Below, piece after piece: positions 1 to 64,000 of a DNA stretch of 64,000 bases. The position numbers were made by a program, and so were the translations under genes. The stretch spans positions 2,285,001 through 2,349,000 of the forward strand of contig CP073344.1 of NCBI GenBank assembly GCA_024397875.1, read 5' to 3'. The number at the start of each line of letters is the position of its first letter. The first letter of the stretch is position 1. The notes under the pieces were generated by a model, which saw nothing but the letters and a program-made list of their open reading frames with translations, did no database searches and was not told the origin of the DNA. The stretch is from Amphritea atlantica. GTDB taxonomy: Bacteria; Pseudomonadota; Gammaproteobacteria; Pseudomonadales; Balneatricaceae.

Positions 1-39
1 CTCAGAGCAGTCACCCCGCGGCAGAAAGCCAGAAAACGC

Positions 40-1323
40 TTACTGAAATGGCGACCAGGCAGGTTCACGAACATCGCCATCCGTTGATGGCAAACGGAAC
101 TTAACACGACCGTCAAGCGAAACTGCTGACAACACCCCCCGCACACCTTCCTGTGTTGCGTAAAGGATTATGCTGCCGTTCGGTGCAATGGTCGGCGACT
201 CATCCATAAAGGTTTCCGTCAGCAGATCCACCCGACCGGTACGAAGATCCTGCACCGCGATATGGAATGAACCATTAGTCTGATGCACCATTGCCAGAAA
301 ACGTCCATCCTGAGTTAGGCGGCCGCGGGCATTATACCGCCCTTCAAAGGTCAAACGAGTGACATCCCGGGTCGGAAGATAGATTGAATAGATCTGCGGC
401 TGCCCACCACGATCAGAGGTAAAGATCAGCGACTGACCATCCGGAGACCAGGATGGTTCGGTATCGATACCGAAATGATGAGTAATACGGGACAGCCGGC
501 GCTGCTGCAGGTCCAGCACATAGATTTCCGGGTTACCGTCCTTAGAGAGCACTAGTGCCAGCTGCCGGCCATCAGGAGACCAGGCAGGAGCACCATTCAA
601 GCCCCGGAATGACTGCACTTTTTCCCGTTTACCGGTAGCAAGATACTGGATATAGATGGCGGGACGGCCTGACTCAAATGAAACATAGGCCAGCTTACTG
701 CCATCACGGGACCAGGCCGGAGACACTATTGGCTCTTTTGACTCAAGAATAGTGCGCGGATTATGACCATCAGAATCCGCCAGCATCAGGCGATAACGGT
801 ACTCAGGCGGCGAAAGCTGCTTAGCTGTTACGTAAACGATACGGGTTGAAAAAGCCCCCCGCACGCCTGTCAGAGCCTCAAATACCTTATCACTGATGTA
901 GTGACCAACCGCCCGCAGGTTATTACGGTTTGCTTTTATCTCCTCACCCAGTATCCGCTCCTCCTTGAGAATATCGTAGAGCTCAAAGGCGACGGTTAAC
1001 TGGCCATCCGTTTCTTTGATACGACCGATGACAATAAAGTCACTGCCGCTGATGCGCCAGTCACGAAAGAACAGAGAACTGCGATCAGAGGGAAAACTGA
1101 GCATGTTTTCCCGCGGCATCATTTTAAACATACCACTGCGATAAAGGTCATCACTGACCACCTTCGCAACGTCCTCTGGCAGTGCCTGAACGCCGCTCCA
1201 GGAAAACGGAACCACCGCCACGGGCGTTGGTTCATCGACCCCCTGAGTAATTTCAACAGTCAGTTCAGCCCGGGCAATCAGACTGAAAACAAACAAACAA
1301 ACAAACAAGACAATACGCTGCAT
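40..1323 (-). CDS. tolB: Tol-Pal system periplasmic protein TolB
   Basis: TolB is the periplasmic beta-propeller of the Tol-Pal complex, which links the inner-membrane TolQRA motor to Pal and helps constrict the outer membrane at division. The 427-residue protein has a signal peptide (about residues 1-19, cleavage after ALIARA-like ARA), an N-terminal alpha/beta domain to about 160, then propeller blades marked by repeated W-S-P/R-D-G motifs (near residues 204, 247 and 290). Length and order match the family. It is the last gene of tolQRAB in the window, 6 bases after tolA; pal would be expected just beyond base 1 on this strand. Confidence 0.97.
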   Translation of the reverse strand: MQRIVLFVCLFVFSLIARAELTVEITQGVDEPTPVAVVPFSWSGVQALPEDVAKVVSDDLYRSGMFKMMPRENMLSFPSDRSSLFFRDWRISGSDFIVIGRIKETDGQLTVAFELYDILKEERILGEEIKANRNNLRAVGHYISDKVFEALTGVRGAFSTRIVYVTAKQLSPPEYRYRLMLADSDGHNPRTILESKEPIVSPAWSRDGSKLAYVSFESGRPAIYIQYLATGKREKVQSFRGLNGAPAWSPDGRQLALVLSKDGNPEIYVLDLQQRRLSRITHHFGIDTEPSWSPDGQSLIFTSDRGGQPQIYSIYLPTRDVTRLTFEGRYNARGRLTQDGRFLAMVHQTNGSFHIAVQDLRTGRVDLLTETFMDESPTIAPNGSIILYATQEGVRGVLSAVSLDGRVKFRLPSTDGDVREPAWSPFQ

Positions 1324-1329
1324 TACTGA

Positions 1330-2286
1330 TTACCTGCGAAGATCTGACGGTTTATATTCAAGTGTTAACTTCCTAAAATTCCGGTCAAACAATACCGGGT
1401 CCATTTTTTGCAGTTCAGTGAACTGTCCAACCCGCTTAACCGCGCGGATAGCACTATCATCAAAATGGCTCTCACCACTGCTTTGCACCACATAAACATT
1501 ATCAACCTCACCGGTAGGCAGCAGATGAAGTGACAGGACAACTTTCATACCATTACGGGCGCTGGGAGGGCGGCTCCAGTTATTCTCAATTTCGGAAGCG
1601 ATATATTCCAGATAGCCTGCGGTCGCCTGCTGCTCGGCCAGTGCCTGCATCTCACTCTCTTCAGCGGCCAGTGCGGCCGCCAGCTCAGCCTCCCGACGCT
1701 TCTGATCCTGCTGTTCACGCTCAAGACGCTGCGCCTCCCTTTTACGTTCCGCTTGTTTCTCAGCTTCGGCTTTACGACGGGCATCTTCCTGCTGTTTTTT
1801 CTTCAACGCTTCCTGTTTGACTGCCTCGGCCTTCTTCCGGGCGGCTTCTTTCTTCAGAGCTTCCTGCTTAAGCGCTTCTTTCTTAAGGATATCAGCCTTC
1901 TTTTTCGCCTCGGCTTTGCGCTTTGCATCAGCCTGCTTTCGCTCTTCCGCTTTCTTCTTGGCCTGAGCCTGCTTCAGGGCCTCTTGCTTACGAGCTTCTT
2001 CCTTACGAGCCTCTTCCTTACGGGCTTTTTCTTTAAGCGCATCTTCTTTACGCGCGGCCTGTTTACGCGCTTCCTCTTTACGCTTCGCTTCAGCCTGCTT
2101 TTCCTGCTGCTGGGACTTTAACTGAGACTTGAGATCAACTATCTGCGCCTTTACATGCCGTGGCACAAGATGCTTCTCGTCTTCGGCATAACCGAACCAA
2201 CTATAAAAAAGTGCACTAAGAATGACTGAATGGAGAATCAGTGCCAGTAGCGCCGGGAACAGGTAACTTCGAAAATTCACAATCAC
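1330..2286 (-). CDS. tolA: Tol-Pal system protein TolA
   Basis: TolA is the inner-membrane-anchored rod that reaches across the periplasm to Pal and TolB. The 318-residue product has one N-terminal membrane segment (about residues 8-32), a long Lys/Glu/Ala/Gln-rich helical domain (about 45-220) full of KKEEARK-type repeats, and a globular C-terminal TonB/TolA-like domain (about 221-318). The start is GTG, one base after the TAG stop of tolR, which implies translational coupling. The low-complexity central domain creates a long Leu/Phe-rich reading frame on the opposite strand that is not a gene. Confidence 0.96.
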   Translation of the reverse strand: MIVNFRSYLFPALLALILHSVILSALFYSWFGYAEDEKHLVPRHVKAQIVDLKSQLKSQQQEKQAEAKRKEEARKQAARKEDALKEKARKEEARKEEARKQEALKQAQAKKKAEERKQADAKRKAEAKKKADILKKEALKQEALKKEAARKKAEAVKQEALKKKQQEDARRKAEAEKQAERKREAQRLEREQQDQKRREAELAAALAAEESEMQALAEQQATAGYLEYIASEIENNWSRPPSARNGMKVVLSLHLLPTGEVDNVYVVQSSGESHFDDSAIRAVKRVGQFTELQKMDPVLFDRNFRKLTLEYKPSDLRR

Positions 2287-2287
2287 A

Positions 2288-2704
2288 CTACTCAGTTACC
2301 AGCCCGACACTTTCCGCACCGGCCTGCTGTAACAACGTCATCAGCTGAATAACATGGTCATAGTCAACGCCCTTATCACCCCGCACCAATAGCAACTTCT
2401 TCGGATTGCTATTCAGGACTTTGGTGACCCGGTCCGCTACAACCTCTCCGGTAATCGCTTCGAGTGGATCACCACCGACATCAATATAGTAGTGCCCCTC
2501 TTTATCTACGGTAACAATCAACGGCTCACTATCCTGAGTATCAACCGGATCAGACCCCGCTTTGGGCAGCTGAACATCAACTCCTTGCGTCAGCATCGGC
2601 GCAGTAATCATGAAGATGACCAGCAGTACCATCATCACATCGATGTAAGGTACTACATTGATCTCAGCATTCAGCTTGCGTTTTTTTTTCACTCTGCGAA
2701 TCAT
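2288..2704 (-). CDS. tolR: Tol-Pal system protein TolR
   Basis: TolR is an ExbD-family subunit of the proton-driven TolQR motor in the inner membrane. The 138-residue product has a basic N terminus, one transmembrane helix (about residues 19-40) opening with Y-I-D-V-M, whose Asp matches the conserved proton-pathway residue of ExbD/TolR/MotB, and a periplasmic domain. It lies 19 bases after tolQ and 1 base before tolA. Confidence 0.96.
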   Translation of the reverse strand: MIRRVKKKRKLNAEINVVPYIDVMMVLLVIFMITAPMLTQGVDVQLPKAGSDPVDTQDSEPLIVTVDKEGHYYIDVGGDPLEAITGEVVADRVTKVLNSNPKKLLLVRGDKGVDYDHVIQLMTLLQQAGAESVGLVTE

Positions 2705-2723
2705 AATACCAGCCTGTTACAGA

Positions 2724-3404
2724 TCAGTTTGAAGTGTGTACACGACGATGTAATACACTGGAAAATTCATCTGCAAAGGTTTCATAACTATTCATCAGCG
2801 TTTCTGTCTTTGCCGAAAAACGGTTATACGCAATGACAGCAGGGATCGCGGCGAACAGGCCGATTGCTGTCGCAATCAGCGCTTCGGAAATACCCGGCGC
2901 AACCGAAGCCAGTGTTGCCTGATGCACATTTGCCAGCCCACGAAATGAGTTCATTATCCCCCATACGGTACCAAACAGGCCTACATAGGGACTGGTTGAA
3001 CCCACCGTCGCCAGAAAAGGCAGGTGCAACTCAAGCTTTTCCTCCTCACGGGCCAGAGCTACACGCATACTGCGCTGCGCACCATCCATAATGGCATCCC
3101 GATCGGCGCCCGACTGCTGACTGAGTCGACTGAACTCTTTAAGTCCTGCGCGGAAAATATTTTCAGCTCCGTTGCCACTATCCGGATCAGCGTTTACCTC
3201 CCGGAACAGCAGACTGAGATCTACACCCGACCAGAAGCGATCTTCAAAAGCCCTTAATTTACGCTGCGCCTGTCGCAAGACAAAATGACGCTGAAAAATC
3301 ATAACCCAGGAAAGCACTGATGCCAGCAGTAACAAAAGCATTACCAATTGGACAACAAAACTGGCATTAACCACCAGACTCCAGATCGACATTTTATCCG
3401 GCAC
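2724..3404 (-). CDS. tolQ: Tol-Pal system protein TolQ
   Basis: TolQ is the MotA/TolQ/ExbB-family stator of the inner-membrane motor. The 226-residue product has three hydrophobic segments (about 12-35, 130-150 and 165-190) and the conserved cytoplasmic loop followed by VGLFGTVWGI. The start chosen is GTG, preceded at 8 bases by AGAGG; an ATG four codons later (MSIW) is the alternative. It is the first gene of the tol operon here. In many gammaproteobacteria the thioesterase ybgC sits directly upstream; here a DksA-like gene with its own terminator occupies that place. Confidence 0.96.
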   Translation of the reverse strand: MPDKMSIWSLVVNASFVVQLVMLLLLLASVLSWVMIFQRHFVLRQAQRKLRAFEDRFWSGVDLSLLFREVNADPDSGNGAENIFRAGLKEFSRLSQQSGADRDAIMDGAQRSMRVALAREEEKLELHLPFLATVGSTSPYVGLFGTVWGIMNSFRGLANVHQATLASVAPGISEALIATAIGLFAAIPAVIAYNRFSAKTETLMNSYETFADEFSSVLHRRVHTSN

Positions 3405-3611
3405 GTTTATAACCTCTTCTGTAAAAAACTAAAAACTGGTTCTGATAGTAGCGAGATCAGCGTTCAAAATCTGCTCTTTTTCCGACAAAAAATCATATTC
3501 TCCCCCGGATTCGATACTTTATATACAGCTTGATAAACAGCACCTGAACAGCTGCCGACGGTTGGATGACAGAAGTCTATAAAAGTTCAACAAAAGTGAT
3601 CGAAGCGAAAC

Positions 3612-3637
3612 AAAAAAGCCGCCTGAAGAAGGCGGCT
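3612..3637 (-). terminator. Intrinsic terminator after the DksA-like gene
   Basis: On the minus strand AGCCGCC and GGCGGCT arms flank a 7-base loop and are followed by six T. It separates the zinc-finger gene from tolQ, so the tol operon needs its own promoter in 3405-3611. Confidence 0.85.
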
Positions 3638-3656
3638 GAGAAAAACCCAAATTAAC

Positions 3657-4067
3657 TCAGAAGCAGGATGCGCTGCCACGGGTCCGATGCAGCTCATCTC
3701 TCGACTGACAGCCAACACATAAAACTGCTGCGGGGTTAGCCATCAGACGATTCAACTCAATCACTTCACCGCATTGTTCGCAGCATCCATAGTGCCCGCT
3801 CTCAATCCGCTGCAGGGCATTCTGACATTCACGAATCTCTTCCTCCAGCTGTTTTATATGCGACAAGCTGGTCAGATTATGACCGGTTACTGCCGCAGCT
3901 TCAGAACGATCCAGCACCTCAGTGCAGTTTAGCTGGCGAAGCTCCTCTTGTTGATCGCTCTGTTCCGCTTGCAGATCCGCCTGTAACTGCTCATGGAGGA
4001 TCAGCAATTCATTCTTGAGACCTTTTAGTTGCGACTGATTCAGGCAACAGAGTTTCATAGTGTTCAT
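3657..4067 (-). CDS. DksA/TraR-family C4 zinc finger protein
   Basis: The 136-residue protein has a long helical N-terminal half (predicted coiled coil about 10-90) and a C-terminal zinc finger C-x2-C ... C-x2-C (CEQC and CVGC, about residues 96-120), the DksA/TraR arrangement. Family members bind in the RNA polymerase secondary channel and alter initiation. The coiled-coil tip reads LDRSEAA, unlike the DxxDxA tip of classical DksA, so it may act differently. It ends with its own terminator and sits between ruvB and tolQ, where ybgC is more usual. A second ATG lies three codons into the frame; neither start has a clear ribosome site. Confidence 0.85.
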   Translation of the reverse strand: MNTMKLCCLNQSQLKGLKNELLILHEQLQADLQAEQSDQQEELRQLNCTEVLDRSEAAAVTGHNLTSLSHIKQLEEEIRECQNALQRIESGHYGCCEQCGEVIELNRLMANPAAVLCVGCQSRDELHRTRGSASCF

Positions 4068-4174
4068 ACTTTAGCGCCCTAAACATTATTGTTTTATGTC
4101 TACAGACTAAAAGTTAAACCTATAATTAAAATTCTGCTTTGATTTAAGTCAGTTATGCGTGGCTGATCAGTTTT

Positions 4175-5191
4175 CTATTGATCCCGATCAGGCAAATCAA
4201 TACCAAAATGTCGATATGCGTTATCTGTGACTACCCGCCCTCTTGGCGTACGCATCATAAACCCCTGCTGAATGAGGTAAGGCTCAAGCACATCTTCGAT
4301 GGTATCCCGCTCCTCACTAATCGCCGCCGCCAGACTATCAACGCCCACCGGTCCTCCGCCAAATTTTTCAATCATCGCCAGCAAAAGCCTGCGATCCATA
4401 TGATCAAAACCATGCTCATCGACATTGAGCATATTCAACGCAAGGTCAGCCATCTCCAGCGATATCCGTCCGTCGCCTTTCACTTCCGCATAATCCCTGG
4501 CCCGGCGCAGCAACCGGTTAGCTATCCGCGGGGTTCCCCGGGAGCGGCGGGCAATCTCGATTGCGCCCTCACGATCCACACCACTTCCTGACAATCGTGC
4601 CGAGCGCTCCACAATTGAAGTAAGATCATCAATATTGTAAAACTCCAGCCGCTGAACAATACCAAAGCGATCACGCAACGGAGAGGTCAACAACCCCGCC
4701 CGGGTGGTTGCCCCGACCAGCGTAAAGGGGGGCAGCTCGAGTTTGATGGAACGGGCCGCAGGCCCCTCACCAATCATGATATCCAGCTGGTAGTCCTCCA
4801 TCGCCGGATAGAGAACCTCCTCCACCGATGCACTCAATCGATGTATTTCATCGATAAACAGCACATCCCCTGGTTCCAGATTGGTCAGCATTGCCGCCAG
4901 ATCTCCCGCTTTCTCAAGCACCGGACCAGACGTTGTTTTTATATCACAGCCCATCTCATGGGCAATAATATTGGCAAGGGTGGTTTTCCCCAGCCCGGGT
5001 GGTCCGAAGATCAGCGTATGATCGAGCGCTTCCTGTCGCTTTCTCGCAGCACCGATGAAAATTTCCATCTGTTCCTTTACGACCGGCTGACCAACATAAT
5101 CCTGCAATGATTTTGGCCGGATAGCCCGATCCTGAACCTCTTCCTGAGGTGCAGTGACAACAGGAGAGATAAAGCGATCCGCTTCGATCAT
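4175..5191 (-). CDS. ruvB: Holliday junction branch-migration helicase RuvB
   Basis: RuvB is the hexameric AAA+ motor that drives branch migration with RuvA. The 338-residue product has Walker A GPPGLGKT (63-70), Walker B LFIDEIH (111-117), the sensor GATTRAG and a C-terminal winged helix. Length matches the family. It follows ruvA by 30 bases and is probably cotranscribed with it. Confidence 0.98.
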
Positions 5192-5221
5192 AGTCTGTAC
5201 CCTATCACTTTCATTCAGTTA

Positions 5222-5848
5222 TCACCCCTGCACCATACTTTTCAGCGCCGCACGAATAAGCTCTTCACTGGATGCCCCCGGCTGGCCTTTTTCTGCCTGA
5301 GCAATCGACTTGGTTGCCTGCACCGGTTTATACCCCAGCGCAACCAGCGCACTTTCCGCTTCTGCCCGGTTATCAGTTGCCGGACCACTGGTGACCGGCC
5401 CAAGCCCATCAGTGAGTGTGAACTCATCAATATCACTAAAGTGGAAATCCTGCAGTTTATCCTTCATCTCGACAATAAGTCTTTCCGCAGTTTTTTTACC
5501 CACACCAGGCAAACGCACCAGCGCCGCAGTATCCTGATGCTGCACAGACTGGACAAACTCATTCACACTGATACCCGACAATATAGTCAGGGCCAGCTTA
5601 GGCCCCACCCCATTGATCTTTATCAGGGTACGAAACAGAGAGCGCTCGGTTCGGTCATAAAAACCGTACAGAAGCTGAGCATCCTCCCGCACCACCATAT
5701 GGGTATACAGTGTTACCTGCCGTCCGACTTCGGGTAACTGGTAAAAAGTATTCATCGAAGCATCGACTTCATAGCCGACGCCGCTCACATCAATAACCAG
5801 CTGCGGCGGATGTTTTTCCAGTAACTCGCCTCTCAGTCGTCCTATCAC
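5222..5848 (-). CDS. ruvA: Holliday junction branch-migration protein RuvA
   Basis: RuvA is the tetrameric junction-binding partner of RuvB. The frame is open to 5881, but the typical N terminus ([10 protein letters not shown]) begins at a GTG at 5848 preceded by GGAG at 10 bases, so that start is chosen (208 residues). Helix-hairpin-helix motifs (about [10 protein letters not shown] and [12 protein letters not shown]) and the C-terminal RuvB-binding domain are present. It lies between ruvC and ruvB. Confidence 0.95.
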
Positions 5849-5966
5849 GGCCCTTTTACTCCAGATTAGCCCCTGAATCACAGGGCTTACAATTATGTTG
5901 TTTTATCTCAGATTAAAGCAGTTATAAACCGCTAACGATTAAAATCAGGCGAGCATTGGAGCGCAA

Positions 5967-6482
5967 TCACCGCAACCGCCCTCCCCGGCTACTTTTTGCG
6001 CCTGCCATCATAATCAGACTGCTGCGGGTATGTGAATGACACAAAGCGATTGCCAGCGCATCCGCCGCATCCGCCTGCGGCAGGCCCGGAAGTTTAAGAA
6101 TTGATTTAACCATATGCTGCACCTGGGATTTATCCGCAGAGCCATTTCCTACCACCGCCTGTTTAACTTTTCGGGCAGCATACTCTGCCACCTCCAGCCC
6201 CTGATTAGCGCCGGCGACGATAGCCACTCCACGGGCCTGACCCAGCTTCAGGGCGGAATCCGGATTGCGCGCCATAAACACCTGCTCTATCGCCATTTCC
6301 TGGGGACAGTAGTGTTCAATAATCTCGGTGACGCCGGCATAAACCTGCTTCAGGCGTTCGGCAAGCTCATCCCCCTTGATTCGGATACAGCCACTGGCAA
6401 CATATTCGTTCTTTGCGCCAATGGAATTGATAATACCGTAACCGGTGATCCGGGAGCCCGGATCTATTCCCAAAATCAACAT
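5967..6482 (-). CDS. ruvC: Holliday junction resolvase RuvC
   Basis: RuvC is the endonuclease that resolves Holliday junctions bound by RuvAB. The 171-residue product has the acidic active site at D7 (GIDPGS), E66 (AIEQVF), D138 and D141 (QADAADALA). It is first in ruvC-ruvA-ruvB, with a 118-base gap before ruvA. The yebC gene, often directly upstream in relatives, is not present; aspS lies there instead. Confidence 0.97.
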
Positions 6483-6546
6483 AGCCGTATCATCAACTCA
6501 AAGTACTGTTTATTTATACAGAGTACAATACCCCAGATTTCACCAT

Positions 6547-6571
6547 AAAAAAAGCCGTGCAGAGCACGGCT
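6547..6571 (-). terminator. Intrinsic terminator after aspS
   Basis: On the minus strand GCCGTGC and GCACGGC arms with a 3-base loop are followed by seven T. It sits between aspS and ruvC, so ruvC is probably transcribed from a separate promoter. Confidence 0.88.
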
Positions 6572-6594
6572 TGATGATTAACTGAAAAAATAAC

Positions 6595-8358
6595 TTAAGG
6601 GGTCTTACGCAGCTTTATATTCAGTTCACGCAACTGGGCTGCACTGACCTCACCCGGAGCCTGAGTCATCATACAGGCAGAGCTCTGCGTTTTAGGGAAG
6701 GCAATCACTTCACGAATCGAATCGGTGCCGGTCATCAGCATAATCAGACGATCCAGACCAAATGCCAGACCACCGTGAGGTGGTGCACCGTATTTCAGTG
6801 CGTTTAGCAGGAAACCGAACTTGTCATCCGCTTCTTCATCAGAGATACCCAGAATTTCCAGCACTGATGACTGCATCTCCCGGTTATGGATACGGATCGA
6901 ACCGCCACCCAGCTCACAACCATTCAGAACCATATCGTAGGCACGGGACAGGGCCTCAAGCGGATTCGCCTGCAGCTCTTCCGCAGTGCAACTCGGTGCG
7001 GTAAACGGATGGTGTAACGCGGTCAATCCAGCATTATCGGTCTCTTCGAACATCGGGAAGTCGACAACCCACAACGGTGCCCATTCACACTGAGCCATCT
7101 GCAGATCTTCTCCTGCCTTGATACGCAGTGCACCCAGTGCTTCAGAAACGATTTTCTCTTTATCAGCACCGAAGAACACGATATCGCCGTTTTGCGCACC
7201 CAGACGCTCCATAATCGCCATAGCAACCTCATCACCGAGGAACTTAACGATTGGAGACTGTAATCCTTCAACACCTTTCTCAAGCTCGTTGACCTTAATC
7301 CAGGCCAGACCTTTGGCACCGTAGATACCGACAAACTTAGTGTATTCATCAATGATCTTGCGGGTCAGCTGAGCGCCACCCGGTACTTTCAGTGCGGCGA
7401 CACGACCTTTCGGGTCTTTAGCCGGACCGGCAAACACCTTAAACTCAATCTCAGCCATCAGATCGGCAACATCAACCAGCTCCATCGGGTAACGCAGGTC
7501 TGGCTTATCTGAACCGAACCGTTGCATAGCCTCAGAGTAAGGCATCCGCGGGAAGTCACCCAGATCAACGCCTTTCAGCTCAAGAAACAGCTTGCGGATC
7601 ATCTTCTCAGTGATCCCCATAATCTCTTCCTCATCCATAAATGAGGTTTCAATATCGATCTGAGTAAATTCTGGCTGACGGTCAGCCCGCAGGTCTTCGT
7701 CACGGAAACACTTAGCAACCTGATAGTAACGGTCAAAACCGGCAACCATCAGCAGCTGCTTGAACAGCTGTGGAGACTGAGGCAGTGCAAAGAAGTGTCC
7801 CTCATGCACCCGGCTCGGTACCAGGTAGTCACGGGCTCCCTCAGGTGTTGCACGGTTCAGTATCGGGGTTTCAATATCCAGAAAGCCATGCTCGTCCATA
7901 TAACTGCGGATCGCATTAGTCACCTTAGAACGGAAGCGCAGCTTTTCCTGCATCTCAGGACGACGCAGATCGATGTAACGATGACGCAGACGCACCTCTT
8001 CACCCACCTGCTGATGCTCATCCAGCTGAAAAGGAGGGGTTTCTGACTTATTCAGGATAACCAGTTCTTTACCCAGAACTTCGATCTCGCCAGTAGGCAT
8101 ATCCGGGTTTACAGTACCGTCCGGACGACCGCGAACAATACCTTTGACTTCAACAACATACTCATTACGGCAGCTGTCTGCCAGTGCGAAGCTCTCTTCG
8201 CGATCAGGGTCAAAAACTACCTGGGTAAGACCCTCACGGTCACGAAGATCCAGAAAGATAACCCCACCGTGATCGCGACGACGGTGAATCCACCCCGTCA
8301 GAGTAATTTCTTCGCCGATATGCTCTTTTCTGAGATCACCGCAATAATGACTGCGCAT
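6595..8358 (-). CDS. aspS: Aspartyl-tRNA synthetase
   Basis: AspS charges tRNA-Asp with aspartate. The 587-residue protein has the N-terminal OB-fold anticodon domain (about 1-110), class II motif 2 around [18 protein letters not shown], the bacterial GAD insertion (about 290-420) and motif 3 GLAFGLDRL near the C terminus. Length is typical of bacterial AspRS. Its substrate tRNA-Asp is present in five copies at 24918-26610. It is followed by its own terminator. Confidence 0.98.
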
Positions 8359-8416
8359 AGTTAAATGTTCCTGTTACTTAGCAAGCTGAATCGGTGTTTA
8401 TTCAGACAATTAAAAA

Positions 8417-8644
8417 TCAGTTACCGGATTCACTCTGGCCACCCGCCAGATTCTTTTTCTTACCGGTTTTAAAATCAGTCTCATACCAGCCGGTGCCGGA
8501 CAATCTGAATCCTGCTGCGGATACTTTTTTAACCACATCAGCAGAATCACAACCAGCACAGGTGGGTGCCGGCGCATCAGATTTCAGCACCAGTTTTTCA
8601 AATTCATGACCACAATGACGGCATTCAAAATCGAAGATCGGCAT
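8417..8644 (-). CDS. FmdB-family zinc ribbon protein
   Basis: A 75-residue protein starting MPIFDFEC. The first four cysteines form the FmdB regulatory zinc ribbon (CRHC near residue 8, CAGC near residue 31) followed by a Gly/Lys/Ser-rich tail. The frame extends 11 codons further upstream, but the family N terminus begins at this ATG. It is directly upstream of aspS (58-base gap), an arrangement common in gammaproteobacteria. The function of the family is unsettled. Confidence 0.88.
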   Translation of the reverse strand: MPIFDFECRHCGHEFEKLVLKSDAPAPTCAGCDSADVVKKVSAAGFRLSGTGWYETDFKTGKKKNLAGGQSESGN

Positions 8645-8812
8645 AGTTAGCAGCTTTCCCCAGAAAATAGAGTACACCGCAAAGCAACCAGATTCGTTTC
8701 AGTCCTGTATTTACAAAAGCTGACAACATCAGCCGCCTTGCTCAGAAAACGGCGAATTATACCTGAATTATTGGCTCCTGACAGGGCCAATTAATGGATT
8801 TTAGAAGAGAAA

Positions 8813-9268
8813 TCAGCTGATCAGATCTCTGGCAACAAAATTTACCTCCTGAGGCATCATCATCTGTAACTTCTGATGAATCTCCTGGATCTGGGCCTCA
8901 GTATAGGGCTTCGCAGCAGCAACTCCCCAGACCGGCGCAGGCCAGGCAACATCACTTTCAAAACGCACCACATGATGGATATGCAACTGTTTGACTATAT
9001 TTCCCAGGGCAGCAATATTCATCTTATCGCCATCAAATACATCGTGAAGGTTTTCCGACAAAAATGAGGATTCGTGCAGCAACTGAGCCTGATCAGCCGG
9101 TGACAAATGGTAGATCTCGCTAGCTTCAGCACGTCGCGGCACCAGAATAAACCAGGGATAGTTGGCATCATTCATCAGCAACAAGCGGGACAAAGGGAAA
9201 TCCCCCAGAGTAATACAATCATCAGCCAGGCGGGAATCCAGTTTAAACTCTAACTCCAGCTCATCCAT
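8813..9268 (-). CDS. HIT-domain nucleotide hydrolase or transferase
   Basis: The 151-residue product carries the histidine triad LHIHHVVRF (about residues 96-104), the nucleotide-binding signature of HIT proteins acting on nucleoside phosphoramidates and dinucleoside polyphosphates. The N terminus (LGDFPLSRLLLMND) resembles the stand-alone bacterial HIT branch common in Pseudomonas and relatives. It is a single gene with no close partner; the exact substrate cannot be read from sequence. Confidence 0.88.
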   Translation of the reverse strand: MDELELEFKLDSRLADDCITLGDFPLSRLLLMNDANYPWFILVPRRAEASEIYHLSPADQAQLLHESSFLSENLHDVFDGDKMNIAALGNIVKQLHIHHVVRFESDVAWPAPVWGVAAAKPYTEAQIQEIHQKLQMMMPQEVNFVARDLIS

Positions 9269-9408
9269 TTTTATTCTCCTAGCGTAAATACAGATGCATA
9301 CTTATTATACAAATTGAAAGGCAGGATACGACCGCCCATCAGCAAAAGATAATGCTTTATTATCGGATAGTTAGATAACAAATACCGCTCTGAACAGTAT
9401 AGGACAAT

Positions 9409-10575
9409 ATGCCGCAATTCAATTTTTATAGCGCAATCGAACAGATCGGAGCCGAACGCTGGAATAGCCTGAGGAGCAGCGACTACCCTTTTCTCAGCTA
9501 TGAATTCCTCTTTGCACTGGAACAGTCAGGTAGCGTTACCCCGGAGACGGGCTGGCAACCCTGCCACCTTGTGGTGACAGAAGCTGATCTGGCGATTGCA
9601 GTGATGCCGCTGTATCTCAAAAGCCACTCCTATGGTGAGTACGTTTTTGACTGGAGCTGGGCTGACGCTTATCAACGCAACGGAATAGAATACTACCCGA
9701 AACTGCTGACCGCGATTCCCTTCACCCCCTGCTATGGCCCACGCCTGATGTTTCACCGCAGCCTCGATAATGATCAGCAGGAACGCCTGACTCAACAGGT
9801 TGTGGCCGCCATGCAGCAACTGGCATCACAATACAACGCGTCGGGCTGGCACGGCCTGTTTCTGGATCAGGATTCCCGCCTGCTTGATAAAGACAAATAC
9901 CCTGAACTGCACTATCGACTGGGAACTCAATACCACTGGTTTAATCGCAATTATCGGAATTTCGATGCGTTTCTTGAAACCTTCAGCTCGCGTAAACGTA
10001 AAAACCTGCGCAAGGAACGCAGCAAAATTGCTGAACACAATATTCAACATCGGTTTGTCAGCGGCGCACAACTCACCGATGCGATGCTCAGAGAATTTTA
10101 TCAGTTCTACCAGATCACCTATCTGAAACGCGGCCGCAGCGGATATCTTAAAGAAGATTTCTTTCACCTGCTGAAAAACACCCTGGCAGAACAGGTTATC
10201 ATCTGTTTTGCCTATGATATGAATCACAGCGAAACCGAAGCGGTTGCCGGCGCACTCTTTCTGCAGGACAGCAAGAACCTCTACGGCCGTTATTGGGGCG
10301 CTCTGGCGGAATATGACAGCCTGCATTTTGAAACCTGCTACTATCAGGGTATTGAATACTGTATTCGCCATCAGTTACAGCGCTTCGATCCGGGAGCTCA
10401 GGGAGAACACAAAATCCAGCGGGGGTTCGAACCAATAGAGACCTGGTCAGCCCACTGGCTTGCGCACCCGGGGTTTCATAAGGCGGTGAAACGGTTTACC
10501 GAAGAAGAGGAACAGATGTTACGACAGGAGATGGAATATCTCCGTCAGCGGCTACCCTTCAAGCAAGCTGAATAG
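9409..10575 (+). CDS. FemAB/GNAT-like protein (COG3146, DUF482 type)
   Basis: A 388-residue protein of the family annotated as peptidoglycan biosynthesis/recognition or GNAT N-acetyltransferase (COG3146). Family-like motifs include FTPCYGPRL, the basic stretch SSRKRKNLRKER (about 198-209), LKRGRSGYL and the C-terminal FDPGAQGEHKIQRGFEP. Family members are predicted acyltransferases of the FemAB fold; no reaction is established. ATG is preceded by AGGA at 4 bases. It is convergent with the flavin reductase gene. Confidence 0.85.
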   Translation: MPQFNFYSAIEQIGAERWNSLRSSDYPFLSYEFLFALEQSGSVTPETGWQPCHLVVTEADLAIAVMPLYLKSHSYGEYVFDWSWADAYQRNGIEYYPKLLTAIPFTPCYGPRLMFHRSLDNDQQERLTQQVVAAMQQLASQYNASGWHGLFLDQDSRLLDKDKYPELHYRLGTQYHWFNRNYRNFDAFLETFSSRKRKNLRKERSKIAEHNIQHRFVSGAQLTDAMLREFYQFYQITYLKRGRSGYLKEDFFHLLKNTLAEQVIICFAYDMNHSETEAVAGALFLQDSKNLYGRYWGALAEYDSLHFETCYYQGIEYCIRHQLQRFDPGAQGEHKIQRGFEPIETWSAHWLAHPGFHKAVKRFTEEEEQMLRQEMEYLRQRLPFKQAE

Positions 10576-10600
10576 CGAGGCCCGCCAACCACCACACAGG

Positions 10601-11215
10601 TTAAGGCTCTCGCGGCACTGAAATGATATCGCCAAATGAGAGATAGTCGGCGCCTCCCAGACGACCCAGAGGGTCTAACAACCTGGCATCAACGTTCAGT
10701 CGCCCTGTATCGCTCACGCTTACAATGCTGTCATCGATAAACATATTGCGCACCCGGCCAAAAATCAGAAACTGTGGTGAATTTCCAATCTCCCGGGTTT
10801 CATAAAGCTCACAATCCATCGCCACCCGGCAACCATCAACCCGCGGCAATGGTGAATTATTAAAAGGAGTCAGGGCTATTTCTGCCTCCCTTACTTCAGA
10901 GACACCTTCCGGCAACGTTTTAGCTGTTTGAGTCATCTTCTGCGCCTGGCCGCTATGCGCCAGATGCACCACAAAATTCTTGCGTTCAACGATATTCCGA
11001 TAGGTATCTTTTAGGGAACCGTCAGGCTTATGGCCCACAGAAATCATGATGATCGGCGGGTCACTGCAAACCACTGAAAAAAATGAGAACGGCGCAAGAT
11101 TATACTCAGCATTCTGATGTTCAGATAGAACCCAGGCCACCGGACGGGGCATGACTGTCTGCGTCAGGGCAAAATAGGCCTCAGAGGGGGAAATAGTATC
11201 GAACGTAATATCCAT
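10601..11215 (-). CDS. Flavin reductase family protein
   Basis: The 204-residue product has the flavin-reductase-like FMN-binding split-barrel fold: PRPVAWVLS, the FMN-binding APFSFFSVVCSDPP (about 42-55) and NFVVHLA. This subgroup (COG1853) includes NAD(P)H:FMN reductases and proteins of unknown partner. No monooxygenase gene is adjacent, so the physiological partner is not visible. Confidence 0.85.
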   Translation of the reverse strand: MDITFDTISPSEAYFALTQTVMPRPVAWVLSEHQNAEYNLAPFSFFSVVCSDPPIIMISVGHKPDGSLKDTYRNIVERKNFVVHLAHSGQAQKMTQTAKTLPEGVSEVREAEIALTPFNNSPLPRVDGCRVAMDCELYETREIGNSPQFLIFGRVRNMFIDDSIVSVSDTGRLNVDARLLDPLGRLGGADYLSFGDIISVPREP

Positions 11216-11531
11216 TTAAACCTTACAAAACAGAAGATTAAATTAATGAAACAGACCTGTTCTCCGATAACCGCGATATCTGTATTTGACTTATATTTCC
11301 ATCGGGACTGTCGCGAATTATGATACAAAATAAACGACTTTTACATATAACCCTGAGATATATCAATAATTCATCAGTAAGAATAAAGCTATATAAAAAA
11401 TACCCGGTTTAAATTAGAGAAAACAGACTCTGTTGCCTAGAATATTAGTACCGGTCCGTAGTACATATTTTCATATGGACCTCCAGACTTAGACTGACTT
11501 AAAAACATTACAATAAAAAGGGGACACGATC
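11216..11531. other. 316-base AT-rich intergenic region
   Basis: Lies between the divergent flavin reductase and the 93-residue protein. Only an imperfect inverted repeat, GGTCC ... GGACC around 11451-11480, stands out; no gene or convincing RNA was seen. Confidence 0.5.
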
Positions 11532-11813
11532 ATGCTAACCTACCAAGAGTGCCTTGACCTTAGTGGCCTCACTCAGGATGAGGTTGAGGCCATAGCAGAA
11601 CATGAGCACACAGACCCGATAATCGCCATGGCGATAGGTCATTACCTATGCTGCCATGATGGCGAGAGCAAAGTACGGAAGATCATACTGGATGATATCG
11701 CTAAAGCACAACGCAGAGGTGATGCAGCACATGAAAAGGTTCTTCGGAAGGTGTTGGAACACTTTGTCAGTACCCACCCAGAACAAATCGGCAAAATAAC
11801 CAGAGCCAGCTGA
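11532..11813 (+). CDS. Conserved small protein of unknown function
   Basis: 93 residues, acidic at the N terminus and helical throughout (LTYQECLDLSGLTQDEVEAI), with a possible metal-binding cluster HYLCCHDGE near residue 38-46. It has no signal peptide or membrane segment. The ribosome site AGGGGA lies 7-8 bases upstream of the ATG, and a strong terminator follows, so it is a monocistronic, probably expressed gene. I do not recognise the family. Confidence 0.75.
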   Translation: MLTYQECLDLSGLTQDEVEAIAEHEHTDPIIAMAIGHYLCCHDGESKVRKIILDDIAKAQRRGDAAHEKVLRKVLEHFVSTHPEQIGKITRAS

Positions 11814-11828
11814 ATTACCCAGATCTTT

Positions 11829-11866
11829 CAAAGAGCCTATACTCGATATGAGTAGCAGGCTCTTTT
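11829..11866 (+). terminator. Intrinsic terminator after the 93-residue gene
   Basis: AAAGAGCCT and AGGCTCTTT arms enclose a second stem TACTC/GAGTA, and the last arm ends in a short T run. Confidence 0.8.
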
Positions 11867-11974
11867 AGCTTCCCCCTATCAATCGTAACCTCTCTGCTCT
11901 TTATCTCTGTCAAACGCACATTTCCGCCCCTTTTTTATTATTACAATCGACCTTTTCCTTTATAGTTATCACTG

Positions 11975-13162
11975 ATGGCCGATAACTCTTTCATACTCAG
12001 GGCGCAAAACAGGCGTTTCATGGATCCGACCGATAAAGAGAACAAAGATCTGCGCAGATCACTTCACCTGCTAGCCAGCAAAGTTGAGCGGAATGAAGCG
12101 ATCTTACACTCATTTTTTGAGATGGAACTCAGGCTACTCAGTTGCAGTAACCTCGCAGAACTGCTCAATCTTATCCTGATTGACTTTAAACAGCATTTCC
12201 AACTGACTGCTGTCAACCTTATCCTGCTCGATCCGGAGAACGCAGCCCGCGCCCTGCTGGAAGAGTATACTCCGCCGGAACCGGGACACAGCCTGCGCTT
12301 TGTAACCAATCAACGACTGCTTAAAAGTCTGTTTCCCTCCCCCAAATTAAGAATCGGAAAGCTGAGCCCTCAGCTAAAGAGCGTCGCCTTTCCCAGTAAT
12401 CCCCATGTAATCAGCAGCGCCCTGCTACCACTTATTCGCCATGACTGTCTGATTGGCAGCCTGCATCTGGGCAGTAACGACTCCGCCCGCTACAGTGAAC
12501 ACTTTGATTATGACTATATAGGTCATCTGGCTTCAGTTATCTCAGTCTGTTTTGAAAACTGTATTAATCAACAGAATCTAAAGCGACTCAGCATTATCGA
12601 TATGCTCACCAAGGTTAATAACCGGCGCGCATTCGATCAGGAGATAATCAGGGAGCTATCCAGAGCAAGCCGGCATAAAACGCCCCTGAGCTGTCTGTTT
12701 ATTGATCTGGACTACTTCAAGCTGGTGAACGACAATTTCGGCCATCAGGTCGGCGATAAAGTGCTCCGCTCCGTTGGCCTGCTGTTAAAGCAAAACCTTC
12801 GAAAGACCGACTTTGTCGCCCGTTATGGTGGAGAGGAGTTTGCCATCCTGCTACCCAATTGCGATGCCGAAAAAGCAATTGAAATAGGCAACCAGTTACG
12901 CAATAAAATTCTCCACATGGTCATTCACAACAACGATAATGAGCCCTTCAGAGTGAGCGCATCGATAGGCGTCACCAGCTGCTGTTACGGAAGTTTTGCC
13001 TTCGACAACCTGGACGCTCAGGCACATGCACTGTTAAAAGCAGCAGATGAGGCGGTCTACCAGGCAAAAGAAAAAGGCAGAAACCGGATTGAATACCGCC
13101 CCCTGCCTGATATGAAACCTGAACTGTTCAGCAATATAAACAGCGACCTGAGATCTGTTTAA
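11975..13162 (+). CDS. GAF-like (DUF484-type) sensor diguanylate cyclase
   Basis: A 395-residue soluble protein. The N-terminal half (about 25-200) resembles the DUF484/GAF sensory fold, and the C-terminal half (about 215-380) is a GGDEF domain with an intact active site RYGGEEF. An allosteric inhibition site RKTD lies five residues before GGEEF, so the cyclase is probably product-inhibited. It would make cyclic di-GMP from two GTP. An in-frame ATG 15 codons downstream (MDPTDKEN) is an alternative start. It converges on the hemerythrin gene. Confidence 0.88.
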   Translation: MADNSFILRAQNRRFMDPTDKENKDLRRSLHLLASKVERNEAILHSFFEMELRLLSCSNLAELLNLILIDFKQHFQLTAVNLILLDPENAARALLEEYTPPEPGHSLRFVTNQRLLKSLFPSPKLRIGKLSPQLKSVAFPSNPHVISSALLPLIRHDCLIGSLHLGSNDSARYSEHFDYDYIGHLASVISVCFENCINQQNLKRLSIIDMLTKVNNRRAFDQEIIRELSRASRHKTPLSCLFIDLDYFKLVNDNFGHQVGDKVLRSVGLLLKQNLRKTDFVARYGGEEFAILLPNCDAEKAIEIGNQLRNKILHMVIHNNDNEPFRVSASIGVTSCCYGSFAFDNLDAQAHALLKAADEAVYQAKEKGRNRIEYRPLPDMKPELFSNINSDLRSV

Positions 13163-13179
13163 CAGGGTACTGCTCAGTG

Positions 13180-13728
13180 CTACTGAATATCCCGTAATAG
13201 CTCAGAATAGAGATCAATGTAGCGCTGCTTTTGCTTTTCACCAAACAGTGGATCACTCCGCTTCGGCAGATGAGGCTCAAGCGCTTTCCACTGCTCCTCA
13301 GTGGCGACCTCATCTAATAACGGAAACAGCGTTCCCTCTTCCAGATTAAGATGCTCAATCTGATCATTAATAAAATGCTCAAGCTTGTCGCTAAACTGAT
13401 CCATCGGCACCACTGCGTCACTCAGAATACAGTCAACCGCTTCGATAATCTCATGACTGCTTTTTTTCAGCTGTCGGTGCTCTTCAACACACTCGGATAT
13501 CGCCTGATCCAATTCAGGACAACCTGAATCTTTGAAAAAAGCATACATCTGATCTTCCAGGGGATGGTGATAAGCATCCGCATAACTGGTGATGTAATCA
13601 ACAGCATCTGCAAGCAATACAAAGTTGGGCATTTCCCCCTGCTTCAGCTTTTCCAGCTTATTTCCCAACACAGCCAGCAACTTATTAAGGTTGACATGAT
13701 CCTGGTGCAATTCATTCAATAATGTCAT
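13180..13728 (-). CDS. Hemerythrin HHE domain protein
   Basis: The 182-residue product has the HHE cation-binding signature: H-x-D-H at the N terminus (LHQDHVNL), HHPLEDQMY (about 56-64), EHRQLKK (about 84) and HLNLEEGTLFP (about 129-139). Such domains bind a di-iron centre that senses or carries oxygen, nitric oxide or iron. The C terminus includes DPLFG, seen in hemerythrin-like proteins of Pseudomonas relatives. It is monocistronic. Confidence 0.88.
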   Translation of the reverse strand: MTLLNELHQDHVNLNKLLAVLGNKLEKLKQGEMPNFVLLADAVDYITSYADAYHHPLEDQMYAFFKDSGCPELDQAISECVEEHRQLKKSSHEIIEAVDCILSDAVVPMDQFSDKLEHFINDQIEHLNLEEGTLFPLLDEVATEEQWKALEPHLPKRSDPLFGEKQKQRYIDLYSELLRDIQ

Positions 13729-13804
13729 AACGACCTCCTGTGAGATAAAGACACTATACCTCAGCTTTGTTAAAGGGTCTTGACGGGAATCAAACAGAAA
13801 CCCT

Positions 13805-14407
13805 TCACGCTCTAAGCAACTGGTTCAATTCAGCCAGCGTACCAACCCTGAGGTCGGTCAACTCAGGCCACTCCCGGTCGCGTCTCTGGTCAACATGGAT
13901 GGTAGTCACACCAGCCGCACGCCCCACTTCCAGGTCATAACGAAAGTCGCCCACCATCACCGCCTCATCAGGACGGCCCCCCCACTGGCTCAGCAACAGA
14001 TTTACCCCCTGTGGGTCTGGCTTTGCCAGCGCATCATCCCGCCCCAATACTGCAGCAGAATTAAACAGGTGGCTTACTCCGATAACCTCAAGACAGTGCA
14101 GCGCCACCTCACGCTTATTGCGGGTAAGAATCCCCAACAGGCAACCCTGCGATTTCAGAAATTCCAGACACTCATTAACACCGATGGCAGGCTTCACCTG
14201 ATCAGCATAGAAATACTCCCATTGATCAAGCTGATGATTCAGCTCGCTCTGCTCAGATTCAGGCCTTTCAGCGATGGTCGCCAGAATATCACATCCCGCC
14301 GGCAGCCCCAGCTCTGAACGAATCTGCTCAAAATCATGCACTGGATGAGTCAATGTGCCATCCAGATCAAATACCCAATAGCCCGCCTTGCGGATACTCT
14401 CAATCAT
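13805..14407 (-). CDS. HAD-superfamily hydrolase (phosphoglycolate phosphatase-like)
   Basis: A 200-residue HAD hydrolase with motif I DLDGTLTHP (Asp nucleophile at about residue 15), motif II LTRNKRE (about 95), motif III K-P-D-P near 129 and motif IV GDFRYDLE. It has an alpha-helical cap of the Gph/PpaX type. The substrate is unknown. Its ATG overlaps the stop of the AlbA_2 gene (ATGA), so the two are translationally coupled. Confidence 0.88.
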   Translation of the reverse strand: MIESIRKAGYWVFDLDGTLTHPVHDFEQIRSELGLPAGCDILATIAERPESEQSELNHQLDQWEYFYADQVKPAIGVNECLEFLKSQGCLLGILTRNKREVALHCLEVIGVSHLFNSAAVLGRDDALAKPDPQGVNLLLSQWGGRPDEAVMVGDFRYDLEVGRAAGVTTIHVDQRRDREWPELTDLRVGTLAELNQLLRA

Positions 14408-15219
14408 TCGTTGTGTTCATCCGCCGGATTGAGGTTTTCAGTCAACTGATCCAGCCGGGTACGAATATCCCGCATAATTTCAAGCCGGCCCGCGGGGTTA
14501 CCATTCTGTGCCAGCAGCAATGATTCCAGCCCGGCAATACTGTCCTGGGAGTCCCGCAAAGCCTGCAGCATATTGCGCGAGCGTTTTTTCGCGCTGTCGG
14601 TCATCTGATCAACCCGGGTAAGCGTCCGGCGAACCTGGTTATCAAGCTCTTCGAGATGAATCACCAAGTGCTCCATTCCGGATCCAAACGCATGATCCAT
14701 CTGCCCCAGTCGCTGCTCTAACTGCGCGACAGCTTCACGAAACCGGGTGAGAAACAGTTCACCTTCACGATCCATAAACATCGCCAGCAGCTCTTCGGGA
14801 TAGAGCGCCCGGGAGCGGGCATCGGCCCGAATAGCATATTCACCCCGCTGAGTGCAGTAGGGCCGCTTACTGCCTGAGGGGATTTCAATTCGGAAAAAGG
14901 GTTTGTTGCTGATATTTTCGACCACCAGCTCAATATCAACGATGGGATAGCAGTCGGTCGCCTTATTGATCAGACTGAGCCGGGCACTGTCGTCCACATC
15001 ACAACCGACCACCTGTCCCCGCTGCAAACCATCGATGTTGGTATACTCATCAACCCCAACCAGAATAGCCCCACCCTGAGGTGAATTAGCAAAAGAAACC
15101 AGGTCGCGACTTTTTATACCATTAATTTCGCGTTTGAAATCAACATCGACCCCCTCAGGCTTTGCCAGCAGGCTCTTTGCCCGCCGGCTGATCCGCTTGT
15201 ATTCGCGCTTAACCGGCAT
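14404..15219 (-). CDS. AlbA_2 (Schlafen-like) ATP-binding domain protein
   Basis: A 271-residue protein whose N-terminal part (about 10-150) matches the AlbA_2/Schlafen-like fold: GVDVDFKREINGI, LVSFANSPQGGAILVGVDE, and FFRIEIPSGSKRPY. The C-terminal part (about 160-265) is helical and probably coiled coil. Such domains occur in predicted nucleic-acid or ATP-binding regulators. The gene overlaps the downstream HAD gene by 4 bases and follows a small membrane protein by 12 bases, so the three form a likely operon. Biological role not known. Confidence 0.8.
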   Translation of the reverse strand: MPVKREYKRISRRAKSLLAKPEGVDVDFKREINGIKSRDLVSFANSPQGGAILVGVDEYTNIDGLQRGQVVGCDVDDSARLSLINKATDCYPIVDIELVVENISNKPFFRIEIPSGSKRPYCTQRGEYAIRADARSRALYPEELLAMFMDREGELFLTRFREAVAQLEQRLGQMDHAFGSGMEHLVIHLEELDNQVRRTLTRVDQMTDSAKKRSRNMLQALRDSQDSIAGLESLLLAQNGNPAGRLEIMRDIRTRLDQLTENLNPADEHNE

Positions 15220-15231
15220 CAGACGAACCCT

Positions 15232-15618
15232 TTAGCCATAAATTTCATCGGCGAAGGGATCGATGGGATTTGCCAGCACCCGGTCATCGCGAAAATAAAG
15301 GATACGTCCTTCAAAGGTCAGGCCTTTAGAGGAAAACCAGCGCAACACCTCCTCCCTGCCTTCATCGATCTGAAAGCTGGAATACCAGGCAGAGCCTATA
15401 CGGTAAAAATAGAGTCCGAACAGTGCTGCAGCGGCGCCCAGAAAAAAATCGGAGCCCGGACTGAATAGCAATGCCACCAGTCCTGCCAGCCAGACCCGGC
15501 TGGCCCGGGACTGTTTTAAGTTAGTAAACGCATCATCGTACTGATCCTGATACTTCAGATAACGACGATAGTTCTGCTGCAGTTCAAATTTATCCTGTTC
15601 CGGGATCGTACGTTCCAT
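15232..15618 (-). CDS. Small membrane protein of unknown function
   Basis: 128 residues with two adjacent hydrophobic segments (about 42-72) between a charged N-terminal helix and a C-terminal soluble region (EGRILYFRDD, then FADEIYG). I do not recognise the family. It heads the apparent operon with the AlbA_2 and HAD genes and starts 40 bases after the pepN stop on the same strand. Confidence 0.72.
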   Translation of the reverse strand: MERTIPEQDKFELQQNYRRYLKYQDQYDDAFTNLKQSRASRVWLAGLVALLFSPGSDFFLGAAAALFGLYFYRIGSAWYSSFQIDEGREEVLRWFSSKGLTFEGRILYFRDDRVLANPIDPFADEIYG

Positions 15619-15658
15619 TTTATTACCCTTTTTCTACAGGCCTTAGTTTATAAAAACC

Positions 15659-18304
15659 TTATTCAGCCAGACTTTTAGTCAATACTTCAAAAACATCCCG
15701 GGACAGATCGCCACTGCGGTTGATCCGCTCCAGCTCAGCTTTCATCAACGCACTACGCTGAGACGGATAGCGCTTCCAGCGAGTTAGCGGTGTCAGCAAC
15801 CGTGATGCGATCTGGGGATTCTGTTTATTTAATACAATAATCTGATCCGCCAGAAAACGGTAGCCACTACCATCAGAATTATGGAAATTCAGCATATTCT
15901 GGGCGCAAAAGACCGATACCAGCGAGCGTATCTTATTCGGGTTAGCGCCATCGTAAGCCGGATGCTGTTGCAGTGTCTGCACCCGTGCCAGCGCCCCCTC
16001 TTTAGGATCACTTGCCTGAACCGCCAGCCACTGATTAACCACCAGCGATTCATTTTTCCAGCGCTGATAGAAAGTTTCCAACGCCTCATCAGCCTGCGCC
16101 TTAAACCCGGAGTGAACAATAAGCGTGAGCGCCGTCTGACTGTCAGTCATATTGTCGGCCTGACGGAACTGCTGCTGCGCCAGCTCGAGATATTCCTGCT
16201 TCTCAGTAGCCATCAGGTAAGACAACGCAAGGCTCTTCAGGCTTCGGCGAGCCACAGAGGCGGCGTCAGGGCTATAGGGGTCTGCGGTATTGTTGTCCTG
16301 ATAAACCCTGAGGAACAGTGGCTCGAGCTGATTGGCAATGGAATCCCTGACAAAACGACGAACCCGGTAGATCGCATCAACATCGATCACCTCAGCCAAC
16401 TCGCTGAGGTAGGCTTCTGACGGCAGTGTCAGCACTTTGGCAACCATCGCCCTATCCAGCGTGGTGTCACTCAGCACCTGCTCATAGGCATCAACCAGCG
16501 CCGGATCAAGTATCAGCTCCCGCCCTTGCTGATGATCGGTAATCAACTCATTCATAATACCTACCGCCAACTGCTGTGCGGCATCCCAGCGATTAAACCC
16601 ATCGCTGTCATGCTGCATCAGAAACACCAACTGCTCACGGCTGTAGGGGAACGTCAACTTTACCGGTGCAGAGAAGCCCCGCAGTAATGAAGGAACCGGC
16701 TCTACCGGGATATTATCAAAAACAAAACTCTGCTCAGTGGCAATAAACTCCAGCACCTCAGTGTTTGCACCGCCCTGCAGCGGTATATCCTGTCCCTGGC
16801 TATCGAGCAGACCCACGGCAACGGGAATCAAAAACGGCTGCTTTGTCGCCATATCGGGGGTTGCCGGGCAGCTCTGATGCATATGCAGCGTATAGCGCTG
16901 ATTTTGCGCATCATACTCACCGGTCACAGAAACCTTCGGCGTTCCTGACTGACTGTACCAGAGCTTAAACCGGCTCATATCACGACCGGAGACATCGGCC
17001 ATCGCCTGAACAAAGTTATCGGTCGTCACCGCCTGGCCATCATGACGTTTAAAATAGAGATCTGAACCTTTACGGAAGGTCTCCGCCCCCAACAGGGTAT
17101 GCAGCATACGCACCACCTCACAACCTTTCTCATACACTGTCAGCGTATAAAAGTTGGAGATCTCGATAAATGAAGCGGGACGAACCGGATGAGACATCGG
17201 ACCGGCATCCTCCGCAAACTGCGCCGTGCGCAACAGGGTAACATCCTCGATCCGTTTGACCGTTTGGGAGTTCATATCCGCTGAGAACTGCGAATCACGG
17301 AAAACAGTAAAGCCCTCTTTAAGGCTCAGTTGGAACCAGTCCCGACAGGTTACCCGGTTACCGGACCAGTTATGAAAATACTCATGGGCCACAACCCCTT
17401 CTACCCGTTGAAAGCCTGCGTCAACGGTCGTTTCAGCATGCGCAAGCACGCAGGAGGTATTGAAAATGTTAAGGCCTTTATTCTCCATCGCTCCCATATT
17501 AAAGAAGTCGACTGCGACGATCATAAAGATATCCAGGTCGTACTCTCGACCATAGACCTCTTCATCCCATTTCATCGAGTGTTTCAAAGAGGTCATGGCA
17601 TACTCAAGCTTATCCAGATCCTTCTCTTCAGCAAAGATCTTCAGCACGACATGACGTCCTGAACAGGTGGTATAACGATCCTCGATAAACTCAAGATCAC
17701 CGCCGACAAGGGCAAACAGATACGCTGGTTTGGGAAACGGGTCCTGCCATCTGACCCAGTGCCGGCCATCATCCTCTTCACCCGCATCGACCATATTGCC
17801 ATTCGACAACAACACCGGATAGCGCTGTTTATCCGCTACAATCGTGGTTTCAAACAGCGCCATTACATCAGGGCGATCCGGATAAAAAGTAATACGTCGG
17901 AAGCCTTCTGCTTCACACTGTGTGCAAAACATACCATCAGATTTATAGAGCCCTTCCAGCGCAGTATTATTCTGCGGCTCGATACGTGTAATACATTCAA
18001 GGGTGAAAGTGTCTGGCAGATTCGGGATACTCAGCTGCTCACCCAGCCGGCGGTAATCCTTTTCGCTGAGCACTTCACCATCGATACTCAGCCGCTGTAA
18101 TTCAAGTGTCTCATGTCCATCCAGTACCAGAGGGTGCTGACGGTTCGCAGAATCAGGGTTGCGGGAGTAGCGAACCTGAGAACGAACCAGCGTTTGCTCC
18201 TCTTCCAGTTCAAAACGCAACTCGGTTTGCTCCACCAGAAAAGCGGGAACCTCATAATCTTTTAAATAGATAACACTCGGTTGCTCTGTAGCTGACTGAC
18301 TCAT
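15659..18304 (-). CDS. pepN: Aminopeptidase N
   Basis: PepN is the major cytosolic M1-family zinc aminopeptidase that removes N-terminal residues during peptide turnover. The 881-residue protein has the substrate-binding GAMEN motif (271-275), the zinc site HEYFH (307-311) with the third ligand E330, and the all-helical C-terminal domain. Length matches gammaproteobacterial PepN. ATG start is clear; the gene stands alone. Confidence 0.97.
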   Translation of the reverse strand: MSQSATEQPSVIYLKDYEVPAFLVEQTELRFELEEEQTLVRSQVRYSRNPDSANRQHPLVLDGHETLELQRLSIDGEVLSEKDYRRLGEQLSIPNLPDTFTLECITRIEPQNNTALEGLYKSDGMFCTQCEAEGFRRITFYPDRPDVMALFETTIVADKQRYPVLLSNGNMVDAGEEDDGRHWVRWQDPFPKPAYLFALVGGDLEFIEDRYTTCSGRHVVLKIFAEEKDLDKLEYAMTSLKHSMKWDEEVYGREYDLDIFMIVAVDFFNMGAMENKGLNIFNTSCVLAHAETTVDAGFQRVEGVVAHEYFHNWSGNRVTCRDWFQLSLKEGFTVFRDSQFSADMNSQTVKRIEDVTLLRTAQFAEDAGPMSHPVRPASFIEISNFYTLTVYEKGCEVVRMLHTLLGAETFRKGSDLYFKRHDGQAVTTDNFVQAMADVSGRDMSRFKLWYSQSGTPKVSVTGEYDAQNQRYTLHMHQSCPATPDMATKQPFLIPVAVGLLDSQGQDIPLQGGANTEVLEFIATEQSFVFDNIPVEPVPSLLRGFSAPVKLTFPYSREQLVFLMQHDSDGFNRWDAAQQLAVGIMNELITDHQQGRELILDPALVDAYEQVLSDTTLDRAMVAKVLTLPSEAYLSELAEVIDVDAIYRVRRFVRDSIANQLEPLFLRVYQDNNTADPYSPDAASVARRSLKSLALSYLMATEKQEYLELAQQQFRQADNMTDSQTALTLIVHSGFKAQADEALETFYQRWKNESLVVNQWLAVQASDPKEGALARVQTLQQHPAYDGANPNKIRSLVSVFCAQNMLNFHNSDGSGYRFLADQIIVLNKQNPQIASRLLTPLTRWKRYPSQRSALMKAELERINRSGDLSRDVFEVLTKSLAE

Positions 18305-18408
18305 TCACACACCCTGCAATAACAATCAAACAATTAACTAGAAACGCACCTTCGAATACGGCCTGATAAGATTCAGACCGCGATACCCACTCAAAGGTTT
18401 CCCTAACC

Positions 18409-19236
18409 TCAGGCGCTGAACTCAACCTGATAGGCAGTAAACTTTCTGAGGTTGATCACCCCGGTATCCAGAATCAGATACTGCCCTTTGATCCCCTGTA
18501 AGACGCCCTCAACGACAGGCGTTTTATCAAAACTCAGACTGGTCACTTTAGCCGGGAAGTTGAGCACCGGATAGTTAAGTTCCAGCACTTCGGCCTCGGG
18601 AAGACGCTGAATCGCCTGTAAGCCAAAGCGATCTTCCAGCTCCGTTAAGCCGGTTTGACACAACGCCATCAGGCGATCACGCTCAGCATAGAGATCAATA
18701 GGGTCTACCTGACCTTTAAGCATCGCCCGCCAGTTGGTTTTATCGGTCACATGCGCGGCAAAAACCTGTTCAGCAAGGCCAGACTGAAAACGGGTATCGA
18801 CCCGCAGCACTGGCAGCGCCTGAATCGCCCCCTGATCAATCCAGCGCGTCGGAATCTGAGTTCCCCGGGTTATCCCCACTTTGACGCCTGAAGAGTTTGC
18901 CAGATAGACATAATGGCTCTGAAAACAGAACTGCTCACCCCAGGAAGGATCCCTGCAGGTCCCCTGATCATAATGGCACTTTTCAGGGCTCATAATACAA
19001 ATGTCACACTGAGGAAGTTTTTTAAAGCAGGGGTAGCAATAACCCTGAGCAAAACTTTTACTCGTTTTCCGGCCACAATGAGTACAGTTAATCTGCCCCA
19101 GAAAACTGAATTTTACAGGCTGTCCAAGATAGCTGTTTAAATCAACCAACTGATCATCCAGTTTCAGCTGATACCGTATCTGAGGGCCGATCTCAGCTGG
19201 CATTTTAACCAGCGCCCCCTGTGCTATAACGTCCAT
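18409..19236 (-). CDS. DUF2797 family protein
   Basis: 275 residues. The central region contains many cysteines (CTHCGRKTSK, CYPCFKK, CDIC, CHYDQGTC, about residues 51-98) that probably bind zinc, and a conserved YVYLANSSGVKVGITRG segment reminiscent of GIY-YIG-like folds. Function is not established. The ATG at 19236 overlaps the upstream stop (TGATG), which favours it over the in-frame TTG one codon earlier. It is coupled to the DUF1315 gene. Confidence 0.85.
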   Translation of the reverse strand: MDVIAQGALVKMPAEIGPQIRYQLKLDDQLVDLNSYLGQPVKFSFLGQINCTHCGRKTSKSFAQGYCYPCFKKLPQCDICIMSPEKCHYDQGTCRDPSWGEQFCFQSHYVYLANSSGVKVGITRGTQIPTRWIDQGAIQALPVLRVDTRFQSGLAEQVFAAHVTDKTNWRAMLKGQVDPIDLYAERDRLMALCQTGLTELEDRFGLQAIQRLPEAEVLELNYPVLNFPAKVTSLSFDKTPVVEGVLQGIKGQYLILDTGVINLRKFTAYQVEFSA

Positions 19237-19502
19237 CAATTATCGTTCAGGATTTTCAGAACCTGCGGTTCCAGTGGATCGGAACCGTGCTGACTGCCAT
19301 CTTTTTTGGTCCGTTCGATAAACCCGGTACGCTCATGCTCAGGCAGTTTGGTTTCATCATAGGCTATCACTGCCCGCAAGCTGGTTTCTCGCTGCTCATC
19401 GGTCAGACGATCGCCATTAGGCCACTTACCCAGCTCTACAGCCCGCTTCAGGCTCTGGTACACCTCAGGCGTCATCGCCTCAATCATCTTTTTAAAATTC
19501 AT
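19236..19502 (-). CDS. YeaC-like DUF1315 family protein
   Basis: An 88-residue protein that begins MNFKKMIEAMTPEVYQSLKR and contains GKWPNGDRLT and a KLPEHERTGFI segment typical of DUF1315 (E. coli YeaC). Soluble, function unknown. It overlaps the start of the DUF2797 gene by one base, which suggests coexpression. Confidence 0.88.
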   Translation of the reverse strand: MNFKKMIEAMTPEVYQSLKRAVELGKWPNGDRLTDEQRETSLRAVIAYDETKLPEHERTGFIERTKKDGSQHGSDPLEPQVLKILNDN

Positions 19503-19578
19503 TCATTAGCCTCCACAGTGGGCTGATATATTACCACAGGGTCTGGCAGCAGTTCGATGTCACTCTGCGTCGAATTTT

Positions 19579-20418
19579 TCATCGTTTGATCAGCTTTACC
19601 AAGGGCACAACCACAAGCCCCGCTATCAGCCCGGCCAGATGCGCGGTATTCGCAATAGAACCAAGCCCCAGAGCGTCCAGCGCGCCGGAAAAACCCAGCA
19701 CCAGCCATAACAGCATAAAGCCCATCAAGGCCGGAGGCATACCGATCATCTGTGCCGGCCTGAGCCGGTCCCAGAACCAGGCAAACCCAAGCAATGCAAA
19801 CACGAAGCCAGACATTCCGCCAAACATCGGACCACTCACCCAGAACTGAGCAATATTGGAAGCCAGCGCAGAAAACAGAAACAACCCCAGCAGTACCGGC
19901 CAGCCCAGACAGATCTCAATCCGCCGTCCTACGACCCAGACCCAAAGCAGATTAAAGAGTATATGCGGCAGATTAAAATGCATAAAAGCCGGTGTGAATA
20001 ACCGCCATACCTGTCCACCGGAAACCGATGTCAGTAGGTCTGAGTAATAGACCTTATTTCCCTGCACATGAAACTCGACAATGGTGAACCAGCTCATCAC
20101 CTGTATGTTATCGCCCAGGGAGACCATCATAGTAATGATGACACTCACCGCGATCAGCAGCAGACTCAGCCAGGTTTTGAAAACAACTTGCAGCCCACCC
20201 GGCCTGTCATTCAGCTGAACCTGCAAGCCGGAAAGATCAGCGCCCTGTTGCCACAGCTGATACAGTTGAGCGATCTGCTCTGCATTAACGTTGTAGGGAA
20301 CCAATAACAGCTGCTCTTCACCCTGTTCCAGCACCCGGTGAGGAATTTTATGCTGCCATAGTATGGCAGTAAAACCAGACAGATCCTGATCGAGCGAAAC
20401 CCGAAATACTTCATTCAT
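19579..20418 (-). CDS. Rhomboid family intramembrane serine protease
   Basis: A 279-residue protein with an N-terminal cytoplasmic domain (about 1-75) followed by six or more membrane helices, the GlpG-like layout. The catalytic dyad is visible: Ser203 in GMSGF and His260 in NTAHLAG. The conserved R (WRLFTPAFMHFN) and HILFN motifs are also present. It would cleave membrane-protein substrates within the bilayer. It is followed on the same strand by the DUF1315 and DUF2797 genes. Confidence 0.9.
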   Translation of the reverse strand: MNEVFRVSLDQDLSGFTAILWQHKIPHRVLEQGEEQLLLVPYNVNAEQIAQLYQLWQQGADLSGLQVQLNDRPGGLQVVFKTWLSLLLIAVSVIITMMVSLGDNIQVMSWFTIVEFHVQGNKVYYSDLLTSVSGGQVWRLFTPAFMHFNLPHILFNLLWVWVVGRRIEICLGWPVLLGLFLFSALASNIAQFWVSGPMFGGMSGFVFALLGFAWFWDRLRPAQMIGMPPALMGFMLLWLVLGFSGALDALGLGSIANTAHLAGLIAGLVVVPLVKLIKR

Positions 20419-20445
20419 ACGATCACAATGTGTAACAGAGGGTAT

Positions 20446-21420
20446 TCAGGATTCATCTCTGATCTCCTTCAGCACATCAACCCAGATAAACTTCTTCGGA
20501 TCAATCTCTGTTTCCTGGTCCAGCCGATACGCCACCAATTTACCAAACTTAACAGCACTATAATCGATGCAGGCAACATTCGGCGCAACAGGTCTGGGCT
20601 CACCGTCACACCAGTAGTGACCAATAAAAAGCAGTGGCTCATCGGTACTGTAGTACAACAGATCCTGATAGTCCTGATCCGTCAGCGGCATACGCGCCAC
20701 ATGCTCAGGTAAAGGGTCTGGCTGAAACACGACATCGACATAATAGTGGGGCTTTTCTGACCAGAATTTGGTGCGGAAAAAGCGGCGTTTATAACCATCT
20801 TTACTCACCATAACTTCGTTATTGGGCATCCGCAGATGAGTACCGCGCAACAAACGATCCATTGTCTCCCACTCGGGCGTATCATGATGGGCAGAACGGT
20901 GCAGATAATCATCATCAATCCGATTCCCCCCCTGCGTTTGCAAAAACTGGTCTATGTGCTGCTGAGACCAGCAGGCATGCACCACCCGGAACTGTTCATA
21001 TTCCAGAAACAGAGGCATCTCCTTGATCCACTGCAGAAACTCCTTCTGCTCCTGCGGGTAGTTTGCGAACTGCTCAAGCGTTTCATTCAGAATACGCAGA
21101 TGTCGCCGATTGTGAGTCCTCAGATATTCCATACCAGATCCCGGCAATCCGGGCGTCAGATAAGAGAGGTAATTAAACTCATGATTGCCCATTACTATCT
21201 GAGCATATCCGGCATCAACCATATCCCGGACAATATGCAGCGCCTCTCGAATACGCGGCCCCCGGTCGACAATATCCCCCAGAAAAACAGCCTGGCGTTG
21301 TGGATGCTGATAGACACCCGCTTTTTTGCTATAACCCAGTTTTTTTAATAACAACTGAAGCGATAATGCACAGCCATGTACATCTCCGATCAGGTCATAC
21401 CCTTGATAACGATTCCCCAT
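20446..21420 (-). CDS. Calcineurin-like metallophosphatase
   Basis: Motifs of the metallophosphoesterase fold are intact: GDVHG near residue 11, GDIVDRGP (about 58) and GNHEFNY (about 86), with later His ligands, and IGHYW. It resembles serine/threonine phosphatase or bis(5'-nucleosyl)-tetraphosphatase-like enzymes; substrate unknown. The open frame extends to a TTG at 21456 overlapping nadK, but the ATG at 21420 fits the family N terminus and is preferred (324 residues). It begins 11 bases after nadK, so they are probably cotranscribed. Confidence 0.87.
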   Translation of the reverse strand: MGNRYQGYDLIGDVHGCALSLQLLLKKLGYSKKAGVYQHPQRQAVFLGDIVDRGPRIREALHIVRDMVDAGYAQIVMGNHEFNYLSYLTPGLPGSGMEYLRTHNRRHLRILNETLEQFANYPQEQKEFLQWIKEMPLFLEYEQFRVVHACWSQQHIDQFLQTQGGNRIDDDYLHRSAHHDTPEWETMDRLLRGTHLRMPNNEVMVSKDGYKRRFFRTKFWSEKPHYYVDVVFQPDPLPEHVARMPLTDQDYQDLLYYSTDEPLLFIGHYWCDGEPRPVAPNVACIDYSAVKFGKLVAYRLDQETEIDPKKFIWVDVLKEIRDES

Positions 21421-21431
21421 AGGCACCCCGG

Positions 21432-22313
21432 CTACTCTCCCAACTTGGTCGCCCAACCAAGCTTTTCCCGACAGGTCTTATAGAAGTTATGACTGAGAGG
21501 ATGCAGTAGCTTCAGCTTATGCGGTTTTTTATGAATAGTAATAGTATCTCCGGGAGCACAGTTAATATGCTTCTGCCCATCACAACTGACCGTCGGATAG
21601 GTTTCATTATTATCACTGATAACCAATTTAAGCTCACTGTTGCCGTCCACCACAATAGGCCGACTGGATAGGGTATGGGGGAACATTGGCACCAATACCA
21701 ACGCATCAAGACGCGGATGCATAATCGGCCCACCACCTGACAACGCATACGCTGTGGAACCTGTCGGCGTGGCGACAATCAGGCCATCAGATCGCTGCGT
21801 GTAAACAAACTGGCCTTCGATATAGAGTTCAAACTGAATCATTCTGGCAGACTTCCCCGGGTGTAATACACAGTCGTTCAACCCGGTTGACTCACCGATA
21901 GGCTCACCATTACGCTTCACCAGCACATCGATCAGAAAGCGACGATCAACAGTATACTGACCATTCAACACCTCACCGACTTTCTCTTCGATCTCTGCCG
22001 GCGAAATATCAGTCAGGAAGCCAAGGTTACCCCGGTTAACCCCCAACACCGGCACATTTGATTGCGCCAGATTGCGGGCAGCCCCCAACAAACTACCATC
22101 GCCTCCGACAACCACCACCAGATCACAGACCTCCCCCATCAAACGGGAAGAACTGGTTTGCTGTCCATGACCAGGCATCACCGCAGCGATTTTTTCATCA
22201 AGAATCGGAGTCAGACCCTGCTCATCAAGAAAGCGGATCAGATGCTTCAGGGTATCAATAACCTTGGTGCTACCCAGACGCCCTATCAAACCAATATTAC
22301 GAAAGTTATCCAT
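21432..22313 (-). CDS. nadK: NAD kinase
   Basis: NadK phosphorylates NAD to NADP. The 293-residue product has the signature GGDGS (70-74), NRGNLGFLTD and the TPTGSTAYALSGGGPI segment. The ATG at 22313 has GGAG at 5 bases; an in-frame GTG two codons upstream is less likely. It is first of a pair with the metallophosphatase gene. Confidence 0.97.
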   Translation of the reverse strand: MDNFRNIGLIGRLGSTKVIDTLKHLIRFLDEQGLTPILDEKIAAVMPGHGQQTSSSRLMGEVCDLVVVVGGDGSLLGAARNLAQSNVPVLGVNRGNLGFLTDISPAEIEEKVGEVLNGQYTVDRRFLIDVLVKRNGEPIGESTGLNDCVLHPGKSARMIQFELYIEGQFVYTQRSDGLIVATPTGSTAYALSGGGPIMHPRLDALVLVPMFPHTLSSRPIVVDGNSELKLVISDNNETYPTVSCDGQKHINCAPGDTITIHKKPHKLKLLHPLSHNFYKTCREKLGWATKLGE

Positions 22314-22444
22314 TGCCACTCCACTGAAACCGATGATTACAACGCAATCACGCCTATCCGATTGTTTTTAAACATTATACTCATATTTTTAGCTGTTTAG
22401 CTGCCCGCATCAACCCTTTTAACTCAGGATTCTGACCCACAACA

Positions 22445-23383
22445 TTAAAGTAACTTTTTATTCAGGAGACCCTCCATTCCCCTTAACCCCTGCATACCGC
22501 CTGTATGAATCAGCATTACCCGGGTTCCCGGGAGCAACTCACCCCGCATCAGTTTCCGCTGCAGCGCCAGAAACGCCTTACCACTGTAAACCGGCTCCAG
22601 CCTGACACCACTACACTCAGCAAAATACTTCATCGCCAGCGCCAGCTCCACAGAAACCCTGGCATACCCACCCTCGTGACAATCAAGCGCCAACGACCAG
22701 CCTCCCGGGTCACTCACGCAGGCCTGAGCTAAAAGACCTCGAATATCCTCATAGAGAAACGCTCCGCCTTTCAGCGCCGACACCCCCAGCAGCTCAACAC
22801 CTTTCGGCTTATCTGCAATCAGCCCGGCCAGAGTCCCCCCGGTACCGCAGGCACAACAGATCAGATGATAATCGGCCGCATTAAACAAAGAGAGAATCTC
22901 ACGGCACCCGGCAACCACCCATTCACCTGAACCACCTTCCGGCAAATAGTGAAAATCTCCATATTTGTCATGCATCCGGGCAACAAACTGCTGATCATTC
23001 TTATTACGATATTCAGCTCTGGAAACAAACTCCAGTTTCATCCCCCAGCCAGCTGCATCAATTAAAGTTTGCGAGAGCTGAGCCGGCCGCTCACCACGAA
23101 TCACTCCGATCGTTTCAATCCCCTGCTCATATCCAGCAAAGGCCAGCGCATGAATATGGTTTGACCAGGCACCACCAAAGCTGAGCACCCGGTGACAACC
23201 AGAAGCCAGCACCGCTTCAACCGCGTACTTTAACTTGAACCACTTATTACCACTGATAAGAGGATGAACGAGATCGAGGCGCAACAGATCAAGCTGAACC
23301 CCTGCCTTGTTAAAGTCCGGCAGATCAACCGTTGTAACAGAAACATTGGGATATTGCGGCAGCGCTGCCGGGTGAATTTTCAT
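22445..23383 (-). CDS. PLP-dependent ACC deaminase/D-cysteine desulfhydrase family enzyme
   Basis: A 312-residue fold-type II PLP enzyme of the ACC deaminase/D-cysteine desulfhydrase family (COG2515). The PLP lysine is in ISGNKWFKLK (about K47-K50), with GGAWSNHIHALA and the phosphate-binding glycine loop CGTGGTLAG. Family members deaminate 1-aminocyclopropane-1-carboxylate or desulfhydrate D-cysteine; most proteobacterial chromosomal copies are thought to be the latter. No ethylene-related context is present. Confidence 0.87.
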   Translation of the reverse strand: MKIHPAALPQYPNVSVTTVDLPDFNKAGVQLDLLRLDLVHPLISGNKWFKLKYAVEAVLASGCHRVLSFGGAWSNHIHALAFAGYEQGIETIGVIRGERPAQLSQTLIDAAGWGMKLEFVSRAEYRNKNDQQFVARMHDKYGDFHYLPEGGSGEWVVAGCREILSLFNAADYHLICCACGTGGTLAGLIADKPKGVELLGVSALKGGAFLYEDIRGLLAQACVSDPGGWSLALDCHEGGYARVSVELALAMKYFAECSGVRLEPVYSGKAFLALQRKLMRGELLPGTRVMLIHTGGMQGLRGMEGLLNKKLL

Positions 23384-23459
23384 AAAGCGTTAAAGAACCT
23401 GACACATTTTCATCATCAAACCAGCATAGGATAGCTGCCACGAAGAAAGGAGGAATAAA

Positions 23460-23549
23460 ATGGAAGAGTACACAGAAGAGCTTCTGCTGGAAAGACTCAA
23501 CGAAGAGTTTGAAGATGATAACGAATATGACGACGGGGAGGAGATGTAA
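23460..23549 (+). CDS. Candidate 29-residue acidic microprotein
   Basis: Reads M-E-E-Y-T-E-E-L-L-L-E-R-L-N-E-E-F then an acidic tail ending DDGEEM. An excellent ribosome site AGGAGG lies 6 bases before the ATG, which is unusual for a chance frame. It lies between the convergent-facing desulfhydrase start and the PAS-GGDEF stop. Nearly half of the residues are Asp or Glu. I do not recognise it; expression is inferred only from the ribosome site. Confidence 0.5.
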   Translation: MEEYTEELLLERLNEEFEDDNEYDDGEEM

Positions 23550-23571
23550 ACCCAGAAGCAAATAATTAAGC

Positions 23572-24501
23572 TTAATTCTGGCTGGCCGCAAACTGCCTTA
23601 CACAGTCACCACCTGCTTGTTTCGCGCTATACATCGCCATATCAGCCTTCTGAACGAAAAAATCAACCGGTTCCGCTCCCGAACAGGATGCAACCCCCAG
23701 ACTCATTGAAACAGTAACCGCATCATGATGAAACGAAGCCGGCGAATAGCTACACTCCAGATTAAACAACTGTCGCACCCGATCAGCCAACTGACAGGCA
23801 TCGTCCCGTGAGGTGTTCGGCAGCAACAACATAAATTCATCCCCCCCATACCGGAACGCCTGATCCGACTCCCTTAACCCATCCCGGAGTACACGGCCAA
23901 TCAGACGCACAATCTGATCGCCTTCAAGATGCCCAAGCTTATCATTAACCTGCTTAAAACCATCGAGATCAATGCACACCAGACTCAGCTCTCCACCATA
24001 GCGCTTGACACGCATCATCTCACTGGAAACCTGAACATAGAAGTGACGCTGATTATACAAACCACTCAGATCATCGGTAATTGACTGCTTTAATAAGGTG
24101 GTTTCCAGCGCTTTCTGGCGCGTCATATCATGAAAAAAACCCACACTTCCACGATACTCCCCCTGCTTCATCAGCACAGCCGCCGAAAGACGGATAGGAA
24201 CTCTGTCCCGATCACTATTAAGCACATAGGTTTCATATCCCTCTATGCGCCCGACACCATAAAACGACTCATCCATCATCAGCCGCATGATTTTCCTTGC
24301 CTCAGCATCACTGGGATAGATCTGACGTATACTCATTTTCCCAATTACCTGATCAGCCGAATACCTCAGCAAGTTTTCAGCTGAAGGATTAAACACAGAG
24401 ATAACTCCGCGACGGTTGATTGCGATAACCGGATCAGGACAAATTGAAACCAATTCCGCCTGATTAATATTAACATGCATCTGATTCAGGCCTGCAGCCA
24501 C
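23572..24501 (-). CDS. PAS-GGDEF diguanylate cyclase
   Basis: A soluble protein of about 309 residues: an N-terminal PAS domain (about 10-125; CPDPVIAINR, NPSAENLLRY) and a C-terminal GGDEF domain (about 140-300) with intact RYGGDEF and an inhibition site RESD five residues before it. Predicted to synthesise cyclic di-GMP. The frame is open to 24543 from a TTG; a GTG at 24501 preceded by TGAGG at 9 bases is the best start, and an ATG at 24480 is the alternative. Confidence 0.86.
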   Translation of the reverse strand: MAAGLNQMHVNINQAELVSICPDPVIAINRRGVISVFNPSAENLLRYSADQVIGKMSIRQIYPSDAEARKIMRLMMDESFYGVGRIEGYETYVLNSDRDRVPIRLSAAVLMKQGEYRGSVGFFHDMTRQKALETTLLKQSITDDLSGLYNQRHFYVQVSSEMMRVKRYGGELSLVCIDLDGFKQVNDKLGHLEGDQIVRLIGRVLRDGLRESDQAFRYGGDEFMLLLPNTSRDDACQLADRVRQLFNLECSYSPASFHHDAVTVSMSLGVASCSGAEPVDFFVQKADMAMYSAKQAGGDCVRQFAASQN

Positions 24502-24917
24502 TATGATAAACCTCAACCGAACGGCTGTTTTTGTAATGAACAAATCAGGCAGAGGAAAAAATAACTGGCATTTATATCACGTTAAGCCAATAAGCGCCTG
24601 CACTGATTACTCAAAATGGCAGAAAGATCGACGTATACTGAGAAAAAGAAGAACCGAGATTTTCTGGGCAAAAGCAACAAACTAGAAAACCAGAAGCCAA
24701 GCCCTGGAACAATGCCAACTGACCCACAAGCATACTTCAAAGGAAAGGCGCAGAATTAAAAGACCCCAGAGCCGGGATTCGACAGCCGTAGCAACGATAT
24801 CTGACAGGCAGTTATCATTGAAAGGGATAATTCACGGATCAGAGTGAATTGCACCACGAACCGTGACTATGAAAGATGAAATAAAGACGATCCAACCTTT
24901 CATCTTTTTAAAAAAAG
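24502..24917. other. Intergenic region downstream of the tRNA operon
   Basis: No gene is seen. Bases 24835-24914 still resemble the Asp-Val spacer of the 404-bp repeats in diverged form, and 24765-24810 contains short matches to tRNA-Asp (the plus-strand run TGACAGGCAG). A 10-bp inverted repeat AAAGATGAAA/TTTCATCTTT (about 24871-24906) lies just after the last tRNA and may be a transcript end, though it lacks a T run on the minus strand. Confidence 0.45.
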
Positions 24918-24994
24918 TGGCGGAATGGACGGGACTCGAACCCGCGACCCCCTGCGTGACAGGCAGGTATTCTAACCAACTGAACTACCACTCC
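24918..24994 (-). tRNA. tRNA-Asp (GUC), copy 5 in transcription order
   Basis: 77 bases including encoded CCA. Acceptor GGAGTGG pairs with CCATTCC; anticodon loop CTGTCAC gives GUC; T-arm GCGGGTTCGAGTCCCGT is canonical. It is the promoter-distal gene of the array. Confidence 0.97.
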
Positions 24995-25001
24995 GCATTG
25001 T

Positions 25002-25075
25002 ACGGGACTCGAACCCGCGACCACCATCCCCACACATGTGACAGACCGGCAATCGAACCATTTGAAACACCACTT
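25002..25075 (-). pseudogene. tRNA-Asp-like relic, repeat unit 1
   Basis: On the minus strand it keeps the tRNA-Asp T-arm (GCGGGTTCGAGTCCCGT) and the anticodon loop CTGTCAC, and loosely the D-arm. The anticodon stem does not pair, there is an insertion after it, and the acceptor arms do not match. It lies in the Val-Asp spacer. Confidence 0.7.
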
Positions 25076-25106
25076 TACAGTGGTTGAAGCTTTCGCTTCA
25101 GCTTAG

Positions 25107-25182
25107 TGGTGGGCGTGGAGAGGCTTGAACTCCCGACATTCGCCTTGTAAGGGCGACGCTCTCCCAACTGAGCTACACGCCC
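25107..25182 (-). tRNA. tRNA-Val (UAC), copy 5
   Basis: 76 bases with encoded CCA; acceptor GGGCGTG/CACGCCC, anticodon loop CTTACAA (UAC). This copy alone has A instead of G at T-loop position 57 (TTCAAGC), a tolerated purine change. Confidence 0.97.
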
Positions 25183-25321
25183 ACTAAGCATTTGGCTTAT
25201 TACGATCTCTTCAGCACTTCGAAAAGAAAGAAACATATAGCAGCAGATCGGGCGGACTTCACCGCGAACCGTTACTATGGAAAATGACTGGCAGGAATTC
25301 TAACCTTTCATCTTCAAATAG

Positions 25322-25398
25322 TGGCGGAATGGACGGGACTCGAACCCGCGACCCCCTGCGTGACAGGCAGGTATTCTAACCAACTGAACTACCACTCC
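25322..25398 (-). tRNA. tRNA-Asp (GUC), copy 4
   Basis: Identical in sequence to the tRNA-Asp at 24918-24994, shifted by 404 bases; cloverleaf and CCA intact. Confidence 0.97.
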
Positions 25399-25405
25399 GC
25401 ATTGT

Positions 25406-25479
25406 ACGGGACTCGAACCCGCGACCACCATCCCCACACATGTGACAGACCGGCAATCGAACCATTTGAAACACCACTT
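25406..25479 (-). pseudogene. tRNA-Asp-like relic, repeat unit 2
   Basis: Same relic as at 25002-25075, shifted by 404 bases. T-arm and anticodon loop are kept; acceptor and anticodon stems are broken. Confidence 0.7.
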
Positions 25480-25510
25480 TACAGTGGTTGAAGCTTTCGC
25501 TTCAGCTTAG

Positions 25511-25586
25511 TGGTGGGCGTGGAGAGGCTCGAACTCCCGACATTCGCCTTGTAAGGGCGACGCTCTCCCAACTGAGCTACACGCCC
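25511..25586 (-). tRNA. tRNA-Val (UAC), copy 4
   Basis: Intact 76-base cloverleaf with encoded CCA and the consensus T-loop TTCGAGC. Confidence 0.97.
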
Positions 25587-25725
25587 ACTAAGCATTTGGC
25601 TTATTACGATCTCTTCAGCACTTCGAAAAGAAAGAAACATATAGCAGCAGATCGGGCGGACTTCACCGCGAACCGTTACTACGGAAAATGACTGGCAGGA
25701 ATTCTAACCTTTCATCTTCAAATAG

Positions 25726-25802
25726 TGGCGGAATGGACGGGACTCGAACCCGCGACCCCCTGCGTGACAGGCAGGTATTCTAACCAACTGAACTACCACT
25801 CC
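25726..25802 (-). tRNA. tRNA-Asp (GUC), copy 3
   Basis: Same sequence as the other tRNA-Asp copies; encoded CCA, GUC anticodon. Confidence 0.97.
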
Positions 25803-25809
25803 GCATTGT

Positions 25810-25883
25810 ACGGGACTCGAACCCGCGACCACCATCCCCACACATGTGACAGACCGGCAATCGAACCATTTGAAACACCACTT
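25810..25883 (-). pseudogene. tRNA-Asp-like relic, repeat unit 3
   Basis: Third copy of the relic in the Val-Asp spacer, unchanged from the others. Confidence 0.7.
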
Positions 25884-25914
25884 TACAGTGGTTGAAGCTT
25901 TCGCTTCAGCTTAG

Positions 25915-25990
25915 TGGTGGGCGTGGAGAGGCTCGAACTCCCGACATTCGCCTTGTAAGGGCGACGCTCTCCCAACTGAGCTACACGCCC
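25915..25990 (-). tRNA. tRNA-Val (UAC), copy 3
   Basis: Intact tRNA-Val with encoded CCA, same as the copies at 25511 and 26319. Confidence 0.97.
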
Positions 25991-26129
25991 ACTAAGCATT
26001 TGGCTTATTACGATCTCTTCAGCACTTCGAAAAGAAAGAAACATATAGCAGCAGATCGGGCGGACTTCACCGCGAACCGTTACTACGGAAAATGACTGGC
26101 AGGAATTCTAACCTTTCATCTTCAAATAG

Positions 26130-26206
26130 TGGCGGAATGGACGGGACTCGAACCCGCGACCCCCTGCGTGACAGGCAGGTATTCTAACCAACTGAACTAC
26201 CACTCC
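26130..26206 (-). tRNA. tRNA-Asp (GUC), copy 2
   Basis: Same sequence as the other tRNA-Asp copies; encoded CCA, GUC anticodon. Confidence 0.97.
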
Positions 26207-26213
26207 GCATTGT

Positions 26214-26287
26214 ACGGGACTCGAACCCGCGACCACCATCCCCACACATGTGACAGACCGGCAATCGAACCATTTGAAACACCACTT
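26214..26287 (-). pseudogene. tRNA-Asp-like relic, repeat unit 4
   Basis: Fourth copy of the relic. The promoter-proximal Val-Asp spacer (26611-26688) has no clear counterpart, only a short stretch with GACCACCA. Confidence 0.7.
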
Positions 26288-26318
26288 TACAGTGGTTGAA
26301 GCTTTCGCTTCAGCTTAG

Positions 26319-26394
26319 TGGTGGGCGTGGAGAGGCTCGAACTCCCGACATTCGCCTTGTAAGGGCGACGCTCTCCCAACTGAGCTACACGCCC
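26319..26394 (-). tRNA. tRNA-Val (UAC), copy 2
   Basis: Intact tRNA-Val with encoded CCA. The spacer following it (transcript direction of the array, toward 26318) contains the small stems GAAGC/GCTTC and CCACT/AGTGG before the relic. Confidence 0.97.
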
Positions 26395-26533
26395 ACTAAG
26401 CATTTGGCTTTTTACGATCTTTTCAGCACTTCGAAAAGAAAGAAACATACAGTAGCAGATCGGGCGAACTTCACCGCGAGCCGTTACTATGGAAAATGAC
26501 TGGCAGGGATTCTAACCTTTCATCTTCAAATAG

Positions 26534-26610
26534 TGGCGGAATGGACGGGACTCGAACCCGCGACCCCCTGCGTGACAGGCAGGTATTCTAACCAACTGAA
26601 CTACCACTCC
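26534..26610 (-). tRNA. tRNA-Asp (GUC), copy 1
   Basis: First tRNA-Asp of the transcript; intact, CCA encoded. It follows tRNA-Val copy 1 after a unique 78-base spacer. Confidence 0.97.
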
Positions 26611-26688
26611 GCATTGCACGACCACCACATCTACCTTACAGCGACAGACGGGCTACCGGCCAATGAAACTTACGTTTCGTATTCGATC

Positions 26689-26764
26689 TGGTGGGCGTGG
26701 AGAGGCTCGAACTCCCGACATTCGCCTTGTAAGGGCGACGCTCTCCCAACTGAGCTACACGCCC
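26689..26764 (-). tRNA. tRNA-Val (UAC), copy 1 (first gene of the array)
   Basis: Intact 76-base tRNA-Val with CCA, nearest to the promoter at 26780-26807. Confidence 0.97.
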
Positions 26765-26779
26765 CAAATCGAGAGCCGA

Positions 26780-26807
26780 ATTGTAAGGATTTTGTTTGGC
26801 ATGTCAA
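26780..26807 (-). promoter_or_regulatory. Sigma-70 promoter of the tRNA operon
   Basis: Minus-strand TTGACA (26802-26807), a 16-base spacer and TACAAT (26780-26785), then a GC-containing discriminator CGGCTCTC before the first tRNA-Val, the type expected for growth-rate-controlled stable RNA promoters. Confidence 0.85.
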
Positions 26808-26921
26808 ACGTTTATCTTAAAATATTTTCATCATCATGCATGCCCGCCCCTGCCAGCCAAGGGTCAGATGCATTGATGTTTTACACCAACCCTCATTTAC
26901 TCTGGTAAACTCAACAACTCC

Positions 26922-27557
26922 ATGGCCTTACGGCTCAACAGACCAACCACTGCGGTAGCGGACCAGACAAAGATGCGCCAGACCCTGATTGAAAAAATTG
27001 ATCTATTTATTGAACAAGCGCTTAGCCTGCAACTCAGTCAGACAGGCCGACTGCCCTTAACCATTCACGACCCGGAGTGGCCCTCAGAATGTCTCCAGCA
27101 GCCCTCTGAATCTGGCCATCAAATACCCTGGAAGCCAGTCCTGCAGTCACCGGACAACAATTCCTGCCATGATATGTTAGATCGCCTGGAAGCAGCATTG
27201 GGATACAGCATCCACCAGGATCTTCGCACCTGGTACAGCCGTTACTGGTCTGATCCACTTCCGGCAACCTCTGACTGGGGCGATCTGAGCCTGCTTTTTC
27301 TGTGGAGCGAAAAAGATTGTGAACGTCTGCGTGGGAACCTGATAGGCCACTTGCTGACTAAGCAGAAGCAAAAACAACCTGCTACCCTGTTTTTTGCCTG
27401 CACCGAACCCGATGGCGAGAAATTTTTATCAATCGACAACCAGACCGGAGAGGTATGGCTGGAACAACCAGGCAAAAAACCGATAATGAAGCTAGCAGAT
27501 TCACTGGAAGCCTTTCTGGGGAAACTAACCCCCAAACCGATCCCCGACATGGAGTAA
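26922..27557 (+). CDS. syd: SecY-interacting protein Syd
   Basis: A 211-residue protein of the Syd family, a peripheral cytosolic protein that binds SecY and checks the integrity of the translocon. Recognisable features are WYSRYWSDPLPA, LSLLFLWSEKDCERLRGNLIGHLL (read in parts), KQPATLFFACTEPDGEKFLSIDN and the SLEAFLGKL end. Slightly longer than the E. coli protein at the N terminus. The yajG-like lipoprotein gene begins 5 bases after its stop, suggesting an operon. Confidence 0.92.
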   Translation: MALRLNRPTTAVADQTKMRQTLIEKIDLFIEQALSLQLSQTGRLPLTIHDPEWPSECLQQPSESGHQIPWKPVLQSPDNNSCHDMLDRLEAALGYSIHQDLRTWYSRYWSDPLPATSDWGDLSLLFLWSEKDCERLRGNLIGHLLTKQKQKQPATLFFACTEPDGEKFLSIDNQTGEVWLEQPGKKPIMKLADSLEAFLGKLTPKPIPDME

Positions 27558-27562
27558 CAAAC

Positions 27563-28135
27563 ATGCGCAAAGCCATAATTTCGGTATTCACCAGCATCTT
27601 CCTGCTGTCAGGATGCAGTACGTTTAAGCCACATCAGATATCAGTTGAACCACTGAATCCGACGATTACATCGCAGTCCGCTCTGCCAGCGAACCTTCAG
27701 ATAGAGGTGCACAGCAAAGATATGCGCAGCTCCGATATTATTGGTTACCGTATCAGTCGTTTCAGCGACCGGGCAGAGGTCAGCCTTCCCCTGCCCGCCA
27801 CTGAAGCACTGATACAGGGCACCAGAGCCGCAGTGATAAAGCTGGGAGCGATTCCGGCACCATCAGCCAACACCAGACTAACGGTTGAACTGTCAAATCT
27901 GGAATACAGCGCCACACAGAGCGCGCTGCAATCAGTCATCCTGAATGCCACAATTAAAGTGACCGCAGAGAAAAACAGTAAGTTTCTCAGCGGCAACTAC
28001 AGTACCCAGAAAGAGTATCAGCATCTAGCCACCCCCTCTCTGGAGGACAATCAGAAGATGGTCAATGAGATCCTGCTGCTGACAATCAGCCGGGCTTTTA
28101 ATGACGCCAAGCTGATCAATTTCCTCGCCAGGTAA
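27563..28135 (+). CDS. YajG-family lipoprotein
   Basis: 190 residues starting MRKAIISVF with a lipoprotein signal peptide and lipobox LLSGC (Cys18). The remainder matches the YajG family of outer-membrane-associated lipoproteins (IEVHSKDMRSS, IGYRISRF). Function unknown. The start is the ATG at 27563 with GGAG at 8 bases; the frame runs further upstream inside syd but that part is not coding. Convergent with tag. Confidence 0.88.
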   Translation: MRKAIISVFTSIFLLSGCSTFKPHQISVEPLNPTITSQSALPANLQIEVHSKDMRSSDIIGYRISRFSDRAEVSLPLPATEALIQGTRAAVIKLGAIPAPSANTRLTVELSNLEYSATQSALQSVILNATIKVTAEKNSKFLSGNYSTQKEYQHLATPSLEDNQKMVNEILLLTISRAFNDAKLINFLAR

Positions 28136-28143
28136 CCGCGGAG

Positions 28144-28812
28144 TTACCAACCCACCGTGTAAGACAACAGCCGGCTGATGTGTGCCATCGGCCGGCCCGA
28201 CTCCTCCTGCCACTGATTAAAACAGTCCTGCACCTTTCGCAGATCCCGCTGCGCCGTAGGCGCCTTATCAATAACATCCTGCGCCTTAAGCGCCGCCACC
28301 ACGTCATCGGTGAGAATAAATGTATCCTTACCAACCTGGCGCAAAAAGTAAGCACCTGACTTACCGCCCAGTTGCTGCCCCTGTTTTTTCAGCAGAGCCC
28401 AAAGCCCGGTAATATCGGTCACCGGCCAGTCCGCAATAAAATTAGCAAAACTGCCATGCTGTGCCGCCAGTTCGGTCACCATCATCGCATTTGCGCGGAC
28501 CGATTTAATCTTACCCCAGTGACGGATAATCTGATCATTCTGCATCAGATTCTCCAGTTGATCATCGCTCATCAGAATAATCTTATCAGGATCAAAGCCA
28601 TAGAAAGCCTGCTCAAACGCCGGCCACTTTGCATCGACCACCGAATGCTTGATCCCTGCACGGAATACCCGCAGACAGAGCTGGGACAGTAACCGATCAT
28701 CCCCCGTCGCCTTGAGTGCTTCCGCTGACTTTACCTGTGGCAGCAAGGCCTCGACATCCTGTCCCGCTTTATGGGCCGCCACATGCTCATAGATCCATTT
28801 AAACGATTTCAC
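28144..28812 (-). CDS. tag: DNA-3-methyladenine glycosylase I family protein
   Basis: A 222-residue helix-hairpin-helix base-excision enzyme of the Tag family, which removes 3-methyladenine from alkylated DNA. It matches the family across the fold (LCLRVFRAGIKHSVVDAKWPAFEQAF read in parts, IIRHWGKIKSVRANA, QLGGKSGAYFLRQVGKDTFILTDDV). Sequence is diverged from E. coli Tag and the zinc-snap residues are not evident, so it belongs to the larger Tag-like subgroup. It follows msrB by 3 bases. Confidence 0.85.
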   Translation of the reverse strand: MKSFKWIYEHVAAHKAGQDVEALLPQVKSAEALKATGDDRLLSQLCLRVFRAGIKHSVVDAKWPAFEQAFYGFDPDKIILMSDDQLENLMQNDQIIRHWGKIKSVRANAMMVTELAAQHGSFANFIADWPVTDITGLWALLKKQGQQLGGKSGAYFLRQVGKDTFILTDDVVAALKAQDVIDKAPTAQRDLRKVQDCFNQWQEESGRPMAHISRLLSYTVGW

Positions 28813-28815
28813 GGG

Positions 28816-29226
28816 TCAGCTCTCCTCTGAGTGAAAATCGATAGAGACTGAGTTGATACAGTAACGCATACCTGTTTCGGTTGGCCCGTCCGGGAATAGA
28901 TGCCCCAGATGTGCACCACAATTACTGCACACCACTTCGGTGCGGATCATGCCGTGGGAGGCATCCCGGTTTTCGGTTATATTCTCAGCCACCGCAGGGG
29001 CATCAAAACTCGGCCAGCCACATCCCGCATCAAACTTGCTATCACTGCTGAACAACTCTTCGCCACAGGCAATACAATGATACTTTCCGTCTCTGAAAAA
29101 CTGATCATACTGACCCGTTCCTGGCCCCTCAGTACCCTTCTGCCGACAGACATAGTATTGCTCTGGAGTCAGCTGCTCGCGCCACTCCGATTCAGTTTTT
29201 TTTACTTTAAAATCATCACCTGCCAT
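28816..29226 (-). CDS. msrB: Peptide-methionine (R)-S-oxide reductase
   Basis: MsrB repairs R-sulfoxides of methionine in proteins. The 136-residue product has the zinc cysteines CIACG and CSNCG, CGWPSF, and the catalytic cysteine in MRYCINSVS. The ATG at 29226 has GGAG at 6 bases and gives the usual length; the longer upstream extension is not used. It precedes tag in a two-gene repair operon. Confidence 0.96.
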
Positions 29227-29391
29227 AACAAACTCCAATACAGATAGGTAAAACGAAAAGATCAATCTGTTACTGTGCAATATCCGTGAAACAGCGTATT
29301 ATTCCGAGCCTTCGGCAAGCTGTTATCACGCATAATTTTATGCCTCTTACCGATAATAGAATATTACAGGACACCACTACAGGATTAATCC

Positions 29392-30609
29392 ATGTCCGTT
29401 ATCAGAAAATCGAACAAACTGATCAACGTCTGCTATGACATCCGTGGTCCCGTCCTTCAGGAAGCGAAACGTCTTGAGGAAGAGGGGCAACGCATTATAA
29501 AACTGAACATTGGCAATCCCGCCCCTTTTGGTTTTGATGCACCGGAAGAGATAGTTCAGGACGTTATATATAACCTGCCCTCAGCGCAGGGCTATTGTGA
29601 CTCTAAAGGGCTGTTTTCCGCCCGCAAAGCGGTGATGCAAGAGTGCCAGAAGAATGGTATCCGCAACGTTGCTATTGAAGATATCTATCTGGGTAACGGC
29701 GTCAGCGAACTGATCGTCATGGCGACTCAGGGCCTGTTGAATGATAATGATGAACTGTTGATTCCGGCCCCCGACTACCCTCTGTGGACCGCAGCAGCAA
29801 GCCTCGCTGGCGGCAACCCGGTTCATTACCTCTGCGACGAACAGAAAGGCTGGGCACCGGACGTAGATGATATCCGCAGTAAGATTACTGAGCGCACCAA
29901 GGGAATCGTCGTTATCAATCCCAACAACCCAACCGGCGCCGTCTATCCGGAAGCGGTTCTGCGTCAGATTATCAGCCTGGCAGAAGAGTTTGGTCTGATC
30001 GTTTTTGCTGATGAGATCTACGATAAAATCACCTACAACGGTGCCAGACATATTCCTCTGGCTTCGCTGAGTGATGATATCCTGTGCATCACTTTTAACG
30101 GCCTGTCCAAGACATACAGAGCGGCTGGTTTCCGTTCTGGCTGGATGGTTATGACCGGTCCCAAACATCATGCCCGTGATTATATTGAAGGTCTGGAGAT
30201 GCTGGCCAGCATGCGCCTGTGTGCTAACGTGCCGGCACAACATGCAATCCAGACAGCGCTGGGGGGCTACCAGAGTATCAATGAGCTGACAGTGCCCGGT
30301 GGACGCCTTCATGATCAGTGCGAGCTGGCCTGGCGGAAGCTAAATGAAATCCCGGGAGTATCCTGCGTTAAACCTCAGGGAGCACTCTATCTGTTTGCCA
30401 GACTGGATCCGGAAGTCTATCCAATCAAAAACGATGAGAAGATGGCACTGGATCTGTTGCAGCAACAAAAGGTGCTGATAGTCCAGGGCAGCGGCTTCAA
30501 CGTACCTGACACTCAGCACTTCCGACTGGTTTTTCTGCCAAGGGAAGATGAGCTCTGTGAAGCCATTGATCGCATTGCAGCATTCCTGAAAAATTACTCA
30601 CAGGAATAG
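29392..30609 (+). CDS. alaA: Alanine aminotransferase (AlaA type)
   Basis: A 405-residue fold-type I aminotransferase closely like AlaA, which makes alanine from pyruvate and glutamate. Features include KLNIGNPAPFGFDAP, GNGVSEL, the PNNPTGAV loop, the ADEIYDKI aspartate motif and the PLP lysine in NGLSKTYRAAGFRSGW. Length matches. It is followed by a strong terminator and is monocistronic. Confidence 0.94.
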   Translation: MSVIRKSNKLINVCYDIRGPVLQEAKRLEEEGQRIIKLNIGNPAPFGFDAPEEIVQDVIYNLPSAQGYCDSKGLFSARKAVMQECQKNGIRNVAIEDIYLGNGVSELIVMATQGLLNDNDELLIPAPDYPLWTAAASLAGGNPVHYLCDEQKGWAPDVDDIRSKITERTKGIVVINPNNPTGAVYPEAVLRQIISLAEEFGLIVFADEIYDKITYNGARHIPLASLSDDILCITFNGLSKTYRAAGFRSGWMVMTGPKHHARDYIEGLEMLASMRLCANVPAQHAIQTALGGYQSINELTVPGGRLHDQCELAWRKLNEIPGVSCVKPQGALYLFARLDPEVYPIKNDEKMALDLLQQQKVLIVQGSGFNVPDTQHFRLVFLPREDELCEAIDRIAAFLKNYSQE

Positions 30610-30616
30610 CACTTTT

Positions 30617-30645
30617 AAAAAGCGATCATCTGATCGCTTTTTTTA
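30617..30645 (+). terminator. Intrinsic terminator after alaA
   Basis: AGCGATCA and TGATCGCT arms with a 2-base centre, flanked by A and T runs; it can work on both strands. Confidence 0.9.
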
Positions 30646-30834
30646 TTTCTGAAACAAGCTCTATACTTAGTCATATTTCTGTTATAAAACAGACATATAA
30701 TCTGGCGGCGTTGCAGCTTTCCGGTATCAGGAAAATATTAAGTTCAATTAATTCTGTGCGGCTACCATCGGACAGAGGCACGAATGAATTTTTCGCACCG
30801 CCCTTAACAATCAACTCACACTCGCGGAATCCGT

Positions 30835-31203
30835 ATGTTTATTAAGATCAAGAAAAATTGTGGCATCTACATGGAACACAACGGCATGGAAAAAAACCAT
30901 ATCATGCCCGTCACCAGCAACTTTCTGATCAATCTGGGTCATGCAGCTGAGATCTCTTTCTACACCATCAAAGAGACCAAAACCCGTTTCGATCTTGAAA
31001 ATCATCAGATAACCGTGCCGCCGCACACCCGCGTTATCCATCTGCAAATGGCGTACAACTACTCCAGCACTAAAGAAAAAATCGGCGATTCAAAAGGCAG
31101 TATTATTGAGCGTAACTTCTACAAGTTCTACTTTAAACCCGAAGAGATGGGGCAATACGAAGAGCTACGTGCCCATATCGAAAAGCACGTACTCAACCTC
31201 TGA
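30835..31203 (+). CDS. Orphan soluble protein of unknown function
   Basis: 122 residues with no signal peptide or membrane segment. It has a basic N terminus (MFIKIKKNCGIYMEHNGMEK), a hydrophobic middle and a charged tail (KPEEMGQYEELRAHIEKHV). I do not recognise any domain. The ribosome site is weak (GCGGAA before ATG), and an alternative ATG lies 10 codons in. Codon use is like its neighbours, so it is probably a real gene of narrow distribution. Confidence 0.6.
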   Translation: MFIKIKKNCGIYMEHNGMEKNHIMPVTSNFLINLGHAAEISFYTIKETKTRFDLENHQITVPPHTRVIHLQMAYNYSSTKEKIGDSKGSIIERNFYKFYFKPEEMGQYEELRAHIEKHVLNL

Positions 31204-31375
31204 TCCCTACGAACCATCCGGCAGCAAAGTGAGCGCTGCCGGATCGGCAACCTCCCAGACTGGGATTCATTATTGTTGCAAAACAGTCGCTTTCATCTGA
31301 TTCTGAAAAGATCGGCGCACACGCGATACCCTCCTCAGGGACAGCCTGCCAGCCTGAACTTATAAGGATGAGCCA

Positions 31376-32200
31376 ATGGAAGTCAGCGAACTATTACAAC
31401 AAACCCATAAACTTCCAAACGTTCCCGATGTTGTACGCGAACTGATTCAGCAACTCAATAATCCCAAAGCTGATTACGCCGTTATCGCTGACAAAGTTAT
31501 TCACGACCAAACCCTCTCACTGAAAATTCTGCGACTGGTCAATTCTGCCCATTTTGGCCTGAGCCGAAAAATATCGTCAATCAATGAAGCCATCATTATG
31601 CTGGGTATGGTGCAACTTAAAACGATGGTCATCGCCTCAGGTTTTGCCGGTTCAGTTAAAGAGGTTGAGGGACTCGATCTTAAGCAGTTCTGGACAGATT
31701 CATTCCAGGTTGCCACACTCGCTAAATGGTTTGCCGATAAAAGCAACTGTGCAGATCCCGATACCGCTTTCACTGTCGGCCTGATTCACAACATTGGCCG
31801 GCTACTGCTTCACCTTACAAAGCCAAAACTGGCTGAAGCGATACAGACGCTGGTTGATGAAACGGACTGCGACCGCTCCGAGGCAGAGATGATAAGGCTC
31901 GGATTCACCACAGCAGAAGCCGGTCAGGCGTTATTACGATACTGGCAGTTCCCGGCCAGTCTCGGAGAAGCCGTACGTTATCATAAGCAGCCTTTCGATG
32001 CGCAGAACCCGGATCCACTGAGTGCAATAGTCAATATCGCCTGCTATATAAATGCCTGCATCAAAAAAAACCAGCCCATCACGGATGCTATCGCCATGTT
32101 TCCTGCTGCAGATGCAGAACTTGCAGGACTGCCAGCCAATATCGCATCGACCGCCGGGGAAGCAATGCAACTGCAATCAGGCCTTGAGGGACTTCTATAA
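31376..32200 (+). CDS. HDOD domain signalling protein
   Basis: A 274-residue HDOD-domain protein (about 15-210): KLPNVPDVVRELIQQLN, a SLKILRLVNSAHFGL segment and the degenerate HD region LIHNIGRLLLH. HDOD proteins act as regulatory scaffolds in cyclic di-GMP and motility networks and usually lack catalytic HD residues. No partner is adjacent, but three GGDEF genes lie elsewhere in the window. A terminator follows. Confidence 0.88.
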   Translation: MEVSELLQQTHKLPNVPDVVRELIQQLNNPKADYAVIADKVIHDQTLSLKILRLVNSAHFGLSRKISSINEAIIMLGMVQLKTMVIASGFAGSVKEVEGLDLKQFWTDSFQVATLAKWFADKSNCADPDTAFTVGLIHNIGRLLLHLTKPKLAEAIQTLVDETDCDRSEAEMIRLGFTTAEAGQALLRYWQFPASLGEAVRYHKQPFDAQNPDPLSAIVNIACYINACIKKNQPITDAIAMFPAADAELAGLPANIASTAGEAMQLQSGLEGLL

Positions 32201-32242
32201 ATCGGGTTACCTGAAACATCACGGATGACTAGCTGAGCCATT

Positions 32243-32273
32243 AAAAAAGGCAGCTGTAAAAGCTGCCTTTTTT
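32243..32273 (+). terminator. Intrinsic terminator after the HDOD gene
   Basis: AAAAAAGGCAGCT and AGCTGCCTTTTTT arms with a 5-base loop; symmetrical A/T runs suggest bidirectional use with the convergent exonuclease gene. Confidence 0.9.
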
Positions 32274-32303
32274 AATCAACCGAGCGACGCATAAACGTAA
32301 CAT

Positions 32304-32780
32304 TCATTCGTCAAAGCGGACACTGTGAACAGCCTGCAATATATGATCGACATCACTCATCGCCCGATGGCGGCGCAACTGCGCTTTAGTGATGAATTGA
32401 TACTGAATCATCTCCTCAGGGCTAAGAAGCTCTCGCAATCCGACTAAGCGAAACGCCATCTTCTGACCCGCGGCCGTAAACAAACGCTTAAGCCAAAAAG
32501 AATCAAACTCCCAGGCATCACTGAGAACCTCACACCCCTGCAACGCTTCATTCAACCGGTTGCAGGCAGATTCAGCACTCACGCCCTTCTGACGCAGCTC
32601 AGTGCGACACAGACTGTGAAGCTCCTCGGCAAAATCATCCCAGAAAGTCCAGCCTGGCACTGTATCGGGGTTTATCAAAAAAGTATCACTCTCATCGGCG
32701 GTACTTTTCCAGGCAACTTCAATTGGATAGGAGTGTGGTCCCAGCCCACTCGCTTCCAAATCCAGGCAGATCAAATTCAT
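32304..32780 (-). CDS. DEDD-type 3'-5' exonuclease domain protein
   Basis: A compact 158-residue RNase H-fold exonuclease: motif I DLEASG (Asp7, Glu9), motif II Asp in AWEFDSFW (about 92-94) and motif III HRAMSDVD (DEDDh type, His and Asp). Probably a single-strand DNA or RNA trimming enzyme. No polymerase or other domain is fused. It is divergent from nothing close; the methyltransferase gene follows 40 bases after. Confidence 0.85.
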   Translation of the reverse strand: MNLICLDLEASGLGPHSYPIEVAWKSTADESDTFLINPDTVPGWTFWDDFAEELHSLCRTELRQKGVSAESACNRLNEALQGCEVLSDAWEFDSFWLKRLFTAAGQKMAFRLVGLRELLSPEEMIQYQFITKAQLRRHRAMSDVDHILQAVHSVRFDE

Positions 32781-32819
32781 AACATTCCTGTTTAACTACA
32801 CACTTTACTTGCAGACTGT

Positions 32820-33743
32820 TCAGTCAGCCCTTTTGAATAACAGAACTTTCAACGCCTGCTCGGGATCCTGGTCCGGAAAATCAACCGGGTTAGCAATGCG
32901 TTCACAAAAGATAAATTCAGGACAACAATCCTCAACCAGCTGCATGAGGAAGTCACTACCCAGTTGAGGGTAATTAAGGCATAGCAGCACCTCTCCTCTT
33001 TCTGCGGTCAGGTCGGGCAGACGCTTAAGCACCTTGCGATAATCATCGGTGGCAACGAAACTGCCTCGCTGAAAACTAGGCGGATCAATGATCACCAGAT
33101 CATACGGACCTTCACGCTTCAGCTTACCCCAGGAGCGGAACAGGTCATGACCTAAAAATTTAACCCGCTCCAGCGACTGCTGATTGAGCCGGTGATTTTG
33201 CCGACCGGTCGTGAGCGCGCCACGACTCATATCCAGGTTTACCACGCTGTCAGCACCACCCGCCATGGCCGCGACAGAGAAACCACAGGTATAGGAAAAC
33301 AGATTCAGTACCCTTTTCCCCTGACTGTTATGTTTAACCCAGCGTCGCCCTTCGCGCATATCCAGAAACAGACCACTGTTCTGATTTTTTAAAGGCTGGA
33401 CACTATATTTCAGGCCCAGCTCAGTCACTGACAATGCCTGTTTAAGATCTTCGCAACCATTGTTCCAAAGCACTTCAATACTGTTTTCCCGCCGGTAACG
33501 GTGCTGCACTATCAGCGCATCGGGCTTAAACGGGCTGTCGAGTTGCAGAAAATAGTGATTCAGCGACTCAACCAGTTCGGCCGGGTGTTCGCTGAACAGC
33601 CGGATAATGGCTACCGGGGGCAGCAGATCGATAATAAGCTGCTCATAGCCTGGATAACATCGACCACGACCATGAAACAACCGTCTGACCTCGCCCGAGG
33701 ATAAACCAAGCTGTGTGGAGATAGAATCAAAAACAACCTGCAT
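32820..33743 (-). CDS. RlmI/RlmK-like class I SAM-dependent methyltransferase
   Basis: 307 residues of the COG1092 methyltransferase family. The SAM site is LNLFSYTCGFSVAAMAGGA (about 148-165) with the acidic VVNLDMS, and the catalytic motif IDPPSFQRG (about 225-233). Family members methylate rRNA cytosine C5 or guanine; the exact nucleotide cannot be told. The open frame continues to a GTG at 33836, but the ATG at 33743 (MQVVFDSI) gives a normal length and is preferred without certainty. Confidence 0.82.
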   Translation of the reverse strand: MQVVFDSISTQLGLSSGEVRRLFHGRGRCYPGYEQLIIDLLPPVAIIRLFSEHPAELVESLNHYFLQLDSPFKPDALIVQHRYRRENSIEVLWNNGCEDLKQALSVTELGLKYSVQPLKNQNSGLFLDMREGRRWVKHNSQGKRVLNLFSYTCGFSVAAMAGGADSVVNLDMSRGALTTGRQNHRLNQQSLERVKFLGHDLFRSWGKLKREGPYDLVIIDPPSFQRGSFVATDDYRKVLKRLPDLTAERGEVLLCLNYPQLGSDFLMQLVEDCCPEFIFCERIANPVDFPDQDPEQALKVLLFKRAD

Positions 33744-33905
33744 ATGAGACCCGCTCAGGTACTTCTTTATATAAAAAGTCGCGATTATAGAGACCCACCG
33801 GGCACGGAGCCAGTTTTTTATCTCCCTGATCACCACAGCGCTTGAAACTCATTGTGTTTGCCTATATCTATAACATCAACTTCATTACAAAGAGCTAACT
33901 CAATC

Positions 33906-34802
33906 ATGATGCGAATCGGTCTTTTCCTGTTAACCAACATTGCGGTCATTGCACTCGCCAGTATCACACTCAGCCTGTTCGGTGTGGGATCAATACTACA
34001 GGCAAATGGTGTAAACCTGGATCTGGGAAACCTGCTGGTTTTCTGTGCCGTTTTTGGTTTTGCCGGCTCCTTTGTATCGCTGTTTTTATCTAAGTTTATG
34101 GCTAAAAAGGGTACCGGAACCGAAATCATAAGCCAGGCTCGTACAGCGGATGAACAATGGCTGCTGGATACGGTTAAAGAACTGGCCGATCAGGCGGGTA
34201 TCGGTATGCCTGAAGTCGGAGTATTTCCGGCCCAGCAAGCCAATGCCTTTGCCACTGGCTGGAATAAAAACGACGCCCTTGTTGCCGTTAGCCTGGGATT
34301 GCTGCAACGCTTTCGCCGGGAGGAGATCCGGGCCGTTCTGGCGCATGAAATAGGTCATGTTGCCAATGGTGATATGGTCACCCTGACGCTGATTCAGGGT
34401 GTCGTAAACACCTTTGTAATGTTCTTTGCCCGCATTATCGGCCACTTCGTTGACCGGGCAATTCTGAAGAACGAACAGGGTCACGGTATTGGCTATTTCA
34501 TCACCACGATTGTGGCTGAAATAGTGCTGGGCATCCTCGCCTCAACAATCGTTGCCTGGTTCAGCCGTCGAAGAGAATTCCGGGCGGATGAAATGGGCGC
34601 TCGACTGGCAAGCCCCCACGCGATGATCGGAGCCCTGCAACGCCTTAAAGCTGAATACAACGTACCTGACCAAATGCCGGAAACACTCACCGCGTTTGGT
34701 ATCAGCAGCCATATCAAAGGCGGCCTGATGGCTTTACTGGCAACGCATCCGCCCCTGGATGACCGGATTGCAGCGCTGCAAAACGGTCATCACTCTAAGT
34801 GA
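33906..34802 (+). CDS. htpX: Membrane protease HtpX
   Basis: HtpX is an inner-membrane zinc metalloprotease that degrades misfolded membrane proteins with FtsH. The 298-residue product has two N-terminal membrane helices (about 4-24 and 40-62), the zinc motif HEIGH (147-151) followed by ND, two more membrane helices (about 158-178 and 195-215), and the third-ligand segment FRADEMGA. The frame is open from 33852 but family members start MMRI, so 33906 is chosen. Terminated by a strong hairpin. Confidence 0.96.
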
Positions 34803-35113
34803 TTAAACGTCCCTGACAGACGCCCCTGACGGGGCGTTTTTTTATACTGCATCAGTAACATCTGCCCCCACCTCTTTCCGGTAACCTCAGGCAGTCCGCG
34901 AGCCAGCCAGAGCAAACTTTCCTTTAGCATTTTTTACATTTTTCGCCATTTTTTGTACTTTCAAAATATTCATACAAAAAATCATTTAGCGTAGAAAAAT
35001 TCATTTTACGCCTGCGTATCTTGTCCCATAATCTGGATAGACGCGAACCTGCAGGGCAGGCGGGTTTGATCATGTAATTCCTTAATATTGGCTAATTTTG
35101 ATAAGAGATATCT
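34803..35113. other. 311-base intergenic region after htpX
   Basis: Contains the htpX terminator (34820-34843) and then AT-rich DNA with several T-rich runs (34915-34990). No gene or recognised RNA; it must hold the promoter of the small-protein gene at 35114. Confidence 0.5.
34820..34843 (+). terminator. Intrinsic terminator after htpX
   Basis: ACGCCCC and GGGGCGT arms, a 4-base TGAC loop and seven T. Confidence 0.93.
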
Positions 35114-35329
35114 ATGGCCAATTTGCATGTGAAGAGCGGAGCCATGACAGAAAAAGAAAAAAAAGACACTGAACTTCTCGATCTGGCAGATGACTGGGAA
35201 GATGATGAGATAGAGATTGATGCAAAAGAGAAAAAATTTTGCTGTGATGCGGAAAAAAGAAAGCGCATAGAGCTATTAATGGAGCAGCGCAGACTGGAGC
35301 GGGAACTTCGCGAGTTTTACGACGATTAA
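35114..35329 (+). CDS. Small charged protein of PA3496-like type
   Basis: 71 residues (or about 61 from the internal ATG at MTEKEKKD): an acidic first half (LADDWEDDEIEID) and a basic C-terminal helix with RKRIELLMEQRRLERELREF, then DD. This resembles the PA3496 family of very small proteins of unknown role, sometimes annotated as putative envelope-integrity proteins. A second family member lies 244 bases downstream. Ends in a terminator. Confidence 0.7.
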   Translation: MANLHVKSGAMTEKEKKDTELLDLADDWEDDEIEIDAKEKKFCCDAEKRKRIELLMEQRRLERELREFYDD

Positions 35330-35355
35330 GGGCAGCATCCGCTGCCCTTTTTGTT
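35328..35355 (+). terminator. Intrinsic terminator after the first small charged protein
   Basis: AAGGGCAGC and GCTGCCCTT arms with a 4-base loop, then a T-rich tail. Confidence 0.9.
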
Positions 35356-35572
35356 TCTCTAAACTTGCGGATATACGTGCTCATATCAACGTTTGTATCC
35401 GATTCTGCCGACTCACTTTCGCCATAACGCCAGTCATAAAAGTCACATCAACTCCCGCACCGGTTCCGCAGCAACATTTCTGCCACGAAAGCTTCATAGA
35501 TACGTCACCCTACCGTCATCCACAAAGGGTTTTATTTACTCATCACAAAAAACGCAACCCTGGTAAGTATCT

Positions 35573-35767
35573 ATGAGCAGCAAGATTCGTCTGGACGACC
35601 TGTCAACAGAAGCCCTTGATGAGATGGACAACGACTTTTTCAAAAGCCCCGAGCCTGAACGGCAAAAAAAAGCCGGGCGTAAAAACCGTAAACGTCAGAT
35701 GATTGAAGATTATATGGAAGAACGCTCGCTGAAGCGTCGCCTCACTGAATCTTACGAATTTTTCTGA
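35573..35767 (+). CDS. PA3496-family small protein
   Basis: 64 residues: MSSKIRLDDLSTEALDEMDN, a middle rich in Lys/Arg (RQKKAGRKNRKRQ) and a helix ending EERSLKRRLTESYEF. The C-terminal pattern (ED/E-YMEERSLKRRL) matches the PA3496 family. It shares the layout acidic N, basic helical C with the gene at 35114. Role unknown; ribosome site only moderate. Confidence 0.78.
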   Translation: MSSKIRLDDLSTEALDEMDNDFFKSPEPERQKKAGRKNRKRQMIEDYMEERSLKRRLTESYEFF

Positions 35768-35798
35768 GTTTAAGCTTCACCCAGCCCTGCAGCAGTGA

Positions 35799-38117
35799 TC
35801 AGCGCTGCTGTTTCTTAACGCTGCTTTGACCCGCGCCTTTACGTTTTTTAACGGGGCGTGAAGCAGCGCTTTTTTTACCCCTCACTGGCGGCCTTGCAGC
35901 TGCCTGTGAACGCTCGACGTGTGCGGCCTTCCCTCTGCCACTATCCCGGCGCTTAGGCTCCTCTTCCGCTGCAACCAGCTGTCCAGGACGACTGCCAATC
36001 AGATCTTCACGTCCCATCGCCTTCAGCTTGCTACGCAGCGCCGGCCAGTTTTCAGGATCATGATAGCGCAGCAGGGTTTTATGTGCCTTGCGCTGATCCT
36101 TATCCCGGGGGATGTATAATGTCTCACTCTTATAGGTGACCTGCTTAAGCGGGTTTTTCTCTGAATGGTACATTGCTGTCGCCAGCGACATTGGCGACGG
36201 ATAAAAATTCTGTACCTGATCGACCTTGACCTCATTCTGTTTCAGCCACAGTGACAAACTGAGCATATCCTCATCTTCGCACCCCGGATGAGCTGCGATA
36301 AAATAGGGAATCAGATACTGCTTTTTACCCGCGTCCTGCGAGAACCGGTCAAACATCTTTTTAAAGTCATAATAGGTGTCCATACCCGGCTTCATCATCT
36401 TACTCAGGGTATTCTGCTCGCTATGCTCCGGTGCGATTTTCAGATAGCCTCCGACATGATAGGTCACCAGCTCGCGCACATACTCAGGGTCTTTTACTGC
36501 CAGGTCATAGCGCAGACCGGAAGCGATCGCGATATTGTGGATCCCTTCCATCTTCCGGGCTTTACGATACAACTGCGTCGTGCGGCTATGATCAGTATCC
36601 AGATTTTTACAGATAGTCGGGTAGACACAGGAAAGCTTTCTGCAATTGGACTGTATCTCATCATCATTGCAGTTGAGGAAATACATATTGGAGGTGGGGC
36701 CACCCAGGTCGGATATAGATCCGGTAAAACCAGGTACCTTGTCCCGTATCTCAGCCATCTCGTTCAGAATTGACTCATGGGAACGGCTCTGAATAATTCG
36801 CCCCTCATGCTCGGTAATAGAACAGAAGGTACAACCACCAAAACAACCGCGCATGATATTGATCGAGAAACGGATCATATCGTATGCAGGGATCTTCTCT
36901 TTTCCATAGCATGGGTGCGGAATCCGCTGATAGGGTAACCCGAATACGCCATCCATCTCCTCTGTTTCCAGTGGAATCGGCGGCGGATTAACCCAGATCT
37001 CTCGGTTGCCGTGCTTCTGTATCAGTGCACGGGCATTGTGAGGGTTGGATTCCTGATGCAAGACCCGTGACGCGTGAGCGTACAGTGCAGAGTCTTTCGC
37101 GACTTTATCAAACGATGGCAACCGAATATAGGTAGTCTCAGGGTTCAGTTTTTCTTTGCGTTTGAGCGGCATTGGAATAATGCGAATCGGGGTAACATCC
37201 TCCTCTGCCTGCGCATCGGTAACGGCTGCCGAACGATCAGCACCACAACGTTTAGTCGTTGGATCTATCAGCTTATCCACGCCGTTCTGGTCGTTACCAA
37301 AGTCATAGGGGTTTGGCAGTTTATCGATATTCCCGGGCCAGTCTATGCGGGTTGAATCCAGCTCGACAAATCCTGCCGGCGGTTGCTGGCGAATGTGCAC
37401 TGTCCCCCTCAGGTTCCAGAGATCATCAACACTCTTACCGGCAGCAAAACCATGACTTAACTCAACAATAGCCCGTTCTGCATTACCGTACAGCAGGATA
37501 TCAGCGGTCGCATCCAGCAGCACCGAACGACGGACCTTGTTGCTCCAATAATCATATTGAGCGATACGTCGCAGACTGGCCTCAATCCCACCCAGTACAA
37601 CCGGCACATCACTCCAGGCCTCTTTACAACGCTGGCTATACACAATTACCGCCCGGTCCGGCCGTTTTCCGCCCTTCCCGCCTGCCGTATAGGCATCATC
37701 ATGACGCAGACGCAGATCCGCCGTATAACGGTTGATCATCGAGTCCATATTACCGGCGGTGACACCAAAATAGAGATTAGGCTTACCCAGCGCCATAAAG
37801 TCATCTGCGCTGCGCCAGTCCGGCTGAGCAATAATGCCTACACGGAATCCCTGCGCCTCAAGGAGCCGCCCCATTACCGCCATTCCGAAGCTGGGGTGAT
37901 CAACGTATGCATCACCGGTAACAATGATGATATCGCAGCTGTCCCAGCCAAGCAGGTCCATCTCCTTGCGGGTAGTCGGCAAAAAGGGCGCGACACCAAA
38001 GCATTCAGCCCAGTAACGGGGATAAGAAAACAGATCAGGAGCGGTTTTTTTCATGGGGATATCAGCGAGACAACTTATTTCGGGGGGGCTTATTGTCGCA
38101 GAAAGCACCGCTGACAT
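35799..38117 (-). CDS. YgiQ family radical SAM protein
   Basis: A 772-residue YgiQ-type radical SAM protein with the iron-sulfur motif C-x3-C-x2-C in [18 protein letters not shown] (about 395), an N-terminal B12-binding-like region ([20 protein letters not shown]) and the family end. The natural substrate is not established. The last 80 or so residues are a low-complexity Arg/Ser/Lys tail. The first ATG gives 772 residues; an ATG 21 codons in ([20 protein letters not shown], at 38054) fits typical relatives better. No strong ribosome site decides this. Confidence 0.9.
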
Positions 38118-38221
38118 ATAGTGAAAAAGTCACATCCAACCTATGTTGGATGGGCGCAGAACGATAAACATAGTAAAATAGTCAGGATTAAACAAAAGCG
38201 ACCAGAAAACCATAAACTGTT

Positions 38222-38425
38222 ATGAGCCAGGAAAACCCCACACAACCCGTAACCGTTACGACCTGGGAAAAACCCACGCCACCCGCCGACTATGAGTGCT
38301 GTGAAAGTGGATGTTCCCCCTGTGTCTGGGACACTTATTATGAAGAGCTGAACATCTGGAACGCAGAGCAGAAAGCGATCCGCAAGGCTGCAGAACACGC
38401 CGCTGCAACAGAACATAACGAATAG
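38222..38425 (+). CDS. Oxidoreductase-like (OXLD1, PF09791-type) small protein
   Basis: A 67-residue protein with the conserved core YECCESGCSPCVWDTYYEEL (about 24-43), the signature of the short cysteine-rich domain named after oxidoreductase-like proteins. No catalytic activity is known. It precedes the thioesterase by 12 bases and is probably cotranscribed. The flanking low-complexity tail is Ala/Glu-rich. Confidence 0.88.
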   Translation: MSQENPTQPVTVTTWEKPTPPADYECCESGCSPCVWDTYYEELNIWNAEQKAIRKAAEHAAATEHNE

Positions 38426-38437
38426 GAATCTGTACTC

Positions 38438-38926
38438 ATGAATACAAAGGCCCCGGTTATCTACCGTACCCGAATCAAACCTGAGTGGCTTGATTACAAC
38501 AATCATATGAATGTTGCCTATTATGTTCTGATTTTCGATCAGGCAGGCGTCGAGCTGGTAACTCAGCTGGGGTTAAGCGAAGCGGTCACTGCAGAAACCG
38601 GGATCTCCTGGATGGTGCTGGAAAACCACATTACCTATAATAACGAAGTGGTTCTCGATCAGCCTGTTGAAATACGCTGCCAGCTGATCGACCATGACAG
38701 CAAACGTCTGCACCTCTACTTTGAGATGTACGCTCATACCGAAAGCGGCGTTGAATACCTTGCTTCCACTCTGGAGCAGATGGCGATGTGCGTTGACCTT
38801 AACAGCCGCAGTAATTGTGAGTTTCCTCCCGCGGTGGCTGAACAGATTAACGCAATGGCTGAGCTGCAGGCAGAACTGACACAACCGGCGAATATTGGTC
38901 GTAAAATCGGGATACGCCGCCGCTAA
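38438..38926 (+). CDS. Hot-dog fold acyl-CoA thioesterase family protein
   Basis: 162 residues with the hot-dog thioesterase pattern IKPEWLDYNNHMNVAYYVLIFDQAG (in parts), where the catalytic Asp/Asn segment is D-Y-N-N-H-M-N. This matches the thioesterase domain often linked with carnitine 3-dehydrogenase (betainyl-CoA thioesterase-like) as well as YbgC-like enzymes; carnitine genes are not present here. AGGA lies 10 bases upstream of the ATG. Confidence 0.85.
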   Translation: MNTKAPVIYRTRIKPEWLDYNNHMNVAYYVLIFDQAGVELVTQLGLSEAVTAETGISWMVLENHITYNNEVVLDQPVEIRCQLIDHDSKRLHLYFEMYAHTESGVEYLASTLEQMAMCVDLNSRSNCEFPPAVAEQINAMAELQAELTQPANIGRKIGIRRR

Positions 38927-39003
38927 GCCTTTGTCACACCACCCTCCCCTTACCCCGGCGACAAAATAGCGCTAAGCTATTGCCATTTACGTATGGAGGC
39001 ACA

Positions 39004-39975
39004 GTGGACAGAGAGACCCTGGAGAGAGCGGCTCAGCGCGGTATCATCTCCCATCAACAACTTCAGGAACTGATCGTCTTCAGTGCTACGGAAGATAGCG
39101 ACGAGCCGGCTGGCGAAGAGCAACTTCGATTTGTCCGCAACTTTGGCGATATATTTATCACCTTAGGCGTTCTGTTTGTCGCCTTTTCTGTTGCCGCAAT
39201 GGATCTGAGTCAGTTGCAGTGGCTGCTGCCCGCAGTCCTGTTTCTTGGCGCAGCTGAATGGCTGGTACGTGTTCGCAGACTGGCACTCCCGGGTATCGCT
39301 ATCCTGATATCGACGCTCTATTTCCTCAGCAAAGCGCTGGACATCTCCCAGTTTGAAACAGCAACCCTGCAGTTTCTGACACTCAGCGGTTGTTCACTCC
39401 TGTTTTACCTGCGTTACCGCATGCCCTTTAGCCTGCTGCCTGTCGCCGCAGGACTGGTAGCGGCGGTAATCAGCAGCATCGGGGTGGATATCTTGAAACA
39501 TCAGTTAGTGTTCAGTGCCCTTGGATTAACCGTCTTTCTGGTGGCAATGAGTTTTGATGCACGGGACCGTAAACGGCAGCGACGCGCCAGTGATTGCGGA
39601 TTCTGGCTGCATCTGTTGGCATCTCCGCTGATGGTCCACGGCATGATGACCACGCTGTTATTCAGTAATGCCGGCGTACTGGACGCAGGCAGCAGCCGTG
39701 AAATTGCACTATTACTATTTTTCATACTATTTCTGCTGACCGCACTCTTCGTTGACCGCCGGGCGATGCTGGTATCCAGCCTTTCATATGCGATCTACGC
39801 AATATTTAAAGTTGTTAGCAGCAATATACTCGACAGCAGCAATTTGCCCTTAATGATCTTCATTGGCTTTGGCATATTTATTGTCCTGTTTGGGACCTAC
39901 TGGTACAAACTGAGACGGCTTATTTTTGCAGCATTTCGCGGCAGCTGGCCTGCCCGCTTTGTGCCTGAAATTTAA
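39004..39975 (+). CDS. Multi-pass membrane protein (DUF2157-like)
   Basis: 323 residues with an N-terminal soluble part (about 1-50; E-R-A-A-Q-R-G-I-I-S-H-Q-Q-L) followed by about eight membrane helices from residue 52 to 310, a layout like DUF2157 proteins. Function unknown. The frame opens at a TTG at 38980, but a GTG at 39004 carries GGAGG 4 bases upstream and is chosen. Confidence 0.75.
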   Translation: MDRETLERAAQRGIISHQQLQELIVFSATEDSDEPAGEEQLRFVRNFGDIFITLGVLFVAFSVAAMDLSQLQWLLPAVLFLGAAEWLVRVRRLALPGIAILISTLYFLSKALDISQFETATLQFLTLSGCSLLFYLRYRMPFSLLPVAAGLVAAVISSIGVDILKHQLVFSALGLTVFLVAMSFDARDRKRQRRASDCGFWLHLLASPLMVHGMMTTLLFSNAGVLDAGSSREIALLLFFILFLLTALFVDRRAMLVSSLSYAIYAIFKVVSSNILDSSNLPLMIFIGFGIFIVLFGTYWYKLRRLIFAAFRGSWPARFVPEI

Positions 39976-40160
39976 AAGCGCACGACCCAGTAGATGACTC
40001 TTTCAGATACCTGCCCGGGTATCTGGGAAGCCTTACAGATGAATAAAAGCTTAATCAAGCCGATATTTATGCTGAAAAATCATCCGCTAAAACAGCCCGG
40101 CTATTCAGCTTAGGTACCGCTTTCATGCACTAAAATTTAACCATAGAAAGAGGTTAAATT

Positions 40161-40580
40161 ATGTGTAGCTTAAATAAATTACCGGCTCTTATATTGTCCT
40201 TGTCTCTGCTTGCCCTGCCCCTCAGCAGTCATGCCGATAGCAATATCCGCATCCATGGCGGAATCTCTATCGAGACAGGGGGACTACGACTCACTATCAG
40301 TGACCGTTATCTCAGTGGTTATATCTATACTAATCATTATTACGGTCACTCGAGACATCACAGGTCAAAACATCACCGCTCTGAAGGATACCATTCTGGT
40401 GCTTATTTCAGATCCTATCCGACCAGAATTTACTCTGACCGATACCACAGACACTATGTTCAACCGGGTCACAGGTATCACTCAGAGCGTCGCGCACCGC
40501 AACGGAGAATCATCAAGCGCCATCATCGACAACATGAAGGTCGAAGATTTCACCACCAGCGTTCATATGGCAACTGGTAG
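40161..40580 (+). CDS. Secreted His/Arg/Tyr-rich small protein
   Basis: 139 residues with a clear signal peptide (about 1-25, cleavage after SSHA) and a mature part whose second half is dominated by His, Arg and Tyr (for example HSRHHRSKHHRSEGYHSG). The short folded segment before it reads IRIHGGISIETGGLRLTISD. The composition suggests metal or polyanion binding in the periplasm; this is inference. AGAGG lies 7 bases before ATG. Family not recognised. Confidence 0.72.
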   Translation: MCSLNKLPALILSLSLLALPLSSHADSNIRIHGGISIETGGLRLTISDRYLSGYIYTNHYYGHSRHHRSKHHRSEGYHSGAYFRSYPTRIYSDRYHRHYVQPGHRYHSERRAPQRRIIKRHHRQHEGRRFHHQRSYGNW

Positions 40581-40679
40581 GCGTGACGACTCAGGTCATG
40601 AATTAGCGGTTTGCTCTCCACTGCAAAGCCGACAGAAGGTACAATTGCACTCGTTTTTATCAGCCGGGCGGTAATCCAA

Positions 40680-41486
40680 GTGCAAAACCTATACGCACAC
40701 ACAAAACAAGCGTTCCTGACAGCAGATCCTGATCTGAAGATCGAACTGACCCAACAGACCGTGAGCCGCTGGAATGCGGGTGAGCTGGAATGGCTGGAGG
40801 GTGACGAACCGGAATTGCTGAACCAGCCTGGTCAGCCTGATAAGCCAGAAATCGTCGCGCCTTCTGAAGTAAATAAGCGCAAGTTTGGTAAAGAGGAAGG
40901 TCGTGCGGCCTTGATCCATGCGCTTGCCCATATCGAACTCACCGCCGTTAATCTGGCGTTGGATTCGGTCTACCGTTACCGGGGCATGCCTGAGGAGTTT
41001 TATGCCGACTGGATGCAGTGCGCCGGCGAAGAGGCTAACCACTTTATTGCACTGCGCGGACGACTGCGGGAGATGGGGTATGACTATGGCAGCTTTAAAG
41101 CCCATGGCGAGCTCTGGAGTATGGCGGTCGACACCGCAGATGACATGCTGGAAAGAATGGGGATCGTACACCGGGTGTTTGAAGCCAGGGCGCTGGATGT
41201 AGTGCCAAAAACGATCCAGCGGTTTGATCAGCTGGGTGATAAGAAAATGGTCGATATACTCACAATGATCGCCAATGAGGAGATCGGACATGTCAGTTCA
41301 GGAACCCGCTGGTATCACTACCAGTGCCAGCAACGGCAACTGGATCCGGATAAAACCTTTATAGATCTGCTTTGGAAGTATATGAAAGGCCCACTTAAAG
41401 GCCCTTTTAACCATGAAATAAGATTAAAAGCTGGGTTTTCTCAACAGGAAATGCAGATGATTGAGGCTATGGAAAGCAGGTGCTGA
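40680..41486 (+). CDS. DUF455 family ferritin-like protein
   Basis: 268 residues of the DUF455 (COG2833) family, a ferritin-like four-helix bundle. Conserved acid/His residues appear in HALAHIELTAVNLALD, EEANHF and NEEIGHVSSGTRW, consistent with a di-iron site. Its role in most bacteria is unknown. The start chosen is a GTG at 40680 (VQNLYAHTK), with GGCGG just upstream; the frame is open further upstream without a better signal. Confidence 0.87.
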   Translation: MQNLYAHTKQAFLTADPDLKIELTQQTVSRWNAGELEWLEGDEPELLNQPGQPDKPEIVAPSEVNKRKFGKEEGRAALIHALAHIELTAVNLALDSVYRYRGMPEEFYADWMQCAGEEANHFIALRGRLREMGYDYGSFKAHGELWSMAVDTADDMLERMGIVHRVFEARALDVVPKTIQRFDQLGDKKMVDILTMIANEEIGHVSSGTRWYHYQCQQRQLDPDKTFIDLLWKYMKGPLKGPFNHEIRLKAGFSQQEMQMIEAMESRC

Positions 41487-41765
41487 TACCTTCGTCAAAA
41501 TCAGTGCCTGATCGAAATATAGTCTGAAGATCACAGTTTAAAGCGGGGATGTATAGATAATTGCGCTACCCAATTTGGGCAATTTCTCAAATTTAGTTTA
41601 TCTGAAAAAATTGAATCTCCGGGAAAGCAATATAAACTGAGTCTTATCCGGGCCCTTCTCTGACCGACACCAGGTTCTCTCCAGCAGAGCCTTACCCTTA
41701 GAAGGCGGGCTCGGATCCTCATCCCCCCCTTCTTGTCTTTTTCAGCACACTATAAAATCACAGAC

Positions 41766-42299
41766 TTAGTCTAAAGCATTGACCCTTAAGCTCAGATGAT
41801 TGCTGTTATCACTCAGAAACAGCTCACCATCGCTAATGGTCAGTGAAAGCTGCATGGTACGGCTGACAAACGCATCCAGCTGAGTGACATCACTATCGTG
41901 AAAGCGCCAGGCTTTCACCTTGGGCAGCTCAGCAATTGTCCTGCCCTGTTTATCCCACCAGATATCAACCTCTCTGCCGTAGGCATACAGCGAAATCTTA
42001 GGCGCCCGACTGACCGCTTTACGCAACCGCTCAGGCGATACCTGCCCCAGCTCAATCCAGTGCTCCACCATTCCATCAGGGCCAACCTGCCAAAGCTCCG
42101 GCTCGTCGGTGCTGGACAACCCCCGGGTAAAGCTCAGATCCTGGTGGTAATTTATGCCATATACAAGCAGACGCACCATCATCCGCTGAAGTGTTTCGGA
42201 GGGGTGCTGAGCCAGGGTCAGGTTACAGGTTTCATAGCAGTGGCGATCAGTATCGCTTAACTGCAGTTCAACTTTATAGATGGTTGGCTTAAGCGCCAT
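41766..42299 (-). CDS. yaeQ: YaeQ family protein
   Basis: 177 residues matching YaeQ throughout: MALKPTIYKVELQLSDTDRH, LQRMMVRLLVYG, DEPELW and ISLYAYGREVDIWW. YaeQ has a PD-(D/E)XK nuclease-like fold with unknown role. It lies divergent from the YkgJ-like gene, 79 bases away. Confidence 0.95.
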   Translation of the reverse strand: MALKPTIYKVELQLSDTDRHCYETCNLTLAQHPSETLQRMMVRLLVYGINYHQDLSFTRGLSSTDEPELWQVGPDGMVEHWIELGQVSPERLRKAVSRAPKISLYAYGREVDIWWDKQGRTIAELPKVKAWRFHDSDVTQLDAFVSRTMQLSLTISDGELFLSDNSNHLSLRVNALD

Positions 42300-42378
42300 A
42301 AGATTAAACCTTTTATTGGGGCAATTATCTGCTCTGATGCGCTATTATAGCGGTTTACTCACAGGATAATATCGCTAT

Positions 42379-42639
42379 ATGAAGTGTCGTAACGGCTGTG
42401 GAGCCTGCTGTATCGCTCCTCAGATAAGCACCCCCATCCCCAATATGCCGAACGGAAAGCCTGCGGGTGTTGCCTGTGTTAATCTGGATGAATCGTTCAA
42501 CTGCACGATCTGGAATCATGCTGACTATCCATCCTTGTGTCGCGCATTTCAGGCGGATGAAGAGCATTGCGGTGCAAACAGACATCAGGCACTCATCACT
42601 CTGACCCGAATGGAAAGCGAAACAGCGCCTGACATTTGA
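42379..42639 (+). CDS. YkgJ family cysteine cluster protein
   Basis: 86 residues beginning MKCRNGCGACC, with further cysteines (AGVACVNL, FNCTIW, SLCRAF, EHCGAN), the pattern of the YkgJ/CxxCxxCC zinc or iron-sulfur cluster family. Function unknown. It precedes yejK by 99 bases. Confidence 0.9.
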   Translation: MKCRNGCGACCIAPQISTPIPNMPNGKPAGVACVNLDESFNCTIWNHADYPSLCRAFQADEEHCGANRHQALITLTRMESETAPDI

Positions 42640-42738
42640 CCACGCCAGTCAATACGCTACACTAGCCAACCTCTGTAAGTAACCATCTAATAAACTCTCA
42701 CGTTTACCAGTACATTAAAAACATCGGAAACTGCCTCA

Positions 42739-43806
42739 ATGGATCTTAAATTTTTAGCTATCCGTGAACTGATAAAAGAAGCTGACGACAGCGTTGCAAC
42801 CATCAGTGAAAAGGGGGGCGCTATCGATATTACAGATCCAATGGCACAGCAACTGTTTAATGCCCTGGTGTCCGCTTATGGACGTCGTGCTGCACTGACC
42901 CACGGTTCCTTTAATGATGAGAACAGCGAGGGCTATCCGTTTATCTCCGGATTCAAGAAGTTTATCGATAACACCCCGGACGAAACAACTTTTCTGACCC
43001 TATGCGACCAGGCTCTGGCCCAACTGGCGGCCTCCCTTCAGCAACCCTCTGCCCGGGCCGCCACCGGTGGCTATGTAATCTTTATCTACTACTCATCTGA
43101 TGTCTTCGATTATCTGCTGGTCGGCCTGGTCGGCGATAAAACCGGCGTTGCTTTTGATCAGGAGCTCACCCCCACAAAAGTGATCGAAGTGGACCTGGAA
43201 AAACTGCATCAGGCAGCCAAAATCAATATCACCACCTATAAAGAGGGTAGCGACAGCTATCTGAGCTTTATCGGCACCCGGCGTAAAGGGGATATTACCC
43301 ACTACTTTTCCAACGCCCTGGGCTGCACCGATGTCGTCCCTGCCAAAAAATCAACGTCTGACCTGATCAAGGCAAGCGAAGATTTCTGCCGTCACTATCA
43401 GCTGCAGGAGAAACAGGAAGAGATTGTTGAAGACGTGGTCAGCTACCTTTCCCGTCAGAGAGATGATAAGCAGTCCGCCTATCTACCCGATGTTGAAAAG
43501 ATCTTTGACAGCCATATACCACCCGAACAGGCAGAACAGGCGACCGGCAGCTTCAGTAAATTTGCCAACTCCGAAAATTATCAGGTGAGTCAGGAATTTC
43601 AGCCCCATACCAGCACCATAAATGCTTACACTCAGGTGAAAGCAAAAATGGACAACTGGCAGCTGGATTTTTCCCGCCGCTCTCTTGGCCATCCGAACAG
43701 TAACAGTGAGATTGAGTTTGATCCGCAAACGAACTCTATACGCATAAACCGACTTTCAACCAAGGTCATAGAGCAGCTTAAACAGGCACTCGACCTGAGC
43801 GACTAA
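42739..43806 (+). CDS. yejK: Nucleoid-associated protein YejK/NdpA
   Basis: 355 residues of the YejK/NdpA family. This nucleoid-associated protein in E. coli binds DNA and is linked to topoisomerase function. The family pattern is visible at AYGRRAALTHGSF, GGYVIFIYYSS, FSNALGCTDV and the C-terminal region to RINRLSTKVIEQL. Slightly longer than the E. coli protein. Start ATG follows a weak GGAAA ribosome site. Confidence 0.93.
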   Translation: MDLKFLAIRELIKEADDSVATISEKGGAIDITDPMAQQLFNALVSAYGRRAALTHGSFNDENSEGYPFISGFKKFIDNTPDETTFLTLCDQALAQLAASLQQPSARAATGGYVIFIYYSSDVFDYLLVGLVGDKTGVAFDQELTPTKVIEVDLEKLHQAAKINITTYKEGSDSYLSFIGTRRKGDITHYFSNALGCTDVVPAKKSTSDLIKASEDFCRHYQLQEKQEEIVEDVVSYLSRQRDDKQSAYLPDVEKIFDSHIPPEQAEQATGSFSKFANSENYQVSQEFQPHTSTINAYTQVKAKMDNWQLDFSRRSLGHPNSNSEIEFDPQTNSIRINRLSTKVIEQLKQALDLSD

Positions 43807-43957
43807 TCTTCCAGCAATGCATTCTTTTGCATAAAGCATGCCCTGCCGTCACCTCTGTCAGCAACAGAAACAGCAGGGCGAAAAACTTTCACTCTGCTGT
43901 TTTCCATTCGTCACAGAACAGTCATCTTATGCTGCTAATCTGCAATCAATAAATAGC

Positions 43958-43974
43958 TTTGTGCATCGCACAAA
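43958..43974. promoter_or_regulatory. Palindromic operator-like site upstream of phasin 1
   Basis: TTTGTGC-ATC-GCACAAA, a perfect 7-bp inverted repeat with a TGC-N3-GCA core, 5 bases upstream of the -35 box. The core fits the TGC-N3-GCA type reported for the polyhydroxyalkanoate regulator PhaR. Confidence 0.65.
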
Positions 43975-43978
43975 ACGC

Positions 43979-44006
43979 TTGACCATGTTATTTTTTTAAC
44001 TAGAAT
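43979..44006 (+). promoter_or_regulatory. Promoter of phasin gene 1
   Basis: TTGACC (43979-43984), a 16-base spacer and TAGAAT (44001-44006). Confidence 0.78.
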
Positions 44007-44014
44007 AGTTTTTA

Positions 44015-44029
44015 TTGTGCACTGCATCA
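44015..44029. promoter_or_regulatory. Second operator-like site in the phasin 1 leader
   Basis: TTGTGC-ACT-GCATCA, a partial inverted repeat with the core TGC-ACT-GCA, near the expected transcription start. Confidence 0.55.
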
Positions 44030-44048
44030 TAACCTAACGGAGACTACT

Positions 44049-44357
44049 ATGATCAACTCTACTTTTGATTTCAAAAAGCCTTTCGAATCTGCTCAGGCTC
44101 TGATGGGCCTGCAAACATCTACAATCACTAAAACCGTTGAACTGCAGAAGAAGTCTGCTGAAGAACTGGCTGCTTTCTTCAAAACCGAAGCCGAGAAAGC
44201 GAAAGATCTGAAGACTCCTGAAGAGTTTGTAAAGTTCAACGTTGAGTCTAATAAAGCGCTGTACGAACTACTGAAAGCACAGGGCGAAGCCTTCACCTCT
44301 CTGGCTAAAGAGTCAGGCGAAGAGACGATGGCTGAAATCAAGAAACTGGCTAGCTAA
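44049..44357 (+). CDS. Phasin family protein 1
   Basis: 102 residues, helical and free of Cys, with the phasin-type pattern (FESAQALMGLQTSTITKTVELQ in parts, then EELAAFFKTEAEKAKDL). Phasins coat polyhydroxyalkanoate granules and link to the synthase complex; no phaC or phaB gene is in the window. It is a close paralogue of phasin 2. CGGAG lies 5-6 bases upstream of ATG, and a terminator follows, so it is monocistronic. Confidence 0.9.
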   Translation: MINSTFDFKKPFESAQALMGLQTSTITKTVELQKKSAEELAAFFKTEAEKAKDLKTPEEFVKFNVESNKALYELLKAQGEAFTSLAKESGEETMAEIKKLAS

Positions 44358-44375
44358 ATAGCTGATCTGATTATG

Positions 44376-44410
44376 AAAAACCCGGTTGTGAAAACGACCG
44401 GGTTTTTTTA
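44376..44410 (+). terminator. Intrinsic terminator after phasin 1
   Basis: AAACCCGGT and ACCGGGTTT arms with a 10-base loop and seven T. Confidence 0.92.
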
Positions 44411-44454
44411 TAGCCAGGCAAATCAGGTCACACAACCACAGCCCAACAGATCTC

Positions 44455-44469
44455 TTGTGCACTGCACAA
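44455..44469. promoter_or_regulatory. Palindromic operator-like site upstream of phasin 2
   Basis: TTGTGC-ACT-GCACAA, a perfect 6-bp inverted repeat 8 bases upstream of the -35, the same arrangement as at phasin 1. Confidence 0.68.
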
Positions 44470-44477
44470 AAAAAGAT

Positions 44478-44505
44478 TTGACTTCCCCACCCAGATCCCT
44501 ACAAT
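44478..44505 (+). promoter_or_regulatory. Promoter of phasin gene 2
   Basis: TTGACT (44478-44483), a 16-base spacer and TACAAT (44500-44505). Confidence 0.8.
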
Positions 44506-44514
44506 AGACTTCAT

Positions 44515-44529
44515 TGTTGCACTGCAACA
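44515..44529. promoter_or_regulatory. Second operator-like site in the phasin 2 leader
   Basis: TGTTGC-ACT-GCAACA, a perfect 6-bp inverted repeat at about the transcription start, mirroring the second site at phasin 1. Confidence 0.65.
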
Positions 44530-44549
44530 TAAATTACTGGAGAACTACC

Positions 44550-44855
44550 ATGACCAACACAATCGATTTCAGCAAGTCTTTCGAATCAGTAAAATCTCTG
44601 ATGGAGATGCAGGCTGCGACTATCACTAAGTCTGTTGAGCTGCAGAAAAAAGCGGGTGAAGACCTGGCGGCTTTCTTCAAGACTGAAGCTGAAAAAGCGA
44701 AAGAACTGAAAACCCCTGAAGACGTTGTTAAATTCAACGTTGAAGCTAACACTTGCCTGTTCGAACTGCTGAAAGCACAGGGCGAAGCATTCACTGAGCT
44801 GGCTAAATCAGCAAGTGAAGAAGCAATGGCTGAAGTCACTAAATTAACTAAGTAA
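44550..44855 (+). CDS. Phasin family protein 2
   Basis: 101 residues, strongly similar to phasin 1 along its whole length (FESVKSLMEMQAATITKSVEL, then KAGEDLAAFFKTEAEKAKEL). The frame is open from 44514, but the ATG at 44550 has GGAG at 7 bases and aligns with its paralogue. The two genes are a tandem duplication, each with its own promoter and terminator. Confidence 0.9.
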   Translation: MTNTIDFSKSFESVKSLMEMQAATITKSVELQKKAGEDLAAFFKTEAEKAKELKTPEDVVKFNVEANTCLFELLKAQGEAFTELAKSASEEAMAEVTKLTK

Positions 44856-44875
44856 ATATCACTTAGTTCCCTTTA

Positions 44876-44904
44876 AAGCCCTGCTGATGCAGGGCTTTTT
44901 TTTT
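44876..44904 (+). terminator. Intrinsic terminator after phasin 2
   Basis: AAGCCCTGC and GCAGGGCTT arms, a TGAT loop and at least eight T. Confidence 0.93.
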
Positions 44905-45133
44905 ACCCTATCAAAGTAGTCTTACTCCCCCGGTGTCAGCGTCTGAGCTTCTGCTTCTGCTTCTGCACTCCCTGCTATCTCCACCCGATACAACAGCGGT
45001 ATATGAGCGGCAGACACTACACCACAACCTGTTGAAGCACCCGTTCCCGGTAATGAGATTCTTGATATCGGACAAGGAGCAATAATCCGGTTAGCGTATT
45101 ATCGAGACCAGCCATTAATTGAGGGATAGCCAG

Positions 45134-45568
45134 ATGACACTGTTAAAACGTGAACAGATTCCAACGGTAGGGCTCGACTTCATGAACCACGACCACCAAG
45201 CAGCGGCCGAACAGATAAACCAGCTGGATCAGTTAATCCGGCAGACTCGTCAAGGAGATAAAGAATCACAGCAACAGATCGAGCCGCTCCTGAAAGAGAT
45301 CTACGCGCACAGTGAGCACCATTTTGCTCATGAGGAAGCGGAGATGGTGCGGGTGAATTTTCCGGCTTATGAATGTCATAAAGGTGAGCATGAACGGGTG
45401 CTGGAAGAGCTCAATCAGGTACTGTTACAGTGGCAGAACAACCAGGATATTGAGCAGCTTGATGACTTCCTCAACACAACGCTGTGTCACTGGCTGATAA
45501 ACCATATCTCAACCATGGACAGCGTTACCGCCATGTTTGTCGGCCGATACGATCACGCTGTCGCCTGA
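45134..45568 (+). CDS. Bacteriohemerythrin
   Basis: 144 residues with the complete di-iron hemerythrin pattern: NHDHQAAAEQIN at the N terminus, then HSEHHFAHEEAEM (about 61-73), YECHKGEHERVL and LINHISTMD near the C terminus. It probably binds oxygen reversibly. The start is the ATG at 45134, GAGGG lying 8 bases upstream; the frame is open a few codons further from a TTG. It is single-domain and monocistronic. Confidence 0.92.
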   Translation: MTLLKREQIPTVGLDFMNHDHQAAAEQINQLDQLIRQTRQGDKESQQQIEPLLKEIYAHSEHHFAHEEAEMVRVNFPAYECHKGEHERVLEELNQVLLQWQNNQDIEQLDDFLNTTLCHWLINHISTMDSVTAMFVGRYDHAVA

Positions 45569-45715
45569 TCCGGTATTATTGAACTAAAGCCAGGAATACC
45601 CCCCGGAAGATGCTACTCAGGAATCCTTTCGGGCCTCAAAAAACGAAAATCACCTCTTTAAAAACATAATGTTAAAGACATTTTTGAAAAAAATTAAAAA
45701 AAAATACATTTTTGA

Positions 45716-45743
45716 TGAACTTTACCTGAACTGGTGTCTCTAA
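45716..45743 (+). promoter_or_regulatory. Sigma-E-like promoter of small RNA unit 1
   Basis: GAACTT (45717-45722), a 16-base gap and TCTAA (45739-45743), close to the sigma-E consensus GGAACTT-N16-TCTRA. The upstream DNA is very A/T rich. Confidence 0.5.
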
Positions 45744-45750
45744 CTTTATA

Positions 45751-45814
45751 CATCAACGTACTATGCAAGACCGGAACTGCCCGGGGGAACCCCTTCCCTC
45801 CGGGCAGTTTTTTT
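45751..45814 (+). ncRNA. Candidate small RNA 1 (about 64 nt)
   Basis: A short unit with no open frame: start inferred 7-9 bases after the -10, a conserved unpaired 5' segment (CATCAACGTA, then CTATGCAAGACC) and a terminator hairpin AACTGCCCGG/CCGGGCAGTT (45775-45784 and 45800-45809) ending in seven T. An inner stem GGGAA/TTCCC extends the hairpin. It aligns without gaps to unit 2, 175 bases downstream. No known RNA family is recognised; expression is inferred. Confidence 0.5.
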
Positions 45815-45890
45815 ATAGGTCACAGTTTTTATAACACCCCTATCTCACCCATCCAGATCATTACACTCATATCAAAACATTATTTTTTGC

Positions 45891-45918
45891 TGAACTTTTT
45901 CACAGCTTCGCTCTCTAT
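45891..45918 (+). promoter_or_regulatory. Sigma-E-like promoter of small RNA unit 2
   Basis: GAACTT (45892-45897), a 16-base gap and TCTAT (45914-45918), with the same spacing as at unit 1. Confidence 0.48.
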
Positions 45919-45925
45919 ATATTTA

Positions 45926-45987
45926 CATCAACGTAATATGTAAAACCCTAACTGCCCGGAGGCCCCCTTCCCTCCGGGCAGTTTTTT
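45926..45987 (+). ncRNA. Candidate small RNA 2 (about 62 nt)
   Basis: Second copy of the unit: ACATCAACGTA, then ATATGTAAAACC, then the terminator arms AACTGCCCGG/CCGGGCAGTT (45950-45959 and 45974-45983) and six T. The loop side differs from unit 1 (inner stem GGAGG/CCTCC) while the outer stem and 5' segment are kept. It lies 151 bases upstream of the hisC start. Confidence 0.5.
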
Positions 45988-46137
45988 ATGTCATTTTTTT
46001 ATAGCGCACTGAAACGGTATAGCAAGAACGAGCTGCTATTTGGTATGCTAAGCGCAACAGTTGCTGCCCGGGAAAAGCGGTCCCCTCCCTGCGGCACACT
46101 TTCTGAAAACTCCTTATATAGCGATACGCCATCCATC

Positions 46138-47199
46138 ATGAGTAGATACTGGAGCCCGGCCATCAGCCAGCTGACCCCCTATGTTCCGGGTGAACAGCCA
46201 AAGGTTGATAACCTGATTAAACTGAATACCAATGAAAACCCTTACCCGCCCTCCCCCAGGGTTGCTGAAGCGATAAATAACTATCCGAAAGAGCGTCTGC
46301 GCCTCTATTGCGATCCCGATGCCACAGCGCTTAAAAATGCACTGGCGAATCATTTTCAGCTGCAATACAACAACATTTTTGTGGGTAACGGTTCCGATGA
46401 AGTACTGGCACTGGCATTTATGGCTTTTTTCCGTCAGGAGAAGCCGCTGCTGTTGCCGGAAACTACCTATAGTTTCTACGATGTCTACTGTCACCTGTAT
46501 GACATTGAGTATCGTCAAATCCCGCTGACAAACGATTTTGAAATCAATTTTAGTGATTATGATCAGCCCAACGGCGGTATTATCTTCGCCAACCCCAATG
46601 CCCCTACTGGTCAGGAAACACCACTGGATCAGATAGAAACGCTACTGCAAAAAAACAGCGGTTCTCTGGTCATCGTTGATGAAGCCTATATCGATTTTGG
46701 CGGCAGCTCCGCGGTTGAGCTGACCCGCAAATATGACAATGTACTGGTGATTCAGACCTTCTCTAAATCCCGCAGCCTGGCAGGCCTTAGGATTGGCTTT
46801 GCCCTGGGACACCCAGACCTGATTGCCGGACTGGAACGGGTTAAAAACTCATTCAACTCTTACCCACTGGATAGTCTGGCAATTGCCGGCGCGGTTGCAG
46901 CACTTGAGGATACTGATTACTTCAATACAACCAACCAGAAAATAATCGATTGCCGCGAGTGGACCACGACCCAACTGGAGCAACTGGGTTTCAGGGTAAT
47001 CCCCTCTAAAACCAACTTTGTCTTCACCAGTCATAAATCGATCAGTGGCACCGAGCTGATGCAATATCTGCGCAGTAATAATCTACTGGTCAGACACTTC
47101 AGCAAACCGGGTATCGAGAACTTCCTGCGTATCACCATTGGCACTTCCGATGAGATGAATACCCTCATTGAAACCCTGAAACGGCATCCGCAGATCTGA
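46138..47199 (+). CDS. hisC: Histidinol-phosphate aminotransferase
   Basis: HisC converts imidazole acetol-phosphate to histidinol-phosphate in histidine synthesis. The 353-residue product has KLNTNENPYPPSP, GNGSDEVL, FANPNAPTGQ, VDEAYIDF and the PLP lysine in TFSKSRSLAGLRIG. The open frame runs back to 45988, into the small RNA 2 terminator; the family N terminus (MSRYWSPAI) begins at 46138. It stands apart from other his genes. A terminator follows. Confidence 0.93.
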   Translation: MSRYWSPAISQLTPYVPGEQPKVDNLIKLNTNENPYPPSPRVAEAINNYPKERLRLYCDPDATALKNALANHFQLQYNNIFVGNGSDEVLALAFMAFFRQEKPLLLPETTYSFYDVYCHLYDIEYRQIPLTNDFEINFSDYDQPNGGIIFANPNAPTGQETPLDQIETLLQKNSGSLVIVDEAYIDFGGSSAVELTRKYDNVLVIQTFSKSRSLAGLRIGFALGHPDLIAGLERVKNSFNSYPLDSLAIAGAVAALEDTDYFNTTNQKIIDCREWTTTQLEQLGFRVIPSKTNFVFTSHKSISGTELMQYLRSNNLLVRHFSKPGIENFLRITIGTSDEMNTLIETLKRHPQI

Positions 47200-47840
47200 T
47201 TGAATAACGGTGATTGAACTACCGTTAAAGCAGACTCGTCAAACAGCAGCCGGAAACGGCTGCTTTTTTATTGCTCGTATCTTTCCCTGCATTTGCCTCT
47301 ATTCAGCAAAATGATGGTTATTCAGGCGCCTCCTCAATAGTACAGATCCTCTGACAGACAGCAGCACTATCCCACCAAACGCTATGATCACTGTTGAATT
47401 ACTCTGCTGCTTCAGTTTCAGGACAACTATTACTTCTACTTCGGTAGCAAAAATCAGATAGAGGAAAGTAGATCAATAACCGCTTCTTTTATAAAGAAAA
47501 CGATTGTCTGTGACTCCGATGAAATCTGTAAACGTTGTTAAAAAGTATTTACCCTTAGGGCACAGAGAGCACTGAGATAAGATGCTCTCTGTACTTCAGC
47601 ATAGTCTGCTGACACAACTGAAAAAAGAGATCAGCCCGAAGGCCATCCAGCTATCAGCGAGAAAATTCCCCATCCCGGGCTATGCCCGTAAGTTCGGGCT
47701 TTGTACGGTGGATATGCAGTAAAACGCTCTCTTTAGAAGATTTATGACTATCCTATTTTGGCAACATTCAGGCCCAGACCTTTACAGAATGATGAAATTG
47801 GTGGATTGTTAATCAATTGGCAGTAGATGTAGGAGGCTGT
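47200..47840. other. 641-base region with hairpins and a doubtful 46-codon frame
   Basis: After the hisC terminator (47244-47268) no recognisable gene is found. There is a 10-bp inverted repeat ACAGAGAGCA/TGCTCTCTGT (47562-47571 and 47583-47592), and a 46-codon frame at 47582-47722 (MLSVLQHSLLTQLKK at its start) without a convincing ribosome site. It may be a gene remnant. It is the left flank of the AraC-amidase islet. Confidence 0.5.
47244..47268 (+). terminator. Intrinsic terminator after hisC
   Basis: AGCAGCCG and CGGCTGCT arms with a GAAA loop and a T run. Confidence 0.9.
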
Positions 47841-48809
47841 ATGCAAATAGATAGTTCGCCAGCGCATGCTGATAAAACGCTGTATCGTAGCTTTGAAACA
47901 TTCGATATTGAACAGCACGCCAATGGTATGAGCGGCTGGCAGGTCAGTTACGATCAAGTGTCGGCTGGACAGTTCAGCGGTCATATTACAGAGCTTAATT
48001 TAAAAGACTTACAACTGGTACGTGACCGCTCAAACAGGGCTATCGTCAAGACAGGCAGAGCCTGGGAAGGCTCATTAAGTTTCAGCGTACCCTATAGGCC
48101 ATTGCCTGAGCACTTCTATTGTGATGGCAATCTATCGTCCCCCGATAGCATACTAATCGCTAAAGGCGACTGTTTACCGGAATTATTAACACCCGAGAAT
48201 TTAGATATTATCTGCATAACCGTAAATACAGAAACACTGATAAATACTGCAAGGCAGCAAAACATAGAATTCTACTTAGATAGCAATTCAGACGGGCACT
48301 ATATTACTAAATTCAAACCCAACTTTGACCTTCTTCGTTATTTAAGAGAGGTACTATCTGAAGACAATATAAATACCCTTATAAAATATGAGAGCCTCCA
48401 GAAAAACGTAAAAGAGACCCTATCCCAACACCTGATTGACATCGTCGACCGTAAACAGGCGCAGTATTTAGGCCCGGTAGCACGTAAGAAAGTGGTCGAC
48501 AAAGCGCGTGAATACGTACTTTCAAACCTTGAAGCGCCTCCTTCAATTATTGAGTTATGTAATATAATTGGTACCAGCAGACGTAAATTACAATACTGTT
48601 TTCAAGATACACTGGGCATTAATCCGGTAACATTTTTACGGCTTATTCGTCTGAATGCAGCTCATAGAGACTTATTAAATCAAAATAACGAAACTTCGGT
48701 TCAGGATATTGCGGCCAAATGGGGATTTTTACATCTGAGTCGTTTTTCTTCGGAGTACAAAACACTATTTAAAGAGCTACCTTCTGAAACATTGAGAAAC
48801 AAACAATAA
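47841..48809 (+). CDS. AraC family transcriptional regulator
   Basis: 322 residues: an N-terminal sensory half of uncertain fold (about 1-210) and a C-terminal AraC/XylS double helix-turn-helix (about 222-322), read from KAREYVLSNLEAPPSIIELC, TSRRKLQYCF, then GINPVTFLRLIRLNAAH and a second helix-turn-helix around IAAKWGFLHLSRFSSEYK. The ATG at 47841 has AGGAGG 4 bases upstream, much better than the earlier in-frame start. Codons are visibly more AT-rich than in flanking genes. It probably controls the three genes downstream. Confidence 0.88.
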   Translation: MQIDSSPAHADKTLYRSFETFDIEQHANGMSGWQVSYDQVSAGQFSGHITELNLKDLQLVRDRSNRAIVKTGRAWEGSLSFSVPYRPLPEHFYCDGNLSSPDSILIAKGDCLPELLTPENLDIICITVNTETLINTARQQNIEFYLDSNSDGHYITKFKPNFDLLRYLREVLSEDNINTLIKYESLQKNVKETLSQHLIDIVDRKQAQYLGPVARKKVVDKAREYVLSNLEAPPSIIELCNIIGTSRRKLQYCFQDTLGINPVTFLRLIRLNAAHRDLLNQNNETSVQDIAAKWGFLHLSRFSSEYKTLFKELPSETLRNKQ

Positions 48810-48903
48810 ACTTTGCCAATTCTGGATAACCCATAATATTAAGTCGCTGTACTGTAAATATGTGAACAAAGATAACAATCACATATTATAACGAGAGCAA
48901 CTT

Positions 48904-49839
48904 ATGAAAAATTCAGTTCTATCAGGGTTATGCTATAGCACCTGTGTTGCCTTAGCCATTGCATCACTGCCTGGTCACGCCAGTGAAAATGGTGCTCCAA
49001 CCACACCGATGGGTGTTTTCGAGTTTGGCACTGGCTTTATGCCTCCCGCAACTCCCACAGGAACTTTCGCTAGCCGGGCAGCCTATTACAGTACAGATAA
49101 AGTAGTTGATAGCCACGGCAAAAAAATAGCGGGCCAGGATCTGTCACTGGATGTGTTTTCGATTTCTGCGGTCTATTTGAAAATGACCGATGAAGAGATA
49201 CTCGGTGCCAAGTATGGTTACTCCGCTATCCTCCCCTTCCTTTATATGAACGCTGATTTATCGGTTTCGGTTCCCAATGTCGGTGTTGTCTTTGAAGATC
49301 ACGCAGATCTATTCAAGCAGGGAGACATGCAGATTATTCCACTGATCCTGCAATGGAATTTAGCGCCGAATCTGGCCATGAATACCCAGTTGCAGATTCA
49401 GCTGCCAACCGGAGACTACGATAAGAACAGACTGGTATCGCCTGGCCTGAATCACTGGGTTATTTCGCCTAACTATGGTGTGTCATACATTTCCGATGCT
49501 GGCTATGAGGTATCCTCAAGTTTCCAGCTGGATATCAGCTCTGAGAACCCAGATACGCATTATACCAATGGCGTTGAGTATCGACATGAGTTTGGTATCG
49601 GCAAACATACAGGCCCATGGACAGTTGGGCTGGGGGGATATTACTACCGTCAGTTAACCGATGATGAAGGGCCGGGTGTGATCGATGGTAACAAGGGAAC
49701 CGTTACCGCACTGGGTCCTGCACTGAGCTATTTTTCACCCGGAAAGCCTGCCGTCTGGCTGCATGCCTACAAAGAGTTCGATGCTGAAAATCGCGCTGAG
49801 GGCTACAACATAGCGATACGTATAGCGATGAGCTTCTGA
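48904..49839 (+). CDS. SphA/MetA-pathway type outer-membrane protein
   Basis: 311 residues with a signal peptide (about 1-26, ending GHA) and a beta-barrel rich in aromatic and glycine residues, matching the COG4313 family named after the phenol-degradation meta-pathway protein (SphA family). Members are thought to take up hydrophobic or aromatic substrates through the outer membrane. Start ATG follows a CGAGAG site. It is first of an apparent operon with the MFS and amidase genes. Confidence 0.85.
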   Translation: MKNSVLSGLCYSTCVALAIASLPGHASENGAPTTPMGVFEFGTGFMPPATPTGTFASRAAYYSTDKVVDSHGKKIAGQDLSLDVFSISAVYLKMTDEEILGAKYGYSAILPFLYMNADLSVSVPNVGVVFEDHADLFKQGDMQIIPLILQWNLAPNLAMNTQLQIQLPTGDYDKNRLVSPGLNHWVISPNYGVSYISDAGYEVSSSFQLDISSENPDTHYTNGVEYRHEFGIGKHTGPWTVGLGGYYYRQLTDDEGPGVIDGNKGTVTALGPALSYFSPGKPAVWLHAYKEFDAENRAEGYNIAIRIAMSF

Positions 49840-49850
49840 GGGTGAAAAAA

Positions 49851-51074
49851 ATGGATAATCAAAATAGTAGTTCTGTCCGGACAGCCACAGGAAGACGCGA
49901 GGGTGTTCTGATCGCCCTGGGCAGTAGCCTGACCATTATGGGATCGGTGATGGTAGCACCTATGCTGCCGAAAATGGGCATGGAATTCGGCCCCACCCAC
50001 CCTCAGGCGGAGATGTTATTACCACTGGCAATTACCGGTCCTGCACTGGCGATCGCGGTGTGCGCCCCCTTAGCGGGTTGGCTTTCAGACCGTACCGGAC
50101 GAAAAAACCTGCTTATTATTGCCACTCTGTTGTATGCCTTACTGGGTGTACTGCCGGCGTTCCTGAATGGTCTGGACGGAATTGTAATCTCCCGTTTGCT
50201 GTTTGGCTGTGCTGAGGCGGCCATCATGACCTGTTGTACTGCTCTGATTGCCGATTACTGGCATGCAGAGGAACGACTTAAATTCGTTAATCTACAGGTA
50301 GTCTCCATTGGCTTAGTCGGATCCGCTTTCTTTGTGATTGGCGGGGTGTTAGGCGAACAATCCTGGCGGCTACCCTTCTATCTCTACCTGCTACCACTGT
50401 TGCTGATCCCATTTTTTATGCGGGTACTCTGGGAGCCCAAGCATCACGCGGCTCAACAGGTCAATGATACGACCTCACGGGTGGCCACTGTGCCTCTGAT
50501 CGTAGGGTATGGGATGATCATGTTTGGTATGGTGCTCAACTTTATTGTACCGATCCAGGCACCCGCCTTACTGGTTTCCATCGGGGTAGTTTCAACCACC
50601 AAAATTGGACTGTCGGCAGGGCTGAGCCTGCTGGCCACCCTGGCAGGCTCGCTGCTCTGGCCTGTTTTCCGGCGTTCATTTGGTATTGCCGGCTGTAATG
50701 CTCTGCTAATGGCACTGATTGGTGTGGCGCTATGGCTCCTTGCCAATGCTAACTCCTATAACAAAGTGATCATCGCGGTCGCCATTCACGGTGTGGGTGC
50801 CGGACTGATGGTGCCAAATATCATGGCCGCCATAATGAATGCGCTACCCGCACCTGTGCGTGGACGCGGTATCGGTGGTTTTACTTCATGCCTGTATCTG
50901 GGGCAGTTCATCAGCCCGATAATTGTTGGGATTCTGATCGCCTCCGGTACAGATCTGCCAGGCGCTATTATACGCCTGTCCATAGCCAGCGCAGCAATCG
51001 CAACTATCTGGCTCATTGTGAGTTTTTTCAAGGGAAACAAAAGGACAGAGATGGCAGATAAGCCTGCGGCTTAG
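49851..51074 (+). CDS. MFS transporter
   Basis: 407 residues with twelve predicted membrane helices and the MFS motif A-like G-W-L-S-D-R-T-G-R-K after helix 2 (about 79-88). It resembles drug/proton antiporter family members and could import or export the substrate of the amidase. GAGGG lies 8 bases before the ATG at 49851; a GTG three codons earlier is possible. It begins 11 bases after the SphA-like gene, so they are coexpressed. Confidence 0.88.
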   Translation: MDNQNSSSVRTATGRREGVLIALGSSLTIMGSVMVAPMLPKMGMEFGPTHPQAEMLLPLAITGPALAIAVCAPLAGWLSDRTGRKNLLIIATLLYALLGVLPAFLNGLDGIVISRLLFGCAEAAIMTCCTALIADYWHAEERLKFVNLQVVSIGLVGSAFFVIGGVLGEQSWRLPFYLYLLPLLLIPFFMRVLWEPKHHAAQQVNDTTSRVATVPLIVGYGMIMFGMVLNFIVPIQAPALLVSIGVVSTTKIGLSAGLSLLATLAGSLLWPVFRRSFGIAGCNALLMALIGVALWLLANANSYNKVIIAVAIHGVGAGLMVPNIMAAIMNALPAPVRGRGIGGFTSCLYLGQFISPIIVGILIASGTDLPGAIIRLSIASAAIATIWLIVSFFKGNKRTEMADKPAA

Positions 51075-51249
51075 CACATCAGTCACATCGACTGATAACG
51101 CTTAACCGCTTAAAAAATGAATACGGCATATTGTTTCCGCTAGCCAGCTTAGTCGGACTGAAGACAGTGTGTCGGTTCTCCCTACTGACGTCTCAGGCAA
51201 CTGAACTAACTCAATAAACACTTAAATAACCAGTTTAAAGGTGAGCGGT

Positions 51250-52692
51250 ATGAAAGATATCCATAAACTCATGGACGAATGTGATGCGACGGCATTAGCC
51301 GGCTTGATTAAGCAGGGTGAGGTAAAAAAAACAGAGTTATTAGAAGCCAGCATAGAACGCCTGGAAAAGGTAAACCCTGCTCTCAATGCCGTCGCTGAAG
51401 AATTATATCAGAGCGCCAGAGATGCGGAACCAACATCCGGCGTATTTGAAGGTATCCCAACACTGGTAAAAGATCTGTTTGCGCCCGTAAAAGAAGCACG
51501 AATGACGAATGGATCTATCGCGCTGGGGGAAGCCCGTCCGCAGCTGGATGACTCCGTTGTCAGCCGTTTAAGGGAGTCCGGTATTCGTTTTATCGGCACC
51601 AGCACTGCGCCGGAATTCGGCACCTCTTACACAACAGAGTCAACGCGTTTTGGTGCAACCCATAACCCCTGGCATCTTCAGCACAGTGCCGGAGGTTCCA
51701 GCGGTGGTGCAGCAGCGATTGTAGCCTCGCGCGTGGTTCCTTTTGCGCATGGCAACGATGGTGGCGGTTCGTTGCGGGTACCGGCATCCTGTTGTGGTGT
51801 TTTTGGCCTCAAACCATCCCGCGGCAGAGTGCCCAGCGGCCCCCTGGTGGGAGAAGGCTGGGGCGGCATGGGAACGGCTCATGCAATCACCCTATCGGTA
51901 CGCGATAGCGCAGCCCTGCTTGATATTGTCTCAGGGGCAGATCTTGGAGCACCTTATGCCAGCCCAACGGACAATAAACCTTTTGCTGCGTCATTGAATG
52001 ACGACCCCCTTAAACCTCTGCGAATAGCGCTAATTGAGGACGCCGGTCCATGGCCAGTATCCCCGGCGGCTCTGGACAGCGTTCGACACGCAGCTAAACT
52101 CTGCAACACTCTGGGTCATCATGTTGAAGTGGTTAAATTTCCGGTAGACCTGCTGAGCTTTTTTGAAGCTGCTTTTAATATTATTGGCCCGAATACTAAA
52201 AGCTATGTCGATATGCTTGGCGATATGCGCGGCGCGCCTGTACAGAATGAAGAGCTGGAGCCCGCGACCCGTATTATCGTTCGGGAAAAAGGTACTATAA
52301 GCGCGGTACAATATGTCAGATCCATTGAGCAAATACATGCTTTAGGCCGTCAGATGGCTGCTTTCTTGCAAAAATTCGACCTGCTACTAACGCCGACGGT
52401 GGTCAGGGAGCCGCCTCAGATAGGCGAGTTGCACGTATTGGATGAATCGATGTCGCTCGAGCAGTTTATCGAGCTGTCACATAGCTACTCACCCTACACC
52501 GCAGTATTCAATGGCACAGGTCAACCGGCCATGTCGGTCCCCCTGTATTGGAGTAATAACGGTTTGCCAATCGGTTCGCATTTTGTTGGTCGCTTCGGTG
52601 ATGAGGCCACTCTGTTTAAACTCGCCCGGCAACTCGAACAACTTCAACCCTGGAATCAGAGAGTTCCCCCGGTGAATGCCTGTATGCGTTAA
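51250..52692 (+). CDS. Amidase signature family hydrolase (6-aminohexanoate-cyclic-dimer hydrolase-like)
   Basis: 480 residues of the amidase signature family. The Ser-cisSer-Lys triad is visible as Lys at about 74 (PTLVKDLF), the cis-Ser in the GGSSGGAA loop at about 150 and the nucleophile Ser at about 174 in GNDGGGSLRVPAS. This spacing is close to that known for NylA (Lys72, Ser150, Ser174), and HNPWHL and GLKPSRGRVPSGP also fit that subgroup. The substrate is not known; it could be a cyclic or aryl amide. A GTG start three codons upstream is possible. It is the last gene of the cluster. Confidence 0.86.
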   Translation: MKDIHKLMDECDATALAGLIKQGEVKKTELLEASIERLEKVNPALNAVAEELYQSARDAEPTSGVFEGIPTLVKDLFAPVKEARMTNGSIALGEARPQLDDSVVSRLRESGIRFIGTSTAPEFGTSYTTESTRFGATHNPWHLQHSAGGSSGGAAAIVASRVVPFAHGNDGGGSLRVPASCCGVFGLKPSRGRVPSGPLVGEGWGGMGTAHAITLSVRDSAALLDIVSGADLGAPYASPTDNKPFAASLNDDPLKPLRIALIEDAGPWPVSPAALDSVRHAAKLCNTLGHHVEVVKFPVDLLSFFEAAFNIIGPNTKSYVDMLGDMRGAPVQNEELEPATRIIVREKGTISAVQYVRSIEQIHALGRQMAAFLQKFDLLLTPTVVREPPQIGELHVLDESMSLEQFIELSHSYSPYTAVFNGTGQPAMSVPLYWSNNGLPIGSHFVGRFGDEATLFKLARQLEQLQPWNQRVPPVNACMR

Positions 52693-52721
52693 TGCATAAT
52701 GAGACTGAAAAATATGGACCA

Positions 52722-52753
52722 TAATAACCCTTCGGTATCCCGAGGGGTTATTG
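52722..52753 (+). terminator. Probable terminator after the amidase operon
   Basis: Near-perfect stem AATAACCC-TTCGG / CCGAG-GGGTTATT with a 4-base loop. The T tail is weak, so the call is moderate. Confidence 0.55.
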
Positions 52754-52857
52754 ACTGAAGAAAAACGCTATTGAAGATCAACAGCAGGTGAGCACTACTT
52801 TGGGGGGCATGCTAAGCCAGGCATCACGGCTGAATCCTACCGTTAAGTCTAACGGAA

Positions 52858-53763
52858 TTACTCACTGCCGCTTATACGGTTTCCGCCCTGCTGTTTAGAA
52901 AGCTGCAGGCAATCCTCTGCCCGGCTAAACATCGATTCAGCGCTGTCCACCTCCCCTGATAGCGTGGCAACACCAATACTGACAGTAAAATGGATATCGG
53001 TACCCGAATGGGGAGCCGACAGATCAGAGACCATACTGCTTACCCGCTTGGCTGCCAGAATACCCTGTTCAGCATTGGTTTCAGGCAGGAGTATAGCAAA
53101 ACCATCTTCGCCAACACGGGCGAGAAAGTCGGCTGTGCGTTTGAGACTGTTGAGCGACTCAGCCAGACGCTTGAGAATCTGGTCCCCGACATCCCAGCCC
53201 CGCTGATCGTTAATCAGCCTCAGGCTATCGACATTAATCAGCATCAGACTACAGGTCCAGTCATAGCGAAGTGCCTGAGCGATGGACTGAGCAAGCACCG
53301 GCATAAGCGCCCTGCGGTTGTACATACCGGTCAGCAGATCTCTTTGTATCTGAGAGGTTTCCCGCTGAGCCATTTTGCGCCGACTGATATCTTCTATCCG
53401 GCAGACCACACTGGGCTCATCCCCGGCCGAGGGAGCCATGCGAACCTCAACCCAGCATGATTCCGCCATTCCCCTCTGTTGCAGGTAAACGATTACAGTC
53501 GGGTCAAACAAAACCTCTTTGACCATCAGCTGATTCAGGCTCAGAGACTTATCAATCATCCCCTGCAACATCGAGGCGATATCGCCGGGAAAAATGTCGT
53601 TGAGATTTTTACCGGTCAGTTCATCAGCCTCTCCCCAGGGGATTGGTGATTCGTTATGTGAGGAAAAAATGATCGTGCCAAGCTGGCTCAGAATCAGCAC
53701 ATCTTCAGAAAGGACATTGAGCAGAGCATCAATTCGGGATTGAAGAATATTGGCATTTTTCAT
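52858..53763 (-). CDS. PAS-GGDEF protein with degenerate active site
   Basis: 301 residues with a PAS domain (about 10-120) and a GGDEF domain (about 140-290). The active-site signature is changed to R-V-G-E-D-G-F in place of R-Y-G-G-D-E-F, so diguanylate cyclase activity is unlikely, yet the inhibition site RTAD five residues earlier is kept. It may act as a cyclic di-GMP receptor. The ATG at 53763 has GGAG at 6-7 bases; an ATG four codons upstream overlaps that site. Confidence 0.83.
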   Translation of the reverse strand: MKNANILQSRIDALLNVLSEDVLILSQLGTIIFSSHNESPIPWGEADELTGKNLNDIFPGDIASMLQGMIDKSLSLNQLMVKEVLFDPTVIVYLQQRGMAESCWVEVRMAPSAGDEPSVVCRIEDISRRKMAQRETSQIQRDLLTGMYNRRALMPVLAQSIAQALRYDWTCSLMLINVDSLRLINDQRGWDVGDQILKRLAESLNSLKRTADFLARVGEDGFAILLPETNAEQGILAAKRVSSMVSDLSAPHSGTDIHFTVSIGVATLSGEVDSAESMFSRAEDCLQLSKQQGGNRISGSE

Positions 53764-53865
53764 TCGTAACTCCATGACAAATTGGTGTTAAGCTTCACTT
53801 ATAACACAGGCTGGAGATCTATCAGAAGGAGCCGTTACCATTCTGTGTAGATAAATCAATTTAAA

Positions 53866-53892
53866 ATAAAAAAACCCGCCGAAGCGGGTTTC
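53866..53892 (-). terminator. Intrinsic terminator after the ornithine decarboxylase
   Basis: On the minus strand AACCCGC and GCGGGTT arms with a TTCG tetraloop and at least five T. Confidence 0.9.
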
Positions 53893-53905
53893 TGAAAGTT
53901 CATAC

Positions 53906-55063
53906 TCAGATACAGTAGCACTTGAGAGGAGGGAAACCGTTAAATTCAACCGAGCTGTAACTGGTTGTATAAGCCCCGGTTGAAAACCAGTAGAGCCGAT
54001 CGCCGATCTCTAATGAAAGTGGCAGCTCATACTTATAGTTTTCGTACATAATATCCATGCTGTCACAGGTCGGCCCGGCCAGCACAACCTCTTCAGAGTC
54101 ACCTTCACGCTCCGTTTCAAGCGGAAACTTAATCGCCTCACCCAGGGTTTCGATCAGACCATTAAACAGGCCTACATCGGTATAAACCCATCGATTCAGT
54201 GCCGTATGAGATTTGCGGGAGATCAGTACAACCTCACTGACCAGCAAACCACTGTCGCCCACCAAAGAACGTCCCGGCTCCAGAATAATCAGTGGCGGGT
54301 TATCACCGAAGTCTTCCATCAGATAGCGGGTAATCTCTTCACAGTAGACAGAAAAATCGTTCGCTTTGGTCAGGTATTGTGCCGGAAATCCGCCGCCCAT
54401 GTTGATCATGCGCAACTCAATACCACACTCGCTACGAAGCCGTTCGAAGATAACCTTCACCTTAGCGATAGCCGCATCCCAGACATCGATCAGGCGTTGT
54501 TGTGAGCCGACATGAAATGAGATTCCATAAGGCTCGAGGCCCAGCTTTTTAGCCATAATCGCCAGATCGAGCGCCATATCAGGGTTACAACCAAACTTAC
54601 GGGAAAGCGGCCAGTCCGCGCCCTCTGCACCCTCTGTCTGGATACGGATATAGACCCGTGACCCCGGTGCGTATTCCGCGATATTTTCAAGATCGGCTTC
54701 GGAGTCGGTGGCATACAGACGCACACCTTTTTCATAAAAATAGCGAATATCTTCACGCTTCTTAATCGTATTCCCGTAACTGATCCGGTCAGGTGTTACA
54801 TTGTGCGACAACACCTGATCCAGCTCATATATGGAAGCGATATCAAAACTGGAACCCAGATCCGCAAGCAGCCCCACAATTTCTGGATGTGGATTCGCTT
54901 TAACCGCGTAGTAGATAGATGCAAAGTCAAATCCGCTCTTCAGTTCCTGATATTTCTCTGCAACCGTTTGCAGGTCAATCAATTGGAACGGAGTCTGATA
55001 CTGATCGGCCGCCTGTTTAAGGCGTGCCCATTTTTCAGAAGAGATATGATCCGGAAGTTTCAT
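53906..55063 (-). CDS. speC: Ornithine (lysine) decarboxylase, fold type III
   Basis: 385 residues of the group IV (alanine racemase-fold) ornithine/lysine decarboxylases, as in Pseudomonas SpeC, converting ornithine to putrescine. The PLP lysine is in YYAVKANP (about Lys55), with HVGSQQ, MGGGFPAQY, EPGRSLV and the active-site cysteine in GPTCDSMD near 330. Whether ornithine, lysine or both are used cannot be told. The ATG at 55063 is chosen over a GTG one codon before. Ends with a terminator. Confidence 0.88.
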   Translation of the reverse strand: MKLPDHISSEKWARLKQAADQYQTPFQLIDLQTVAEKYQELKSGFDFASIYYAVKANPHPEIVGLLADLGSSFDIASIYELDQVLSHNVTPDRISYGNTIKKREDIRYFYEKGVRLYATDSEADLENIAEYAPGSRVYIRIQTEGAEGADWPLSRKFGCNPDMALDLAIMAKKLGLEPYGISFHVGSQQRLIDVWDAAIAKVKVIFERLRSECGIELRMINMGGGFPAQYLTKANDFSVYCEEITRYLMEDFGDNPPLIILEPGRSLVGDSGLLVSEVVLISRKSHTALNRWVYTDVGLFNGLIETLGEAIKFPLETEREGDSEEVVLAGPTCDSMDIMYENYKYELPLSLEIGDRLYWFSTGAYTTSYSSVEFNGFPPLKCYCI

Positions 55064-55205
55064 CACTATTTTTACCTGTACTCCTGCCGGTTTCTCCGGC
55101 GGAAAAGAGGAGGGTTAGCTCCATTAGAAAAAGCGCAGTATAGTTAAAACGCCCCCTCTGTAAAGTGAATTTTTAAGCCGATGAAAATATATTTCACGCT
55201 TATAA

Positions 55206-55814
55206 TCAAACAACCATTTCGCCCCCCTGTGTTATAATTTTTTCTATCTCAGCGAAGGACTTGGCCTCGTACATGACCTCAAACCCAACCTTGAGTTTAC
55301 GTGAGATATCGCTGGCAGAAATGATACCCCTGACACGCCTGATCCCCAGCTCTGTTTCATCGACCACCAGCAGGTGCTGATCCCCCGAGTTCTTCAGTGT
55401 CAGCATGATATCGCCGATTCTGGAATGACGGATCTGATCAAAGGTCAGTGAACGCAGATACTGTTTATGCAGCATAATATGCCCTACCGCCACCTCACTC
55501 CGGGTGACGCCGTGGTTCTGCATATAAATAATCACTTTGCTGCCAGCAATATCCTGCGCACTGATCACACCCACGAATTTGCCCGCCAGAGTAATGACAA
55601 ACAGCATTCGCACATGCTGGTTTTTCATCCGCTCAAGGGCTTCGTCTACCGATACGCCTTCGGTTACAGTGATCGGCACTGTCTGACTGAAATCGGTCAT
55701 CACTTCACTGGCAGGACTCCGCAGGCTGACCGGCTCCTGATTCACATCAGGGGTGAGCAGATGTTCAACTTCACAATTGTCCAGCAAACGTAAAGGATAA
55801 AATTCCTGAAACAC
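55206..55814 (-). CDS. CBS domain-pair protein
   Basis: 202 residues with two CBS domains (about 40-100, VSVDEALERMKNQHVRMLFV; and about 105-180, with HLLVVDETELGIRRVRGIISASD). CBS pairs bind adenine nucleotides and regulate partner proteins. The best start is a GTG at 55814 with GGAGG 5 bases upstream; a TTG four codons earlier only extends the frame. Function not known; it stands alone. Confidence 0.8.
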   Translation of the reverse strand: MFQEFYPLRLLDNCEVEHLLTPDVNQEPVSLRSPASEVMTDFSQTVPITVTEGVSVDEALERMKNQHVRMLFVITLAGKFVGVISAQDIAGSKVIIYMQNHGVTRSEVAVGHIMLHKQYLRSLTFDQIRHSRIGDIMLTLKNSGDQHLLVVDETELGIRRVRGIISASDISRKLKVGFEVMYEAKSFAEIEKIITQGGEMVV

Positions 55815-55900
55815 AGGCACCTCCAAATCTTATTTTTATAATGTTTTATCAGCATAGTTCTGTTTTGGGGTGCTCTGCCAGTATATTGATCCTTAAACCC

Positions 55901-56158
55901 TTAAAAACTCAGATAAAAGGTCAGCCCCAGTCCGGCAACAAACATCAGTGAAACAACACTGTAAGCAACCAGAACAGATTCATTGTCTGCATCATCCTGG
56001 TAAGCTCTGCTATCCCAGAAAGGGCGGCGAGACTCCCTCAGTGCTTCCGCCCGGGTCACGCCTATATCGCTGAGCGTCCGGGCATCAAGTTGACGGAGCA
56101 AACGCCTGCTGTAGTAAGTTTGCCGGTATTGTTTTAACCGTATAAGCATCTTAGACAT
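55901..56158 (-). CDS. DUF1127 domain protein with C-terminal membrane segment
   Basis: 85 residues. The N-terminal part (about 10-48) is the small DUF1127 motif (SRRLLRQLDARTLSDIGVTR), which in other bacteria is found in short regulatory or stress-linked proteins; the C-terminal part (about 60-84) is one hydrophobic helix. GGAGGG lies 7 bases before the ATG. It is divergent from a MocR regulator, with a long palindrome between. Confidence 0.87.
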   Translation of the reverse strand: MSKMLIRLKQYRQTYYSRRLLRQLDARTLSDIGVTRAEALRESRRPFWDSRAYQDDADNESVLVAYSVVSLMFVAGLGLTFYLSF

Positions 56159-56204
56159 TTAGAAACCCTCCATAATAGGGCTTCAGTTTATGGATTTATC
56201 TGAT

Positions 56205-56274
56205 ACCATTACAGATTCAAAAACATTAAATACAAACCATTACAGATAGAAATAATCTCTATCTGTAATGGTTT
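56205..56274. promoter_or_regulatory. MocR operator region with a 17-bp-arm palindrome
   Basis: A perfect inverted repeat with 17-bp arms (AAACCATTACAGATAGA at 56234-56250 and its complement at 56258-56274) and a 7-base centre, plus a direct half-site ACCATTACAG at 56205-56214. It lies between divergent DUF1127 and MocR genes and is very probably bound by the MocR protein. Confidence 0.75.
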
Positions 56275-56321
56275 AAAGATAAAAACCTGTACTGCTTTCT
56301 ACACTGAACGGGACCATTCTG

Positions 56322-57755
56322 ATGAAACTGTATGAACAAGTCGCCACAACGCTGAAAGACCGGATTGATCTTGGTTATTACCACCAGGGGGATAAACTGC
56401 CTTCGGTACGGGGGTTAAGTCAGGAACACGGCGTCAGTATCTCGACAGTACAGGAAGCTTATGGTCTGCTCATTGATGATGGGATCATTGAGTCCCGCCC
56501 CAAGTCGGGGTATTACGTTTTGCTACGTCAGGCTCCACCAGAACTCCCCGCCACCAGCAACCCGGCACCACAACCGTTGGTGGTGGCTCAATGGCAAAAG
56601 CTGCAACACATGATCAATGAATATGGCAGCCAAGAAACTACCAAACTGAGTCTGGCACTGCCGGACACTAATGCCTCTACCCTGAAACCGTTAACACGAC
56701 TCATGGCTGAACTCAGCCGTAATACTGACAGCCATGTGCTCGATTATGAACAGGCAGCGGGTTCTGACCTGTTGCGTCACCAAATCGCCCGGGTGATGGT
56801 GGACTCTGGTTGCCGTGTCCACCCTGAAGAAATCATTATCACGTCGGGATGCCAGGAAGCACTGTCCTGCAGCCTGAGAGCAGTCACAGAACCTGGTGAT
56901 ATTGTTGTGGTTGATTCACCCAGTTTTTTTGGCTCGGTACAGGCGATTAAGATCAACGGTGTAAAAGCACTGGAAATCCCCACGAATCCCAAAACGGGTA
57001 TATCCCTTGAAGCACTGGAGATGGCGTTCGAACAATGGCCCATTAAAGCCTGCCTGCTGACACCGACAAACAATAACCCGCTCGGTTATTCTATGCCGGA
57101 CCAGAACAAACTCCGGCTGCTGGAACTACTTAACCGCTACGATGTGCCGCTGATTGAGGACGATGTTTACGGCGATCTGAGCTATACCCTGCCCCGGCCG
57201 AGAACGATCAAATCGTTCGATACCCAGGGTCGGGTGATTCTCTGCTCCTCATTTTCAAAATCAATCGCGCCTGGAATCCGGGTCGGCTGGATCGCCCCCG
57301 GCCGCTATCGGGAGCATATAATGATGGTTAAATATCTCTCCAGTCTTTCGACTCCGAAACTGACTCAGATGGCAGTGGCCGAGTTTATTGCACAGGGCTA
57401 TTACGAAAAACATCTGCGCCGGGTGCGCCGGGACTACCAACGTGATCGTGACGCGGTGATCGGCTGGTTAAAACGGGATATGCCGGAAGGCACCCGCATC
57501 AGCTATCCTCAGGGGGGCTATCTTTTATGGGTGGAATTACCGGATCACATTGATGCCAATGAACTGAACAAACGTGCTAAAGCACAGGGCATCAGTATCG
57601 CTCCCGGAACACTGTTCTCCGCCTCAGGAAAATACCGGAACTTTATGCGCATCTGTTGTGTAAACAGTTCCAATCCTGCACTGGAAAAAGCGATCACAAC
57701 ATTGGGGCTACTCAGCAAAGAGATGATGGTACAAACACTGCTGCCTCATGAGTAG
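56322..57755 (+). CDS. MocR-type GntR/aminotransferase regulator
   Basis: 477 residues: an N-terminal GntR winged helix (about 1-70; RIDLGYYHQGDKLPSVRGLS) and a C-terminal fold-type I aminotransferase-like domain (about 105-470) with the PLP lysine in CSSFSKSIAPGIRVGW. MocR regulators sense PLP or amino-acid metabolites. It is divergent from the DUF1127 gene and probably regulates that gene and itself via the palindrome at 56234-56274. Confidence 0.9.
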   Translation: MKLYEQVATTLKDRIDLGYYHQGDKLPSVRGLSQEHGVSISTVQEAYGLLIDDGIIESRPKSGYYVLLRQAPPELPATSNPAPQPLVVAQWQKLQHMINEYGSQETTKLSLALPDTNASTLKPLTRLMAELSRNTDSHVLDYEQAAGSDLLRHQIARVMVDSGCRVHPEEIIITSGCQEALSCSLRAVTEPGDIVVVDSPSFFGSVQAIKINGVKALEIPTNPKTGISLEALEMAFEQWPIKACLLTPTNNNPLGYSMPDQNKLRLLELLNRYDVPLIEDDVYGDLSYTLPRPRTIKSFDTQGRVILCSSFSKSIAPGIRVGWIAPGRYREHIMMVKYLSSLSTPKLTQMAVAEFIAQGYYEKHLRRVRRDYQRDRDAVIGWLKRDMPEGTRISYPQGGYLLWVELPDHIDANELNKRAKAQGISIAPGTLFSASGKYRNFMRICCVNSSNPALEKAITTLGLLSKEMMVQTLLPHE

Positions 57756-57902
57756 ACTATTACAGCTAAAACGCACTTGAAAAAATCTCGTCTTATACAC
57801 TCCCATGGCTGCGATTTTTGACTAAACTTTACTCATACGTCAAGAGGCAATAGCCTGGAGGGGCTGTTGTCATTTTTTATAGTGATCCGAGGAGTATAGA
57901 AT

Positions 57903-58115
57903 GTGAATGGATATAATCTGGAGTCACGGGTAAAAAGTCTCGAGGTACTCACCTCTCTGCTTCTGGCAATAACCAACAATATACAACAGGGCTCACCTGC
58001 GCCATTGGAAACACTCAGACACCTTCTTAACGCGCACCCCGATATACAAACAGAAGATTTGCTTAGTTATCTGGAAGAGTTAGAGAGCACCGCAGAACTT
58101 CTTAAGCAGCACTAG
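57903..58115 (+). CDS. Small helical protein of unknown function
   Basis: 70 residues, GTG start preceded by GAGGAG 8 bases upstream. The sequence is helical with Leu-rich pattern (LESRVKSLEVLTSLLLAI; LLSYLEELESTAELLKQ), possibly a coiled coil. No signal peptide. I do not recognise the family. It converges on rlmF. Confidence 0.68.
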   Translation: MNGYNLESRVKSLEVLTSLLLAITNNIQQGSPAPLETLRHLLNAHPDIQTEDLLSYLEELESTAELLKQH

Positions 58116-58176
58116 TTCCAACCGTTTTCTTTAAATATCTAAGCCTTATCGCTAAACCCGGTTATATGCCAAACAC

Positions 58177-59163
58177 TCACCCGTGAGGCATAGCCGGGTT
58201 AGCGTCCCAGTATAACTCCCGCCATGACAACTGTTCAGATTCAGAGAGAAACGTCCAGGCTAACAAACGGCTGACTTTCATCCCCTGGGACATACTCACG
58301 ACCGTCACCCGCCGGGCGCCGGCATTTTTTAAGGCCCGCTTCAGCTGGATAATATTTTCATGTTTTGAGACCAGAGCGCTGAACAGATAGCACTGCTGAG
58401 AAAACTCCCGACTCTGTAAAATCATCCGTTTAAGAAAAGCCAGTTCCCCGCCGTCACACCACAGCTCATTACTCTTGCCACCGAAGTTAAGTTTTACGTT
58501 CTCAGCGGACTTTCCCAGGTTGCGAAGTTTTCGCTGACTGCCTGCTTCAGCCTCCTGTGCGGAGCTGTGAAAGGGAGGATTACACAGGGTGAAGTCAAAC
58601 CGGTCCGATGGTTTTATAACGCCCCTGAAGATATTTCTGCCATCCGCTTGCAAGCGACTCTCGATCAGTCCCCTGAGGGAAGGGTTTGCGTCAGTGATCA
58701 GATTAGCAGTATTCACCGCAACCGGGTCGATATCTGTTCCGACAAACTGCCAGCCATAAGTCCGACAACCAATAATAGGATAGATACAGTTTGCGCCCGT
58801 CCCGATATCCAGCCCTTTTATTTTTCGGCCTTGCGGCACTACACCGGCATTATCTCCGGCCAGCAGGTCTGACAGGTGGTGAATATAATCTGCACGCCCC
58901 GGAATGGCCGGGCACAGATATCCAGAAGGCATATCCCAGAAACGAATACCATAATACTGCATCAGCAGTGCCTGGTTCAGAGCTTTAACCGCATCAGGGT
59001 CATGAAAGTCGATTGTCTGACTGCCAAACCGGTTGACTGAGACATAAGGCCTGAGTTCAGCGTAAAGCTGACAGAGCCTGTCAAAATCATACCGTCCCTG
59101 ATGGGGATTTCTGGGATGCAATCGGGGCGACTGTTTCCCTTCACGATGCTGTGCTTTAACCAT
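58177..59163 (-). CDS. rlmF: 23S rRNA (adenine(1618)-N6)-methyltransferase
   Basis: RlmF methylates A1618 of 23S rRNA. The 328-residue product has KGLDIGTGANCIYPIIG (SAM loop, about 115), VGTDIDPVAVN and the catalytic NPPFH (about 195). The N terminus (HPRNPHQGRYDFDRL) is typical. An inverted repeat AACCCGG/CCGGGTT near 58156-58201 overlaps its stop and may end transcripts on both sides. Confidence 0.93.
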   Translation of the reverse strand: MVKAQHREGKQSPRLHPRNPHQGRYDFDRLCQLYAELRPYVSVNRFGSQTIDFHDPDAVKALNQALLMQYYGIRFWDMPSGYLCPAIPGRADYIHHLSDLLAGDNAGVVPQGRKIKGLDIGTGANCIYPIIGCRTYGWQFVGTDIDPVAVNTANLITDANPSLRGLIESRLQADGRNIFRGVIKPSDRFDFTLCNPPFHSSAQEAEAGSQRKLRNLGKSAENVKLNFGGKSNELWCDGGELAFLKRMILQSREFSQQCYLFSALVSKHENIIQLKRALKNAGARRVTVVSMSQGMKVSRLLAWTFLSESEQLSWRELYWDANPAMPHG

Positions 59164-59227
59164 AACCTGGAATAACCCTGCGTTGAATTGTACGCATTGT
59201 ATCCTAAGTCAGGCAGAAAATGAGCGA

Positions 59228-59791
59228 TTAGCGGATCTCAATAAAAGGCAGCCAGCGTTTCTCGAGGTCAGCCCTGTCGATATCATACTCACCAACCGGC
59301 GGCTGGCTGAGATCGTCTGGTGGGGACGCCAGCAGATTCAGATCCAGTGCCTGTGCGGTGCCATGAATCCCATTATCTGTTAACGCCATTTTGTAGTAGA
59401 TACCGTTCCAGAAATTTGCACCAAAAGCTTCCGGCTTCTTAAACATAAACAGCAGATCATGCTCCAGCCATCTGAGATCATCAGCACTGATGGTTCTCGG
59501 CTGTTCATAAGGGTAAGGGATAAAGCACCAGAGTTCTGGTCCTTCGAGGCATTTCATCTCTTTCATGGAGAGGAAGTAGTCTTTAAACAAGTGATGGTCC
59601 AGGGTGATCTTATAACTGAACTGACCATTCTCACCAGCGGTCAATATCAGCTCGCCAATACGTTGCTCACTGCCATCTTTCTGTTGCAGATGGATCTGTT
59701 TGACGCCCTCGCTTAAACTGGCCGCGCCAACCGGTGTCACCAGGAAAAACAGCGAAACAAGCAGCATCAATCCAGCAAATAATTTATTCAT
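59228..59791 (-). CDS. Secreted protein of unknown function
   Basis: 187 residues with a signal peptide (about 1-24, ending GAAS) and a mature part with conserved-looking aromatic residues (YYKMALTDNGIHGTAQ; PPVGEYDIDRADL). I do not recognise the family. The ATG at 59791 has AGGAG at 7 bases; a GTG one codon earlier is less likely. It lies between rlmF and the DMT transporter. Confidence 0.75.
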   Translation of the reverse strand: MNKLFAGLMLLVSLFFLVTPVGAASLSEGVKQIHLQQKDGSEQRIGELILTAGENGQFSYKITLDHHLFKDYFLSMKEMKCLEGPELWCFIPYPYEQPRTISADDLRWLEHDLLFMFKKPEAFGANFWNGIYYKMALTDNGIHGTAQALDLNLLASPPDDLSQPPVGEYDIDRADLEKRWLPFIEIR

Positions 59792-59970
59792 CACGGCGCT
59801 CCTGACTATTGTTCTTCAAGTTTAGGAGGCTGAAGCGGAAGCACTATGGTACTTCAGTACTGTTTTATTACTTCGCAACGCTGAACTTTCAGCTCAATAT
59901 GGATACAATGCCTGACCTTGCTTAGTGCCAGTCATAAATAAAAATAACCTGAGGTTACAAAAGGGATTTA

Positions 59971-60813
59971 ATGAATACTGAATACCTGAAAGGATTTCTG
60001 CTAACCTCGCTAGGTGTGCTGATATTGAGTTTTGATGCCCTGCTAATCAGGCTGATTCAGGCAGAGCCCTTCAGTCTGCTGTTCTGGCGCGGCCTGCTGC
60101 TGGGTCTGATGGTCGCTCTCTGGTGTCGCTACCGATACCCGGGAAAACCACTGTTTTATCGCGACTGGGCCTACATCCGCTCAGCAGTGTTTTACAGCAT
60201 CTGTTCAATACTGTTTGTCACCGCGGTTCATCACACCTCGGTGGCCAATGTTCTGGTTATCATCAGTGCCCAGCCACTGTTTGCGGCGATTATCGCGCGG
60301 CTGTTTATTGGTGAGCGCTCGGCCCCCATTACCTGGATCGCGATAGTGATCTCCATGCTGGGCATCGGCTGGGTCATGAAAGACTCCTGGTCCAGCCCCA
60401 ACCTCGAAGGAGACCTGATGGCACTCTTTTGTGGCATCGCTCTCGCGGCTAAGTTTGTTAACGACCGCGCCGTAAAACATCGTAATATGACCCCTGCACT
60501 GATCACTTCAGGTCTGCTAGTGAGCCTGACCAGTCTGTTCTTTGCCTCACCTCTGGCACTATCGGGCACAGACTGGGGGTGGATGCTGTTATTGTGTGTT
60601 ATTGTTGTGCCGATCGCTTTTGTACTGATTACCCTGGGTCCCACCCGGATCTCGGCGGCGGAAGTGGGTATGCTGATGCTACTGGAAACAGCCTGCGGCC
60701 CGCTGCTTGTCTGGCTATTTATAGATGAAGAGCCCAGTTTGGCAGCACTGCAAGGCGGCGCACTGGTCATACTTACTCTGTTAATCCATGGCTATCTCCG
60801 CTGGCAAAAATAA
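59971..60813 (+). CDS. EamA/DMT family transporter
   Basis: 280 residues with ten predicted membrane helices in two EamA halves (about 8-135 and 148-275). Typical features: SFDALLIRL, VIISAQPLFAAIIARLFIGER and a second-half repeat GPTRISAAEVGMLMLLE. Probably an exporter of metabolites; substrate unknown. It is 89 bases upstream of hpaR. Confidence 0.88.
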   Translation: MNTEYLKGFLLTSLGVLILSFDALLIRLIQAEPFSLLFWRGLLLGLMVALWCRYRYPGKPLFYRDWAYIRSAVFYSICSILFVTAVHHTSVANVLVIISAQPLFAAIIARLFIGERSAPITWIAIVISMLGIGWVMKDSWSSPNLEGDLMALFCGIALAAKFVNDRAVKHRNMTPALITSGLLVSLTSLFFASPLALSGTDWGWMLLLCVIVVPIAFVLITLGPTRISAAEVGMLMLLETACGPLLVWLFIDEEPSLAALQGGALVILTLLIHGYLRWQK

Positions 60814-60873
60814 GTGTGCATCACTCTGTTTAAAAAAACATTTGCATCAGCCCCCCTGAATCGTAAGAATAAG

Positions 60874-60885
60874 ATAACTAGTTTA
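60874..60885. promoter_or_regulatory. Possible regulator half-palindrome before hpaR
   Basis: ATAACTAGTTTA, an imperfect palindrome of the AACNNGTT type, also found in the palindrome at 62979. It lies 18 bases before the hpaR start and could allow autoregulation. Confidence 0.35.
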
Positions 60886-60902
60886 GATATTAAGAATCTC
60901 AT

Positions 60903-61325
60903 ATGCGTAAATTCGAAGACTCACTGCCACTGCAACTACTCAAAGCCCGGGAAGCGACAATGGCATATTTTCGCCCACTGCTTCAGGAAAACAACATCAC
61001 TGAACAGCAATGGCGTGTTCTAAGAGCGCTCAAAGCCTATGAGGAGTTGGAATCAAAACAACTGGCAGAACATTGCTGTATTCTCAGCCCAAGCCTGACA
61101 GGTATTATCAAACGCCTTGAGCAGCAGGGGTATATAAAACGGAAAAAATCAGAAGAGGATCAGCGTCGCACACTGTTAAGCCTGACAGATAAAGCCCTGG
61201 ATCTGTTTCAGCGTCTCAGCCCGGATGTTGATTCACGCTACAAAGCGTTTAGTGAACGCTACGGTGAAGAAAAACTCGAGCAGCTAACCCGGCTACTCAA
61301 AGAGTTGACTGAACTGGAAGCCTGA
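60903..61325 (+). CDS. hpaR: HpaR-like MarR family regulator
   Basis: 140 residues of the MarR family, strongly like HpaR, repressor of the homoprotocatechuate meta-cleavage operon: PLQLLKAREATMAYFRPLL, NITEQQWRVLRAL, CILSPSLTGIIKRLE and QRRTLLSLT. The winged helix lies at about 45-110. It converges on the succinate-semialdehyde dehydrogenase gene. Whether it controls aromatic genes outside the window cannot be seen. Confidence 0.85.
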   Translation: MRKFEDSLPLQLLKAREATMAYFRPLLQENNITEQQWRVLRALKAYEELESKQLAEHCCILSPSLTGIIKRLEQQGYIKRKKSEEDQRRTLLSLTDKALDLFQRLSPDVDSRYKAFSERYGEEKLEQLTRLLKELTELEA

Positions 61326-61378
61326 GCAGCCAAAACCTGATTCGGCCAGTCAGGTGTTTGAGGAAGAAAAATAAACAG

Positions 61379-61400
61379 AAAAAGTGGCGCAAGCGCCACC
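61379..61400 (-). terminator. Intrinsic terminator after gabD
   Basis: On the minus strand GTGGCG and CGCCAC arms with a CTTG tetraloop and a short T run (five T). Confidence 0.85.
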
Positions 61401-61440
61401 TCTGTAACAGAATCAAAGCGACTCCTGTCAACACACGCTA

Positions 61441-62904
61441 TCAGCGCTGTAAACCACCAATACAGATATACTTAGTTTCCAGATAGTCATCCAGACCGTA
61501 CTTAGAGCCTTCACGTCCCTGACCCGACTCTTTAACGCCGCCAAACGGAATCACTTCAGAACTGATAGCCGTCTCATTCACGCCCACCATGCCATACTCG
61601 ATCCCTTCTGACACCCGCCAGATACGACCGACATTCTCGGTGTAGACATACGCCGCCAGACCGAACTCAGTATCGTTGGCCATCGCAATCGCCTGCTCTT
61701 CGGTGCTGAACTTAAACACCGGCGCCACCGGACCAAAGATCTCTTTAGAGAAGATACTCATGCTGTCATTCACATTGGTCAGTACAGTCGGCTCGTAGAA
61801 ACAGTTGCCCAACGCTGAAGGCTGACCACCAGTAACTACGCTGGCCCCCTGCTTCACCGCATTCTGCACGATAGCATCGATATCACTCAGCGCTTTCTTC
61901 GACACAACAGGACCGTGAGTCGTATCAGCATCAAAGCCATAACCCAGCCGGAACTCTTTGACTGCTGCGGCAAACTTTTCCACGAAGGCATCGTAGATCC
62001 CTTCCTGCACCAGCAGTCGGTTGGCACAGATACAGGTCTGTCCGGAATTACGGTATTTAGACACCAGCGCACCTTTGACCGCCAGATCCAGATCCGCATC
62101 ATCAAAGATAATCACCGGTGCGTTGCCGCCCAACTCCATTGAGGTACGTTTAACGGTATCGGCGCACTGTTTCATCAGCAGTTTGCCGACCGGAGTGGAG
62201 CCGGTAAAAGTCAGCTTCTTAACCACCGGATTAGAGGTCATCTCCCCCCCCACCTTCGAAGAATTCGCACTCGGCAGCACACTGAACAGACCCGCAGGCA
62301 GACCCGCACGATTAGCCAGCTCAGCCAGCGCCAGTGCCGACAACGGCGTCTCGGCCGCCGGTTTCAGAACGATTGCACAACCCGCTGCCAGTGCCGGCGC
62401 AGCCTTACGGGTGATCATCGCATTAGGAAAATTCCACGGCGTAATGGCGGCAACCACACCGACCGGCTGCTTAATCACAATACTGCGCCGGTCATTAGCG
62501 GAAGGCAGTACGTCGCCGTAAACCCGCTTGCCCTCTTCGGCAAACCATTTCAGATAGGATGCGCCGTACAGCACTTCACCTTTAGACTCAAACACAGGTT
62601 TACCCTGCTCGATAGTCATGATGGCCGCCAGATCATCGATATTCTCAAGAATCAGAGCGTGCCAGCGCTCCAGAATCTCTGAACGCTGCCCCGCTGGCAG
62701 CGCTTTCCAATCAGCCATAGCTATATTGGCTGCAGCAATGGCACGGGCTGTCTCAGCTTGTCCGACACTGGCCACTTCAGCCACAACATCGCCGGTAGCC
62801 GGGTTCAACACCTTAAAGGTCTCACCCGTATCACCATCAACCCACTGCCCGCCAATAAACGCCTGAGTCTTAACCAACGAGGAATCTTTCAGTTCTAATT
62901 TCAT
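61441..62904 (-). CDS. gabD: NAD(P)-dependent succinate-semialdehyde dehydrogenase
   Basis: 487 residues of the aldehyde dehydrogenase family, GabD subgroup, oxidising succinate semialdehyde to succinate. The NAD-binding and catalytic segments are visible: TPWNFPNAMI, Glu in MELGGNAP (about 250) and the catalytic Cys in SGQTCICANR (about 285). The ATG at 62904 has AGAG at 6 bases; the frame is open from 62952. In the HpaR context it could be the last step of the homoprotocatechuate pathway, which ends in succinate semialdehyde. Confidence 0.9.
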   Translation of the reverse strand: MKLELKDSSLVKTQAFIGGQWVDGDTGETFKVLNPATGDVVAEVASVGQAETARAIAAANIAMADWKALPAGQRSEILERWHALILENIDDLAAIMTIEQGKPVFESKGEVLYGASYLKWFAEEGKRVYGDVLPSANDRRSIVIKQPVGVVAAITPWNFPNAMITRKAAPALAAGCAIVLKPAAETPLSALALAELANRAGLPAGLFSVLPSANSSKVGGEMTSNPVVKKLTFTGSTPVGKLLMKQCADTVKRTSMELGGNAPVIIFDDADLDLAVKGALVSKYRNSGQTCICANRLLVQEGIYDAFVEKFAAAVKEFRLGYGFDADTTHGPVVSKKALSDIDAIVQNAVKQGASVVTGGQPSALGNCFYEPTVLTNVNDSMSIFSKEIFGPVAPVFKFSTEEQAIAMANDTEFGLAAYVYTENVGRIWRVSEGIEYGMVGVNETAISSEVIPFGGVKESGQGREGSKYGLDDYLETKYICIGGLQR

Positions 62905-62963
62905 AGTTATCTCTTTTAACATTGTCGGGCTGCTGCGTCCCGGTGGAATCAATTCTTGTTGAT

Positions 62964-62992
62964 ATAATACACAACACTACTTAACATGTTAA
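62964..62992 (-). promoter_or_regulatory. Promoter of gabD overlapping a palindrome
   Basis: Minus-strand TTAACA (62987-62992), a 17-base spacer and TATTAT (62964-62969), upstream of gabD. Confidence 0.6.
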
Positions 62993-62994
62993 GT
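62979..62994. promoter_or_regulatory. 16-bp perfect palindrome, probable MarR-family operator
   Basis: ACTTAACATGTTAAGT, perfectly symmetrical, covers the -35 box of the gabD promoter. The size and site fit a MarR/HpaR repressor operator; the identity of the binder is inference. Confidence 0.6.
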
Positions 62995-63027
62995 TTTTAT
63001 ATTTTTCTGACTCAAGCAGCCATCTTG

Positions 63028-63828
63028 CTATGATGATTTTGAGCGGTAAAACTGCTCCATCAACACCGGGCTTTCAGGCAATGTTGAGCCCCCATCGACC
63101 GTGATTGTCTGGCCGGTAATATACGCGGCCTGCTCCGAAGCAAGGAACAACATCGCATGGGCGATATCAGCCGGTGTCCCCAGATACCCTGCTGGAATCT
63201 GGCTGGCCATCTCCTGCAAACCGGTTTCATCAACCAGCGCCCCCATTGCCGGTGTCAGAATATAACCCGGCTCAACGCCATTGACGGTTATATTCTCCCG
63301 GGCAAACTCCATCGCAGCGCTGCGGATAAATCCATTCAGACCGCTCTTGGATGCCGCATAATGTGCTGTTTCCGGCATCACAACTTTGGGACCGGTCACC
63401 GATGAGGTAAAAATAATTCGTCCGAATGGTGCCTGTCGCAGATAGGGTAAGGCCGCCTGAGTCAGCCAGAAGGCGGCCTTCAGATTAACAGACAGGGTCA
63501 TATCCAGCTGTTCATCCGTTAAGGTCTCGATGGACTGCATCGGATAGACCGCTGCATTATGAATAACGATATCGAGGCGACCATACAGCGCTATTGCTTT
63601 ATCAACCAGGCTCTCATTTTCAATGCGGCTGCCCACATCACACTGAATCAACGCAGCCTGACCGCCCGCCTTGATTATATTATCGACCGTCTCCTGGCCG
63701 TTTGCAGCAGTGCGGGTCGCCACAACGACCGCTGCACCGGCGGCCGAGAAAGCATACGCAAGCCCCTCACCGATGCCCTGTCCGGCCCCCGTAATAATGG
63801 CAACTTTACCGCTCAGATCGATATGCAT
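63028..63828 (-). CDS. SDR family oxidoreductase
   Basis: 266 residues of the classical short-chain dehydrogenase fold: TGAGQGIG nucleotide loop (13-20), catalytic Ser in the TSSVTG segment and Y-x3-K in YAASKSG. It acts with NAD(P)H on an alcohol or ketone; the substrate is unknown. The ATG at 63828 has AGGAG at 6 bases and gives normal length; the frame is open to 63906. It lies upstream of gabD, separated by the promoter/palindrome region. Confidence 0.88.
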   Translation of the reverse strand: MHIDLSGKVAIITGAGQGIGEGLAYAFSAAGAAVVVATRTAANGQETVDNIIKAGGQAALIQCDVGSRIENESLVDKAIALYGRLDIVIHNAAVYPMQSIETLTDEQLDMTLSVNLKAAFWLTQAALPYLRQAPFGRIIFTSSVTGPKVVMPETAHYAASKSGLNGFIRSAAMEFARENITVNGVEPGYILTPAMGALVDETGLQEMASQIPAGYLGTPADIAHAMLFLASEQAAYITGQTITVDGGSTLPESPVLMEQFYRSKSS

Positions 63829-64000
63829 AATCCACTCCTGAATAATATTTAGGCTACCAAGAAAACTCTGTGAGCCACTGTCTCTGTCGTCGATGCCGAA
63901 AAACAAGCCACCGCGTACGATGACTTGTCGTAAAGCGTCGCTAAAGCAACCCCGGGCAATATCAGGACTGCGACAGAAACCGCTTTGCCTGCTGGCAGGC

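Follow-up and report, generated by a model that had tools for sequence, protein, structure and literature searches.

The circuit in which sigma-E-dependent small RNAs repress porin synthesis is known mainly from enterobacteria and vibrios, and the RNAs that act in it usually, although not universally, bind Hfq, while among paired small RNAs of the envelope the omrA and omrB genes are adjacent. RybB and MicA of Salmonella and E. coli are, in the accessible part of the source (PMC1804206), short intergenic RNAs with a sigma-E-type promoter carrying a GGAACTT -35 element and with a Rho-independent terminator, and they act on mRNAs of the major porin type; the Salmonella rybB and micA promoters are given there as almost GGAACTTTT, with GTCAAA as the -10 element. 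The 64,000-nucleotide stretch of Amphritea atlantica DNA analysed here (hereafter the window) contains two units of about 96 bases each, at 45717-45814 and 45892-45987 with a period of 175 bases, which share this design, action on a porin mRNA being here predicted only. Compared with RybB and MicA as that part of the source describes them, the units have no Rfam match, a -10 element of TCTAA or TCTAT instead of GTCAAA, another seed and a tandem arrangement. OmrA and OmrB likewise form a set of two similar small RNAs with a common conserved 5′ seed and envelope-related target mRNAs, but they are activated by OmpR according to the accessible part of PMC12692685, whereas the units carry a sigma-E-like promoter and match no Rfam family. 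VrrA of Vibrio cholerae is a further parallel that differs, in the portion of PMC2628432 available, by its length of 140 nt and its target ompA; no similarity of the units to VrrA was found in a comparison made through Rfam alone. There is little doubt, judged from the sequence, that the units represent real, conserved small RNA genes, and they probably constitute a new small RNA family, without an Rfam match, of an already known functional kind. The fuller reading, in which sigma-E would transcribe the twin RNAs and these would repress one porin through seed pairing, is favoured here as reasonably probable.

Both units lie on the forward strand. The putative sigma-E-class promoter of unit 1 (45717-45743) consists of GAACTT at 45717-45722, a 16-base spacer and TCTAA at 45739-45743, and is followed by predicted small RNA 1 (45750-45814), which comprises the 5′ seed ACATCAAC at 45750-45757, GCAAGACC, a hairpin at 45773-45811 and a U tract to 45814. 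The promoter of unit 2 (45892-45918), again putatively of the sigma-E class, has GAACTT at 45892-45897, a 16-base spacer and TCTAT at 45914-45918, and predicted small RNA 2 (45925-45987) bears ACATCAAC at 45925-45932, a hairpin at 45950-45983 and a U tract to 45987; the exact 5′ ends of both RNAs are putative. The inter-unit spacer (45815-45891, no strand) is not conserved. GAACTT, the 16-base gaps, TCTAA and TCTAT, ACATCAAC and the 175-base period had all been placed correctly in the original prediction, whereas its gap-free alignment of the copies did not hold, as in the 20-unit alignment they are offset by a single gap that falls in the terminator loop; compared without gaps, they agree at 67 of 99 positions. 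The original prediction had also stated that neither unit carries an open frame, and this stood in so far as the ATG of unit 1 is absent from relatives in the family alignment, by which a peptide-coding reading was ruled out, although a 69-aa GTG frame (45734-45943) overlaps mechanically. No further copies of the unit were found elsewhere in the genome.

A BLAST search with a 301-base query matched 15 of 57 genomes, namely the window's own, 13 congeners and one distant genome; three of the 13 congener matches span only 35 bases and the distant genome matches 22 bases of the terminator. The covariance search that had been suggested with the original prediction was run on 116 genomes of the family, using a model and alignment built from 20 of the 24 units with the four Aliamphritea-type units left out. 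Nineteen genomes matched: 15 of the 17 in the genus (Amphritea/Aliamphritea), where nine genomes hold two copies and six hold one, and four of the 99 outside it, which matched weakly (E 2.4e-4 to 0.07) and in no case with the 5′ segment. The two genus genomes without a unit, G004 and G013, are split into about 490 and 290 contigs respectively, and the porin query is likewise unmatched in them. When species genomes were scanned for the promoter plus ACATCAAC, 26 stretches were obtained, 13 of which belong to Amphritea, Aliamphritea or Oceanospirillales/Oceanospirillaceae bins, the named carriers being Amphritea atlantica, A. opalescens, A. balenae, A. pacifica and Aliamphritea spongicola; in the remaining 13, judged by eye, no terminator was seen. 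Mean pairwise identity in seven of the nine twin genomes (excluding G011 and G015, whose second copy is longer) was 0.86 and 0.81 for the units, 0.30 for the spacer, and 0.54 and 0.46 for the 75-base flanks. All 24 units extracted from 15 genomes contain ACATCAAC, a count to be read with the fact that the extraction pattern itself demanded CATCA, while BLAST and covariance detection did not. Loss of the unit in close relatives, or lack of conservation of the 5′ segment there, which was the computable outcome against which the original prediction had staked itself, was looked for and did not occur, and duplicated small RNAs of the stress-induced type, whose conserved 5′ end serves for pairing, still appear the best reading of the locus, the 5′ segment being present in every unit. 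No Rfam covariance match to RybB, MicA, OmrA/B or other small RNA families was found: at gathering score Rfam 15 returned ten tRNAs and nothing else for the whole window, at a relaxed threshold the locus gave E values of 0.42 or more with a best score of 18.9 bits (CyaR, cut-off 47; MicC, cut-off 90), and eight related loci gave no match.

The 5′ segment plus hairpin folds at -28.9 kcal/mol (z -4.5) in unit 1 and at -26.0 kcal/mol (z -6.6) in unit 2, with none of 200 shuffles as good in either case. Folding thereby confirmed the strong terminator hairpins that had been claimed, but the pairing-preserving change of the inner stem proved slight, with 3 of 14 pairs changed on both sides. Across 20 units 95.4% of the cells of the terminator helix are paired, eight of the ten cells with two-sided changes fall at one pair, and six of the 14 pairs are invariant. 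A scan with the terminator consensus listed the terminator of unit 2 and missed that of unit 1, yielding two terminator-like sites against 1.0 expected, so the scan alone gives no support. The Aliamphritea-type units (G001, G002, G003 and G012) have a different hairpin stem and keep the promoter form, the 5′ segment and a CUUCCC loop; in general the units possess a Rho-independent terminator of their own and lack a conserved coding frame, the Aliamphritea-type hairpins being without a long U tract.

By sequence, a sigma-E-type promoter of the form GAACTT-N15/16-TCTA stands directly upstream in 24 of 24 units, a form that the extraction pattern required, and the span from GAACTT to CATCA is 39 bases in 23 units and 38 in one. 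RpoE itself is encoded in the genome (315 bits against a cut-off of 236), and upstream of rpoE stands GGAACTT-N16-TCTTA, with -35 element and spacing equal to those of the units; the orthologue and the site before its gene together lend support to the promoter class. A GAACTT-N16-TCTAC site precedes a gene for an SH3-domain protein, a type that we take to be often under sigma-E. Genome-wide, GAACTT-N15/16-TCTA is not enriched (8 sites, compared with 18 of its reversed control), and of the six sites other than the units three or more sit within long reading frames, so that this pattern alone carries no weight; GTTGATGT occurs at 207 sites vs 84 for the reversed control, an excess that fits coding bias. 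Control of both units by sigma-E is considered very likely.

Other promoter-like sites were observed outside the genus. In g3, another genus of the family (loci L033, L034, L035, L036 in reverse complement, and L040; five loci read) a conserved GAACTTTT-N14-TCTAC site lies within about 300 bases upstream of a hisC-like gene and is followed by GGATCAG and then by two strong hairpins of -48 to -53 kcal/mol for 117 nt; Rfam gave no gathering match in L034 and L036 and none at E 0.05 in L033. This element could represent a sigma-E-type RNA that is unrelated to the units and occupies the equivalent chromosomal place. A weak model match (E 0.0015) at about 1500-1615 of L062 (G077, genus g2) has GAACTT, a TCTCAAA-like -10 element and a terminator hairpin whose loop is UUCCCCUU, lacks ACATCAAC, and is possibly another sigma-E-type small RNA.

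Porins were the first target guess, taken from the known circuit. Genes with PF13609 are present in 17 of 17 genus genomes, and one such porin (protein start MKKSxIALAVAGA), which we infer to be the major porin, has a leader that is strongly conserved across the genus. The seed CAUCAAC is the exact complement of GUUGAUG in the mRNA of this porin, and GTTGATG occurs exactly once in the leader plus the first 30 coding bases in all 15 genomes where the porin query matched, leader starts being predicted from the -10-like TATAGTAT. In ten genomes, the window's species included, it is found at -72 to -191 as the loop of a hairpin GCGYA-GUUGAUG-RCGY, and in five at -4, overlapping the ATG; no genome has both places. 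Within the hairpin stem a U-A pair has become C-G in G008 and the terminal pair G-U in G016, with the loop unchanged in both. Of 140 permutations of GTTGATG only GTTGATG itself is present in all 15 leaders and no other in ten or more, in a test that was not blind, having been prompted by the pattern already seen in the leaders. Seventeen 7-mers are common to the 15 leaders, among which GTTGATG alone sits at two quite different places, while another, AAAGTTT, shifts by about 15 bases. Among 435 background gene starts, obtained with a simple purpose-made frame caller, GUUGAUG is present between -150 and +20 in 18 and a hairpin of the porin-leader kind with GUUGAUG in none. A conserved seed complementary to the start of the porin mRNA is thus found in 15 of 15 genomes, with reservations of energy and folding that are given below. 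The PF13609 porin is rather likely to be a direct target of the RNAs, and this probable target is an addition to what the original prediction contained. The porin leader of G007 (L153/L254) is about 200 bases long, being lengthened by short repeats like AAAGGTTTGAC, and it retains the GUUGAUG hairpin at the 5′ end.

The genes, their conservation, promoter form, terminators and complementarity are read from the sequence, and expression, sigma-E dependence, use of Hfq and repression are put forward as predictions. During envelope stress sigma-E RNA polymerase would transcribe both free-standing RNA genes of about 60 nt, each RNA ending in its Rho-independent terminator and exposing an unpaired 5′ end with the seed CAUCAAC. 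The seed would pair with GUUGAUG near the start of the porin mRNA, in the loop of the leader hairpin (10 species) or at the start codon (5), and pairing would lower translation or stability of the mRNA so that fewer unfolded porins reach the stressed envelope. No match to an Hfq motif was seen in the roughly 10% of the genome scanned, a coverage at which the result is uninformative. If the model is true, the sigma-E small RNA/porin circuit extends to a marine lineage through an RNA without an Rfam family, which would suggest a repeated origin of the circuit; with the site placed in a leader hairpin or over the start codon and the seed unchanged, co-evolution of seed and site would be testable in a few sequenced species. 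No literature joining Amphritea with small RNA, or Oceanospirillales with small RNA, rpoE and porin, was found in a search that most subscription papers lay outside.

When duplex energy and the cost of opening are summed, the porin is equalled or surpassed by 30 of the 435 background genes with unit 1 and by 9 with unit 2, and for unit 1 another porin locus, L178, is slightly better than the candidate. Under global folding, the minimum-energy structures of 11 leaders out of 15, among them that of the window, have the site partly or wholly paired, while in local folding the ten hairpin sites are open (0.42-0.92) and the five start-codon sites hardly so (7-base opening 0.005-0.033). The change of site may have been a single event, because the tree leaves G005 and G008 unresolved. 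That the porin is unremarkable by energy and its site often predicted as paired would suit sigma-E-dependent RNAs whose main targets are other mRNAs, with the porin match secondary or coincidental, and a better target could lie elsewhere since the survey covered, besides the window, 20 stretches of 20 kb each and a selection of porin and OmpA-type genes; we regard this as unlikely, if with an appreciable chance of being right, the exact seed complement being present, at one or the other of two places, in all 15 genomes and the porin ribosome-binding site matching the RNA loop. Of six exact ACGTTGATGT occurrences in the genome two are the units themselves, and the other four were rejected as targets, lying within reading frames or their complement and none near a gene start: one faces a 684-aa frame on the other strand, one falls close to the 3′ end of a signal-peptide frame, and two are in frames that, from their translations, are presumably serine hydroxymethyltransferase-like and aldolase-like. 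The best background energy match of unit 1, at window positions 15743-15758 on the minus strand with two mismatches, is in the coding sequence of what we take to be pepN and was set aside as chance; when G-U pairs are counted, all of its 16 bases pair with the 5′ portion of unit 1. At three or fewer mismatches there were three matches where 0.39 were expected, and two of the three are the units themselves. For the OmpA family no conserved seed site was seen in 30 of the 46 listed matches (6 genomes) and one FadL-type locus that were read, some gene starts being guessed; L233 has GTTGATG at +15 and its relatives do not.

Two readings that depart further from seed pairing under sigma-E concern the neighbouring gene and the sigma factor. 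Downstream of the units lies an aminotransferase gene (46138-47199, forward strand; PF00155, 221 bits), presumably hisC, which is a syntenic marker and not part of the RNAs. Its start adjoins a unit in 15 of 15 genus loci, as might be expected were the units cis elements (leader or attenuator) of this gene, or terminator or repeat debris, rather than trans-acting; each unit, however, has its own promoter and terminator ahead of the gene and an invariant unpaired 5′ segment, the Aliamphritea-type units differ in terminator stem yet retain the promoter and the 5′ segment, and the genome holds no additional copies, all of which makes a cis role scarcely credible. Among 30 hisC-like loci from 60 genomes the unit was absent from the 25 that belong to other genera. 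Transcription by another ECF sigma factor or under a different regulator, outside the RpoE envelope response, would accommodate a second, weaker ECF-type match in the genome (45 bits, below cut-off) and a -10 element unlike the GTCAAA of Salmonella rybB and micA as given in the accessible part of PMC1804206, but rpoE itself has GAACTT-N16-TCTTA and the -35 element and spacing are fixed genus-wide, and this seems very improbable.

The sigma-E-dependent, porin-directed reading admits an extension through the terminator loop, whose conserved CCCCUUCCC had been marked as a possible second seed before targets were looked at. At the porin ribosome-binding site, which matches this loop, 11 of the 15 genomes have GAAGGGG and four have AAAGGGG; GAAGGGG is found at the ribosome-binding site of one of the 435 background genes, and a 6- or 7-base loop complement there together with a seed complement in none. 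In addition, UAGUACGUU is present in 14 of 15 porin leaders; AACGUACUA, its complement in unit 1 of the window, lies in a part of the RNA that varies between species. A two-handed switch, in which the seed CAUCAAC and the loop CCCCUUC would pair with the hairpin loop or start codon and with GAAGGGG respectively, is a doubtful proposal. Since the order of the two main porin sites in the leader-hairpin species would not let a single RNA molecule form one uninterrupted duplex with both, RNAs from the twin genes could share one mRNA; if true, such joint occupancy would explain the keeping of tandem copies with an identical seed.

Phylogeny of the hisC-like gene unites all nine twin genomes in a clade (96/96) that the twin state marks, and groups the four genomes of the Aliamphritea type in a second (100/100), without resolving single-copy G008 and G005. 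When the units themselves are placed on a tree, first copies from seven genomes cluster with modest support (82/93) and the second copies form no clean group, a pattern that fits, without proof, a single old tandem duplication. The upstream neighbour is a hemerythrin-domain gene (45134-45568, forward strand; PF01814, 54.8 bits). Elsewhere in the window two similar tandem frames of about 100 aa (44049-44357 and 44514-44855), without a Pfam match at E 0.001, were read as phasin-like, and ten tRNA genes on the minus strand (24918-26764) form five alternating Asp/Val pairs in an apparently repeated tandem array.
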